Shown piece after piece: positions 1 through 64,000 of a DNA stretch of 64,000 nucleotides. A program made the translations under genes and the position numbers. Under the pieces are notes generated by a model. It ran no database searches. It was not told the DNA's origin and saw only the letters and a program-made list of their open reading frames with translations. The DNA is from Salminus brasiliensis. Its lineage: Eukaryota > Chordata > Actinopteri > Characiformes > Bryconidae. How positions within the stretch are numbered: the first letter of the stretch is position 1; every line of letters starts with the position of its first letter. Where the stretch lies: contig NC_132880.1 in assembly GCF_030463535.1 (NCBI RefSeq), positions 37,121,842 to 37,185,841 on the forward strand, written 5' to 3'.

Positions 1-582
1 TATGCTGTAAGTATAGCCCTGAAGGTTGTGCTTGAGGTTGGCTTCATCGTTGGTCTTTGGTTGCTCTATGGATTTGTAATTCCAGCTAAATATGAGTGCC
101 AGCGAGCTCCCTGCCCCCACACTGTGGACTGTTTTGTCTCTCGGCCAACTGAGAAGACCATTTTCACTATCTACACTCAAGTCATTGCTTTCATTTCTGT
201 TCTCCTGAACATTCTGGAGTTGTTCCACCTCCTTCAGTTGGCCATCACACACTGGTTGGAGAAGAGATACCGGTACCAGGAGCTAGGGTCACATAGAAAG
301 ATTGAACGGACTCCCACTGAACTGGAGCTCACAGAAGTCCAGGCTCCATCATATGAGGAGAAGGGCAATCTTTTTCTTCCTGTGGGAAATGACAGTTATG
401 GGCAGTCTGGCCGCAACTGGACTGAGAGTGAGCCCTACCTAACAGCAGATATGCTTCCAACCTACTCGAACTGTATTAGAAACAACAATTACAGACATCA
501 CTCCAAAAAACCCACACACTCCAAAAAACCCAGTAAAACTGTCCATAAAGGGAAGCACTCGACAGACAAACATTATGTATGA
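1..582 (+). CDS. gja4: Gap junction alpha-4 protein (connexin 37/39.4), C-terminal part
   Basis: The frame is open from the first base of the window, so the true start lies to the left; 193 residues are visible. They cover the third membrane segment, the second extracellular loop with its connexin cysteines (C-X4-C-X5-C in CQRAPCPHTVDC), the SRPTEKTIF motif that begins the fourth segment, TM4, and a long cytoplasmic tail. The tail shares LPVG, the NW pair and a C-terminal -YV with mammalian GJA4, which is why I choose gja4 over gja1, gja3 or gja5. Connexins assemble as hexamers and dock into intercellular channels in the plasma membrane; gja4 is known in vascular endothelium, and the zebrafish orthologue cx39.4 acts in pigment-cell patterning. 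Roughly the first 160 residues are missing. The gene is convergent with smim12, pef1 and the beta connexin, which all lie on the other strand. Confidence 0.9.
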   Translation, partial: YAVSIALKVVLEVGFIVGLWLLYGFVIPAKYECQRAPCPHTVDCFVSRPTEKTIFTIYTQVIAFISVLLNILELFHLLQLAITHWLEKRYRYQELGSHRKIERTPTELELTEVQAPSYEEKGNLFLPVGNDSYGQSGRNWTESEPYLTADMLPTYSNCIRNNNYRHHSKKPTHSKKPSKTVHKGKHSTDKHYV

Positions 583-1640
583 GACCGGAATGGACAAATT
601 AAAAACATTAGCTTGGTCCAGTTTAATGGATCCTGTTTTGGAACATCAGAGCGAGGGATGAAACTCTCCTGCTTTGGTCTCAGCACATAACTGTGAGGCA
701 GACACTGTTTCCCTTGTTTGGAATTAACTGTACTCCAGGCAGAACTGTCCTCCTCCAAAGGCATTTAAAGGTGGTAGGGCGTTCGGTGGTAGCCAGCCAA
801 ACATCATTAAGGACTCTACTTCAGCAATGCTGATAATCAACCAAAAGAGATAAAGGAACTTTATGTGGTTCTAGAAAAAACAAAGCCAACATGCAGTCTG
901 AGATCTGATATTAAGGTACAGCAAATAGTAGTAATTCAATGAATGTCCATCAGAGTGCACGCCTCTGTCTATACAGTCTATTCAATGATCAGTACTTCAG
1001 ATCTGTTTATTAGTTGTCTCAGGAACCTAAACAATTCACAGTTTTTTCACACTGTTTCATTTCTTTAGAGTGAATTATTTTAAACTATACTGTATGTCCA
1101 AATGTGTGTGGACACCCCTTCTAATGAATGCATTCAGCTTCTTTAAATTGCACCAATTGCTGACACAGATGTGGAAATGCACACATACAGCTTGTAGAGA
1201 TGAACTGTCAAAACAATAGGGCTCTCTGAAGCTGTGGGCTAGCATTGCGTTCCAGTGCCAGAGCAGTGGAACTGTGTTGTCTGGAATGATGGTGGGGAGT
1301 TTGGGATAAGTTGGGGGGGGGGGGGGTGATAATCCAACATCCTCTAAACTTTCTGGTTGCTGAATGCAATCAAATCTTCACAGCAGTGCTCCAAAATGTA
1401 GTAGAAAGTCTTCCCTGCACAGAAGAGCCAGTTACTCCAACAAAAGCAGGATAATCTCTGTTTAAATATTCTTGATTTTGTAAGAAACGTGAATGAGCAG
1501 GTGTCCTGATACTTTTGTCCATATAGTGTATGTACCATCCAAATATGTGAATGCAAAGATGTATTTAACAATTAATATTTTTTAATTTTATACTGAATTT
1601 CATATTTATTCTGCTCTAATAAACTTTTATTTAGTTTCAT
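583..1640 (+). other. gja4: Probable gja4 3' UTR
   Basis: The stretch after the gja4 stop has no further coding signal. The first good AATAAA on the + strand is at 1618-1623, in AT-rich sequence. If that is the site used, the 3' UTR is about 1.05 kb and carries a Tc1-type MITE (1086-1530). An earlier, non-canonical site cannot be excluded. Confidence 0.5.
1086..1530. mobile_element. Tc1/mariner-type MITE (family A)
   Basis: The ends are inverted and imperfect: the left reads TACTGTATGTCCAAATG and the right, reversed, reads TACACTATATGGACAAAAG, both leading into GGACACC and both bounded by TA. There is no transposase. The same family recurs at 29202-29731 and, in pieces, at 22270-22558, 24230-24300 and 53948-54060. 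A G-run lies inside (1312-1327). Confidence 0.6.
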
Positions 1641-1939
1641 GTCTGTTGTTACATGTTTTGTTATGTTCAGAGTCCTTATTTCTCACACACCTTCTCACTG
1701 TAGTCTTTAATGTATGTTCACACACAAATACTAACTACAGTGTGCAGGGTCCTGGTGTTGCAAAGTGGCTAATGACAAACTAGGGTTTGATTACCCAGCT
1801 GTAAACATACACAGTCATATCAGAATACTATTACCACCCCAATATCAGCTTCCCTTAACATATACAAGCATTCTGTAGTTCTATAATGCCAGGCTGTATC
1901 CATCTGTTTCTCTACATACGTTGCTAACCCTCTTTTCAC

Positions 1940-2350
1940 CCTGTTCTTCAATGGTCAGGAAACCACAGGACCACCACAGAGCAGATATCATTTGGGTGGT
2001 GGGTCGTTCTCGGCACTGCAGTGGCCCTGACATGGTGGTGGTGTGTTAGTAGTTTGTGTTGCGCTGGTCTGAGTGGATCAGAGACAGCAGTGCTGCTGGA
2101 GTTTTTAAACACTTTTGTCAATTTTCTTTTAGACACTCTGACCTCTTTGTCCACCTAGTAGATGCAAAGTCAGAGACAGAAGCTTGTCTGTTGCTGCACA
2201 GTTTGTGTTTGTCATCCTCTAGTCCTTCACAGGACGCTGTTGGCTGGATATTTCTGGTTGGGGGACTATCCTCAGTCCAGCAGTGACACTGAGGTGTTTA
2301 AAAAGTTGCTTCAGTTCATAGAGAGTGGTTTACAGCTGATACCTGTTGAT
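1940..2350. repeat. Dispersed repeat, class uncertain
   Basis: The stretch contains phrases I recognise from many fish genomes (GGTGGTGGGTCGTTCTC, GACATGGTGGTGGTGTG, GGATCAGAGACAGCAGTGCT and a tail with CTCAGTCCAGCAGTGACA). I cannot assign it to a superfamily. Open frames across it are accidental. Confidence 0.45.
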
Positions 2351-4119
2351 CGCATGCTTTTTGTTTGAAGCTGTTAATAATGGTTAATAATAGATGTTAA
2401 AGACAACCAAAATACAGAGATTTCCTGTTGTTCTTGAACATCACACTGCTTCACATTTTTCTGTAATTGCTAGAAATTGATATTCTGTGATATTGTAAGT
2501 GGAAAATGCTGTGGCTGGCTGTGGTTCTTACAAAAGCCTTCTCCTCATATGCTCAAGAAGCGTACATAATTACCTTACTGTTTAATTTTACAGAGAGATT
2601 GTTTTCAATCAGACTGTAATGCGTTTTACTGATGATTGCAAGTAGCCAGCTAATAGAAAACATGTCTCCTTCTTGCATACAATAATTTTCATCAGCAGAT
2701 CATGATTTAGAAATAAATGCCTTTCCATAAATAGCTATTTAAAATAGAACAGAAGTAGTCTGCTCAAGTAAAAAGAGGTATTACATAAATGAATGCATTG
2801 CTTTATTATTTTGGTGCAAAAACATTGCTACAACCATACCAAAATATCACCCATATCCAATACCACCAACCAGGGGTACTGCCAGGGAATTTGGGAATTA
2901 CACTGGTCCCACAACTCCTATCCACCCCCCCCCCCCCAAACACACACAGTGTCCCTATATTTTAACCAAATTTGCCCAGTCTAAACTGAGAAAAAAAAAA
3001 AAAAGATTATATCTCAGACTTTAGGTCTCAGAAGCAAAAATCCAAACATGCAAATCAGATAAACTAAAAATAAAAAGCTTACTTAGCTTATTTAACCTTC
3101 TCCACCCAGACATATACAGTGGAAATCTGGCCAACCAGCCATTTCAGTAAAAGACATGCTAATAGCGTCTAAACACATGAATCAGATAAGTTGAAATGGG
3201 GAAAGTATGGTGAGGGAGGCTGCAAACGTGCTAAAATGTACAAAATACTCTGCACAAACTCATTGTGGGACTAATATATGCCCCCTTATTCCAACAAACC
3301 CTAGAACTTACCATATCCCTTAATCTCTGTTCTCTGTGTTTTCAGTGTCGTCATTTCCAGCAATTTACTGAACTGTCTCTCCAGTGATAAGCTGTTATCT
3401 GTGGCAGGAAATGGAAATGGTGTGTTATCTACTAGGTGGGACAGCTTCTTCTGAACTTACAGTTCCTTGTATTTTTTAGATTCTGACCAACAGAATCAGA
3501 TCAAAACACTAAACGGCGAAGAGAACAGGACATTGACGTCTTTCAGCAGGGTGCCTTCGACAAAAGGCTTCTTTTTTCTCTTGAAAGGTATGTATTTAGC
3601 TGGCAAGCAGAACATGTGTTTTATTAGGGGGAGTAACCAGCACTGCTGGGTTCCCCTCTTTGAGAGATTAATGAGCTGAGCGCTGTGATGCTGCCAAGCA
3701 TAACCTGGAGTCTTTGCCCAGCGCGTGCGGCACTCTGCAGCAGTCGGCCTGGTGCTGAGTTCAGCCTGTCATCTCGGGCCAAAAGCAGAGCCTCAGAGGT
3801 GGCCCACAAGATGTGCAGGTCAGCGAGCAGCTGGTGAGAGTCGACCCTTTTAGCTTCCCCCGGCTGCCAAACAAAGAGATGGACAGTGCCTCAGAGAGCT
3901 GCCTGCTCTCCCAATGTCCTGCGCTCTGTTTCAGAAAAGGCATCACAATCTGAAGCTCTTCCTTTTTGTTTTCACAAAACAAGCCATTACCCTTCCTCAG
4001 TATGAAGTCCATAGAAGATTGTATTAAACGACAAGGGGATTTCAGAAATGCATGAAAGAGTCAAGTCAGTTCGGAATACTTTACCTAGAAAGCACTGGAC
4101 ATCAATTAGACGTCAGAAA
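2351..4119. other. Intergenic DNA, no gene recognised
   Basis: AT-rich sequence with C-, A- and T-runs (2926-2939, 2992-3004). An exon-like stretch at 3479-3588 is discussed under findings. A more GC-rich part (3680-3920) has no convincing frame. Confidence 0.5.
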
Positions 4120-4121
4120 TA

Positions 4122-4892
4122 CAGTGCCCTGCAAAAGTATTCGGCCCTCTTGAACTTTTCACACCTTTTGCCACATTTCTGGCTTCAAACATAAAGAAAT
4201 GAAATTGTAATTTTTTGTGAAGAATCAACAACAAGTGGGACACAATCGTGAAGTGGAATGAAATTTATTGGATACTTTAAACGTTTTTTTTTTTTTTAAA
4301 CCTGAAAAGTGGGGCGTGCAATATTATTCAGCCCCCTTGCGTTAATACTTTGTAGCGCCACCTTTTGCTGCGATAACAGCTGCAAGTCGCTTGGGATATG
4401 TCTCTATCAGTTTTGCACATCGAGAGACTGAAATTTTTGCCCATTCTTCTTTGCAAAACAGCTCAAACTCAGTGAAGTTGGATGGAGAGCGTTTGTGAAC
4501 AGCAGTTTTCAGCTCTTTCCACAGATTCTCGATTGGATTCAGGTCTGGACTTTGACTTGGCCATTCTAACACCTGGATACGTTTATTTGTGAACCATTCC
4601 ATTGTAGATTTTGCTTTATGTTTTGGATCATTGTCTTGTTGGAAGATAAATCTTCGTCCCAGTCGCAGGTCTTTTGCAGACTCCAACAGGTTTTCTTCCA
4701 GAATGGTCCTGTATTTGGCTCCATCCATCTTCCCATCAATTTTAACCATCTTCCCTGTCCCTACTGAAGAAAAGCAGGCCCAAACCATGATGGTATGTTC
4801 AGGGTGATGAGCTGTGTTGCTTTTACGCCAAACATAATGTTTTCCATTGTGGCCAAAAAGTTCGTTTTTGGTTTCATCTGACCAGAGCACCT
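4122..4892 (-). mobile_element. 5'-truncated Tc1-like transposon
   Basis: One end is preserved: TA at 4120-4121 followed by CAGTGCCCTGCAAAAGT, a typical fish Tc1 terminus. A second related motif about 200 bp inside (near 4320-4340) indicates an IR/DR layout. The element runs into the transposase 3' half and stops abruptly near 4892, so the other terminus and the DNA-binding half are gone. Confidence 0.8.
4342..4890 (-). pseudogene. Tc1-like transposase, C-terminal 182 residues
   Basis: The open frame begins inside the catalytic domain at WSDETKNELFG and ends at GGATKY, the normal end of these proteins. All three catalytic acidic residues are present: D of WSDET, first D of FQQDNDPKH, and E of [11 protein letters not shown], with the DD34E spacing of Tc1. 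The first ~150 residues, which carry the paired-like DNA-binding domain, are absent and the flanking sequence does not encode them. The frame is otherwise uninterrupted, so the truncation is probably not ancient. Confidence 0.85.
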
Positions 4893-6800
4893 TACCTTAA
4901 AGATTTCATTTTTACAATTTCATAACTTTTGGGTTGTACGTTGGAAGGTTTAGTTGAAAATGAAAATCTGGTTGATGTTGAATTTTGCCTGAAAATCAAA
5001 GTATCTGTAAAAAAACAAAAAACGAAACAAAAACAACATCGATTGATTCATTGTTGATACAACATTAGACAGGATCTCTTTCTCTCAGTGCAGTGTAGCT
5101 AGCGTTATGTACCATAGAATGGCTGCAGGGAGTGTGGAGTTCAAGTTCCTTGTTACTCTCTACTGGTATAAATTGAAGGAAATCAAGCTTTCAGCGCCAC
5201 TTTTCACACTTGGTATCAGTTTACTACATCTTCACAGACTGACTGTTTACCAGCTGAAAGATGCTGAAGGCTTGGCTAGCGACGTTAGCAAGCTGAGGTA
5301 ACAGACCACTAGCAAATGTCTGTTTATCTAAATGACTGGCTACCTTTCTCTGTGTACATTTCAGCTACATGCCATGCAACTCACTGTAGATTACTATGTT
5401 TATAAACAGCTATAGAGAACATGAAGCTGTCCTTCTGTCGGCGTAACAATAAAACAAGTATCTAAACTGCAAATGACAGGAAATGTACCATTAACAAAGA
5501 CATATTATTGTTCATACTGCTGAAAACAAGTCCTGCTCAAAATGAAGTATTGACAAAATGAAGTATTGTGATTTACAGGATCAAATATTTTTACTGTGGA
5601 ATTCATCCTTCACTGGAATGATGCAGTACAGATCTACAGATCAATAGATGTTGGTTTGTGGTCCCCAAAACTCATGTTTGGGAGACATTAGGTTTTGGTA
5701 ACATCGCAACTTAAAACCAACGAAATATGTCAGCTGTTGTCACTATACAGCATTACACTGTCGCTGTTAGACATTGTCCTGATATTGAATTTTGGTCTCC
5801 CGATGACACGACCTACGTTAAACCAGATAACAACGTCTGTGAACATTGGTGGCAGCTGGGCTAGAGGCCGTCCAGTTCAGAAATTATGAAACTTTAAAGG
5901 AAAGCATGGGTGGTTCTTTGTATGTGCAGGTTCATACAATCACAGCAAAGAGAGAGAGAGAGAGTGAGCTGCCTCTGTGTCATGTCATTTCCTGTATCCT
6001 GACTTTCTTCTACTGAATGCTGATGCATTTCCTTTCTGCCAGCGAATGCACAATCATATAGACATCCAGTTAGGAGATTAAAACCAATGAACTATGTTCA
6101 TTGAATGTTTTATTAAAGAAATTGCTGGGTTGTGTTCTGGACTGTATCTTGGATCTGATCGGATGATGATCCTAATCCCTTTGGGTGATTTTGGTGGAAA
6201 CACCAACCCTCTGGTCACCAGAGCTCTAGAGCATTCTTAAAAACAAAGATTTCTACATGACTCATATGTCGGGCCGCTGATATGACTCATACGTGGAGCT
6301 CTTCATGACTCTGGGCACCTTTATTTTTAAGAATGAGACGGCCATTTGTGGCAGAGGTACGATGTGTACAGGGCAGAAAGCTCACACTTCCTGCCAGCTG
6401 ATGAGATGAAAACATCTCTTTCCCCAGCTATAGCCATAACAAGGAAGATAACACACAATGCCACCATGGCATGCGCACATTTTAGGCCGAGACCTAAAAA
6501 TAATGTGAAAGTTTGTCCTTTTAAATGAACGTGCACATGCTGTGATGTTTAATCAGTGAGCCGATTTTATCTGATCAGATGTTCCCCAATCATGCCAGCA
6601 TCCAGTCAATATTTACTGAATATGGGAAAGCAAAATCCAAGCTTTTCTATGTTTCCGTAGAGAAAACAGGGCAGGTTTTAACACCAAATGGAGATTTAGA
6701 GCTTTCCACACAGTTACTTTAAACCCCCTGAGAAATGACGACACATCCCGATGCTACTGATCAATATCCTAGATCTCAAAACCTCTATTTTTTCTCACTT
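4893..6800. other. Intergenic DNA, no gene recognised
   Basis: Includes stretches resembling a fish dispersed repeat built on 'gttgatacaac' motifs (about 4920-5075 and 5640-5850). Short open frames here have no recognisable homology. Confidence 0.4.
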
Positions 6801-6805
6801 TCAGA

Positions 6806-7612
6806 GTTGCAAAGGGGTGGACATTTTTTGATAAATTTCCAGTTGATTACAGGTATCTTTTCATGGGAACATTAGCTTGGGATCTTTCGAAATATTCCAA
6901 AATGTAAACTTTACATGGAGATTTTGGGAAGTATGGGAATTTATTGGAATTAATAGGAAATTAATTGACAATTTAAAGGAGCTATATTGACAACAGCAGA
7001 CATGAAGGTAACAATACAAGTAATAACTATGCCACATAGTTGCCAGCAGAATTTTATAAATGCTTAATTATTTCATTGAACAATCAAAAATATACAAAAT
7101 CTAAAAATAAATATATTAATAAGTATTCATACTCGGTTACATTAAATAAACTATAGGTAGCAAGCCTACGCTGGCCTTGGAGAGCTAACCTCTTGCTAGC
7201 CTCCTAGCCTTGGTAAACTAGTCTGAAATTAAATTGCTCATAGAGCTTTACTGATTTACCAGATAGTGAGCAACTGTGAGATTACACTTTAATTCAAAAG
7301 TTGTTTAACTGTTTCAATGTTATTACTATTAATACAAATATGAAGCTTGTCAAAATATAAGCTGACTTTAGGTAGTCCTTTAGTCCAAATGTGTGCAGTC
7401 AGTAGTGGTGAGTGCCAGGTTTCTAGAAATCATCTGGACATATGCTGTACATGTGAACTGCTTTGGTATCATATCAAATTATTTTAGCCAAGATTATGCT
7501 TCAGTATATTTTTTACTAACTATATGTTAGTTTCTCACCTTTAGGTTAAAATATTCCCATTTAATTCCCATGAATTCCCATTATTACCTGTTAATTTGTT
7601 ATTTTGCAGTCC
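6806..7612. repeat. Possible non-autonomous DNA element
   Basis: The left part begins TTGCAAAGGGGTGG and is full of GGGAAT/GGAATT motifs; the right part has the complementary ATTCCCAT motifs and ends near TTTTGCAGTC. The inverted layout suggests a degraded MITE. I could not define exact ends or a target duplication. Confidence 0.3.
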
Positions 7613-8518
7613 TACTCACTTTGTGAGCGGGAATGAGAGATTAAATAAAACCTGCCAGCACATTGGCTCCATGTTAATTTCAGTGTGATCCTATTGCATT
7701 CTCTTAAAAGTGATCTAAATAGAGTCTGGACTATGACCTCCTCTTTCACTTTAGGTGTGACTTAAATACATTTCAGAATGTTTTATTAGCTCCTAGGGAG
7801 GCTTTAGGAGACATAAACAAGCCTTTTTGCTATCTTAACCCCCAGATGATCCCAAAACGAAATACTCATGTTAGGCCGAGAAGATCATCAAGATATTGTT
7901 CCTAGAGAAAGGTTTCCTGACAAGCAAAGCAGGTCATGAGTGAGTTAGGCAGAACACAATCCTCTCATTGTTTGCTGAAGATGGCCACAGTACAATAACG
8001 ACAGCATCTATATCAAATACATGAGCTCTCAGTTCATGGGCCATTCCCATTTGTCTGTGATTGACAGAAGTACTTGGCTGAGTCCTTAATTTAGACAGCC
8101 AGTAGGAAAAGGGTTTGTATCTGCTTCCTGATTCCACTGCTGCTCTCTCCAGGGATTGGCCTGGAGGATTGTTCACCCTGACAATGGATTAGCGGTGGGC
8201 ATTGTTGCATTGTTTATGGTGAAGTCCACCATAGCGCAGTGCTGGCCAAATGTCATGGCCACTTCATCAAAGGGCTTTGATGAATGAGGCTGTGAGAAAA
8301 GAGGATAAAAAGCAAAATGCAAATAAGTTATGATAAAGAAATATGATAATTTAGCTTTCTGGTTTTGATACTCTGACTTTTCGCAAGAAGATCTGCATGA
8401 TACTATCCAATAAGCACATTGTTCTGCATTTTGTGGAGTAACAAAAGTCATATTCATGTCATTTCTCAGGTCTTACAGTATAAGGAGCAGAGGGATGTGC
8501 CATTCTTTAAACATAATA
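7613..8518. other. Intergenic DNA, no gene recognised
   Basis: Single-copy-looking sequence with no convincing open frame, splice pattern or repeat. Confidence 0.4.
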
Positions 8519-8526
8519 CAATCTAC

Positions 8527-9058
8527 TAAGGATGTCCCAATCAGGTTATGTTGCAGTCCGATCCGTCTCCTAATGCTGAGTATGAGCGGATCCCGATTTG
8601 ATCAGATATTTGTGTTTGCATAAATAATACAGCCACACAGTAAAGATAAGATAAGCTGCAGATAAATACTGAACTAAAATCACTTTCTTTTTTAGTAGCA
8701 GTTTCTGTGATGAGACATTCTGGACTAAGAGATCTTTCTGAAACTATTTTATATTAATTAACATAATATAAAATAAAATATAATAAAATAATGAAATTCT
8801 AATCCAGTTTGATTTACCCCCCTGACCATTGAGCTCCTGCAGTACAATCACATTTTTTTCACAGTTTACTTGCTCCAAATCTTTTCCATACCTTCGCTCT
8901 ACAGGGCTGCCGGTTTGGCAATAATGTCTGTTAATGGCACCTTAAGGACACCAGATGGCACTCTGAACACTGAGGTTAAAACAAGGACTCAGAACTGGAT
9001 TGGGATTAAAATAGCCGATACCCGATCCAGGATCATATGCCTGGATCAGACATCCCTA
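8527..9058. mobile_element. hAT-like non-autonomous element (MITE)
   Basis: The termini are inverted: TAAGGATGTCCCAATCAGG at the left and, reversed, TAGGGATGTCTGATCC at the right, both inside longer GATCCGAT-type subterminal repeats. The flanking eight bases are CAATCTAC (8519-8526) and CAAGCTAC (9059-9066), a 7/8 match, as expected for the 8-bp duplication of hAT elements. There is no transposase. Confidence 0.65.
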
Positions 9059-9066
9059 CAAGCTAC

Positions 9067-11340
9067 ACTTTCACATGACATGCAAAAAAGATTCAGTAGT
9101 TACTGGCTCAACACTAAAACTCCAGTGTAAAATCCCACCCCATTATCAGTTGCCAAAGACACTCAAAAAATCCAAACCCATTTAAGAAACCTAAAATCTA
9201 TAGACACCATGAGGGGTCGGCAATATGATCATATATTATTGTTATGGTCATAAATTATACCACAATATGCTTTTCTGAACATATTGTGGATATCACACAT
9301 CAACTATATTTAATTACAAACAGTATAATTAGTCCGATTTCCTGTTTAATGTTCCGTTTCATTTAATCACTACATTGCACATTTTTGATAGTATTTTGAT
9401 TATCATAAATGTGCCACTACTGATTAATATATCCTGATGTCATGTTGACATTTTTGCCATATCGCCCACCTTTAGACACCATTGACTATGGAAATATTCC
9501 TCCAGACCCCCGTGAACTCTTATTTCTGCCTAGAATTCCCAATCCCTCACTCAAGTGGGTCAAAGGTGGGTTGTCCTAAGAGAAATGGAAGTCACAGAGT
9601 TCAAAGCAGGACAGTGGCTGCAAGTTGTGGGAACTGAACTGCGTGGCTCCTGGGAAAGAGGAGGATTTTGAGCGCCGTCCCATTGTTTCTGCGGTCGATG
9701 GGAATTTGCTAGTGAATAATCATGCCGGCATTGTGCAGCAGGCCTGTACACATCCTGGCTGAAGAAGTCAGCGGCGGCCGGTGGCGTCGCTCCCTCTTCC
9801 CGTTGTGCAGGAACAATAGAGCCGTACTCATGCTTTCCAGTGCCAAGCTCCCGGTGTACATTAATACCTGTTCTCTCTTACTCAAACACATACACACACC
9901 CTTCCCATTCCCTCCCCATCCATTCATGTGCAGCTGCGGCACAGCGCACACACATGTACAGCAACTACTAGCCAGAAGACCAGGCCGCAACATCACAAGA
10001 CTCGAGCAGAGGTTGTTCCTGCTCGCTCAGTCCTTTCCGCACTTCACTCTTCTTGTTGCACAAGTGCAGTGAAGAGCACACTGTAAGAGCCACCTCAAGT
10101 GAAAGTGCGGTTACTCCAGAGTCTGGCTAACTGGAACTAACTAAAAGTATGCGTAAGTTCTAATTGATTACTGAGAGCCTTTAAAATCGTTCTGAACCAC
10201 AAGGCGGAAATGATGAGAATGTTGTTTTTAAAGCCGTAATCAGGATGTTTTGAGAGTCTTTTCTATTTCGGGCTTTTTACATTTCTCCTAATGAATGGAC
10301 AGCGGACATCATTGCATCTTTTATCTGGACAAGTTTCGGAACAGGGTCCACCTCTATCCAGGGCCTGATTGTGAGCTCTTTTTTCCTTTCCATGGATGGC
10401 CATATATAGCTAGAGCAGGCTGAAAAACATTACTTTGCTTAACCCCTTACAAAGCCTATGGACCACTGCCGGGCTTAAAGTGTTATTACAAACTATTCTA
10501 TTACCAGAGAACAGCCCCACCAGTTTGTACAGATGTCCCTGTAGTTACTGAATAATACGCCTTAGCGTGTAATGAGCCTTGCTGTATTAAGGGGTTAATA
10601 ACCACCCTGAGTGGGAGAAAAATTTATACAGTTTGGTACATATATTGCTTACCTCATGAACTTATAGTGAGTGATTACCATTAACAAAACAAAAAAAAAC
10701 TAACAAACCAATAAAAGCTTGAAACACTTACCAAATTTTTCAATAAGTTCCTTGTTGGACGGCACTGAGGAGAAAACCAGATGGTGATGGATACCTACAT
10801 TTATGCACCAACATAAAACAAGGCCTCACACATTTAAAAACTGACCTCTCAGCAGCAGTGGAGCAAAACATTGGCGAAAGGCAAATGTTTCCTCCATTAT
10901 TTCTCCACTTGGGGCTAGAAAGAAATAGCTTTTCTACGTCCTGTTCATTAGACTAAGTGCTACAGCAATAAATACATACTGACAACACACGGAATGTTAA
11001 TTCAGAATGTTATTACAGTAATAAAAAACATGGATTTTCTCCATCATAAACAAAGCATAAAATAAGTTCTATTTGGCCACTACTATTAATGACTAAGACC
11101 AAGCATGCCTCTTAACATGCTGAACTCCAGCTCAAGAGGCTTTCAGTTGAATTGAGAATCTCTACAAGTGAAACACAGAGGACAGATGTATAGACAACCT
11201 TGGATAAATTAGTAAAAGCAAGCAGTCAAATGTTCTCATATACAGTAGCAGTACAGGTGCTTTCTCCACAATCAACACTAAACACCACTAACGATGTCTG
11301 CAGTTTCAGCATTATTCAACCATAGGAGTCATAGGTGACT
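9067..11340. other. Intergenic DNA, no gene recognised
   Basis: At 9215-9475 there is an AT-rich inverted-looking stretch with ATATTGTGGTAT-type motifs that may be another degraded DNA element. A GC-richer patch at 9720-10060 holds overlapping open frames on both strands but no recognisable protein. Confidence 0.35.
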
Positions 11341-11359
11341 CATAGGCACGAAAGGTTTC

Positions 11360-11850
11360 AGTTTTGTTTCATCGTTCCACAGATGGTTCAGGAACAACAT
11401 TGGAACTTTTGGGTCTATGGATAAAAAGTATGTCTAGAAAAGGAAGAATGCATAAAGTAAAGCATGACGGTGGCTCTGTTATACTCTGGGGCTGATTTGC
11501 TTCCTCCGGCACTGGAAACCGGCAGCGTATATAGGGCAAGATGGATTCAGTCAAGTATCAGAAAATCGTAAGAGAAAACATCATTCCTTCTGTGAGGAAG
11601 ATGAAGCTTGGGCATTATTGGTGCTCCCAAAAATGCCTCAAATTCCACCAAGGCTTGGTTTCAGAAGCTCTGGAGTGCCCACCACAGTTGCCTGTAGAAA
11701 ATCTTTCTCAACAAGAAAGCGGTTGCCAAATATTAGTGAACTGGAGGCCCATCAGGAATAGGCTACAATTCCTCAGGAATGCGGCCAAAGCTGGTGTCTG
11801 GCTACGCATCATGTTTGCAGCAGGTCATAACAGCAAATAAATGCTCTATT
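11360..11850 (+). pseudogene. Degraded Tc1/mariner transposase
   Basis: Across frames the sequence keeps the glycine-rich box (KHDGGSVILWG, then FASSGTGN) and the following KMDSVKYQKIVRENIIPSV segment of Tc1 transposases, then decays. Stops and frame changes break it, and the second catalytic region is not recognisable. The C-terminal piece ends with a FAAGHNSK-like tail. No terminal repeats were found. Confidence 0.6.
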
Positions 11851-13204
11851 AAGTGCCAAAAAAGCTTGTCCTGAACATGATGAATAATTCTGGGACTGCA
11901 GTCGTCATTAAAAGTGATATTGCATGTCAAATTTGGAGAAAGCACTTGTTACAGTAGCTGTGTTGGGCTATTTAAATTGATCTAGGTTAATGGGTTTATT
12001 GCTGAAAACAGCTGAAAGTGTGTACATTTTGCCAATAAACCTAACTTGCAATAAGAGACTAAAACAGTTCAAGTTTCTGATTATGAATATTTCAGTGTAC
12101 ATGTGTAAATAAAAAGCTGCACACATGTGTGAAGTGTGTATTTTTATCTGAATAAAAACACAATTGTTGGAGGGGCACTGATTTTTGGACAAGATGCTGA
12201 ACAGTGGAACATGACTGATTAGTAGAACAAAAATCTAGGAATTTATTACTAACATCTGTGTTATTCCCTTCTTTTCTTGGCCTTGAGCATAGTGTAATTC
12301 CTGGAAACAATACCAACAGTACATAGTTCTAAAGTCACTTCATTAATTCTCAGAATATTCCAGAGCAGTGCTAGAGATGTGATGAATGTGTTCACATTAA
12401 CATTCCCAATCTAGATCCATTTAAAATAAATGACCTGGACCACTACAGCTGAAGACAACAATATGTCAAGCATTCTTGTCAAAACGACATTGTGCAAATA
12501 TGATCCATATTCTATACGAATACATTTAGGCTTTAAAAAGACACTTTGGAAGTAATGAAACCAGCAAGAACGTAGTCTCTGCAGTGTGAACACATCAGAA
12601 TACACAGATAAATGATGCATGTGAAGTCAAAACAACGAGCCGGTGAGACTTGTCCCAGTTTGGGCAGAAGTGATGAACAATGACATAGAATTTTATTCAA
12701 TAACTATTTTCATTGCGTGTTCACAATGAAGACACTTTTCAAGTTTCCTGGACCTCTTTACCCACCCCAGTCACCTCAACCATTTTCTAATCCTGTTCAC
12801 GGTCCGTTTCTCTTCCATGGGCACTCGTACATTCACCCATGTCACAGATTAAACAAAAGAGGCCTTTCTTCTGGACTCAAGTCTTGTGAGAATATATGGA
12901 AGAGTAGATACAGAAGCCATTGATGGTTTTCTTCAAACTGGGCTAAAGAGTCATGTGCTCGTGTGCCTGAGGAATAGGGCTGAACATTAAACCACAAAGA
13001 ATTAAAAGGTTTCAAACACTTTCACAAGACTCAAGTGCCCGCAGCTGAAGGGGAAGAATATTACAGCACAGGGTGTCTCCATCTAGTGGGTGGAAATGTG
13101 ATGTAGAACCAGGGGCATTCTAGTTTATGTCCAAGGATTTGCCCTTAGATGTCATACATTCCTACCATTAGCCAGGAGGATGTGACATGGTGGGAGTGGT
13201 TCGG
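11851..13204. other. Intergenic DNA and probable smim12 3' UTR
   Basis: No coding signal. On the - strand an AATAAA (complement at 12692-12697) lies about 0.5 kb beyond the smim12 stop and could be its poly(A) signal. Confidence 0.35.
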
Positions 13205-13480
13205 CTAGCTTTTTTCTGGTCTGTTCCTTTCCAATGCTGCCCTGGGGGTGAACTCCAGTTTGTCCTTAAGACTAAGCACTTGTGTGCTGTCCCGGCCAAC
13301 CAGTTCCTCCAATTTTCTGTCCTCTCGCAGCTCTGCGATGCCTCTCTCTTCTCCGGGGGCTTTGGGGGTTCCTCGGATGAACCACTCCAGGTGATATCCC
13401 ACTGCACCCACCACGAAGGCCACAGGGAAGGTCACGTAGGGCGCATAGGTGCGCATGGCAGTCCACAACACCGGCCACAT
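13205..13480 (-). CDS. smim12: Small integral membrane protein 12
   Basis: A 91-residue protein with the family's near-invariant N-terminus ([20 protein letters not shown], residues 11-30) forming one membrane helix, then LEWFIRG and a charged tail with [17 protein letters not shown] and the closing NRPEK. Human SMIM12 has 92 residues, so it is complete. The whole coding sequence is in one exon. On the - strand a strong acceptor (pyrimidine tract then AG at 13518-13517) precedes it, so about 36 bases of 5' UTR share the exon and an upstream non-coding exon is expected. Its function is unknown; it is a single-pass membrane protein. SMIM12 neighbours GJA4 in human as well, which supports the gja4 call. 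Confidence 0.93.
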
Positions 13481-13952
13481 GGCTGCACACTGAACCCCAA
13501 AAAACTCAAATATGCCCTAAAAAAAGAAAAAGGTGAGAATTCATTATTATGGCCAACAGTTAGCTAACTGTCCCCTGTTCCTTTAATATGACATACACAA
13601 GTCAGGTGGTCGCATTCACAAGTTAGCTAGATAGATAGGTAGTATTGTCTATATGCATTTAAGTAGCACGTTATTATAAATGTTACATGATTTATTATGA
13701 CTTATTATACATGTACACACCGTCCCTTCGTTCGCTTTAAAAATGACCCTGTCTGTAAGCAAACATGTGAAACGAGCCTCAGTAGACTGAGACGATAGCA
13801 CGTTGCTAACCTGCTCGCTCCGCTGTATCAGTAAGGACAGCAGTGTCAATAAACACACGCATTAAAAACACAACCCTATAACGCCATTATTAAGCCCGTG
13901 TGCTTTCCCATATATCTTTAAGCACTACTCTACTGGACTCTGCCTCTTTTAC

Positions 13953-14170
13953 CTACTGGGAGCCGCTGGAGTTTATAACTCTCTCATCACGCCGCATTCA
14001 GGCAACATTACATTACATACACTCAAATCCCTTCCTCCTCACACGCCCCGCCTTCTCCACGCTGATTGGCGCAACCCCGTGACGCTCCAACGTCTCGCTC
14101 TCTCATTCGTCCAAACAACTGTCAGTCCACAGCACCGATGACGTTGGCACTGACGACACCCGTCCTTCGC
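13953..14170 (-). promoter_or_regulatory. smim12: Probable smim12 promoter and 5' non-coding exon
   Basis: On the - strand there is a CCAAT box (complement ATTGG at 14065-14069), a GC box (14044-14052) and CRE-like TGACG motifs around 14080-14155. A usable donor, AGTAG|GTAAAA, lies at 13953/13952 and would splice to the acceptor at 13517. The exon boundary is inferred. Confidence 0.4.
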
Positions 14171-14259
14171 ATGTACAGCAGGCCACAGTAACACCACAGC
14201 GCCCACTGAAGTTCAAAGGTGTGTAGAGACTTGAAGTGGAGCTCTACTGTGCAAGAGAT

Positions 14260-14470
14260 CTAGGTTACTTCAGGAAGAGCCTGTTGATTAGTTTGTTTAT
14301 TAGATCAGGTATGAGTTTATCCAAAAAACAAAAATAAATAAATAAATAAATAAATAAATACATGCAACCATGGCCTCAAGGTCACAGAAGCAGGCTTGAG
14401 ACTAGAAGGTCACTGGCTCAATCCCAATTCCCAACGTCCTATCCCAATAGACCCAGTTTATCTCAGAAAG
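14260..14470 (+). repeat. SINE fragment plus (TAAA)n
   Basis: A leader like CCTGTTGATTAGTTTGTTTA, a (TAAA)n run at 14332-14360 and a tRNA-like head (GGCTTGAGACTAG, then GGCTCAATCCC as a B-box-like motif). The same order repeats directly downstream at 14457-14765, so two related copies lie in tandem. Confidence 0.45.
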
Positions 14471-14514
14471 GGCCTGTTAATTAGTTTATTTATTGAATCA
14501 GGTGTGTTCCTAAC

Positions 14515-14547
<33 letters not shown>

Positions 14548-14765
14548 TGGGGGCCACTGTGCCAAAACGCAGATAAGAAGGCTTGGGACCAGAACGTTGC
14601 TGGTTTGATGTCCAGGACTGGCATCCACAGCTGAGGCACCCTTAAACAAGACCCTAGCTGTTCCCCAGCATGTCCTCACTGCTCTAATCACTGTGTGTGT
14701 GTGTTCACCGTCACAGGTTAAATGCAGAGGTTGCATTCTGCAATGGTGGTAACTCTTCATTTTGT
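14471..14765 (+). repeat. tRNA-derived SINE with (ATA)n
   Basis: After an (ATA)n run (14515-14545) the sequence GGTTTGATGTCC matches a degenerate B box. It is followed by the fish-SINE body (CTGAGGCACCCTTAAACAAG, CTGTTCCCCAG, GTGTGTGTTCACC, GGTTAAATGCAGAGG), which I recognise as a common tRNA-derived SINE. Confidence 0.6.
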
Positions 14766-15199
14766 GCTTAATCTTAATCATAACATTTGGTTGGGTGCAA
14801 TAACTTAAAAAAACAAAACAAAAAAAACAACAGATCCCAGTGCTGGGGGGCCCCAACCTACTATACACATTTGTGCTTTCTCTTATCTAGAACTCCCAAA
14901 TCAACTCATTTACTAATACTAATACTTAACAATGTTCAGAGCACAATGTCATTAATACTGACTCTGGGTTTGTGCAGGGCAGAAGTGCTCCAGAACCAGA
15001 ACTAAGAGTCCTGGTCTAAAAGGTCTTACACTTACAAATGAATTTGCAGTTAAAACATGAACAACTCCGTAATAATCTTCTGTAGCAAAATCCTCACAGA
15101 TTTTGCATTAGGATCCATGTTTAAGAACCAGCATAAGAAATGCCAGAGTACATATATTATACATTATATTAACCCAGAAAAAATGAACCACCTCTCCTG

Positions 15200-15909
15200 T
15201 AAACCAATCAGCACTCAACTTTATTTGACAAAAAGTAAACTTCATTTTCATAAATATTTTGGCACAAAGCAGAAAAAAAATATTGGTCCGTACATTACAG
15301 ATGAAAGGTTTCACAATGACATGAAAGAATAATAGAAAAGAAATAACACCATCATCAAATTGCTTAGACATCAGCAAATGTTGCAATAGCCCAGGGTCAT
15401 GCATAAGCACCCTGCCCACAAACAATTACTGGGTTAATTTAGCACAAGTGTTTTACATATAAGCAGTTTATAAGCAGAGTAATTTCCCAGTGCAGTTAAA
15501 ATAATGCGGTTAATAAAAAGGTGTTCTACTATGGCAAGAGACTAAATAATGCAATTTCACCCCAAAGAAATGGTACCACATGTACCATTCTAATAGAATA
15601 AACCTATGGCACATCCCCAGTTTAATTACACAGCTAAATGCAATTTGTTAGCCTGTTTCTGTAGCTTGCGCTTTACATTAGTTCAATCAGACAGTTTAAA
15701 GCGAATAACTGCGGACCTGTCTAGACCTAAGGCCAGTGCAAATATACAAGACACGTGCGGTAAGTGAGGTAAGTAACAGTGGAAGGCACTGTTAACAGGG
15801 TTAGACAGTGGCAACTGCAGTGCCAATTGGGCCTTTGGCATCAACAGTCAGTGGTCCTCTTCCACTGATCTCAGAGATTCTCATGCAAATGAGATTCTAA
15901 TGCAAATCT
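15200..15909 (-). other. pef1: Probable pef1 3' UTR
   Basis: No coding signal after the pef1 stop. The first canonical AATAAA on the - strand is the complement of 15220-15225, giving a 3' UTR of about 0.7 kb. Confidence 0.4.
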
Positions 15910-16139
15910 TTACATGAGCCGTGTGACTGCACTGGACAGGAAGTCCTCGTAGTTCATGCGTATGTTGCCAGTCATGGCGGTGTCCTTCTCACGGAATGCT
16001 TGGGTCATGCTTTGCAGCTGGGTGCACACCTGGATGAAGCGATCGAGCTGGAGGGCATTATTCATGCCACGGACACAGAAGCGACTCAACAGGCTCTGAA
16101 TGAACTGAGGGCTCAGGTTATAACCCAACTGAGAGAGTG
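15910..16139 (-). CDS. pef1: pef1 coding exon 5 (EF-hands 4 and 5, stop)
   Basis: Acceptor TTTTATAG|CACTCT. Encodes [13 protein letters not shown], the [12 protein letters not shown] helix and AFREKDTAM, ending at TAA (complement of 15910-15912). Confidence 0.9.
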
Positions 16140-19100
16140 CTATAAAAAAGAGAGATTGACAGATTATGGGATAATGGCCATAGTAGCTGAACAATAAATG
16201 CTGAATAAAGTAAAATAAAATCAGAAACATAGCCATGGGGTGCTACCACCCAACAAAGTTTATGATCCAGATAATGCAGGAGGGAATCCAAGATGATATT
16301 ATATTACAGCCGATCTCTTTTGATCTAAACTCTCCAGGAAAACAATCAGAGCACCCCTGATGTATTCGATAAGAGCTATTGCTCTCATTACCCTTGCCTT
16401 ATTAGGGCTTTAAACAGCAGCAAAAAGAGAGTGTAGATCTGGGTTGAAAGAGGGCCTATATTCCCAGACAACATAAACTCCCTGGACAAATTTCATCACA
16501 TGCATCATTTCTTTTATAATGCACGGTTCTGTGTCCCCTTGACTTAACGACTGCACCAGAATTAGTCAGAAGTAACAAATTCCTGTCCTTTTTAGTCCAG
16601 TCTTTCCCTAATTTTGTGCTGCATATCGATAAAGAACACTATTAACTATTCTGAAATGACAACTGTAGGATGCACATATCCAAATTTGTGTGGAACTGGT
16701 TCAACTGACGAGATGAAACATTTGGACACTTAGAAAACAAGTAAAGTGCTGATTTATGCTGTTTTTCACATATGAACTCCAGAGAATCAGGTCCAGACAT
16801 TATCCAGAGTTGCCCTTTCACACATGCAGCGTGCAGTCTGAGATTTTTCATGTTCCATGCGTTTTAGGCAAGGGGCGACACCTCTGCAGCACGTGCAATA
16901 GCACGGCATGATCCACTGTGAATTCTCCGGAAAATTACCTGCTCTTTTCAGACATAGGCTTACACAGGCATTACCTAGACTCTGTACTAGGGGGTAGAAG
17001 AATAAAGTCAAGTACATCTGTGTTCAAACAAAGCTTTTCTGGGTAATAGTTCTGGGCTACTGTGCATATCTGAAACACTGTCCTCAGCAGAAATGTACAC
17101 CCAGGTCATAGAAAAGTGGGCTTACATGGTCAATAACATCTCAAGTAACTGGTGTAAACCTTACTTGGCATGATTGACACTGTTACTAAACCAAGGGGAT
17201 GCACAAGAGAAGAAATTATGTATATTAAAAATGGTCTTAAATCTTAAGACATCTTAAATCTACCATGCAACCTTTTGATGGTGGGTGGGAATTATCAATG
17301 ATTAAATTTTGAGAAAAATTAGGAAAATCTTCACCTTGGTGCATCTCATTGCTGTTGATGGAACCTGAACGGTCTCTGTCAAACTGGTTGAATAGTGCTC
17401 GCCACTGCTGCAAGAACATCCAGAGAGCCGAGAAGCCAAATACATCCATGCGGCCAGACTTGGTCTTGTCAAACATATCTGTAGAAAAATGATTTAGAAT
17501 TAATGACTTTCCCACACCCAGAATTTTACATTCAAAATAGACATGAGTCGCTTATCTGCCTATAAATGCATCAATTCAGTAATGGAAATGCTCTGTCAGA
17601 GAGCGAGAATGAGAATTTGACTGTGGACAAATAATAGGCGAACTACTGACTGAGCATCATCAGGCAGGTCTCATCATTGAAGGCAGAGTTGTTGGAGTTG
17701 AGAAGGGCCTGCTTCAGTTCCTTAAGGTTGATGTAGCCACTGTGGTCTGAGTCAACGGTCTGAAACCACTGAAAGGCCTCCGGGTTAACTCCTGGTGGGA
17801 TGTTACCTGGAAAGCCGAAATCATTCTGGATGAAATTTCATACAGCTCTAAAAACTCTAACAGTACCACAGCAGATTCCTTATATATTTTCTTTATATTC
17901 TAAAACATTGCAGACACTCTGAGAGCAACACCTGGTTAGACTAATAAGAGTGTGTGGCGGTGCTAAACAAAATGAAACACTCAGTTGTCAGTGAAGTGAT
18001 GGTCTGTGCCCATGTCATATTCTGGCCCCAAGAGGGACTCAGACGTGTCAGTTTTGGACGAACCCAGATGGGCTGTGTCCCCCTGGGAAAGGATAATGAT
18101 TGTGTTTAAGAGCCATCCTGTGACTCAAGCCCCATAGGACACAATATTACACACTCCGCACTGTACAAAAAAAAAAAAACACTCTCTCGCACGCAGTCAC
18201 ACAGCATTATCATGCCCATCACTCTAATTCCGCTACAGGCACAACCTGAACCAGATCTTTATACGCTGCAGCTGCCAGGATTCTGGACTGCAGTCAGTCA
18301 TCAGTCATTCAGTGAGGGGCAGATGACACAGCTGCAGTAAAGGGGGATGAAGGACCTTGTCTGCAGCACCTTCATAAATTCCTGTTTTCCGCGTTTTGTG
18401 CGCATCCCTCGGCCACTGCAAACATGATGGAGAGGCTGCGGCAGCGAGCGTTATTTTGTGCCCATAACCTTGACGCGCACACAGACATCATCAGCCAGAT
18501 CAGACTGGATCTGCTGTCTGCCATGGCGGTTAACAAGTGGGGAAAAAATTGGAAGACAGATCAAGGACCAGAACGGTGTGATCATAACGGCAGAGTGAGA
18601 AAATGTGACTTTATGTTCAGAAAAATAAAACATGACATGCCAATACACAACCCTGAATACCCGATTTATGACTCGGGTGAATTTCTGTTACATGGGAACT
18701 AAGCTTCAACACAATTGCGATTTCTCTCAACAGCTAAAAAGCTTGCCTGGAATCTGCTGGCCATATGGTCCTCCATGAGGCTGTCCATAACCTCCGTAGG
18801 GACCACCTGGGGCCTGCCCCCCTCCATAAGGTGCTCCAGGCGCACCACCGGCTCCTGGCCCAAAATGTCCACCCGAACCAGGTGGGCCATATGCTCCATA
18901 GGGTGCTCCTGGGGCACCGCCATACTGTCCACCTGGGCCCCCACCATACCGGGACCCTGCAGGTGGACCTCCATAGGGCCCTCCAGCAGGACCACCTGGA
19001 GGTACACCACCTCCATATGGGGCTCCTGGATGTTGATGGGGAGGGTTACTCCCTGGTCCTGGATATCTCTGGCAATACGAAGAGAGAAAATCATGTAGTG

Positions 19101-19610
19101 TCGTGTACATGTGGCTTACAAAACACCATCACCAATTAGACAGAAATGCGTGGTCTAAGCAGCAGGAAGTCTTAAGCTGGCTTTCCCTCTCAAATGTAAA
19201 CAGGGTTATGGGCAGGGTGAGCTACGTTAGTTGCTGCTATATAAACTGATGTAAGGGGGAAAAAGCAGCAATAATCAAGCAGACTAATGTTTGAAGAAAA
19301 ATGAACATCATTATACACTGGTTTTTAAACACGACATCATCAGAGTGGCATAAATAACACAGTCTATCGTTTCCTTACATTTCAGGGCATGTCTTGCTAC
19401 ATTAGCACACGCTAGCTAGCTAGTGCTAACTGTCTAAACTGCCTGGCTTAAGTTTAGTTTAGGTCTCCGCACAACGTTCTCGTTATACATGCGTTTATCT
19501 GTCTCTGGTGGAATGAAAAGTAAACGTAAACAGGCCGTAAAACTACTAAAGAAATCATAAACAACCATATAAACAACCCGGAACCCATCTACCTGTCCGT
19601 AGAAACTCAT
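15910..19610 (-). CDS. pef1: Peflin, penta-EF-hand Ca2+-binding protein (5 coding exons)
   Basis: Coding exons on the - strand: 19593-19610, 18747-19068, 17651-17806, 17335-17478 and 15910-16139. They join in frame (870 nt) to 289 residues; human PEF1 has 284. Residues 1-113 are a Gly/Pro/Tyr-rich region of PYGG-type repeats, as in all peflins. The penta-EF-hand domain follows: EF1 loop D132-E143 ([12 protein letters not shown]), EF2 at D169-G180 ([12 protein letters not shown]), EF3 loop D199-E210 ([12 protein letters not shown]), then two weaker hands in the last exon, through which the family dimerises. Peflin pairs with ALG-2 (PDCD6), dissociates on Ca2+ binding, and acts in ER-to-Golgi vesicle export and as a CUL3-KLHL12 co-adaptor; this is known from mammals. 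Introns 2-4 are phase 1. Intron 2 appears to start with GC rather than GT. Confidence 0.93.
17335..17478 (-). CDS. pef1: pef1 coding exon 4 (EF-hands 2 and 3)
   Basis: Bounded by CTACAG|ATATGT and CCAAG|GTGAAG. Encodes [19 protein letters not shown] and the EF3 loop [12 protein letters not shown], which has all usual Ca2+ ligands. Confidence 0.9.
17651..17806 (-). CDS. pef1: pef1 coding exon 3 (EF-hand 1)
   Basis: Bounded by TTTCCAG|GTAACA and CTCA|GTCAGT. Encodes the EF1 loop [12 protein letters not shown] and the following NDETCLMML segment, both close to human PEF1. Confidence 0.9.
18747..19068 (-). CDS. pef1: pef1 coding exon 2 (Gly/Pro/Tyr-rich domain)
   Basis: The acceptor reads TTGCCAG|AGATATCC. 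Encodes RYPGPG and the PYGG-type repeats to QQIPG. The frame continues only to a TAG/TGA-rich stretch, and the next exon needs phase 1, met by CCAG|GCAAGC, a GC donor. Confidence 0.85.
19593..19610 (-). CDS. pef1: pef1 coding exon 1
   Basis: Encodes only MSFYGQ. ATG is the complement of 19608-19610; the donor reads CAG|GTAGAT. The short start before a phase-0 intron fits peflin genes. Confidence 0.8.
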
Positions 19611-19760
19611 ATCGTTGGGAGAACTTCGGCCAGCGTGCCTTCGACTGAGTGGCTTCAGCCCGTCCCTCTCTCCCTCCGGATTGGTCGGTTTCACTGTTTG
19701 TCAAGCACTGCACCGCACTTCTCTCCTCTGATTGGTTAAAATAATGGAAAGTTGCTGACG
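19611..19760 (-). promoter_or_regulatory. pef1: Probable pef1 promoter
   Basis: Two CCAAT boxes in the gene's orientation (complements ATTGG at 19680-19684 and 19731-19735), within 125 bp of the start codon in a locally GC-richer stretch. No TATA box is seen. This is the layout of a housekeeping promoter. Confidence 0.5.
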
Positions 19761-19817
19761 TTCTACACCGTGAGTCATGCTCACTAGACAAGCAGAGACT
19801 GTATTCATCAGTTTAGC

Positions 19818-19980
19818 GCAGGGGTTCCCAACCCTGCTCCAGGAAGACCACCCCTGTCCTGCAAACGTTAGGATTTCCTGCAATTAAAAAAACCCACCGT
19901 CAACTCAGGATTGGCTTGTTAATTAGCTGCTTAGCTGGCTCAGATGTGTTGGAAGCAGGGTAAACACTAAAATTGTGTAA
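19818..19980. repeat. Fish MITE-like dispersed repeat
   Basis: Begins GGGGTTCCCAACCCTGCTCC and carries GGCTCAGATGTGTTGGA and AGCAGGGTAAACACTA, the phrases of a common fish repeat whose full copies are inverted. The far terminus appears lost. It lies just upstream of pef1. Confidence 0.55.
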
Positions 19981-21151
19981 AATTGAGTAGGGAATAAAGG
20001 TTTAGAAGATAGTAAATGTGATGTTCGTATTTGGACATATATGTTTGTTTATTCCTTTTTATAATATAATATAAATAATTACAGGGATTTAAAATAAATG
20101 TGATTAAGAACAGTGATATAATATAAAATAAACACTTCTCTAAAAATCTACACCTCCATACTGCATTCCTGGAGTAACCTACTGTAAAAAGTATAACAGC
20201 CAAATTATTCCAATTTACTGAAAGATTACTGGAGTATTACTGTAGCATAAGACTAAGTATAGGGTAGGCATTCTCAATAAGGTGACATCACACAAAAATA
20301 ATGAGCAAAAACATTTTTAATATACATGCACAGAAATACAGTTCTGAAATATATATCTATTATATAAATAAAAAATGGTAATTTTACAGGAGTAGGCAAA
20401 AATGTTTATTTCAAGTAATTTTGAGCATTTATATTGGTCTATTCATCCAGAGTTATTTACGCAACGTGCAGCTACAGGGTTCAAACAATAGAAAAAAAAT
20501 AAAAATGAAGATTCTTTTGATTGGACAGCAGCGGTATAAAACTCTATATACAGCCATCGATCATAGTCTGGATGAGGACATAAAACATGATCATAAAAAA
20601 TGTCACAGAAGTTTTGTTTTATGCATCTTTAAGGGACTTTGATTGGTCTGACCGTGTCCGTTCCTATTGCACAGACCGAACTTCAGACTTAGGTTACCTG
20701 GCTAAGCAGGGAAATCTGACTTTGTAAAAACCCAGCCCAGATCCAAGGGTATTCCAAGCTTCTGAAAAAAAAAAAAAAAGTGTGTGCACCAGGGGGCAGT
20801 AGCTACCTTTAGCACAAGGCAGGCTCCATTAGCTCACATTCTGAGGTCGGCTACATGGAAGATTTTATGTAACAAAAAAAATGATGAAGCTCTTTTTTAT
20901 GTATAGAATACATTTACATAACAGCACAGCAGAGACTACTACAGGGGTTCTAGCCAACATGCGGTGATTCCTTAATCAGAGAAATCCCTTGAGAGACAGT
21001 CACACAAACCTGTAATGAGGCCTTCTTTGCATTATATGTGTACTACTTCATACACCTGGAAAGCATTGTCTTTAATTCACTTCATAATTCTTAATTCTTA
21101 ATTGTCTGTCATGGTAAAAAGGATCAGAAGATTCAGATGTCATCAGTGACA
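19981..21151. other. Spacer and probable 3' UTR of the beta connexin
   Basis: AT-rich with no open frame of note. Carries a CTCF-like motif at 20786-20801. Confidence 0.4.
20786..20801 (+). promoter_or_regulatory. Candidate CTCF site
   Basis: The core CACCAGGGGGCAGTAG fits the CTCF consensus (CCASYAGRKGGCRS) well. Motif only. Confidence 0.4.
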
Positions 21152-21952
21152 CTACTTTATTTCAGTAGCGGCCTCCTCTTTCTTGAAGTTGTTGAGGTTC
21201 TGAGTGGATGAAGCAGTGGGGTCCACTCTAATATATCTAGAAGGAGGAATAACATTCATCTCATGCTGCCCAGCAGAATAAATGCGCTCTCGCTCCGTGT
21301 GCTGACGGTAGATCTTGTGTCCACGCTTGCACACCAAGTAGATCATCTCAAACAAACACATGAGAATGCACAAAGAAGAGGTCACCACCATAAAGATAGT
21401 GAAGATCTTCTTTTCAGTCGGACGGGAGATGTAGCAGTCCACCGTATTGGGACAAGGAGCTAGACTGCACTTTGACAGCCTGGGCATGTCATATCCGTAA
21501 ATGTAGTAGAGTATATAGAGGAAGGCACTGTCAAATGCTGCCTTAAATATCAGACTGATCACGTAGGTGTACCAAAGACCCCCACGCTTCCTGCCAGGGT
21601 GGGCATACAGGGACTTGCCCTCTTTATGTAAGGCAAGGTACTTTTCATTCTTCTGTTCTCTAAACTTCACATGGGCCACCACCAGGAGAGACGGGCAGGT
21701 TACCAAGATAAGCTGCAGGGCCCAAAGTCGGACATGGGAGATGGGGAAAATTTTATCGTAGCACACGGTTGTGCAGCCTGGTTGGGCCGTGTTGCACAGA
21801 AAGTCTTTTGCCTCGTCCCCCCACACTGGCTGCGCAGCCACCACAAACACCAGAAAACGGAAGACGAAGACCACAGAGAGCCAGACGCGGCCAAAAACGG
21901 TAGAGTATTGGCTCACTCCCCCGAGCAGGACCTCCAGGCTTGTCCAATTCAT
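21152..21952 (-). CDS. gjb3: Gap junction beta protein, GJB3/GJB4-like connexin
   Basis: A complete 266-residue connexin. I start at [10 protein letters not shown], the family's usual beginning, not at upstream Met codons, because a splice acceptor (CTTCTGTAG|GAGCTG, 21965-21964) lies 11 bases before this ATG; connexins typically keep their coding sequence in one exon after a non-coding exon. Seen: TM1 about 21-40, loop E1 with C53, C60 and C64 (C-X6-C-X3-C), TM2 about 76-96, a short intracellular loop (97-126) typical of the beta class, TM3 about 127-150, loop E2 with C162, C167 and C173, TM4 about 184-207, and a 59-residue tail. Hexamers dock between cells to pass ions and small metabolites. 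Similarity ([30 protein letters not shown]) and the gja4/smim12 neighbours favour GJB3/GJB4; fish names for this group vary, so the symbol is tentative. Confidence 0.88.
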
Positions 21953-22269
21953 TTTGGCAGCTCCTACAGAAGGCAAGATCACAGTTAGCCTAAATGTAAT
22001 TGCATTACACAATGTTATTATGATAATTATTTCATGATAAACTTGTCTGACAATTCTGTGAATGACACTAAAACTATGAATCATTTGTTTTAATCCTGGG
22101 GAGTTGAAAGTTAACCACAGTAATTTTTAGATATCCTATGACCTTTTTCTCATTATTTAAAAAAGAAAAAAATAAGTCATTTTCCTCTGCATTTATTTTT
22201 TATGTCTTTCTCTTCTGTCCACACACAGCATTTGTGTATATTTACTTAACAAAACCTACCTATCTATCT

Positions 22270-22558
22270 AGCTACAATATATGGTTAAAAGTATAGGTAC
22301 ACCTGCTCATTCTGTGTTATTGGATGGAGCACCATTATTCCTGAGAAATCCTGAGGACTTCATACCCCCTGTAGCCCATGCCTGGCATTAAGTATGTTCA
22401 TGCCAGTAGTTCATGCTTATCTGATTCAGAGAGTCCTATTCTTTTGGCTGTACTTCTCTACAGGAACTAGACAAGCTGTTTGTGTGCATTTGCACAGCTG
22501 TGTCTGCAACTTAAGGTAGCTGAATGAATGTTCACAAATATTAGGACATAATGTTCAT
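22270..22558. mobile_element. Tc1-type MITE, family A, shortened copy
   Basis: Shares with 29202-29731 the phrases GGAGCACCATTATT, CTGTAGCCCATGCCTG, TGCATTTGCACAGCTGT and GTAGCTGAATGAATG, and ends with a degenerate AGGACATAATG terminus. Confidence 0.5.
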
Positions 22559-24983
22559 CTATCTAGCTAACTAGCTGCAATGCTGTGGGTTCTCATGTTG
22601 TACATGGTTCTACAGTTTGCTGAAGCTCCTTAAGCATAAAATTTTTTTTTTTAACCCTTTCAACTGCTTTTCTCAGCCTTTTCTTTTGATCATGGCATAA
22701 TGTAGGTCTAAAAACGACATCGCTTTAATGGTAAACTGAGTAAAATGAGTAAACAGGTAATATGAGTGAGTGAGGACATTAAACAAGGCTGCATTCAATC
22801 CTGATTTTGTTCAATCAGCTGAATCTCATTAGCTCATTAGTTAATTTGTAACTAATGTATTTATTTATTTATTTATTTATTTATTTATTATGTAGTCCAT
22901 GTAGAGAAATAGAGTGAAATATATATTTATAATGTTATAATATGTTGTTGTTGACTTAATGTCTTATGATTGTATGTCAACAATGCTAAAAAGCCATGCT
23001 AAAAACTGGTTCAGGTAAAATAAAAATAAAAGTGTTACTCCTCTGCCTTTCTGTTTTTTAAGGACACTAGCATTTCTTCCTTTTATTTTGTTTTTATTTA
23101 TTTATTTTTCATGACACACATCAAGGATACTGGATCCAATTAAAATGTTTCTCAAAGTCGAAGTGGGCTGCATCTCAAGTTCCGAATCTTCTAGATTTCT
23201 GTTTCGCTGTCTCTGCCTCGCATTGTCAGATGATTTCCCAGAGGCTGGGATGGAGCTGGCTCTGCTTTACCAGAAAGGATGGATGGAAGGGAGGATCGGT
23301 TTCTCCTTGTTTGTGCCTTGTTTGTGCCTGACAACAGGTCTACGCTCAGTATTCACAAGGGTGACTCTGTCTCCATTTGAGCGTCTATTAGCGTGCGGCA
23401 GGACATTATGTGCTCAGCAATTTCCAGTGAAGTAACTTTGGGTAACTATTTAAAGTGGTATTTACCTCACAGTGTCTGAAAGCAGGGGGAGAAAAACACC
23501 TTCTTAGAATGCCGGCGGAGACGAGTGTGGCATTCTGTGCGAAGCGCAAATGCCAGTCTGGACTTGCAAGCTGAGAGGCCTTGTTTTGACGCTGCTTCAG
23601 ACAAAGAAAATGTTTTCTTAATGATCTTGTCATTTAATCTCTATTGCTCATCTCAAGTCGAGACTCCACCTATTCGGTTCTGAGTGGTGTTCTCAGTCAC
23701 ATTACTAAAAAACAACATTTAAAAAAATGTACTTTTTGTCCTTTAACTGCTCCTTCTTCTCAATAGCATCTCAACATGAGTCCTTCAGAGGCTAGGGGGC
23801 TGTTAACAGTCTTCTCCTCTCACGCTCAACGTATCACACTACAGCAGCAAGTCCAACAGGTTAACACTATATCACCTAGCACACCTAAAAACAAGGCATT
23901 TGAAATTCTACTCATTTTACAAATCTTGAAATATGAAAATCTTACCTTCATTACTTTCTGAAAGAGAACATGATGAGGACACATCCACAAATCTCTTGCT
24001 TTTGTTCTTGACGCAGGCTAACTAGATCTATCAAAGCTTCCTGAACGGGACAGGTGGGTGGACGCTCCCACAGCCTGTTTGACAACCTGGTAAAAAAAAA
24101 AAAAAAAACTTGTCAACGGCAAGATCGGATTTGGAGTCAAAATGAAACCAAGCCCAAATTGTGTGTAAATAGAAAGTTAAAAAAAAAACATATTCATGTT
24201 GGAACTGGGCTCATACATATATGCTATATATAGAAAACAAAAAGTATTTGGACACCTGCTCATTCATTGTTTGTTGTGTGCCTTTGCAAAAGTAAAAGTA
24301 AAAGCACCTAATGTTTTCATTGTTTGTTATCTGTCTCACAGATGTGTCTTCTAATCATAGGTATGCATTTGTTTTCTTTAAGGTACTGAAACTGTTTGTG
24401 CCTGTCAGATCATTTCACAGAAAAGGCCATGGCTGTAACCTCAGTGGATCCTTACTCCCGCGTTAGTACTGTACTATATAGGGAGAGACTATTTAGTTCA
24501 CTGAGTAGTGCTAGAAACACAATGAATTAGAACACTTGCTCATCATCAACATGCGTTAGCACGTGAGGGGTTGAGCTGTGTTTAAACTGGAATATCAGCC
24601 CCCGTTATTGAACTACATGGGAAAATGTCTGAAATTCATGGCGTTCAGCATGGCTTGAAACTATCACTAGCTTATATGAGCAAACGTTGTTTGGACGAAC
24701 AGTGAACGAACGTTCACTGTTCGTCCACTGTTCAGTAACGTGACTCGGAATGCATTTTGGTCCAGATTCAGCTTATGTAGTGTTGTCTATTACAAGTGCA
24801 TTGTGGGAGATTGTAGCACCTCAAAATCACGCTCAAATTGCTATGGGACAAAATGTCTGCGATACTAATTAGTGAAGCGTAAATAGTTAGCCATTTCGGT
24901 CACTGCCTATATCTTATAGGTTTATAATAGACTGTTAGGCTCTAGACTCTCAGCCTTTTTTTGTAAAATAGTCAGCCACATCC

Positions 24984-25019
<36 letters not shown>

Positions 25020-25395
25020 TATGAATGCCTTTATATGTGTGTGTTTTTTCACATTTTGTTTAAACACAATTTTCAATACTCCAATATTGCTATAAGATGC
25101 AGGTAGTTGGGTTACATAGTATTAGTCACACTGAAAGAGATGCAAATTATTAAATTTGATTGTAAATGTGTGTGTGTGCGCATGTGTGTGTGCACGAGTG
25201 GGTGTGTCTTACTTGGTACAGTGTTTGCACTGAATGAAAGAGAGAATGAAAGAGAACTTCACTATCATTTCATTTCCAAATAAGGAACACAAAAGGTCAA
25301 AGATTGAGTCTAGAGGTGAAACCTGAACCATTGAGATTTGCTTCCCGTAAACATCCCTGCTTGCCCACAGCAGGAATAAGACAGAGAAAGAATAC
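22559..25395. other. Intergenic DNA; probably holds the 5' non-coding exon of the beta connexin
   Basis: No protein recognised. Contains (ATTT)n at about 22855-22890, the left end of a family A MITE at 24230-24300, a 34-nt palindrome at 24693-24726 and (ATA)n at 24984-25017. Confidence 0.4.
24693..24726. repeat. Perfect 34-nt inverted repeat
   Basis: GGACGAACAGTGAACG, two bases (AA), then the exact reverse complement. The 16-bp stem has no mismatch. Confidence 0.9.

Positions 25396-25457
<62 letters not shown>
25396..25457. repeat. (GA)n microsatellite
   Basis: About 60 bases of near-pure GA. It produces long artificial Ser-Leu and Glu-Arg frames. Confidence 0.95.
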
Positions 25458-25459
<2 letters not shown>

Positions 25460-25963
25460 CGGCCCAGAGACATGAGTCAGACTTCAAAGAGTACTAAGCA
25501 CAATATCACTGCAGGCCATGAGGGTAAGGACATAGCAGGTGAGAGGACAGTGTGATTTGTGTTTACGCTGCATCACTTCTTTCTAACTGAGGCTGGTGGT
25601 GCCATGGCTACAGCGCAGTGTGCTGTGGGTGGATATGTATGGGATTATTGTCAGACTGTTCCAGAGAGCCTTTTGGGGAATAATTGGGTGCATTCTCACC
25701 TCGCTGTCACAAGGAGCTGCTCCTTTAAAGTTTACCGCTCCACTCTGTCAACTTCTTCTACTTGCTACCAATCTGTGTCACAATACATGTTTATATAGAG
25801 ATGATGCTTGTAGATACATATATCCTCTCATTGCACTTTAAGGAACATTACATTGCAATTTTAGCTCTCTCAAGAACTGTGCAATGCTTTACAGCACACA
25901 TCACACACCAATAACTATGGGTTTTCAGCTAGCTATTAGAAGAAGCTAGCTCGGTATTCACAG
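25458..25963. other. Intergenic DNA upstream of the short basic-protein frame
   Basis: Open frames of about 80 residues at 25559-25841 overlap each other and resemble nothing I know. Confidence 0.35.
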
Positions 25964-26175
25964 TATGGCCATCATGGCAGAGGCTGTGAAGAGACTGAAG
26001 ATGTCGAAGGAAGAGAGGAAGAAAAAAAGAGAGCGTGACAGAGACAGAGAGCAGACAAGAGTAAATAACACACACCTTTACTCGTTAGTGAGAGGTAAAA
26101 TAGATGTAAAAAGGATGTAAGAGTAAGAGGATGTAAGATGGATGCTGAGCTGGCCTTCTTTCTGTTGGATTAGTT
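25964..26175 (+). pseudogene. Relic of a multicopy fish gene encoding a basic N-terminus
   Basis: A 51-codon frame starts MAIMAEAVKRLKMSKEERK and continues with an Arg/Lys/Asp-rich run (KKRERDRDREQTRVN) before losing sense and stopping. About 60 bases on, in another frame, KMDAELAFFLLD ends at a stop. From memory, fish genomes carry many genes whose products start with an SKEERRKKR-type run, continue TRVN and then have KTDAELAxFLLD. I infer that this is a broken copy in which the part between is lost or mutated. No function can be assigned. Confidence 0.35.
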
Positions 26176-28079
26176 AGTACAGTACCACATCGCCTTGCAT
26201 TGTTAGTTCCTTCCAATACTCATGACTTAAGTCAAATAAACCCTTTAGGAAACGACCTAGACATCCTATAAACCCCTATAACGAACTAAATTATTAAAAT
26301 GTAGCTAATAAAATAAGTCCCAACAATATATCACGACTTATAGTAGCATTAACACTGTGAACCAGTGCCGTCAAGCAGTGTAGCACTGGAACTGACGGAC
26401 GTGCTTTAAACTTCTGGAAATTAAACATACACACACCATGGAGATAGTAGTTTTTTTCACAGACAGTAACAATATGTAAATACACATTCCAGCTACGGAA
26501 ATTTACATCCCATACATTTTTACTTTTCTTTATTGATAATAAATGACGCAGCAGCTCAGTGGCTCAGTGTCTTTTGTCTGTCCTCGTAGTCTCTGACTCT
26601 TATTCTTTTGGCCTCAAAAGTTTCACACAGAAGTGCAATTAGAATTAAGATTCTGAAGGGCATATCGCTATTAAACATGCCTTCAGCTGTGTCATTATGA
26701 GGGATGATAGCGTCTGCACCGAGAAACTAAGAAAAATCCAGTCACGCATCTTGGTTCATGGCACTAGGGCTCCACTAGAGTGGGCTGGAGCTCCATTCAG
26801 TTCCCTTTGGTCTCGTTTCCGAAGAGAACTGGCCACTGCTGCAGCTGTGGCCGATGGAAACTGCAGCGTAACGCCAATCTGGAATCTTCTCCAGGGGGTA
26901 AAACTCCTCTGCTGAATAACTCGAACCATTACCGTATAAGCAAGCTGTGATGAGGTAGCGCATTCTGTAATGCTTCCTTTTATAAGGCACAATCGATTCT
27001 CCCTTGAAAGACATCATTCCCTGAGGTCAGCATTACCAACTTGCAGCACCTGAGACAAGTGAGGAAGGGAAGGAAAAAAAAAAAAGACCCAACACACCTC
27101 ATGCAAAATGAATGAACCAGAGGCTGCACCAGGCAGATCTAAGAAGCGGATTCGAGATGGCTGTTCTTAGAATAGTGTGCAAGAGTGAGTGATGGGGATT
27201 TAACGTCTCCAGAAAACTTGCTCTGGCCTGGGGAGTCTAACCAAAAGGTTGAGGGAAAGACTTAGCAGTCAAGGCTTGTGCTCCTTCAATGCCAGGGGAA
27301 GATTCGGGGCTGTATCAAGGGAGAAAGAAAAGGAGAGTTGTCAGCTAGTGTATCTGCCTGGCTGCTTGGGAGTGCAAATGTGTCCTGCCTGGCAGATGAG
27401 TCAGAAGCCAGAGTTGAGTTCCAGATGTCAGACCTGGCAACCGAATGTCAGCAACGGTGAGGGTCCCAAATTCTTCTGACAAAGTCTCTACCTTTCTTTT
27501 GTGGGAGGTTCTGTCTCCTCCATCAGAATAAATTGCTTGTGTGTTTGAGTGTTTGAGTGTCTGAGTCTGTGTGTGTGTGTGTGTGTTGCAATATGATTGC
27601 ATACTGGCATTGAGTACAGGAACAGTGAACAATAGGTGGGACTCTATTGCTGTTGTTGGATGTTGGATCTGCTGTGTGGATGACCTCCAATAAAGTTGTT
27701 CAGAGCTCAATTCTGACTCTTTGTCTAAGTATTCTAACAAGTCACATTCCTTGATGGTTGATAACCACATATAGTTCATTTATAGTATAGTTTAAAGCCC
27801 TCCAGGATTCCTGGCACTTATTGTAGAAATGAAAAATGGATTTCTTGTTCAGGTTGATCTTACAGTATAACCTTAGTCTAACCATTCACCTGATAACATT
27901 CTTCAATTTTTTCAAAACCTTTTGAAAAGGATTGCTCTCCTAAACATTATGAACAATCTAATTAACATACTGTATGCACACAGTGTGTTCGGGGGCTTTT
28001 AAATGGTTGTTCATAAGTGCTCTGTTTCACTGGGGTATAAACATAAGGTGATTCAAATGCCAAACACTCAGAGATATTC
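26176..28079. other. Intergenic DNA, no gene recognised
   Basis: A short (GT)n lies at about 27567-27586. An open stretch at 27278-27457 ends in a donor-like GGTGAGG but has no recognisable product. Confidence 0.35.
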
Positions 28080-28330
28080 ATCAGCACAGAAAAGATCAGA
28101 GAATACCCAAAGGAAATGTTGTTGACCTTCATAAATCAAGCAATGGCAATGAAAAGAGCTTCGAACCTGAGTTATTGCAATAATTTAGAACTTTAAAACA
28201 TCTACAGTCTGACAAAAGAACTGTGTATTTTGCGCTCACACACAGTGAGGAGGAAGGCTTGAAATACAAATCTCGAGTTGGCAGCATTCTAAGTTCATAA
28301 AATATCCAAAGGCATCGCTGGATCATTGAC
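28080..28330 (+). pseudogene. Possible relic of a Tc1 transposase N-terminus
   Basis: One frame reads KGNVVDLHKSSNGNEKS, close to the IVDLHKSGxGYKxI segment of the Tc1 DNA-binding domain, followed by degenerate sequence with stops. No termini are visible. Confidence 0.4.
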
Positions 28331-29199
28331 TAGGAGCAGATCGTTTGCATGAACCTATATATACTAGATATAATCTAGTTTGCATGATTCATAACAATCC
28401 TCAATTGGTCTGTTCTTATTTCTCCTGCTTGTAAATGACATTTCCTCCTCCTTAAATCTTCTAATCATATGACTGGTGTGGGAACCATCCAAGGTGTGTG
28501 AGCCAGAAGCCGGAGGGCTACTGGCATTGCTGAGTTGTTTTCCTGCTGTTGCGTTTTGTTTGAACCCCAGATTGCTCCAGGGGTTCTACATGGAGGCTCA
28601 CCCTGCACCGAGACGCCAGATTCTCTCCCAGTGTTTCACTCCCAGTGTGTCTTCTGTGTGAATAAACAATTAGGGATAAAAAACTAGCAAATTCCCAGTA
28701 CAATGATTCATTCTCTTACATACTGTAGGATTCACAGATTAAATGTGATGTCACATCATGACTTCATTTGCTAGGATTTTAGATTGTTCCTCCATCTATT
28801 CAACACAAATGCTGATTTTGGGTGTAACTCTGACAGAGGAAGCACCCTCACAATAAAGTTGTTCACAATAAGTAATCATTTGATAACATCAATTCGTCTA
28901 TATGGATGAAGCCTGATCAAGAATGTTTTGCAAAGTTCTGCAAAAAACAACAACAACAAAAAAAAAAACATAACATTTCTAATGGATGGTCGAGTATGCC
29001 TTCCAAGAGGGACTGTGTTAAATTCATGGGGACTGTAAGATCAACTGCACAGTCAGAGAACCAAAGGTCTTGTAGAGACCATATCTTTTCAAGTTAAAGG
29101 CAAGTTATGAAGACGTACAGGACAAGTGTGCAGATAGAATAGATTACTATAATTACTAAAAGACACTGAATATGTTATCTGGAGGTCCACAGTAGCATA
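28331..29199. other. Intergenic DNA, no gene recognised
   Basis: AT-rich, with an A-run around 28957-28968. Nothing recognisable. Confidence 0.4.
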
Positions 29200-29201
29200 T
29201 A

Positions 29202-29731
29202 CACTATACAGACAAAAGTATTGGGGCAAAGGCACATTCATTGTTTCATTCAGAAATCAAGGGCATTAAAAAGAGCTAATCCTGCTTTTGTTGGAGTACC
29301 TTTCTCTACTGTCCAGAAAAGGCTTTCTGCAAGATTCTGGAGCACTGCTGTAAGAATTTGATTATATTCAATAAAAAGAGCATTGGTGAGGTCTGGATGT
29401 TGGATGATCACCACTCCACCTCATCACCAACTCCCAAACTGTCCCAAAAGTACTGAACGGAGCACCATCATTACAGAGAACACAGTTCCACCGCTCCACA
29501 GCTTAATGCTGGTGGGCTTTTACCCCTCTAGCCTACGCCTGCCGTTAGATATGCTGCCAATAGGCTCATGTCAATCTGCTCCAGAATGCTGTTATTCTAT
29601 TGGCAATACTTTTCTACAGAGACTAGACAGGCTGTATGTTTGTGCATTTGCACATCTGTACCACCAATAGGTGCAACGTAGCTGAATGAATATATTAAAA
29701 GGAGTGTCCACAAACATTTGGACATATTGTG
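29202..29731. mobile_element. Tc1-type MITE, family A, longest copy
   Basis: Starts after TA with CACTATACAGACAAAAGTATT and ends CCAAATGTTTGTGG-type (reverse strand) followed by TA at 29732-29733. No transposase. It matches 1086-1530 in ends and 22270-22558 in its interior. Confidence 0.65.
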
Positions 29732-29937
29732 TATGTGATTTATTATTTAGTGTTCTGCTTTTACATTGCATTATTCTATTACAGCAGCCAGTTGTAGGGT
29801 TTCACAAAGAGTCTTGATTGTTTTAACTGAATTACGGGGGGCTGATTGGATAAGATGCTGTAAGTGGCAACATAATAACCCGTAAAGCATCAGGCTTGTG
29901 ATTTGGAAAGTGCAATGCATGCACACTCACGCACTTG

Positions 29938-29940
<3 letters not shown>

Positions 29941-29981
<41 letters not shown>

Positions 29982-29984
29982 TAC
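29941..29984. repeat. (CA)n microsatellite
   Basis: Nearly pure CA with one A insertion. Confidence 0.95.
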
Positions 29985-30701
29985 AACACAGAGGTCCATT
30001 AACCCTCGATAATTAAGCTATGCAGTCAATCTCATCCATCAGAGAGCAGTGCAGATGTTTATGATTAGCTGCATTAAGACAATAACAAGGGCCAATTCTA
30101 AAGCCTCTCCCCCTTTCCAAAGCCTAATTGGGTTGTGTAAAGTGATGCGTCGACACATCTTTTAAACAGTGTCTTGTGAATCATTTCTTGAAATTTCTTA
30201 CTTGTATATTACAATGCAGAACACTCTTAGAAGCAATGCTGAACTATCTTTCAGTGGATTGCTCTTTGAGGAACATCTGAAGAACCATCTTAAAGTTTCA
30301 AGGACCTCCACATATTGTAGCTGGTGTTTCTTTTACCCTACAATCCAGGCCAAGAGCCATTCAGGAATCTTTATTATTTTTAAAAGTATAACCTGCATTG
30401 TCTGCAATCACATCACATGATGGTGCTTTTATCCAGTCCTTACACAAGACCTGATGCTCACCAGTCAATACATTACTAGCATTTAGGGAATAACTAGACT
30501 CGGTAGGTTGCCAGGCAACTGTGCCTTTGTTGCTTTAGACAGGGATCTTGTATTCATCGGCTTCAGGGTCGAGAGTCTTAACCAGGTATGCTGGTAAAGT
30601 GGGTTTTGTCATTTTGCAAACCTGCACAGCCACATGAACGTATGTATGCAAATGAACACTACAACCAAATGCTCAACTCCCACGTGTAGATTTAATGTAG
30701 T

Positions 30702-30720
30702 CCACTAGGGGGCAGCCCCA
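30702..30720 (+). promoter_or_regulatory. Candidate CTCF site (strong motif)
   Basis: CCACTAGGGGGCAGCCCCA matches the CTCF core at every informative position. Motif only; occupancy is unknown. Confidence 0.5.
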
Positions 30721-33679
30721 CAGTGTGCCCTGAAAAGCAAGTGGAGGAAGGAGAAAATGGTGGAAAAGCTTGAATAAGTTTCAACTGGTTTTTGAACAAA
30801 TACATGTCATATTTTATATGACTACTACTGTGTGCACAGTGTCAGGTTTGAAGCAGTGGAGACCTTTTGAGACTCAAATGCAGCTCTGGGAGGTCATCAG
30901 TTTATCATTGCACCAGGTCTCAGTTCACCTAAGAAATGTGAAATAAGGGCAGTCAGTTGCATTATAAACACAATGAAATCCTACATCTCCACTCTGGTGA
31001 GTTCTTCAGGGATGGAAGCTGTCCAGTGCCAATTAGCAGCAAATCTAATTCACGGCTAGACCTCTTGCACACATTAAATTAGCTCTGCCTTAGGTCTACC
31101 TTTCTGGGAAGAAAATACCATCTAATGATCCTGGGTAGGGTAGTCTAAGAAAGGTGGCAGTGACACACTTAATGAAATAAAAGACAGAAGAATCCAGAAT
31201 CCTTATTCTCTCTCCTCTAACCCCCACATTCTGTATTCTCCTAATTAGGGACAGTAGGGGTGGAGGGAAGTAGAGCCGGGGTATTGTGGCCTAAGGAAGC
31301 TTGTGATAGCATGTCGAAAGCAGTGACCTTTGGACACATTTGCCTAGGTCTGAGGAGGTGAATGCCTCTCATTCTTTGCCATTAGACTAAGATGAGAAAG
31401 AAGGCATGGCTATATTTGATTCAATATTTGAGCTAATGTTGTTTAGGATGTCTGTCCTCAGGATGTTTGCCACATTGTAATTCAGCAACTATCGACAGCC
31501 TCACCCACTTTTTGACAGAATGCACAGCTCATATACAGTTGAATCATTTAGACTATTTGTTCTTAATCCTGGGAAATAACTGCTCAGGGACAGTAAAATC
31601 AATAAGAACACTATATAGTACTGGAAAAGCATTCTTTTGTAGAACCATTTATTATTTTGATAAAGAACAAAGAACAAATACAGCATTCAAATGTTATTTG
31701 ACTTGTCATGGTTGAATTTCTAAATAGCCTAAAATTTTAGCCTAAAAACTTTTTTTAAGAGTGCAGAAGTACTTTTTCTTTGGACTAAAGAACTAACATC
31801 TCAGCTAAAAAATAAATATATATATATATACTACCTACTGAACTGAAGTGAACTGAGCTTCTAAGTACAGCCAGCATCTATCAGCATAGGAACTGATGTT
31901 TCACTTTTTGATGCATTTTTAATCTGAAAGAAAACAGTAGCCCTCAAAACTTGTGTGACCAGTCGCAAAGCAGACGCTGTCACCTGTGGCACATGAAATA
32001 AAATCACACACTTTAAAGGAAATTATAATTAAATGCCACTGAACAAATTATAAGTATTTATTTTACTTTTACAAAGATTAATATCAAAATAGTATTTCAT
32101 GAAACATAGTATTATTATTTACTACCCACGTCTCCGCTCATGTTCCCTACATTCAAACCTGATTCCGTTCATTAGAAAATAGACAAGACCGTCCTGTGGG
32201 GAACTGTTAAGAGTACAAAAAAATAAGAAACTGCAAAAAGGGATTTGTCCATTAACCTAGAAAATTACTTCATGTTTTAACAAGCAACTGAACTGAGATT
32301 ATTCAACTCAAAAATACTTTGAATGAGACATTATTTTATTGAAAGTATTTATTTGAGTGGAATAAACCTCATTCAGCTCCTTGTTCCCACATGAAGTAAT
32401 AAAGGTTTTATAAACCACTTTTTACAGTGAATTATGAGAAGTGGTAAATTAGGCTCAGGACTGAGAACCAATGGCCCAGACCATCAGGCTTGATTCCACA
32501 TTTAACCAAAACACATCTGATTAGAGCTCTATGAGGACTCTGCTGGTTTGCAGCTGCTCTCCATTAGCAAATCATATCTGCAGATGAACTACATTTTCCA
32601 GACATTGGTGGGGATTTTTGCATCTCTGCAGTGAGACCATTTCTATTATGTAGTTGAACAACTGCATAGAGCGAAATCTGTGGCAGGAGACTTGAACTGA
32701 ACAATTTTAATTATGCATGTGATCTGCTATAAGGGCTGGGAGAAAGCTCTGTAGATGGTTAATGGAGAATGACTTTGTACTGTCACTGTGTATGCAAGTA
32801 AATCTGCTGACAAAAGATGACATTGGAGCTTCTGCCCACCTGTGTCTGGGTTTTCAGTAGTTTCGAATGTTTAAATACCCATGCTGTCATCTGTCATTAA
32901 CTGTCAGCTATGGTTATGATTTTTCTGCACTGTTTAGCCTCCAGAGATGTAGAAACACCAAACACCAGGAACATTTCATATTTTCAGAGGACTACTCAGT
33001 TCAATTATTTATTCAACTGTGAACACGTGTCTTTTGTTCCAAAACAACAAGTATCAAAATACAATAAGCTGTACAGATGATTTTGACAGTTCCCTGCTGA
33101 ACAGGCAATAGCCAGCTATTATTGGCCTGCATAAGACAGACCTTTGAAGACAGACCAGACTAACGATTGGCTGTCCATCTGAGAGTACTGACTCATCCAT
33201 TCAGTTGGTGAGATTCATTTCTATTTGCTGGTTTAGTTTCCGAGCCAAACCAGGCAATTCTTTGCTAAGTTAGCGTGTTTCTGGTGACTACTACTGCCAA
33301 TCTATTACGCCTGATGCCATGACGTTGACCAAATGTGCCTTTCTAAATAAGGCAGGTGAGGGCACCCTGTTCCACTCACTGATCCTTCTGCCTTTTTTGA
33401 TAGCATACAGTGTTGTTTCCCTTGTGCTTGACTAGCAGCCTCTGAACCATTCTCCCTCCGGCACCACAGACCTTTATTAGAAACGTACTCTATCAATGCT
33501 TTTAATGTGAAAATGCAATAAAGTCATTTCACGCCATGTTGAGCAACCTCCACTTGTTATTGCAGGGCTTGTGTGACTTACAGAGGGGAATGGCCTCCTC
33601 TACCCACCCACTGATAGCAGCAGTAGCCTTTCAGTCGCTTAATGGGCAAGTTTGCACATCAGCACACTGCAAGACATTA

Positions 33680-33713
<34 letters not shown>

Positions 33714-33718
33714 ACACT
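33680..33718. repeat. (CA)n microsatellite
   Basis: Nearly pure CA with one AA interruption. Confidence 0.95.
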
Positions 33719-33929
33719 CAGATTCCTACTTTGAATTAACTTTAATGTGAATATTGCCCTGATGTTTATGTTCTTGTGGAATAGCTTTGTGAAAGCAGAC
33801 ACATTTACTTACTGTATTTACTATTTACACCTTAGAGGAGCATTCGTTGATTTGCTCTCCCAGAACTGTGAAATATATAGAATATAAAAAAGTAACTATT
33901 TAGAATAACTGTTAATAACTAAATGGCAT

Positions 33930-34630
33930 TATTACATGTGTATTAGGTGGCTGAGACAACTGGTTTAAAAAAACAGGGCCCCAAATAGGCTCCTTAATTT
34001 AGTTTACACTGATCTCCTGTCAGTCTGTATTAAACACTGCTCAGCAATCCAGTGCTCCACCCCCATCACCATCTTTTTGGCTAATACAAACATGGAGAAA
34101 GTTGTTCAGTGCCCTTTATTGCTGTGGGCAAAAAATAATGCTGTGGTGAAGCTCACAACAAGAAACATGCTAAACAGTTTGAAGACATTAAAAGTGCTTT
34201 TCCAAAATGGAGAGAATTATTACAAGTGAAGGGGGTGTTGTTGGATGCAGGATTAGCAACTTTATAGGTATGTACACTCTGAAATCTGTACAATGCACAA
34301 TGCAGATTTTATATAGCAAATATAAGTATATAGCAAAAGTAGATAAATAATAAAAAGTTAATCTTTGGGTGCATCTCCTTTAAAGAAATGTATATAATAC
34401 TGGTCAGTCTCAGCTAACATTGCTAATTGCTAACACAAGTAGTGACCGATAAACTCATGGGAACTCATTATAGAGAACTATCAGAGAGTGAACACATTTG
34501 ACATTCCTCACAGTAGCAAATTGTTAAGAGCCGAATTGCAAGGTTTTATAGGTTTATAATCCCACTACCAAGAATTGTAGTGGGCAACACAACATATCAA
34601 GGTAAAATGCCCCAAACCAGCATGCCCCCC
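33930..34630. repeat. Unclassified dispersed repeat, family B, copy 1
   Basis: Shares an ordered series of phrases with 60600-61120: GTGTATTAGGTG, CTTTGGGTGCATCTCC, GTAGTGACCGATAAACT, CATTCCTCACAGTA, GTTTATAGGTTTAT and CAACACAACATATCA. No terminal repeats, tail or protein was found, so its class is open. Confidence 0.6.
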
Positions 34631-36126
34631 AGAAACGGGAGTTTGATGTCCGCTCTGGCCAAACACTATAGTGAAGATCTGTACGAATCTGTAGTATATG
34701 TGTAGAGCATGATTAGACAATAAGTATCTCTGGACAAGAGTGTGTTTAGGGGTAGAAAGGCAGAAAAATGGCCTAGTGTTTTTGTGTTCACTTTCTCTTA
34801 CGAACTAGAGGTCATGCTTCTTGAATCCAGACTAATGATTCTTTAAATGTTCTCTCTGACTGGCAGTAACCACCTCCTTCAGATATTCTGCATAACCTAG
34901 AAGTTATAGCTTTTATAAAACATCTGCAATTTCAGATATTATTTGTTTGTTCAAATGTAGTTTCTCAAATTTCATGACATCAGAATAACATTGTTTACTT
35001 CAAATTCATACAAACAGTTAAGAACAGTAAAAATTCACATTCAGTATTACTAGAGGAAGAGCCGCTAATGAATATGAAATATGAATAGAAATAAAAAGTA
35101 AAGATAGGAAAAAAAATAAAAAGCTGAGGTGCTGAATGTTCCTGGAGCAAGGGTGAGCTCTATTCAGGAGGCATTGTATCATGGCAACAGAGGCAGATGG
35201 AGAAGAGAGGGAAGCTGTTAGGTGTCAAGGAAAGGCCACACTTTCTACATCCCTGTTGAAAACAGCGTGAGATTTTATTTGAAATCTTGTAATCACATTT
35301 TCATATCAGTGTTAAAGCAAGGTAACCTCAAATTGCGTCCGCCCAAGTGATGTGCGGCTGTGTGTCCACAAACTGCAACACCTAATTCATCTTAGCTCAG
35401 AAAGCTCTGGTCACAGCTGCCTGATGGACACATGCTGTTAGAGTTGCTCTCCTCTCAGCAGCACATTGTTTCCCAGAACTCAGTCCATTAGCAGTGCATT
35501 TGCCCCAGTCGCTCTGATGAGAAGATTCACAGGCAGGACACAGATTCAAGATGACACCCTGGCATCTCCTTTTAAGAGCATGGCCTAAACACCCCAGCAG
35601 CTTCCCAAGAGTGCACCCAAGGCTCTTCTCTGTTGGCCAGCAATGGCCTTTCACAGCATGAAATCAGTATTGGACAATGGACATTGAGAGATGTAGACAT
35701 GTTTCCACTGGCCAGAAAAAGACCATGCTTTCTTTAATCTTTAAAGCTGAGCTGAAGCTCAGTGCTTTTACTGGTCTTGTGTATTTTACTGGTATTTTCT
35801 TTTGTGTTTCATATTTCTGGTTGTTTTTTTATTTGTGTAGTACGAGACATGCATTTATTGAATATTTTAAGTTATACTTTGATGTAGACATAGTAAGCAT
35901 GTGACCTTTAATCAGGTGCTCAGATCTGGATTTAGAAGCCTATTTACAACCCTGATATTTTGCCGTAGCCTAGCCTAGCATTGTATTCAGATTTCTAACA
36001 AGTACATTGGACCTCATTTATCCACCTTTCCTAAGACGTTTTCTTACTTGGGATTTGTCCGATTCACATGGATAATGGGGCCATTAGAACACCATTATAA
36101 GAGCATGTAAACAATTCCTTCAGTTT
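34631..36126. other. Intergenic DNA, no gene recognised
   Basis: Nothing recognisable; short open frames only. Confidence 0.4.
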
Positions 36127-36548
36127 AAAAAATCAGTGGTCTAATGCATTACCACTATGGCCTGGGGGTTTTAAGATCGAATCCCAAGCCAGGGTGCTCT
36201 GGATTCCGAGAGAGCACAACTGGCCATGCTCTCTGCAGGTAGGTAGATGCCGCTCTCTCTCCTCATCACTCTTAAGCAAGGTTAGCCAACACAGCTGTTT
36301 GTTAGTTGGTGTGGCCGGTGACTGGGGACCCAGTGCTTTCCTTTGTGCGCTGTTTAGCGATGTTTCATCGACGGCAGTTTGAAAGTTTGAAGGTGGTGGT
36401 TGGCTTCTTATGTACCAGAGGAGACATGTGTTAGGTCCTTACTCTCCTAGTGTCTGGAGCAGTGCAAATGCTGGGTGAGTTACAAAGGGGTTGGTTAATT
36501 GGCAGTACCAATTTGAGGAAAAAAATTGACAAACAAATAAAAAAAGGA
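36127..36548 (+). repeat. tRNA-derived SINE
   Basis: The head has an A-box-like AGTGGTCTAATGCATT and, 40 bases on, a B-box-like AGATCGAATCCCA. A unique body follows, and the copy ends in an A-rich tail around 36520-36548. Confidence 0.55.
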
Positions 36549-39500
36549 AAATACATCATGAGGCTGATGAAGAATTTTTGTTGGGATTTTTCTCAAGAAC
36601 ATATTTAAGAGAATTTGTAGGAAGATATCTGTGAACGAGGCAGATTGCAAATATTTAGTTTTTACCCGATTGGGTTTGGTCCTCTCTGTATTGTGAGAGA
36701 TGACCTGCTCAGCCAGGGTTTAGCTTTTAGCCGATACCTGTGGCCCTTCTCTGATGAGCCTCCTTCCAGGGCTGTTGGCTGTGCATCACTGAATGTTACC
36801 CTTCCCAGCTATCAGCTAGGCTTTTTTGAATGGTGTCTTCTCAAGCTAAGGTTAGCTTCTGGTCTAGGAACCTCTAGCTTATTCAGGTTTAGCTGCTTGG
36901 CTCACTGAATTGGGCTACTTTTTTGCTTGCACTGGCACAAGCATGTGACAAAGACACCATACTCTCCTGAAGTGGCTAGCCTAGTTTCCTAGGAGGGCTA
37001 GAGGGCTTTCTGTATTGGACTGGGTGTATGTACATTTTTGAGGTGTAAAAAACTATCAACGGAATTCCCGTTTAACAGCTGTGTTTTGCTTATGCCGGAT
37101 TTTCTGTTCAACGAAGAGTGTTTGAGAGTTTGGTACACATTTCAATGTACCAAACTCTCATTAGTCAGTTATGCCAAAGAAATTACAGTTTTCCATTCTA
37201 GTGCACATTTAAAGCATAAACATACTCATGTATTTGAGCCTGGCTCTGTTATAGTACTGGTCAGAGACTGTTTTCTTTTTCTGGAGCAGTGCTGATGGAA
37301 TTATGATGTGGGGAAGAGGTGTGAATCTGTAAGAGTAAAGCCCTGAATTGCCCTGCCAGCCCACTGAACATTCAGTATTAAAACTCAGAAAAAATGAACT
37401 CTCCCTGAAAAGAGTGGGAAAAAGGATGCTGATGTTTTACACAACATGTGTAATCAAGGTATCCAGGCAGGAATTCTATATCAACATTTAATTCTACTAC
37501 AACTACAGTTTCGTACACCCTGTGCTACTCTTAAAGTTGAATCATGTCTCTTGGAGTGAATTATAAAATGGGACATCATTTATATCATAATAGAAACCAT
37601 TTCCCTGCCACATAATTAACAGGGCTGTTCTTAAAAGGGTAGATGATTAATTCGTTTTGGGGAACGCTGTGAAGCTAATTAAAACAATGACACTTTTGCC
37701 CCGGTGCACTTCTAGGGATTTCACTTAGATGTTGGTTGAAGAATGAAACAGAGGAGCTTTTATTATGATCTTACACTAATTTCACATAGCTGCCGAATGT
37801 TTACACCACATGGATATCTGTAATTGAGCAGTCCTACCTTGAAGTCAGAGCCAAAAGTCATAATTTTTCAGAAAAAAAGAATTTCCAGTTCTCTGCCTTT
37901 CTTTTTATTGTGAAATGGGATTCAAACAAAGGCCTCCATCCCTTTGAAGGATACCTTTACAATAGTCTGACTGAAATGGTGCATAACAGAAAGGAAATCT
38001 CATCTCAAATGTGTTCGGTATCCACAGAAGCACTGGTTAGTTTCACGTTTGGCAGCCTTTCGAAATGACAACATTTAAACAACATTACCTTGCATTACTT
38101 TGACATACCATCCCTAACATGACTGACTGATAATAAGTAAAGATCAGGGAAAAGCACAAGTCCAGAGTGTTGGGTGTGTGTGTGTGTGTGGGGGGGGGTG
38201 TTATAGATTTGTGAGGAGCACCAATTAAGATGGAAGAGAGACAGGAGAAAGGAATGGGAGGAATCCCAATAAGGCCCTGCTGCTGTGCAATTACATGCTC
38301 CCTGCCTCTTATCAAGCCGACCCACTGCTCTTGGGGTGCTGTGAATTTATGGGAGTCCGGTATGGTGTTGGGGGCACTTGGAGGTGAAGTGTCAGTGCTG
38401 CTTAACAGCTGTGACCATATTTATCCAAGCAATATTTATGGCCATGGGCCTCTGACCCCAGAGAATTGAGATGAAGAGGGAAGAAGACAGGCCATGGAAT
38501 GAAATGAGTCTGATAGTGCCGATAGCACCTGTCAGTGTAATAGTATAACCCTATAGTCTGCAGATTGTACAGAACGTGTATTGTATCATTGGTATGAGTG
38601 GGGTATTAAACTATGAAACACACTATAGAAGCTGTTGTGTAACTACTATCATATGGACTGAGGTAAAGAAAAAGCTTTATCCAGTGTCCAGTGCAGCAAT
38701 GCATACAACAGCATTACATTCAATTAATAGAATAAACATTTTTTTTTATGTTTTTACGTTATTTTTTGCCTGTTTGGCTTGCTGTATACACTAAGCATAT
38801 ACAGTTCTAGACTTAACACAATTACCTTTAAAGAAGGTAATTAAAGAATCTGAAATGTAGTCATGACAAGAATGGTAATGTCCAATTGTTTTGGAAATGC
38901 CCTGGAGTAGTACAGTTTTGGTACTATGTAATAAATAACCAATATATCCACACTGTGAAAGGGGGCTTGTCCATTCAACCTAAAAACTTTGAATTGGGTT
39001 TATTTAATTGAAGTAAATACTTCATCAAATACTGGTTAATTCACAGTTGAGTTTAGTTGAATAAACCCAGTTCAATTACGTTTTACCACATAAAGTATTT
39101 TTTCATTATTCATATTATTCCATTGCGCAACATTTCTAAAAAAGAATTCTGAAACAAAATGTTGAGCCTGATATTGACCTGGAGAAAACCTGACTGCAGT
39201 CCTTTTTGGATACTGTAATTCTTATACATTCCACTGCTAAAGTATATCATACACTTTAAGTTCTGTTGATAACTGTTCTGCTGTATGGTTTGTGAAAAAT
39301 CATAATTTAAAGGGTTTTAATATTTCCTTTTTTGTCCTTTTTCTCTTTGTCCCCTTTAATATTTAACTTCAGAAATTTGTTTGTTGTTATTATGCAAATA
39401 AATAAATATTTATTTGTTGCTGTTTACCAAATATGCAATGTTTTGGTTTATTAAATCTCAGTAAAAGTATTAAACTTGTTATTTGATTCTTTTTTAGTTA

Positions 39501-39949
39501 GGGTCATGGTAAGTCCAGAGTATGGTTGTACCCAATTTGGCCGTTCAATACAAGGATTTGATTATTCATTCATAAGTTTTTCCATATGGGAACATATTTT
39601 GAGCATTTGAACATCAGTATCAGGGACAATGCATATGATGAAAGACATATATTGTGGATAAGAATGCTGTAGAATATTCAGACAGACAGCATGAATTTAA
39701 GTTTTAAATAAGCTCTTTTAGCCTACTTTTTTGTTTTGTCAGTTTTTATCAAAACTACTTTTTTCAATAGGATTAGTCTTGATCTCCTTTATTATTTCTC
39801 TTTAAACATAAAAATCCTATAAAGTATTTGTCCCTTTTTCCCTGTATAAGAAATAGCTAATATAAAAAGAATTAGCCTGATAAAAAGATAGGCCTGCCTT
39901 ATATAAATCACATGTTTTTCTGTGTTATGATGAACCCAGCAGAGATATA
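36549..39949. other. Intergenic DNA, no gene recognised
   Basis: Contains a perfect 15-bp hairpin at 37123-37160, a part (37040-37300) that resembles 45140-45330, a short (GT)n at 38171-38189, and the repeat at 38930-39110. Confidence 0.35.
37123..37160. repeat. Perfect hairpin, 15-bp stem, 8-nt loop
   Basis: TGAGAGTTTGGTACA, then CATTTCAA, then the exact reverse complement of the first arm. Confidence 0.9.
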
Positions 39950-40382
39950 CAGTGGATGAAATAAGTATTGAACACATCACCAATTTTCTAAGTAAATACA
40001 TTTCTAAAGGTGCTATTGATATGAAATTACCCCGGTAACAACCCATCCAATCCACACATGCAAAGAAATCAAACTATAGATGTTCATAAATTAAGTTATG
40101 TGGAATAATGAGAAATTACAGGAAAACAAGTATGATAAAACATGCTTGAAATTTATTGAGTACTCAGTACAAAAGCCTTTGTTGGTGACAGCTTCCAGAC
40201 TCCTCCTGCATGGAGAAACTAGTCGCATGCTTGCTCAGGTGTGGTTTTGGCCCATTCTTTCACACAAACACTCTTAAAATCCTACAGGTATGGTGTTTTT
40301 TTTTACCATTTTGACCTTGCGTGGTGAGCAATATATATACTTAGAAAATTGGTGACATACTCAATATTTATTTCACCCGCTG
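39950..40382 (-). mobile_element. Internally deleted Tc1 element
   Basis: Flanked by TA (39948-39949, 40383-40384). The ends are inverted: CAGTGGATGAAATAAGTATT at the left and, reversed, CAGCGGGTGAAATAAATATT at the right, both followed by a TGTCACCAATTTTCTAAGT-type segment. The interior on the - strand keeps a short transposase C-terminal trace (CVKEWAKTTPEQ). At 433 bp it cannot encode a transposase. Confidence 0.75.
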
Positions 40383-40861
40383 TATATAACATACAACATA
40401 TTTTGCCTGTAAATAGACTTATAGCCTTCCTTAAATCTGCCCAGATAACTGGACAATGGCCGTCTACAGAAACTTACCAGTTTCAAGTGGTTTGCCATGT
40501 TCAGTGTTGTTGAATGAAAAGAGAATTCCTGCACACATGTTTGTTAGAATTCTCATTCAAAAGTTCAAAATGCTTTCATACTTCAGACCTTTTCTGAAGC
40601 ATCCTTATTGCTAGCCTAACTTTACATCCCCTCCACCTCTCAGCTTCAGCTTGCCTTAACAGTGAACCACCAGTGCATGTTTTCATATAGATTATCTTTT
40701 AGCAAGCACTCCAGATAGCTCGCTAAAATATTAACTTTATATTTATCATTCCCATTATTTATAATTCTTGGATAATTTTGTATGTTCTTGAATGCCCAAC
40801 TCGTAAAAAATCTCAGTCGACTGATGGGTCTCTGACTGATAATTCAACTTGTCAACTTTCA

Positions 40862-41100
40862 AGGTGCAGTCCTAGTCCAGAGCCTATCGTGAATTATTTC
40901 ACCACACGCACCTAAGGGGCAGTTTGGAATGCCAAGTTCAACTACCATGTGTTTTTGAGAGGGAACCAGAATACCCAGAGGAAGCCCACGCTGACAAAGG
41001 AGGAATACACCAAACCTTTTGCAGAACAAGGAGCAACCCCATAGCCTCAGGAGCTGTGCAGCATACACACTACCTGCTGAGCCACCACACCTCCCAGTCA
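40862..41100 (-). repeat. tRNA-derived SINE, family C, copy 1
   Basis: On the - strand it starts GGTGTGGTGGCTCAGCAGGT (A-box part) and runs through CTGGGTATTCTGGTTCCC and TAGGTGCGTGTGG to GCTCTGGAC. It matches the copy at 60250-60576. Confidence 0.6.
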
Positions 41101-41659
41101 ATAAAACGTAATTCACAAAAAAAGCCTGGCTATCCAACCTGCACAAAGGTTTTTTCACTGTCTGCAAGCATGTCAACATCCCGTGTTGCATATTAATCAC
41201 AGAAAATGTTTTCAGGTTACACCCAATTTGATATAAAAAACCCTCAGTATAAATTATTTTTTACAACTATTTTAATTGTCAACTTATTGGGTCTAAGAAC
41301 AGAGTTATAGAGTTAATTGTCTATGTGTCAGGTCTATGTATAAAAATGTTATTGTCCCCCAACCAAATGTTTGACTCATGAACCAAATCAATTTGGATGT
41401 TGATTTATTTCAGTCTGGAAACTTAAGTAAACATATGAGCATCACTGAACAGCAGTGAGAGTCTACAGTTATTGTTTTGACAGATGTATTACTGCTTGCC
41501 TGACTGAATCCATTCACATTTCAAATGTCGTTTGAGTGATCCGATCATAATCAAAATGTGTCTCAGGGATCTTTACATCTGGCTTTTCTTGTGGTCAGGT
41601 GAAATCCGAACAGGATCCGATCACCAAAAAGGCATGTTAATGCCAGGTGTAAACAGGAC
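41101..41659. other. Intergenic DNA, no gene recognised
   Basis: Nothing recognisable. CCGATCATAATC and GATCCGATCACC near 41535-41630 hint at another hAT-like MITE fragment. Confidence 0.3.
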
Positions 41660-42420
41660 CTAAAGGCACCAGAGGAATATCCTAAGAACTGCAGACCTCA
41701 AGACCTGGTGAAGGTCAGCATTCATAACTCTGCAGTAAGAAAGGCAAAGTACAAAAGTGGCATTCAAGGGAGGGCAGTAAGGCAGAAAACACCTAAACAA
41801 AAGGAACATCAGTGCTTGTCTGACATTTTAAAGAATATCAGACAATCTTTAAGCAGTCCAAAGTATAAGTTGTCGGACAAGAGAGATTTCTTTATATCTG
41901 GTAGAAAGCAAGTACTGCATTTTGCAGTAAAAACACCATACCAACATTCAAACCAGGTAATAAGAGTTATTGAAGGAACCAGAAATTCTTAGGTAGACTT
42001 TTCATCTGTCTCTGAGCGAAATCTGAAATGTAATGCAGACGGATCTTCAGAAAGTGATAGAAAATAAAGAATATAGGCAAAAATAAAGAACTATAATGAA
42101 TGTTTTGGAATTGCCTAGTCCATATCCTGACTTCAACCCAATAGAGATGCCATGACTTCAAACAAGCAGTTCTTGCTTAAAATCCTACCAAAATTGCTAC
42201 AGTTCCTGCAAAAAGAAGTGGGTTCAAATTGCTCCACAACAATGTGAAAGGCTAATGCCACATGATTGCAGTTATTGCTGCTGAAGAAGTTATTCATTTT
42301 ATTGGGCCAATTCCATTTTCACATGGGTAATTTATGTTGCATAGCTTTGGTCCATGAATAAACAAGATAAGCATTTCAAAAATGTGTTGTTTGTGACTTT
42401 TTTTTATTTCGTTCACATTG
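41660..42420 (+). pseudogene. Degraded Tc1-like element
   Basis: Across frames I see traces of the transposase: YPDFNPIEMP in place of SPDLNPIE(N/M)LW, then KKKWVQIAPQQCERLM, matching the C-terminal EEWVQIPPQQCERLI segment, and GPMNKQDKHF-type 3' sequence. The upstream frame at 41708-41992 belongs to the same relic. Multiple stops and shifts; not functional. Confidence 0.55.
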
Positions 42421-43298
42421 TATGAGGTTCTAAAAGCATTCAGGGTCATGGATGAAACCACAGGATGTTCGCAAGATAACTATTCTGCTCTGGAACGTCC
42501 AGGTTGAGCAATTCTGGTGCAGATGATGCAGATCCTGTAGCAAATGAGAAAGGAGAAGAACCTCTTCACAAAGATGCTCATCCTTCACCCTCCCGACAAC
42601 AGCCTTCATAAAGCTGGAATGGGACTAAGGTACTTGTACAGAAAGAGAGAGAGGAGGTAGGGACATTTTGGCCATTGAGATAGTAGAAGAGGGATGGGGA
42701 GAGAAACAAAGGCAAAAATGCAATAAGCTTTTGTGAAACATGAAAATTGCAAAAAGTAGAGATATGTTGTTAAAGGTAGTAAAGCTGAGAAGGAGAGGTG
42801 GCGTGCAGAGCAGATGAGAAAGATGGGGAAGGTCTTGCATGGAGGAGAAGGCGGGAGGCAAGGGAATGTGAATCTCTTCTATTTCAATAACCCTCACGCT
42901 GAATCTCAGCAGGTGAAACTTCTGCATTCTTGACACTGGCTTATCTCATCTTCAGCCCAGAATAAAACCCATTTTCAGGCACTGAAACAATACAGCGAAA
43001 GGTTACAGAGCCCAACACCCGTGACACCCCCATTTAGAGTGGTGCCAAGGTGGAGCAAAAAAAAGCACACTGCCTTGCCCTGCTAAGATTCAATGTATTC
43101 TACTGAGGGACAAAAAGAAGTAGTAAGGCTTATGTCATAGGAGTCATGGTAACCTGGAGTTAACTGTGAGAACCTGTGGCACTTCAATACAATGAGAAAA
43201 GCACATTAAATTAATGTGATTCAAACTGATACACCATTCCCACATGAATAGAACGAAGGATTCACACAATTTTGATTAACATTATATAACATTATAAC

Positions 43299-43355
<57 letters not shown>

Positions 43356-43584
43356 GCACACACAGGCCTGTTCAGGCCTGTTTCATGAGTATATTTTTTA
43401 GAATAATTCTGTTGAAGCATGGTTGAAAAGCAAAGTCTGACTTTCATTGGTTACGTTTCATAGCATTTTTATTTATTATTACTTTTGTCAGATTCAAGTT
43501 ATTTCTGTGACCACTGTGTTTTTTTTTTTTTTTTCATTAACCGAGGGGTACCAACAATTTTGTCCACGTGTGTATCATATCATA
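42421..43584. other. Intergenic DNA with (TA)n(CA)n
   Basis: No gene. A compound (TA)n(CA)n microsatellite lies at 43299-43354 and a T-run at 43520-43534. Confidence 0.45.
43299..43354. repeat. (TA)n(CA)n compound microsatellite
   Basis: About 35 bases of TA passing into about 20 of CA. Confidence 0.95.
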
Positions 43585-45132
43585 CACTGTGTGCAGAATT
43601 ATTAGGCAAATGAGTATTTTGATCACATCATCCTTTTTATACATGTTGTCCTACTTCAAGCTCTATAGGCTTGAAAGCCAACTACCAATCAAGTAAATCA
43701 GGTGATGTGCATCTCTGTAATGAGAAGGGGTGTGGTCTAATGACATCAACACCCTATATAAGGTGTGCTTAATTATTAGGCAACTTCCTTTCCTTTGGCA
43801 AAATGGGTCAGAAGAGAGATTTGACTCTGAAAAGTCAAAACTTTTGAGATGTCTTGCAGAGGGATGCTGCAGTCTTGAAATTGCCAAACTTTTGAAGCGT
43901 GATCACCTAACAATTAAGCGTTTCATGGCAAATAGCCAACAGGGTCGCAAGAAACGTGTTGAAAAAAAAAGGTGCAAAATAACTGCCCATGAATTGAGAA
44001 AAATCAAGCGTGAAGCTGCCAAGATGCCAGTTGCCACCAGTTTTGCCATATTTCAGAGCTGCAACATTACTGCAGTATCAAAAAGCACAAGGTGTACGAT
44101 ACTCAGGGACATGGCCAAGGTAAGGAAGGCTGAAAAACGACCACCTTTGAACAAGAAACATAAGATAAAACGTCAAGACTGGGCCAAGAAATATCTTAAG
44201 ATTAAGATTAAGGTTTTATGGACTGATGAAATGCGAGTGACTCTTGATGGGCCAGATGGATGGGCCCAAGGCTGGATCAGTAAAGGGCAGAGAGCTCCAC
44301 TCCGACTCAGACGCCAGCAAGGTGGAGGTGGGGTACTGGTATGGGCTGGTATCATCAAAGATGAACTTGTGGGACCTTTTTGGATTGAGGATGGAGTGAA
44401 GCTCAACTCCCAGACCTACTGCCAGTTTCTGGAAGACACCTTCTTCAAGCAGTGGTACAGAGAGAAGTCGGTATCAAGAAAAACATGATTTTCATGCAGG
44501 ACAATGCTCCATCACATGCATCCAAATACTCCACAGCGTGGCTGGCCAGTAAGGGTCTAAAAGAAGAAAAAATGATGACATGGCCCCCTTGTTCACCTGA
44601 TCTGAACCCCATAGAGAACATGTGGTCCCTCATAAAATGTGAGATCTACAGGGAGGGAAAACAGTACACCTCTCTGAACAGTGTCTGGGAGGCTGTGGTG
44701 TCTGCTGCACGCAATGTTGATCGTAAACAGATCAAGCAACTGACAGAATCTATGGATGGAAGGCTTTTGAGTGTCATCGTAAAGAAAGGTGGCTATATTG
44801 GTCACTGATTTGTTTTTGGTTTTGTTTTTGAATGTCAGAATTGTTTATTTCTAAATTTTGTGTTGTTATATTGGTTTACCTGGTGAAGATAAACAAGTGA
44901 GATGGGTATATATTTGTTTTTTTATTAAGTTGCCTAATAATTCTGCACAGTATTAGTTGCCTGCACAAACAGATATGCTAAGATAGCCAAATCTAAAAAA
45001 CCCACTCCAACTTCCAAAAATATTAAGCTTTGATATTTATGAGTCTTTTGGGCTGATTGAGAACATAGTTGTTGTTCAATAATAAAAAGAATCCTCTCAA
45101 ATACAACTTGCCTAATAATTCTGCACACACTG
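43585..45132 (+). mobile_element. Tc1/mariner element with DD37E transposase and IR/DR ends
   Basis: Bounded by TA at 43583-43584 and 45133-45134. The outer 25-base ends, CACTGTGTGCAGAATTATTA and its partner, differ at one base. A second, related copy of the motif lies inside each end (43763-43785 and 44928-44950), giving the inverted/direct repeat layout of elements with two transposase-binding sites per end. The transposase between them is frameshifted. The 37-residue spacing between the last two catalytic residues matches the DD37E group known from trout and other vertebrates as TRT; that assignment is from memory. Confidence 0.88.
43804..44808 (+). pseudogene. DD37E Tc1/mariner transposase, broken by two frameshifts
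   Basis: The likely start is MGQKRDLT at 43804. Frame is lost near 43828 and continues in the next frame as KSKLLRCLAEGC, which is the first of the helix-turn-helix segments (EIAKLLKRDHLTIKRF). It proceeds through the linker (GRKKRVEKKR) and the first catalytic D (VLWTDEMRV) to FFKQWYREKS, where a second shift near 44470 occurs. The last part holds the second D (FMQDNAPSHA) and E ([11 protein letters not shown]), with 37 residues between them, and ends GGYIGH. All three catalytic residues survive, so only the shifts inactivate this copy. Confidence 0.85.
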
Positions 45133-47929
45133 TATATGGTATCACATTACTTTGCCTCAAAGATACTCATGTAACATTCAGCTTGCATTCAACTGATCAG
45201 TTTCTTGGGGCACATGGTATGTCACTTCCATTTACCAAACTATCATTATTCAACTATGCCCAGGAAAATGCAGTTTGTCAATCACTAGTCCCTTTAATTA
45301 AAAAATAGGTACTTGTAGATGCCTCGTAAATGCTCATCTGACATTCAACTGAAGATCTGTTAATTGCAATTGAACTAAGCTGAATGTAACTCCCAGACCT
45401 TCCAGTAAAACATGATTATGTTTTGAATGTTAACCCCAGTCTCCCACAGGGTGTAATAGCACAATGGTACTGGTGTTATCTGTTGCGCCACACCAACCTA
45501 GTCTTTACCCTTTAATGGAACAAGGCTTATTACACACCAAGACATACTATTCAGCAGCTACAGCGACTTTCATATAAACTGGTGGAGCTATTCCGCAAAA
45601 TTTGAATTGGGGCAAACCTAGCTAAAGTTGAGTCTTAGCGAAGCCTGAACAATTCTATTGGCTCGCAGGGGGAAATAATATGTTTACCAAACAGCTGTAG
45701 ACAGAGCATATTATAAGCAGATTATATTTTTCTGATGAATATACTGTGTACTAGAAATATATTACATTAGTAAGACTAGTAAGATATGTTAGGGATACAA
45801 TAATTGATTTATGAACATAAATAATAAAATAAAATAAAAATAAAAAAAATAAAAATATGTGTGTAATTTAGAATGACCCAAGATATGAAGGCGAAATGTC
45901 ATTAAAAAGCAATATTGACAAAATATATGAATCTTAATACTACCTGCATGATGGTGATTTAAATCAGGTGTTTCTGGACTTTACTGGTTACTGTTGCCTG
46001 TGTAAATGTAACTGTAACACTTTGTGCATGTACATTTTTCTGGCCTTCTCTGAGGGGTTAGTAACGTTTTTCTTCTGAAGCAAAGTCAAAGCGGATGATG
46101 GGACTGAGAGCTGAGCAGTGGAGGACAGTGATCCACTCTCTAGAATGAATGTGAATGAATGAGTTTATTTCTCAATTTCACATATTTGTTAAAAACAATG
46201 GGAAATGCACCCATTCAGTGTTTGTATAAGATGTGTTCTGATTTCACAGCCCCTGAGAGAAATACATTTCAATGGAATAATGGATCAGTTTTCAAAAATG
46301 AATTACTGCTGTTCAAATAGATTTAGCCTAATTGATTTTACATGTTTTAATGTAAATTTAAAATTCAACTTTTATTTAGTTATTAATGAAAGTAAAGTAT
46401 TGTACTCACTCACTATTCACTGTAAAGTAAGAAATATGTGTGCTATGTTTTTTTACATTGAGTACAGACATCTGTAACTATGTTAACATGCATAAGCCTC
46501 GATTCCTGAATCTGTAGTGGAACACAATGAGCCCAAAGTGAACAGTTTGGCTAAGTTAAGCAAGGCTTACTGCAATAAGCAAGGCTTTTATAAGCTACAC
46601 AAACTACCTTCTAACCAATCAATCCCCTGCTCACTGTAAGTTTGAATACTTGGATCCAGCAATGAACTTAATGTATTTGGATAGATTTGCGGGAGATGGG
46701 ACAGAACTGCAGGAGTCTCCTGGCCAATGTGGGAGAGTTGGCAGTCCTGTCTGATTCATTCTGAACATAACAGGGTTGAAAATAGGCTTGGAACATAGCG
46801 TCTAAGCATTCTGTAGCCCAACCAAAGTTGCATACTTATTATTTATGCACCAAAGTTAACTTAACACCTTTAAAAAGTATAGTTCACAAATACCCCCACC
46901 CACTTTTAAGGCTGCATGGTTGCTTACGTACTAGCTAAATTGCAGAACAGAATTAAGAAATTGAGCTTCGGAACAAATGAGTCACATATAGTTATGGTGG
47001 GAGTCAATTGTACTCATGATGCCAGATAGCCTGTCATGTTAAATGCCTTCTCTGTCCTCATTGAACTAACTCTCTCTAGCCCTGAAGGAGATGTTGAGAG
47101 AAAGAGATAAAGAAAGAATAGAAAGACAGTGACTGTGGCCAAAAGCTCTTGGTCTGTTCCTCCTCTCAAAGAGAATTAGTGGGAGGAATGTGCCATGTGC
47201 AGCTAATACCCTACCACAGCAGCTAACAGTGCTAACTCTGCCCTGCAGGGACACCCCTCCTCCTCCTTCACCCTCTCTGTCTACAAACACAAGCCAACAG
47301 TGAGCAACATCACCCCTGCCTGAAAGCAGTCCTGAGTTTGCCACTGCTCTAATTACACCAATTAATCACAGGGATGGGCAGTACTTACAAGCATTTGGTG
47401 GAGCTCACATTCTATTACTGTAGTGCTAATACCAAACGGCCATTAATTCCAGTTCAGACTTGATTTAAAGTAGTGTAACTTAGCAGTGACTTTTAGCCTT
47501 TGCAGACTACACTATATTCACATAGGTCTGGTTACAGAGGAGGGCATGGGTGGACTTAGTCCTTAAACTATACACAGACTTTGGTCATTTACATTATTTA
47601 AACAATTCAATATCTTGAAATTAAGCTATTTTAATTACAGATGCTCCCTGCAAAATAGGCAGGCCAACTTTTTATATAGTTTTTATCAGTTAACGCAACT
47701 TAGTTTAGCTCAAGGTTCTCTAAGCTCATATTTTGTAAGTTCTGCATCTCAGTTTGATCAACAGCAAATATTGTGTCAAGCAAACTGAAAACCATTAGTA
47801 AATGAGCTGCAGCTGAAATTGCTCAAATGTTTTGTAAGATGTTTAGTCTGTGTTTCTCCCTCTTAATCTGTTTACTGTGTATTCCCATCTGCAGGTTAGA
47901 AGTTATTGCATAATGTCACCCAACTGGAA
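45133..47929. other. Intergenic DNA, no gene recognised
   Basis: A stretch at 45140-45330 resembles 37040-37300. A SINE-like piece on the - strand at 45425-45525 has GGTGTGGCGCAACAGATAAC. Nothing else recognised; 47066-47344 is an accidental frame. Confidence 0.35.
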
Positions 47930-47934
47930 AGTTT

Positions 47935-48030
47935 TGACAGTGGAGCTCTGAGCCCTTGCTGGGATTTGAACTTATGATCACCTCACACTTGAGGAGCAGT
48001 CAGTCAGAGCGTTGTACCACTCTGTGTGTA
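47935..48030 (-). repeat. tRNA-like SINE head
   Basis: On the - strand GAGTGGTACAACGCTCTGAC resembles an A-box region and AAGTTCAAATCCCAGCA a B box. A closely similar B-box context (AAGTTCAAGTCCCATC) occurs on the + strand at 48197-48213, in opposite orientation. Confidence 0.4.
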
Positions 48031-48315
48031 ATTTCAGTGAAATTATGCTACATAAAAATACAGTTACTGAGTAAGTGCACCCTTCCTTTTTTTATTTGGG
48101 CACAGAAATGTACAAGGCTTAACAGATCTAGAGTGTCTACAACTTTCTACAACTGTCTAAGTGCCTAAGTGCTTGTTGAGAGACATAAGAGTCCATAAGT
48201 TCAAGTCCCATCTTTTGCACTTTTTCTGAATGTGTGAGGTAGAATAAGTCAAGCAGCACTTTATATTATTAGGCCTTTAATCACTGCTAAGCAACCATTG
48301 CTATCTGCCATTGCC

Positions 48316-48815
48316 TCAGTCATATTTATATTCCAGTTTGTAGATATGTTTAGATATGGTCAGAAGACCTGTGAAGGTGCCAGAGTGATGGCTTGGATGC
48401 TCCGGTACCTTTGGCAAGATGGCAGTAGTGAAAAGCGTCTGTGTGAGGGGTGGGTGAGGGTTGTCCACAATGATGGTGGCTTTGTGGACACAGTGTGTGG
48501 TGTCCATAATGAAGGGGAGAGAGACTCGGATGATCTTCTCAACTGTCTTCACTAATCGCTGTAGGGTCTTGTGGTCAGAGATTTTGCAATTTCCAAACCA
48601 GACAGTGATGCAGCTGGTCAGGATGCTCTCCACAGTCCCTCTATAGAACATAGTGAGGATGTGAGAGGGAAGATGAGCTTTTATGAGTCTCCTCCTGATA
48701 ATTTCCACACTGGAGACATGTTGATGTCAAAAGTGGGGGTGTGATCACCTCACTTTCTCCTGAAGTCTACAACCATCTCCTTAGTTTTGTCTATGTCCCC
48801 CTAGAGTCAAGAAGT
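48316..48815 (-). pseudogene. LINE reverse transcriptase, C-terminal relic
   Basis: Starts with DKTKEMVVDFRRK, the segment after the polymerase core of several fish LINEs, then breaks and continues as a 130-codon frame with SILTSCITVWFGNC and KTLQRLVKTVEKII, then changes frame again into the basic SHRRF-SLLPSC-RYRSI end. I infer an L2- or Rex-type non-LTR element; the clade is not certain. The core catalytic motifs lie outside this fragment. Confidence 0.7.
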
Positions 48816-50219
48816 GTAATTTGTACTTTGATCTACCACTGAATGGCACACTCTACATGTGCATTTGTTGACAAGCAGAGAGATACAGATTGTCAACTGA
48901 CGCGAAAGAAGCATGTGAACTGACATGGTAGAGTGATATTGCAGGATTTTACACAAATATGCTTTATGCAGTTCTCACAAGCGGTGTCCTACCCACTTTA
49001 CCGGAGTTAGACACTGGAAATACAAGGATAGCGAAAGAATTCTCCCAATTACGAATCAGTGGATCACCACAATGATTTATAGCTGTTAGTATAAGGTACA
49101 GTTGGTACATGAAGTTACTTTAAGTGAATTAACACACGTATTAACATACATATTCCAAATAGCATAATGTGTAACAGACAGCCAGTAATACTGACAGCAT
49201 CCTAAATTTAAAAGATGCTAACCATTTTTCAAAATCTTAGATTGATTAGTGTGTGTGTTCCCATATATAAAAACAAATATCACTGTCACTATGCCAGTGT
49301 TTTTACACAAACCTTTTCAATTGTAATTTTGCTTATAGTGGTGCAGACTCCAATGCACAAGTTAGAATGGCCCTAAATGATCGCATTATGCCTTCTTTCC
49401 TCAAACAGACAGAAACCTACGCATAGCAGTAGCCTCATTAACCCCTCATTGTGGATGCAGAAAGGTCAGGAAGAGCAGAAGGATGAAGTGTGGGAGAGTC
49501 AGTGCAACACTGAAATATTGAAGCATGTATGTGGTTTGAATGAAATGAAGGACATTTGGTGACTGATGGACCTTTCTTTCCATTTTTCTGCATTATAGCT
49601 TTGCCCCTCTAATGACTTAAGAGGACAAACAGTTGGAAAGGGCATAGAGAAGGTTTCACATTTATGTAAGTGTACTCTAAAGTAAAGTCTGCTTGCTTTG
49701 CGCAGTGCAGAGTTGGCTTGTTGTTTAGGGCTGCTAGCCCCTTCTAAAAGAACAATCTCTACCAAAACACCCTCACGCATTCTCCCTAAACCCAGCAGCT
49801 TTGAGGATGTGCCACTTCCACTCATCTGCTTCTTCATCCCTCCAGCCATGGAGAAGATGTCTAACCAGGCAAACCACAGGCTCCTATCCAAGCCAATTTA
49901 TCCACACAGCCATCCACAACAGCCTACTCAGCCTTTTTTACTCTGGCTTCTCTCATTTATTGATATGAATGTCAGAAGATAGTATTGAACTAAGTGCATG
50001 TAACACTATATTAGTCTCGTCTGCACGTCTGGCTCAGTGAGTTAGCCTAACAGTATTATACAGTAACTCACATTAACATTGCACTATGGGATGAAACATT
50101 TAAACACATTTTTATATACAGTTTTAGGATGTGTTTAATGTTTAATCCCATAGTTGGATTAAATTATTAACTCACATGTTAATGTGAGAATACCAGTGTG
50201 TGTTTGGATCATTGACATC
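48816..50219. other. Intergenic DNA, no gene recognised
   Basis: No protein recognised; the 130-codon - strand frame at 49499-49891 has no homologue that I know and no splice context. Confidence 0.35.
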
Positions 50220-50870
50220 TTGCAGAAGTCACTTTCTTAAGTTTAAGCCTTTTTACAGATGGTTATATATTTACATCCAGGATTTGCTGCTATTTTGTGG
50301 AATCTATTCTTCCCTCCATCCATGCAATCCATGCCACTTCCAGCTACAAAACCTAGAAGCATGATAGATTTCACTCATTCCTTACAGCTGGTGTGATTTT
50401 CATGAAATGCAGTTCTGTTTCTTCCCCAGCCAGACCTGACTGTGAGCAAAGAGTTTGTGAGTCCACAGATTCTTGACATCTCATGAGCATACTATCAGCT
50501 CTGTCTAAAAGTTTTGTTGGTCTTCCAGATCTCATCTCGATCTCCACTGTTCCCCTGAACTGCCATTTCTTAATAGCATTCAACACAGTAGGAACTGCAA
50601 GCAGAAAAACCTGGGCTCCTTTTGCCTTATGGGCATTGGTGACTTTTGTTTTCAACTCTTTAGACAATTGGTTAGAGGAGCTCCTGCTTGATGAGTGTTA
50701 GTACAAGGTTTAAATAGTCAGATCATTTAAAAAGCTTGGAAATGTCATTAAGCTGACAGTTTGTAATTACAGCTGATATCATGCCTCAGGCCAGATTTGC
50801 TAATCAAGGTCTGAGACCTTGAAAATCTGAGCCTTTGCAATGGTTAGGGTGTCTAAACATTTGCAGTGAA
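50220..50870 (-). pseudogene. Degraded Tc1-like element, family D, copy 1
   Basis: The - strand frame at 50371-50667 reads MSKELKTKVTNAHKAKGAQV, then AIKKWQFRGTVEIEMRSGRPTKL when read through, which is the Tc1 DNA-binding domain with its SGRPTKL linker. The catalytic half is deleted. The sequence at 50279-50345 matches 59328-59395, so both are the same family. Confidence 0.65.
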
Positions 50871-53424
50871 CACATATATGATTTTAATTAAATGTTTATT
50901 AATTGTATGAAGTCTAGAAATATATTCTAGATATATTTTGAATGAAGATCAAATATGTAAGTGATTCCGTAATCAATGATAAAGCAGCACAACACTGAGA
51001 AGGAAGTTACCAAACCATTCACATGTAGAATTATTGTGACAGATAACTTAAAAGCAATGAATACATACTTGTGGTATATTTGTCATTTTGTAAGTTCTTA
51101 AACCTCAAATAAATATTGAAGAAAACTTTTAGCATCTATAAAATTTTAGTCTACTGAACAAAATGATCATTTCTTCTATCGAGAGAAAATGGGGAAAAGA
51201 TCCATGGCTCAGGTTAGCTACCATCCTCTCTTGATTCTGGTGGCAGGAGCCAGAAATTCCCTTTATCAGATGGTGGTAGTGCAGGTGGGATCGATAGCGC
51301 CTTGGCCTATGACTGTGAGACAGTTCCTGGATCACAGCCTGCTCTCATCCTCTGTTCTATTGATCTTCATTACCTTCGCAGGACCGGGGCTGCCCATCTC
51401 TAAACCTGGCCAGGCAAGACACCGTCCAGCAACGGTATGGCTACTGCTTTTATCTTATATTAGAGTTCACTCAAAGTGTTCATTACAACAGTGGACATTG
51501 CTCTCATTCCAAAAGAAAGTCTAACCACTGAAGCTCAAAATCTTGTTTATTCTACAGATAACAATATTCTGAATGTGTACTGAACGTATGCAAACAATGA
51601 GCTTTGGAGTACGAGTGTCTCATTTTTGTCACCTCAACACATCTCAAGCAAAACGCATTGTTCCTTTACCATGCTGGGCTGGCAAGGTGACTTTCAAAAT
51701 AATAATAAAAATATATATTCATACTCATGCGTCTTGCTTAGTGGTACATGACTGTGTGGATTACTACATTCATTTTTTTTCTTTCAGCACTTCTTTAGCA
51801 CACTAGACCCCTAGCAACAAGACCTTGCCTTAAAGATATAAGCCACGACATGATGTATTACCAGAGGAGCAATAGAATATGATTTTCCCAGCAGTCTCCC
51901 TGCAAGCACACATGGACTGGAATTCCATAATAAAGTGAAACAGAACTTAGGGCAGCTGATTGAAGCGATGACATTACTACTATCTAATAATGATGAACAG
52001 AAATCCACCATATTCTTAACCTAGTCCATGATGCAGGCAGGCCTTTTATCTGCTATCATCTGTACTTCTCCTTCCTCGTTTCTCCCCTCTCACATGCAGA
52101 GAGAAAGTAAAAAAGGTGAGTGTAAGAATGAGAGATAAGGAGGGGAGTAAATTAGGCCACTTTACTGAATAGCAAAGCTCTGAGGTGCTACTCTCCTTCA
52201 CTGAGTAAGGCTAATTCAATTCCCTCCCCACCTCTGTCCCATCAAAGGCTGCTTTAGAGGAGGCCACATCAAAGCCATTCTAGAAAACACACAATGATTG
52301 TAACTCAGTTGTTTCTAGCCCTGACATTGACTGCAGGGCAGGATAAATGTGGTAGAGAGACAAAACACTCTGTCTCTTCACTCACGCCTTAATAATCACC
52401 TGACAGAGAACCTAAGGCTGTGACCTCTTTAGTAATGCAAATTCGGCTAGAAAGAGCTATGAAGTCATTTCGGATCACTTCTATTGGTCCATTTGTCACG
52501 ATATTCACACAATGTAAAGTACAGCTGGTCAGTGATGTGCCTGGGCTGAAGCAGCCTCCACAGAAGTGTGATGTGCCACCACAGATGCCCCCACCCACTA
52601 AAGCTTGTAGTTGATTTGTTATTTGGTTGTCAATGCTGAATAGGGTTGAGTATGGTACTTCTTTTTACAAAGAAAAAGTGGTTGTAAGTTGAAAGGTGGT
52701 CTGAGACGTGTCTGAGCCACACTGTAGTAGTGTAGATATCCATCTTCAACAACCAAGACCCCTCCCATTACAGGCGAAACACCTCTCCGTGCAATACATT
52801 GGCTGGGGATGTGATCTGTGTCTGTAAATTAGCCTCATGCCTTTGGGGTTTGGTTTTGTTCAGACTATGACGATCAAACTGCAGTGTACCATTACATCCC
52901 TGGTAAAGATAGTAGATATTAGAGGCAGATAGTAGAGGCACAAGATAACTAATTATGGAACAATATATAGACAACAATTTTTAATTTATGTCCTTTCAGT
53001 CACACAAACACATGAATACATAACTGATAATCAAAGCACAATTTTAAACTAAACTAAACTAAATTGAATGCAGGCATCCAAGTTTCTTGTGCAGACTAAT
53101 GGTTAACAACCAGATAAATGAGCTTGACCCTCAGCACCAACTTCGGCCACTTTAATGGATCCGCCTTGGTGTGTTTCTTTGCAGTACTTAAGAATCTGAT
53201 TAATAGTGTGTGATTGGATCGATAGAACCACCTCCTAAAGGAGAATCTTCCTGCAAGAGTCTATTAGCATATCTTGTATATTTATAGGAAAGTATCAATA
53301 CTTTGAAAAACACTGAGAGCAAGTAATGCCAGGAGAGGGCAAAGTGTGATAGCCCCCTGCAAATGAAATGGAAGTAAGTGGTGGGGGACCATTGGTATTC
53401 TGGTATTGGTATTGGTACTATTGG

Positions 53425-53427
<3 letters not shown>
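50871..53427. other. Intergenic DNA, no gene recognised
   Basis: The 111-codon frame at 51189-51524 is unconvincing (no homology, no splice context). Nothing else recognised. Confidence 0.35.

Positions 53428-53474
<47 letters not shown>
53428..53474. repeat. (CA)n microsatellite
   Basis: Pure CA. Gives artificial Cys-Val frames on the - strand. Confidence 0.97.
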
Positions 53475-53475
<1 letters not shown>

Positions 53476-53611
53476 GTGAGAGTAGCAATATGTTAGAGGG
53501 CAGTGCTAGCAGGGGACAGAAATCTTTATGTGCACACACACGCACAACATTTTTAGCAGTGATGATGTGCATGGTAACATCTAAAGAAGAGAGAAAAAAG
53601 CTAAAACTATG

Positions 53612-53613
<2 letters not shown>

Positions 53614-53655
<42 letters not shown>
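53614..53655. repeat. (CA)n microsatellite
   Basis: Pure CA, 140 bp after the previous tract. Confidence 0.97.
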
Positions 53656-53658
<3 letters not shown>

Positions 53659-53947
53659 ACCGCCACTGATTAGTCTGACAGTTGGACCTGGGAGACTGCA
53701 GACATGCTGAGGATTCTGATCAGATGACCTGGCTAAGCGTGTTGCTCCACTTGCCACAGTAATTAGAAGATTTTCCCCAAACTGGCAGCTGCTGACAGGG
53801 GCCTGATCATACTGAGAGCTCTGGGAGATCAATGTCAGACATCAGTCATTGATTGTATTGCTGTTCATTGCATGGCACACTTAGATGTTGGGATTCAGTC
53901 TGGTTCCACTGACTGAAAGTAATCACTGCAGACCCTCTATGTCAATA

Positions 53948-54060
53948 TAAACTAAATGGACAAAAGTATTGGGACACCTTCTGTTCTATTCAATTCAAAC
54001 TTCGATGCAACCTCACCTGTTTCTGCCACCCCTTAAGCAATTTGGCTCTTCATTTTGGTG
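53948..54060. mobile_element. Tc1-type MITE, family A, left-end fragment
   Basis: TAAATGGACAAAAGTATTGG followed by GACACCTTCTG, the family A terminus. The rest does not align with other copies. Confidence 0.45.
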
Positions 54061-54319
54061 GGCAGTGTTGACTTGTGTGCTACATTTATAACAGATCTCC
54101 CTTTACTGTCTTTCAGAAATGTTGTCCTGAGTCTCATTGTGTCTCTTAGGATAGCGTCTATCAAGGGTGTATTGACAACAAAAATCAGCCTGGGAATTTG
54201 CTGTCAAACATTAGGGATGGTGTGTGGTGTTGTCCTCACCATCACTTGCAGACTGTTAAAATAAATAAATTATCTTAGCACACAGTTTCCTTCCTATCCA
54301 TTGCTCTATGTTAGCATGA

Positions 54320-54480
54320 ATGTTCACACATCTGCTTTATGAAGTCTTGCATTGTGTTGTGCTGCTCTATGTTGCACCATACACCTCTCGGAACATCATT
54401 TCGCTCCACTCTGTTCTGGTACACAGATAAACAACATACAAACCTTTTGTTGACCTGAACTTGACCTGACCTGACTGTCC
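54320..54480 (+). repeat. LINE 3' UTR relic
   Basis: Has the TTGCACCAT, ACATCATTTCGCTCCACT and terminal CTTGACCTGACCTGACT pattern seen at the 3' ends of fish LINE copies. Assigned from memory. Confidence 0.4.
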
Positions 54481-55774
54481 ATACTTTTAACAACTCCTGG
54501 CAAAATACTAACTGCCTGAGAGCTATATACTTTCAGTTGTGATGGCAACTGCTACTTACTGTTGTGGATTTCACCAACTGTGTTACTAAGATACAGCTTA
54601 GATGACCTATTGAATATCTGTATGAATATAAGCTAGATAATGTTACTGTTGGGTAAGACTACCAGCTCTCACAAGACTGGCTCACTGGGGCAATCCCCAA
54701 TGCCCAAGCCATGACTGGCTTCTACAACACAATAATAAACCACAACATACATCAAAATCACCATGATCTAGGGTTGTAGTACTATAAATGAGTGGGCTTG
54801 GTCTTGTCTTGTTCTCCACTTTTTTTGAACTCGGCCTTGCCTTGGTCCCTGGATGAGGTGGACTCAGAAATTGATGTTGAGATCAGCCGAGTGCATCTGT
54901 CTGAAGTATCAATAATTAGAAACCTTAGTTTTTTTTCTATCGTTATTGAATATCAGTAACGTTTAAGGGTGTACAAATCAATGTAACTCAACTCTCCATT
55001 AAACCCACTGTACTCCATGTAGCATTGTACAATGCTGTTTAGCATCATGTAGCATAGTGCAGAATCCGTTGGGATTAAAGTGCAGATAAATGTCACTTTT
55101 AAGCTGACACTTATTTCTCATGTTTGTTTTGAGCTTGCTACCTTTTCTGAAGCTTTGAAGTAAAAAAGGCCAGGATACTAAAGTTAGATTGCCTTTAGCC
55201 TGTTTAAATCTCTGTGTATATTTTTTAAACCACGCATTATTCACTATAGCTTTCTTTGGTCTCAATGTGACTTTAACATACTGTAGTAATGGCAGGATGA
55301 CTGGAGCACTGGAATGTGCTGAGAAATTGAGCAATTGAGCAGAGTTGTTGAGTGATGGCACAAAGATGTCCAATTGTTCCTTTCCATGATGACTTAACAG
55401 GACAGGCTTAGTTTGAGGGCAGATTGAAATGTTATAATTATGTTTTCACATTTAATAATAAAAATGAATGGAAGGGATGTTGTTGGTTTATGTTCAGTTG
55501 ACTTTATATGGTGACTTCTGATTAAGTTTTAGACAAGAAGGGACACAGAATCATCCCCATTTGTTTGCTTTAAAAAGTTACATTGCCTTCGGCAGACTAA
55601 AAATATAATGCATAATTCTATATTTAAAATATCTTCATTCTCGCAAATATTATTTATGTGTTGTGTTTTAGTCACATTAGTCATAGCTATGTTAGTGTAA
55701 CAATGAGAAAGGAGATTGGATGTAAATGCAGGCTGCTTTACTAGGAGCTATGAGTCAAAAATCTGAGTCAGAAT
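54481..55774. other. Intergenic DNA, no gene recognised
   Basis: A 124-codon - strand frame (54999-55373) has no recognised homologue. Confidence 0.35.
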
Positions 55775-56737
55775 AACAGTCAGAGGTCGAGTCATTGGCA
55801 AACTACATCCGGGCAGAAACAGAATCAGAGAAGGAACAAGAACTGTTACAGAACCAAGCACACAGGTTTAGTAGCAGTATTACATGACTCAGGAGAGAGA
55901 CGAGGCAGTGAGAGTCTTTACAAGAAACAAATGATTAGGTGCAGGTGTGTGAGAGAAGGCGCAACCGGTGATTAATAGTTTGGCAATGTCGAACATGGGA
56001 GCTTGGAGGGAGGTAAAGGGGCATGTCTGACAGTTAGTCGCAAATCTGAATAAAAGCAGTCATCTTACAAGGTGTGCACTGAGTGAGTATTCTGAAATAT
56101 GCAAGAATTTAATATACCTTACTTGTTTTTTTTTTTTTTTTGCCTTTTTATCACAGCCCTCCACTCAGGCTCACAAAGGACAAGCTCAGGCTTATTTAAA
56201 TGACCACATATGAGGATTCATCTGCAGACTACACCATACCTGGTACTTGTAAGCTAACAGCACGAGGAAACTGTCCAGGCTTTTGAATGCATCATTTAAG
56301 GACCTGTCAGGTTATAAATGAACAAAAGTCCACAATATAAAGAGTCTTAGTCTTAGTTAAGTATTGGGACACCACAAGCTGTCATAACAGCTTCAATGCA
56401 TCTTAGCATAGATTCTACAAAGTGTTTTAAATGTACAGGTTGGATAGAGCACCATTCAGCCAGAGGATATTGTCTCAATTGGTGTTTTGATGATGATGGT
56501 GATGGAGAACACTGTCTATAATCTCACCCAAGATTTCAACCTGATTAAGATGTAATGATTGTGAAGGCCACATCATATGATTTACATAATTTTCATATTC
56601 ATCAAACCATTCAGTGACCTCTCTGTGCCCTGTGAATGAAGGCATTGCTGTCCGTAAAGAGTTAATTCCCATTAGGACAGAAATGTTTTATCGTAGGATA
56701 GAGGTGATCAGTCCAAATAAGTGTACATTCACAAAAC
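55775..56737. repeat. Tandem duplication, copy 1 (about 963 bp period)
   Basis: Copy 1 begins with CAGTCAGAGGTCGAGTCATT and ends after GATCAGTCCAAATAAGTG. Copy 2 follows directly. The unit includes a Tc1-derived piece (AAGTATTGGGACACCACAAG to AGGACAGAAATG) in which the - strand keeps WPSQSLHLNQVEI, a worn [12 protein letters not shown]. Confidence 0.85.
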
Positions 56738-57680
56738 AACAGTCCGAGGTCAGATCTTTGGCAAACTACATCCAGAAGGGCAGAGACAGAATCAGAGAAG
56801 GAACAAGAACCGTTACAGAACCAAGCACACAGGTTCAGCAGCAGTATTACATGACTCAGGAGAGAGACAAGACGAAAGACTTACTGCCAGTGAGAGTCTT
56901 TACAAGAAACAAATGATTAGGTGCAGGTGTGTGAGAGAAGGCGCAACCGGTGATTAATAGTTTGGCAATGCTGAGCATGGAAGCTTGGAGGGAGGTAACG
57001 GGGCATGTCTGACAGTTAGTCGCATCTTACAAGGTGTGACTATTCTGAAATATGCTAGAATTTAATATACCTTACTTGTTTATTTTCCCTTTAATCGCAG
57101 CCCTCCACACTAAAGGACAAGCTCAGGCTTATTTAAATGATCGCATAGGAGGATTCAGCTACAGACTATAGCATACCTGGTACTCGTGAGCTAACAGCAC
57201 GAGGGAACTGTCCTGGCTTTTGAATGCATCATCTAAGGACCTGTCAGGTTATAAATGAACAAAAGTCCACAATATAAAGAGTCTTAGTCTTAGTAAAGTA
57301 TTGGGACACCACAAGCTGCCATAACAGCTTCAATGCATCTTAGCATAGATTCTACAAAGTGTTTTAAATGTACTGGATGGACAGAGCACCATTCAGCCAG
57401 AGGATATTGTCTCAATTGGTGTTTTAATGATGTTGGTGATGGAGAACACTATCTAAGATCAAGTCCATAATCTCACCCAAGATTTCAACCTAATTAAGAT
57501 CTAATGATTGTAAAGGCCACGGCATATAATTTACATCATTTTCATAATCATCAAACCATTCAGTGACCTCTCTGTGCCCTGTGAAGGAAGACATTGCTGT
57601 CCTGGAAGAGTCCATTCCCATTAGGACAGAAATGCCTCATCGTAGGATAGAGGTGATCAGTCCAAATAAGTTCACATTGT
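56738..57680. repeat. Tandem duplication, copy 2
   Basis: Aligns with copy 1 over almost its whole length with small indels (for example the T-run at 56127-56141 is shorter here, and the antisense coil-like GATGATGATGG run differs). Ends after GATCAGTCCAAATAAGTTC near 57675. Confidence 0.85.
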
Positions 57681-58962
57681 TTTGTGGCACAGTGGACAAT
57701 GACCCTGACCTCTAATAGGACCCAAAGTATGTAGACCCCAACCATGCCAGTCTCTGAACCCCCTCACTGAAAGGGTCAAGCATTCATGCCTGCATTGTTC
57801 CCTTGGTCTATACCACACATGCATTTTTGACCACAATTTCCAGTCCTATTTATGGATGTTTTCCTTATAGATATTAATACAGATGTACAGATTACTTGTT
57901 ACAGATCATGGAAGCATGTCCTCTGCTTAATTGTATAATTTACTACACCTGCCTGGAAGCATATGCACTCATTATGGTTCTCAACTAATTTCTTCAGACT
58001 TTGTCTTTCATTTATCACATGTCTGAAGGGTAATATGCATTTTGAAGCAACAATGAGGTTGAGCATGCAGTACATTGTTGCACTCTAGCACCCCCTATAG
58101 ACTATGCACATTACTTTCAACTTTAAAAGTCAGAGAACATTAAGGACTATTTATTGCCTTGTACAAGTCCAGTTTCAGCAGCTGAGACAGATGGCAGCTG
58201 ATGTAGTATGAAAGTACAAATCATCATTCCAAGGAAATGACACAATCAAAAGGTCTAATAATCAACATTTGGTCACCCTAATAAATTAATAGTCGAATCA
58301 TAAGCATTAAAGGATTTACTAGCCATTTCATTCACAGGGTCACCTTAATTTACGAGCAAAGAAATATACCCGTACGCCTGAACAATCTCCGGTCACATTC
58401 TAATGTCACGGACTGAAAGAGATACTTTCACAGCATATGCACAGCATTTCTTTGAGGAAATTTCAAATAAGGTACACTGCCTGATCAAGACAACCCTTAG
58501 ATCAAATATAGTAATAGTACTAACTAGTCACATAGCCATCTAACATATAATAATGCTAATAATCATAAAAAATATGAAAAAAAAAACATGACTGCTTAAA
58601 CTTAATTGTTAGTTAATGGATGACTCCATGCCATCGTAGCACACCATACCCAAGACTTCACTGTTAACTAACTATTGAAATGGAGCAGGAGCGCTAGAAT
58701 TAAGTGCTTGCATGCTGAGTTTACATACATTAACAGCTCTAATGAATTGAATACAGCTTGATTAACCATTCATTTAGGCTTACATGCCTACATCTTTAAT
58801 TAATAAAGAAAACTACCGCAGCACCAACCAAGTAGTGTAGAAAATCATGGTTGGAAATATAATACAGCGGATGCTTTAAATATGTTTACTCAACCATGAA
58901 CATTGCAACCATATAGAAGGAAATATTTCTAAATTAAATCACAGACAGGGGAAACATGGCAT
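57681..58962. other. Intergenic DNA, no gene recognised
   Basis: No open frame of note. A weak reverse CTCF-like motif (complement of 58086-58100, TATAGGGGGTGCTAG) is present. Confidence 0.4.
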
Positions 58963-58976
58963 AAGAGTTTATGACA

Positions 58977-59044
<68 letters not shown>

Positions 59045-59058
59045 TGTCATAAACTCTT
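58963..59058. repeat. Perfect 96-nt palindrome with (AT)32 core
   Basis: Arms AAGAGTTTATGACAGC (58963-58978) and its exact reverse complement (59043-59058) enclose 64 bases of pure AT. Confidence 0.93.
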
Positions 59059-59440
59059 GTCTTTCAGTTCTTGTAGTTGAAAAAGTATTTTATGCTTTTC
59101 TTTGCAGAAAGCCTGGAGATATTCTTGGGTCATGTTGGATGCACTACTTGCATAAAGTCTAGCCACAAATTTCCACTGATGATTAGGCCAGGGGATTGTG
59201 AGGGCCATCCCAAAATCTTTAGCTTGTGTTTCTTCAGGTAGTCCATGGTGGATTTTGAGGTATATCTCAAGATCGTTATCCTGTTGCAAAAGCTATTCAG
59301 GCAGATGGTTTGACATTTGCAGTCAGGATTTGCTGATATTTGTGGAATTTATTCTTCCCTTCACCCATGCAGTATTGCCAATGCCACTGGTGGGAACACA
59401 ACATTTTGGAGGTTCTTAGTTATCCTCAGTAGGACACTAG
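59059..59440 (-). pseudogene. Degraded Tc1-like transposase, family D, copy 2
   Basis: The - strand keeps LLQQDNDLEI, then after a frame change YTSKSTMDYLKKHKLKILGW and PSQSPGL, i.e. the second catalytic region up to the position of SPDLNPIE, where the final E is lost. Upstream GRINSTNISKS matches the GRMDSxKYxxI segment. The 59328-59395 part is shared with 50279-50345. Confidence 0.6.
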
Positions 59441-60249
59441 GACTACCTGTGAGTACATTGTGTTTCAACTGTGATAACAGCAACTGAACATTAGAGCTAG
59501 ATTTAGATTTTAACTGTCTTAGGGTGTATATCCCGAAGCACAGCCGGTTTAGAACATTATGGGTTCTTTAAGCCTTAACAATGTTTTGACACTGATTCAC
59601 AAAATCTACTTAAACAAGTTCTTAAAAAATGAATAAACAAAGATCTGTTGAAAGAAACCAGTGTTTATTTTTTAACCATCCTATTGTTGGTATTTTCATG
59701 GCCATGATATTCTTAAAGATCAAAAACAACATTAAACAAACACAACAAACTAAAAACTGAGAGTTTTGCTCAACACTTAAATAACATGTGTGGGGAGCAG
59801 TTGGCTCATAAAGATAAATCAATGTATGAGCGTTTCCTCTACATGTGGTCAAAGGCATCTCTGGGACAATGTTTTTGACAATTTTGTTTGTTAATCTCCA
59901 CAGAGTTTTGAATGTAAATTCAAATTGGGATCTACCATCTAACAGCCATGCAGGGTTGTTTATCCCAGCATTGTGCGTCCACTTGATAAAGGAAAGCATA
60001 TTCAACCTTGGTCTGACTGATATCAACTAATATTATAATCTAATAAAAAAATAGGAGTTAAGCTCATTTCTATATACTTACAGTAAACACTATATACTAT
60101 AATTTTGATAATTCTGGTATGTTAACATAGTATGTACTCACCAAAGTCTGATTGACATTAGGCTACTTCTAAAGATCTTAAAGAAGCATTAGATGATGGA
60201 AATTTTCTCATTCAAAACTGTAAAAGATATAGAATATTCATCTATTCAT
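59441..60249. other. Intergenic DNA, no gene recognised
   Basis: The 134-codon frame at 59622-60026 (- strand) has no recognised homologue. Confidence 0.35.
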
Positions 60250-60576
60250 CTTCTTATCCGCTTCATCCAAGAGAAGGTTCGTAGTAGATCTGGAGCCAAC
60301 CTGGAATCATTAGCAGGCAGGAATACCCACTGGACAGGCTGCTAGTCCATTGCAGGGAGCCACACACAACCAGTCATTCACACACTCACACCTAGGGGCA
60401 TTTTAGCATGGCCAATTCATCTACTATGTGTATTTTTCAGAGGCTGAACTGGAGTACCTGGAGGAAACCTACGTGGGCACAATAAACTCCTCACAGACAT
60501 CGACTGGAGTGAGGTTTGAACCCACGACCCCAGCCCCCTTGAGCTTTGTGACACATGCACTATCTGCAGTGCCATG
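60250..60576 (-). repeat. tRNA-derived SINE, family C, copy 2
   Basis: On the - strand a B-box-like GGGTTCAAACCTCACTCC, then CTGTGAGGAGTT, GTAGGTTTCCTCC, CACACCTAGGGG (complement), AGTGGGTATTCCTGCC and a GAAGCGGATAAG end. This is a common fish SINE body, more complete than 40862-41100. Confidence 0.7.
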
Positions 60577-60599
60577 TAGAACACAATACTAAAAAATAT

Positions 60600-61120
60600 T
60601 TTAGCAATAGCTTCAGCACATGTGTATTAGATGCCTGAGAATTTTTTTTAAACTGTGCCCCAAACTGGATTCTGTCAGTCATGTTCTGTCAATCACTTTA
60701 TAAGACACTGTTCAACACCCTATCCCTGCACCCCAAATCTCCCGTACCACCTCATTACTCCACCTTGATTTTTTTGTCTATATGGCTAGAGAAACATGGA
60801 TGTTTCAGAGACAGGCTTTCCATAACAAATCAAGTAGAAAACATCTTAGAAAGTGGAGTAAAGTAAAGCTTTGGGTGAACCTCCTTCAGAGAATTATATG
60901 TAATACTGGTGGTCTAACACAGGTAGTGACTGATAAACTAATAGGAGGTTATTACAAAGAACTACTGGACATGAATACATTTACCTATCCTCACAGTACC
61001 AAAGCAATACAAGCTGAATTATTTGGGTTTATAGGTCTATTTTCTATAATTATAAAGAAGCTAGTTTTTGTAGTTCACAACACCACATATCAAATGTTAA
61101 CACCATCACGCCACTCAGAC
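60600..61120. repeat. Unclassified dispersed repeat, family B, copy 2
   Basis: Ordered similarity to 33930-34630 (GTGTATTAGATGCC, CTTTGGGTGAACCTCC, GTAGTGACTGATAAACT, CTATCCTCACAGTA, GTTTATAGGTCTAT, CAACACCACATATCA). Open frames inside are short and not shared. Confidence 0.6.
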
Positions 61121-61258
61121 ACATAGTTGGATGGCCAAATGCAATTGCTATACCAAGAAGTATCTGAAGTGAACATGTTACTTAACCACTAGAGGATGTG
61201 TTTTTTTGGATCTACTTTTACTTTTATTAACATTGTTACGTTTCATGATAATATATAT

Positions 61259-61264
<6 letters not shown>

Positions 61265-61300
<36 letters not shown>
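61265..61300. repeat. (TA)n, left of the Tc1 element
   Basis: Pure TA abutting the left end of the element; the matching tract on the other side is 62907-62952. Confidence 0.95.
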
Positions 61301-61303
<3 letters not shown>

Positions 61304-61498
61304 TGGGGAGAACAAGTATTTGATACACTGCTGATTTTTCAGGTTTTCCCACTTGCAAAGCATGTAGAAGACTGTAATTTTTATCATAGGTACTCTTCAA
61401 CTGTGAGTGATGGAATCTAAAACAAAAATCCAGAAAAATACATTGTATGATTTTTAAATAATTAATTTCCATTTTATTGTGGGAAATAAGTATTTGAT
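61301..61498 (+). repeat. Left terminal inverted repeat of the Tc1 element
   Basis: Exact reverse complement of 62709-62906 by base-by-base reading. Sequence diverges immediately inside (CATCTATC versus ACACCAG). Confidence 0.93.
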
Positions 61499-61668
61499 CA
61501 TCTATCAACCAGTAAGAATTTTGGCTCTCACAGACATGTTACTTCTTCTTTAAGAAGCCCTCCTGTTCTCCACTCATTACCTGTATTAACTGCACCTGTT
61601 TGAACTCGTTACCTGTATAAAAGACACCTGTCCACACACTCAATCAGTCAGACTCCAGCATCTCCACA

Positions 61669-62691
61669 ATGCCCAAGACCAGAGAGCTTTGTAAGGACAT
61701 CAGGGATAAAATTGTAGACCTGCACAAGGCTGGGATGGGCTACAGGACAATAGGCAAGCAGCTTGGTGAGAAGGCAACAACTGTTGGTGCAATTATTAGA
61801 AAATGGAAGAAATGCAAAATAACGGATAATCTCCCTCGGTCTGGGGCGCCATGCAAGATCTCACCTCGTGGAGCATCAATGATCTTGAGGAAGGTGAGGA
61901 ATGAGCCCAGAATTACACGGCAGGACCTGGTCAATGACCTGAATAGAGCTGGGACCACAGTCTCAAAGAAAACAATCAGTAACACTCTACGCCGTCAAGG
62001 ATTAAAATCCTGCAGTGCACGCAAGGTGCCCTTCCTCAAGCCAACGCATGTCAAAGCCCGTCTGAAGTTTGCAAATGACCATCTGAATGATCCAGAGGAG
62101 GAATGGGAGAAGGTCATGTGGTCTGATGAGACAAAAATAGGACTTTTTGGTTTAAACTCCACTCGTCATGTTTGGAGGAAGAAGAATGATGAGTACAACC
62201 CCAAGAACACCATCCCAACCGTGAAGCATGGCGGTGGAAACATCATTCTTTGGGGATGCTTTTCTGCAAAGGGGAGAGGACGACTGCACCATATTGTGGG
62301 AAGGATGGATGGGGCCATGTATCGTGAGATTTTGGCCAACAACCTCCTTCCCTCAGTAAGAGCACTGAAGATGGGTCGTGGCTGGGTCTTCCAGCATGAT
62401 ATCGACCCAAAACACACAGCCAGGGCAACTAAAGAGTGGCTCCGTAGGAAACATCTTAAGGTCCTGGAGTGGCCTAGCCAGTCTCCAGACCTGAATCCAA
62501 TAGAAAATCTTTGGAGGGAGCTTAAAGTCCGTGTGGCCCAGCGACAGCCACGAAACCTGAAGGCTCTGGAGGAGATCTGTATGGAGGAGTGGGCCAAAAT
62601 CCCTGCTGCAGTGTGTGCAAACCTTGTCAAGAACTACAGGAGACGTCTCATCTCTGTAATTGCAAACAAAGGTTTCTGTACCAAATATTAA
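61669..62691 (+). CDS. Tc1-like transposase, full length
   Basis: 340 residues, the normal length. Residues 1-110 form the bipartite paired-like DNA-binding domain (helix-turn-helix [20 protein letters not shown], then the second with [15 protein letters not shown]), joined by the linker RSGAPCK, which lacks the usual GRP motif. The catalytic domain has D153 (WSDET), the glycine-rich box [19 protein letters not shown] (187-205), D244 (FQHDIDPKH) and E279 ([11 protein letters not shown]), with exact DD34E spacing. It catalyses cut-and-paste excision and integration at TA. One oddity is DIDPKH where most relatives have DNDPKH. The start Met follows a 170-bp leader after the left repeat. The frame is intact, so activity is plausible but untested. 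Confidence 0.95.
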
Positions 62692-62708
62692 GTTTCTTTT
62701 TCTGGTGT

Positions 62709-62903
62709 ATCAAATACTTATTTCCCACAATAAAATGGAAATTAATTATTTAAAAATCATACAATGTATTTTTCTGGATTTTTGTTTTAGATTCCATCAC
62801 TCACAGTTGAAGAGTACCTATGATAAAAATTACAGTCTTCTACATGCTTTGCAAGTGGGAAAACCTGAAAAATCAGCAGTGTATCAAATACTTGTTCTCC
62901 CCA

Positions 62904-62906
<3 letters not shown>
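62709..62906 (-). repeat. Right terminal inverted repeat of the Tc1 element
   Basis: Partner of 61301-61498. It begins 18 bases after the transposase stop codon. Confidence 0.93.

Positions 62907-62952
<46 letters not shown>
62907..62952. repeat. (TA)n, right of the Tc1 element
   Basis: Continues the tract seen at 61265-61300, split by the insertion. Confidence 0.95.
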
Positions 62953-62955
<3 letters not shown>

Positions 62956-64000
62956 CAAGTGTAAATCAATGCATTTAGACACTATAAAGTTCCATTTTTT
63001 TATCAGTGCATCTGGTACTTCTGCCTGTCTAATGATATCTCAAATTTCTGTTCTGTAATATTGGATTTTTGTCATGTGTATTACATTAGCATGATGGAAA
63101 GTCATCCATTTAGCTTTATCTGAGTGTTTAATAGAGACTCCAGCACTGACACATACACCCTTCCACTGTGCACCTATGTCCACTACACACACACATTTCT
63201 ACCACTGTTGAGATGTTAAAAGGTCTTTGTTATAAGCTCTTGCTTTGTTTCAGCCTTGTACTCGTTTTCCACCCACAGCCTTGCTGTCCTCTCAGGTCTT
63301 CATCAGTGAGCATTTAGCATGGCTGACATGTGTTTGTGAAGCATTAACATGCCACTCTGCCTGGGATATAGAGAGAGGGCAAATACGAGAGGCGGTGGGG
63401 GTGGAGGTGTTGGAATAGAGAGTAGTAGATCAGACCCAGACACTCTCAGGCATTTTGGTGTTGGTATGCTGGTCAGCTCAGCTGGCCTTCACCAACTCCA
63501 TATCTGTCAGTATTTTCTCCCTCTTTCACCCATGTTTCTTTTTTTTCTTGTATGAATATTTTCACCTTGTGCTGTCAGTGTTGCGTAAAGGAGATGTGAT
63601 GTGTGTGTTAATCAATCCCTGACACAAAGCTCTAGAACTTGAGGAAAACAACTTGATGGTTGCTTTGGAAACACCTGTTGAGTAAAATAATGAAGGCTCC
63701 AATGTAGTAAAGGCCTCAAAGTAATGACCATTCAAAAGACACTGTGGGGCCGTTGGCTCCACTGGTTCATCTTATGAATTTCACACTGACTAAAATGCTA
63801 TCCTACTATTGATTAAGATTATTTTTTTTTGGCCTTTACAACCAAAAGACACTCTAAGGCCATCTGCCCACACAATAACTTTAGAAATGATGTTCTGACA
63901 AAAATGGTGTCTGGCTATTGATTTCCTTTTTTTATTTATCAGTAGCTGACTATCGTAAAGCAATATTAACACCTGCACAACACCAGCATCCCTACATAGC
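62953..64000. other. Intergenic DNA to the window edge
   Basis: No coding, RNA or repeat feature recognised. Confidence 0.4.

Follow-up and report, generated by a model that had tools for sequence, protein, structure and literature searches.

Ends of about 200 bp that each contain two direct repeats are the defining feature of transposons of the IR/DR type, and paired direct repeats are present in each end of Sleeping Beauty. Sleeping Beauty was rebuilt from inactive elements. The zebrafish element ZB (Tc1-8B_DR) was found as native copies more than 99% identical to each other, is 1597 bp in length with a single open reading frame (ORF) of 341 amino acids and ends of 201 bp, and has been shown to be active (PMC7913693). 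ZB prefers long TA repeats, and the ZB-like clade to which it gives its name is described as having 100 or more intact copies in 26 species and as inserting into AT repeats; Passport, a native Tc1 element of the fish Pleuronectes platessa, shares a clade with ZB, and the catalytic domains of the Sleeping Beauty and ZB groups are 58-61% identical (PMC9777934).

A Tc1/DD34E element of 1606 bp was located on the plus strand inside a (TA)n array in a 64,000-nucleotide stretch of the genome of Salminus brasiliensis, referred to below as the window. Its features are as follows.

61301..62906, plus strand: entire Tc1/DD34E element of 1606 bp, belonging to a young family with many copies (from its anatomy and its copies in the genome)
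61301..61498, plus strand: 198-bp terminal inverted repeat on the left, with no difference from its right counterpart (from comparison of the ends)
62709..62906, minus strand: right terminal inverted repeat, 198 bp (from comparison of the ends)
61299..61300, no strand: left TA of the target duplication, ambiguous within the TA array
62907..62908, no strand: right TA of the target duplication, ambiguous within the TA array
61265..61300, no strand: (TA)n array left of the insertion
62907..62952, no strand: (TA)n array right of the insertion
61314..61324, plus strand: outer AAGTATTTGAT repeat of the left end, presumed transposase-binding site (IR/DR layout)
61488..61498, plus strand: inner AAGTATTTGAT repeat of the left end
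62709..62719, minus strand: inner AAGTATTTGAT repeat of the right end
62883..62893, minus strand: outer AAGTATTTGAT repeat of the right end
61669..62691, plus strand: transposase ORF, 340 aa, DD34E (D153, D244, E279), with HTH_SB, HTH_Tnp_Tc3_2 and DDE_3

The anatomy agrees with a preliminary description of this DNA, which had reported ends without mismatch over 198 bp, two AAGTATTTGAT motifs in each end, an open transposase of 340 codons and a complete set of catalytic residues. The repeats at 61301-61498 and 62709-62906 are identical, and the perfect repeat reaches 234 bp only through the (TA)n array that continues on both sides, the repeat of the element itself being exactly 198 bp. Each end starts with CAGTGGGGAGAAC and carries AAGTATTTGAT twice (61314-61324, 61488-61498 and the mirror positions), 174 bp apart from start to start, which is the arrangement of the IR/DR type. 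We take these repeats to be bound by the transposase, as in Sleeping Beauty, and the outer end may resemble that of Passport. The ORF has no interruption, D153, D244 and E279 are all in place with 34 residues between D244 and E279, as in the DD34E transposases of the Tc1 group, and the Pfam domains HTH_SB, HTH_Tnp_Tc3_2 and DDE_3 all score above cut-off, giving a paired helix-turn-helix followed by DDE_3. A perfect 198-bp inverted repeat around a Tc1 transposase is not a product of chance. In its layout, with two direct repeats in ends of about 200 bp and a DD34E protein of 340 aa, the element matches the Sleeping Beauty, ZB and Passport kind of transposon. It is a real and very young member of a kind that is already known. 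The ends of the window copy are probably functional.

The best-matching solved chain was the catalytic domain of SB100X (5cr4; E = 2e-84, residues 114-340), a 340-aa DD34E transposase with the same domain layout, and the two proteins are 59% identical over that domain, a value that fits the range published between the Sleeping Beauty and ZB groups (PMC9777934). Likeness to ZB, judged from the description of that element, extends to size, single ORF, end length, near-identical native copies and preference for TA repeats. On its layout and its 59% catalytic-domain identity to SB100X the element is a candidate member of the ZB/ZB-like clade.

The preliminary description had also called the other copies in the window broken. 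Tc1 fragments are indeed present, but they are not copies of this element and belong to other families, with four tblastn matches at 31-53% amino acid identity and a best DNA match of 66%. One, at 43724-44805 on the plus strand, is a Tc1-like transposase of a different family, about 31% identical, that is split over two overlapping frames and has a D-N-A-P-S-H motif; another, at 4345-4896 on the minus strand, is part of a third Tc1-like transposase, with D-N-D retained and 53% identity to the protein of the element. Host genes lie at 1-579 (plus strand) and at 21155-22126, 13208-13516 and 17240-17551 (minus strand), and comprise two connexins, a UPF0767 protein and an EF-hand exon; connexins are a sign of a vertebrate-type animal, and the Tc1 family suggests a fish.

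Searches outside the host found no close relative in the viral, phage, plasmid and prokaryote collections at the sensitivity used. Viral contigs gave 7 pattern matches with a protein query and 70 with an alignment query, and prokaryote genome contigs gave 30, none of which was confirmed. The transposase had no tblastn match in the phage collection and no close relative in the plasmid collection, where one match of 24.5% identity was to a Rhizobium IS630 transposase. In 18 viral contigs an exact 19-mer from the end was present; this was attributed to chance, as none of the contigs aligned with the element by blastn or with the transposase by tblastn (E 1e-3). The end sequence, used as a text string, was not found in the literature searched.

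The host assembly (1,066,335,885 bases in 103 contigs, window included) contains a large family of near-identical copies. A DNA search with the 1606-bp element produced 4745 first-look candidates, of which 40 were scored; in all of these, the window copy among them, the alignment covers 1605 or 1606 bases, and the 35 without gaps show 0-8 differences from the window copy in 1606 bases. In the five copies aligned over 1605 bases the last base appears to have changed and to have been trimmed by the local alignment. The youth proposed in the preliminary description is thus borne out, together with its prediction of many copies above 99% identity in the source assembly, and a single old copy is excluded. 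A 32-base pattern, made up of TA and the first 30 bases of the end, had 303 forward and 305 reverse exact matches in the assembly (control, 0); the roughly 300 exact ends in each orientation contrast with 20 full-length zebrafish copies of ZB, 19 of them called intact (PMC7913693), and the many fresh native copies contrast with the inactive elements from which Sleeping Beauty was rebuilt. Contig C1, which heads the coordinate-ordered list, has 36 forward and 37 reverse ends. For 34 of the forward ends there is a reverse partner, and 28 of these pairs have a length of 1590-1615 bp, which indicates that copies with exact ends are mostly full length and not short derivatives. A protein search gave 39353 candidates, and the 119 that were scored are all 98-100% identical over the full length, 10 of them with an internal stop.

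For closer comparison a sample of 73 copies was assembled from the 40 copies of the DNA search and 33 others from the 119 protein-search loci. Since the sample was ranked by similarity to the window copy, ages drawn from it are biased low and the variants of the window copy are over-represented. Private substitutions average 1.84 per 1606 bp across the 73 similarity-ranked copies. With the rate that was applied to ZB (4.13e-9 per site per year; PMC7913693), the mean private divergence corresponds to about 0.28 million years, a rough order of magnitude from a low-biased sample. A tree of 72 of the copies (one incomplete copy was omitted) is star-like, with 53 of 66 inner branches open and 1 reaching the support mark. 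A full 340-aa protein with D-N-D is encoded by 34 of the 73. The burst of the family is very recent and probably still continuing. Identical flanks are found among L036, L037, L038 and L058 on contig C14 and between L056 and L063 on contig C2, so that some copies multiplied by segmental duplication and not by transposition.

Perfect ends, pointed out in the preliminary description, are ordinary in the family. Counted as substitution mismatches between the two ends, leaving aside indels and missing stretches, 30 of the 73 copies have none, 33 have one, 7 have two and 3 have three. Sequence may also pass between the ends: element position 180 is changed in 8 copies and its mirror at 1427 in 5, so that 4 copies have both changes, 4 have that of the left end alone and 1 has that of the right end alone (L059, L079, L081, L086, L089, L099, L107, L109 and L113), a pattern that suggests such transfer and means that end identity is not a clean clock. 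This apparent end-to-end exchange is the one observation in favour of the view that the insertion is old and that conversion or an assembly error has made its ends identical, an explanation that we consider barely credible. The whole element, and not its ends alone, lies within 4 bases of the nearest scored copy, and with matching ends in 30 of 73 copies a local assembly error is not needed to explain the identity at the window copy.

Target sites have the form expected of the group. TA is found on both sides in 62 of 72 scored copies (one of the 73 was dropped for an N in its flank), and five of the remaining ten also look TA-flanked, after a changed last base trimmed by the local alignment; the TA duplication of the window copy itself is ambiguous inside (TA)n. 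When the TA units on the two sides are added up, 18 of the 72 copies, that of the window being one, sit in arrays of 5 units or more, in agreement with the preference for AT repeats reported for the ZB/ZB-like group (PMC9777934); in the rest of the window 67 of 4312 TA positions are in arrays of 4 or more. L061 has CA on the left and TG on the right in place of TA, and L027 and L107 have CA on the left side only. The left flank of the window copy, 60700-61250, is present at 100% over its full length at a single place in the assembly. A further 40 matches, listed after scoring 40 of 297 candidates, are partial at 68-89%, and no empty allele came to light among them.

The transposase of the window copy departs from that of the family. 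Compared with the majority of the 73 copies the element has five base differences, all of them missense changes at second codon positions and none outside the ORF.

62401..62403, plus strand: codon 245, read as ATC (Ile); AAC (Asn) in most copies of the sample
62141, plus strand: E158G, private among the 73 sampled copies
62276, plus strand: T203R, private among the 73 sampled copies
62291, plus strand: R208H, a CpG change shared with 1 further copy of the sample
62642, plus strand: K325R, shared with 1 further copy of the sample, which likewise has I245

Two of the changes are therefore strictly private, and four are additional to N245I. The last-named change adjoins catalytic D244, so that the Asn expected after the second catalytic Asp is replaced by Ile, and the proposal that the element is intact and functional is doubtful and finds no support in the form given, even with the triad kept. 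The Sleeping Beauty residue N245 forms a hydrogen bond with S270 and so positions a loop, containing Q271, by which target DNA is contacted; the mutant N245S, made in SB100X, which is a different transposase, is practically inactive (P = 0.0022; PMC4820933). S270 and Q271 are present in the window transposase, and N at position 245 is kept in SB100X and in both of the other Tc1 fragments in the window that have a match spanning that place. By analogy with the N245S mutant the window transposase is probably defective at target capture and probably non-working, N245I being expected to misplace the loop at S270/Q271 and so to cripple transposition. Isoleucine at 245 might nevertheless be tolerated in the background of this protein, and the window copy would then be a fully autonomous active element in which ends, frame and triad work and N245I and the other changes are harmless. 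That is an unlikely reading, though one with observations behind it, namely the open frame, the triad, the perfect ends and an N245I lineage whose 24 members with exact sequence context could mean self-movement by a working protein; it has to contend with the inactivity of N245S in Sleeping Beauty, with the retention of N245 in SB100X and both fragments, and with five missense changes away from the sample majority. An open frame, a catalytic triad and perfect ends do not in themselves establish a working transposon.

N245I is a lineage and not private decay of the window copy. Counted through an exact 28-base context, codon 245 was read at 285 places in the assembly and specifies Ile at 24 of them, on 15 contigs; in coordinate order the first 100 of the 285 have Asn at 89, Ile at 9 and Asp at 2. 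In the sample N245I is carried by 15 of 73 copies, a share above the genome-wide 24 of 285 as the sample was ranked by similarity. These 15 have different flanks and are otherwise majority-like, with a mean of 2.13 private substitutions compared with 1.82 in N245 copies of the sample. The presence of N245I at differing flanks indicates that copies with a probably dead enzyme have multiplied. The available text of PMC9777934 mentions no lineage of the ZB-like clade that is changed beside the second catalytic Asp.

The N245I change could in principle have been distributed mainly by ectopic gene conversion among copies already inserted, and not through new insertions that carried it. The shared variants bear traces of exchange between copies or of recurrent mutation: all four combinations occur in 14 of the 153 pairs that can be formed from shared sites chosen as non-CpG, among them N245I and the stop-loss change described below in one copy, and the mirrored 180/1427 change in one or both ends of different copies points in the same direction. 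Recurrent mutation can also yield four combinations, and the 24 places on 15 contigs, with 15 majority-like carriers in the sample, are explained more simply by insertion. Conversion as the main route is accordingly given only a slim chance, and it could have contributed part of the spread.

Other changed transposases are also found in more than one copy. Thr at 245, from a change at the same nucleotide as N245I, is found at 3 exact-context places, the same three that are in the sample, and the three copies also have a common change at element position 36. Codon 245 was considered as a mutation hot spot and this was rejected, as two different changes were likewise seen at codon 158 in the sample of 73. 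L096 and L075 have a stop at E158 in common at different sites, which is as expected for mobilisation in trans, although no other rare change links the two. L110 and L111 are identical to each other at different flanks, with D246N and three other changes relative to the sample majority, so that a copy with an altered D-N-D motif took part in one of the latest movements within the sample. A stop-loss lineage, TAA to GAA at element position 1389, lengthens the frame by 14 residues (356 versus 370) in 12 of 73 copies (L054, L059, L064, L079, L081, L084, L086, L089, L094, L101, L107 and L113).

Selection inside the ORF was considered from the private changes. The 44 N245 copies without the stop-loss have 15 silent, 19 missense, 3 stop and 1 stop-loss changes, and the 14 I245 copies without the stop-loss have 4 silent, 11 missense and 2 stop changes, with expected fractions of 0.26 silent, 0.69 missense and 0.04 stop. 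Missense changes are scarcer in the N245 set than these fractions predict, a possible hint of selection. No conclusion is drawn from it, because many copies entered the sample through their protein similarity, and choosing copies in that way removes missense changes by itself.

The reading we favour, and hold to be probable, is that the window copy derives from the recent burst and that the N245I lineage to which it belongs spread by means of transposase supplied in trans from D-N-D copies. Judging from Sleeping Beauty, the transposase would bind the two direct repeats of each end and the element would be cut out at its CAGT ends and inserted at TA, preferentially in (TA)n arrays. Both the window copy and the other members of the N245I lineage keep ends that look mobile, and would have been moved by the enzyme of D-N-D copies; on the simplest reading, transposase from intact copies (the 34 of 73 with D-N-D and 340 aa) moves all copies with good ends. 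Such movement in trans is expected of a eukaryotic DNA transposon with a freely diffusing pool of transposase, and theory holds that with many copies the shared pool also moves copies with a dead enzyme, which may poison the pool (PMC3687335). A more speculative and rather improbable extension is that the N245I and N245T lineages represent amplified transposases defective in target capture that still bind ends and pair with active subunits, and so would act as dominant-negative brakes spreading along with the running burst.

The feature of interest is the co-amplification of transposase-lesion lineages inside a fresh burst. The burst is young and has little background mutation, and the N245I, N245T, E158 stop, D246N and stop-loss lineages are each present at more than one site, so that the question of mobilisation and poisoning in trans becomes directly testable with natural protein variants, and the family is a useful natural experiment in trans-mobilisation.
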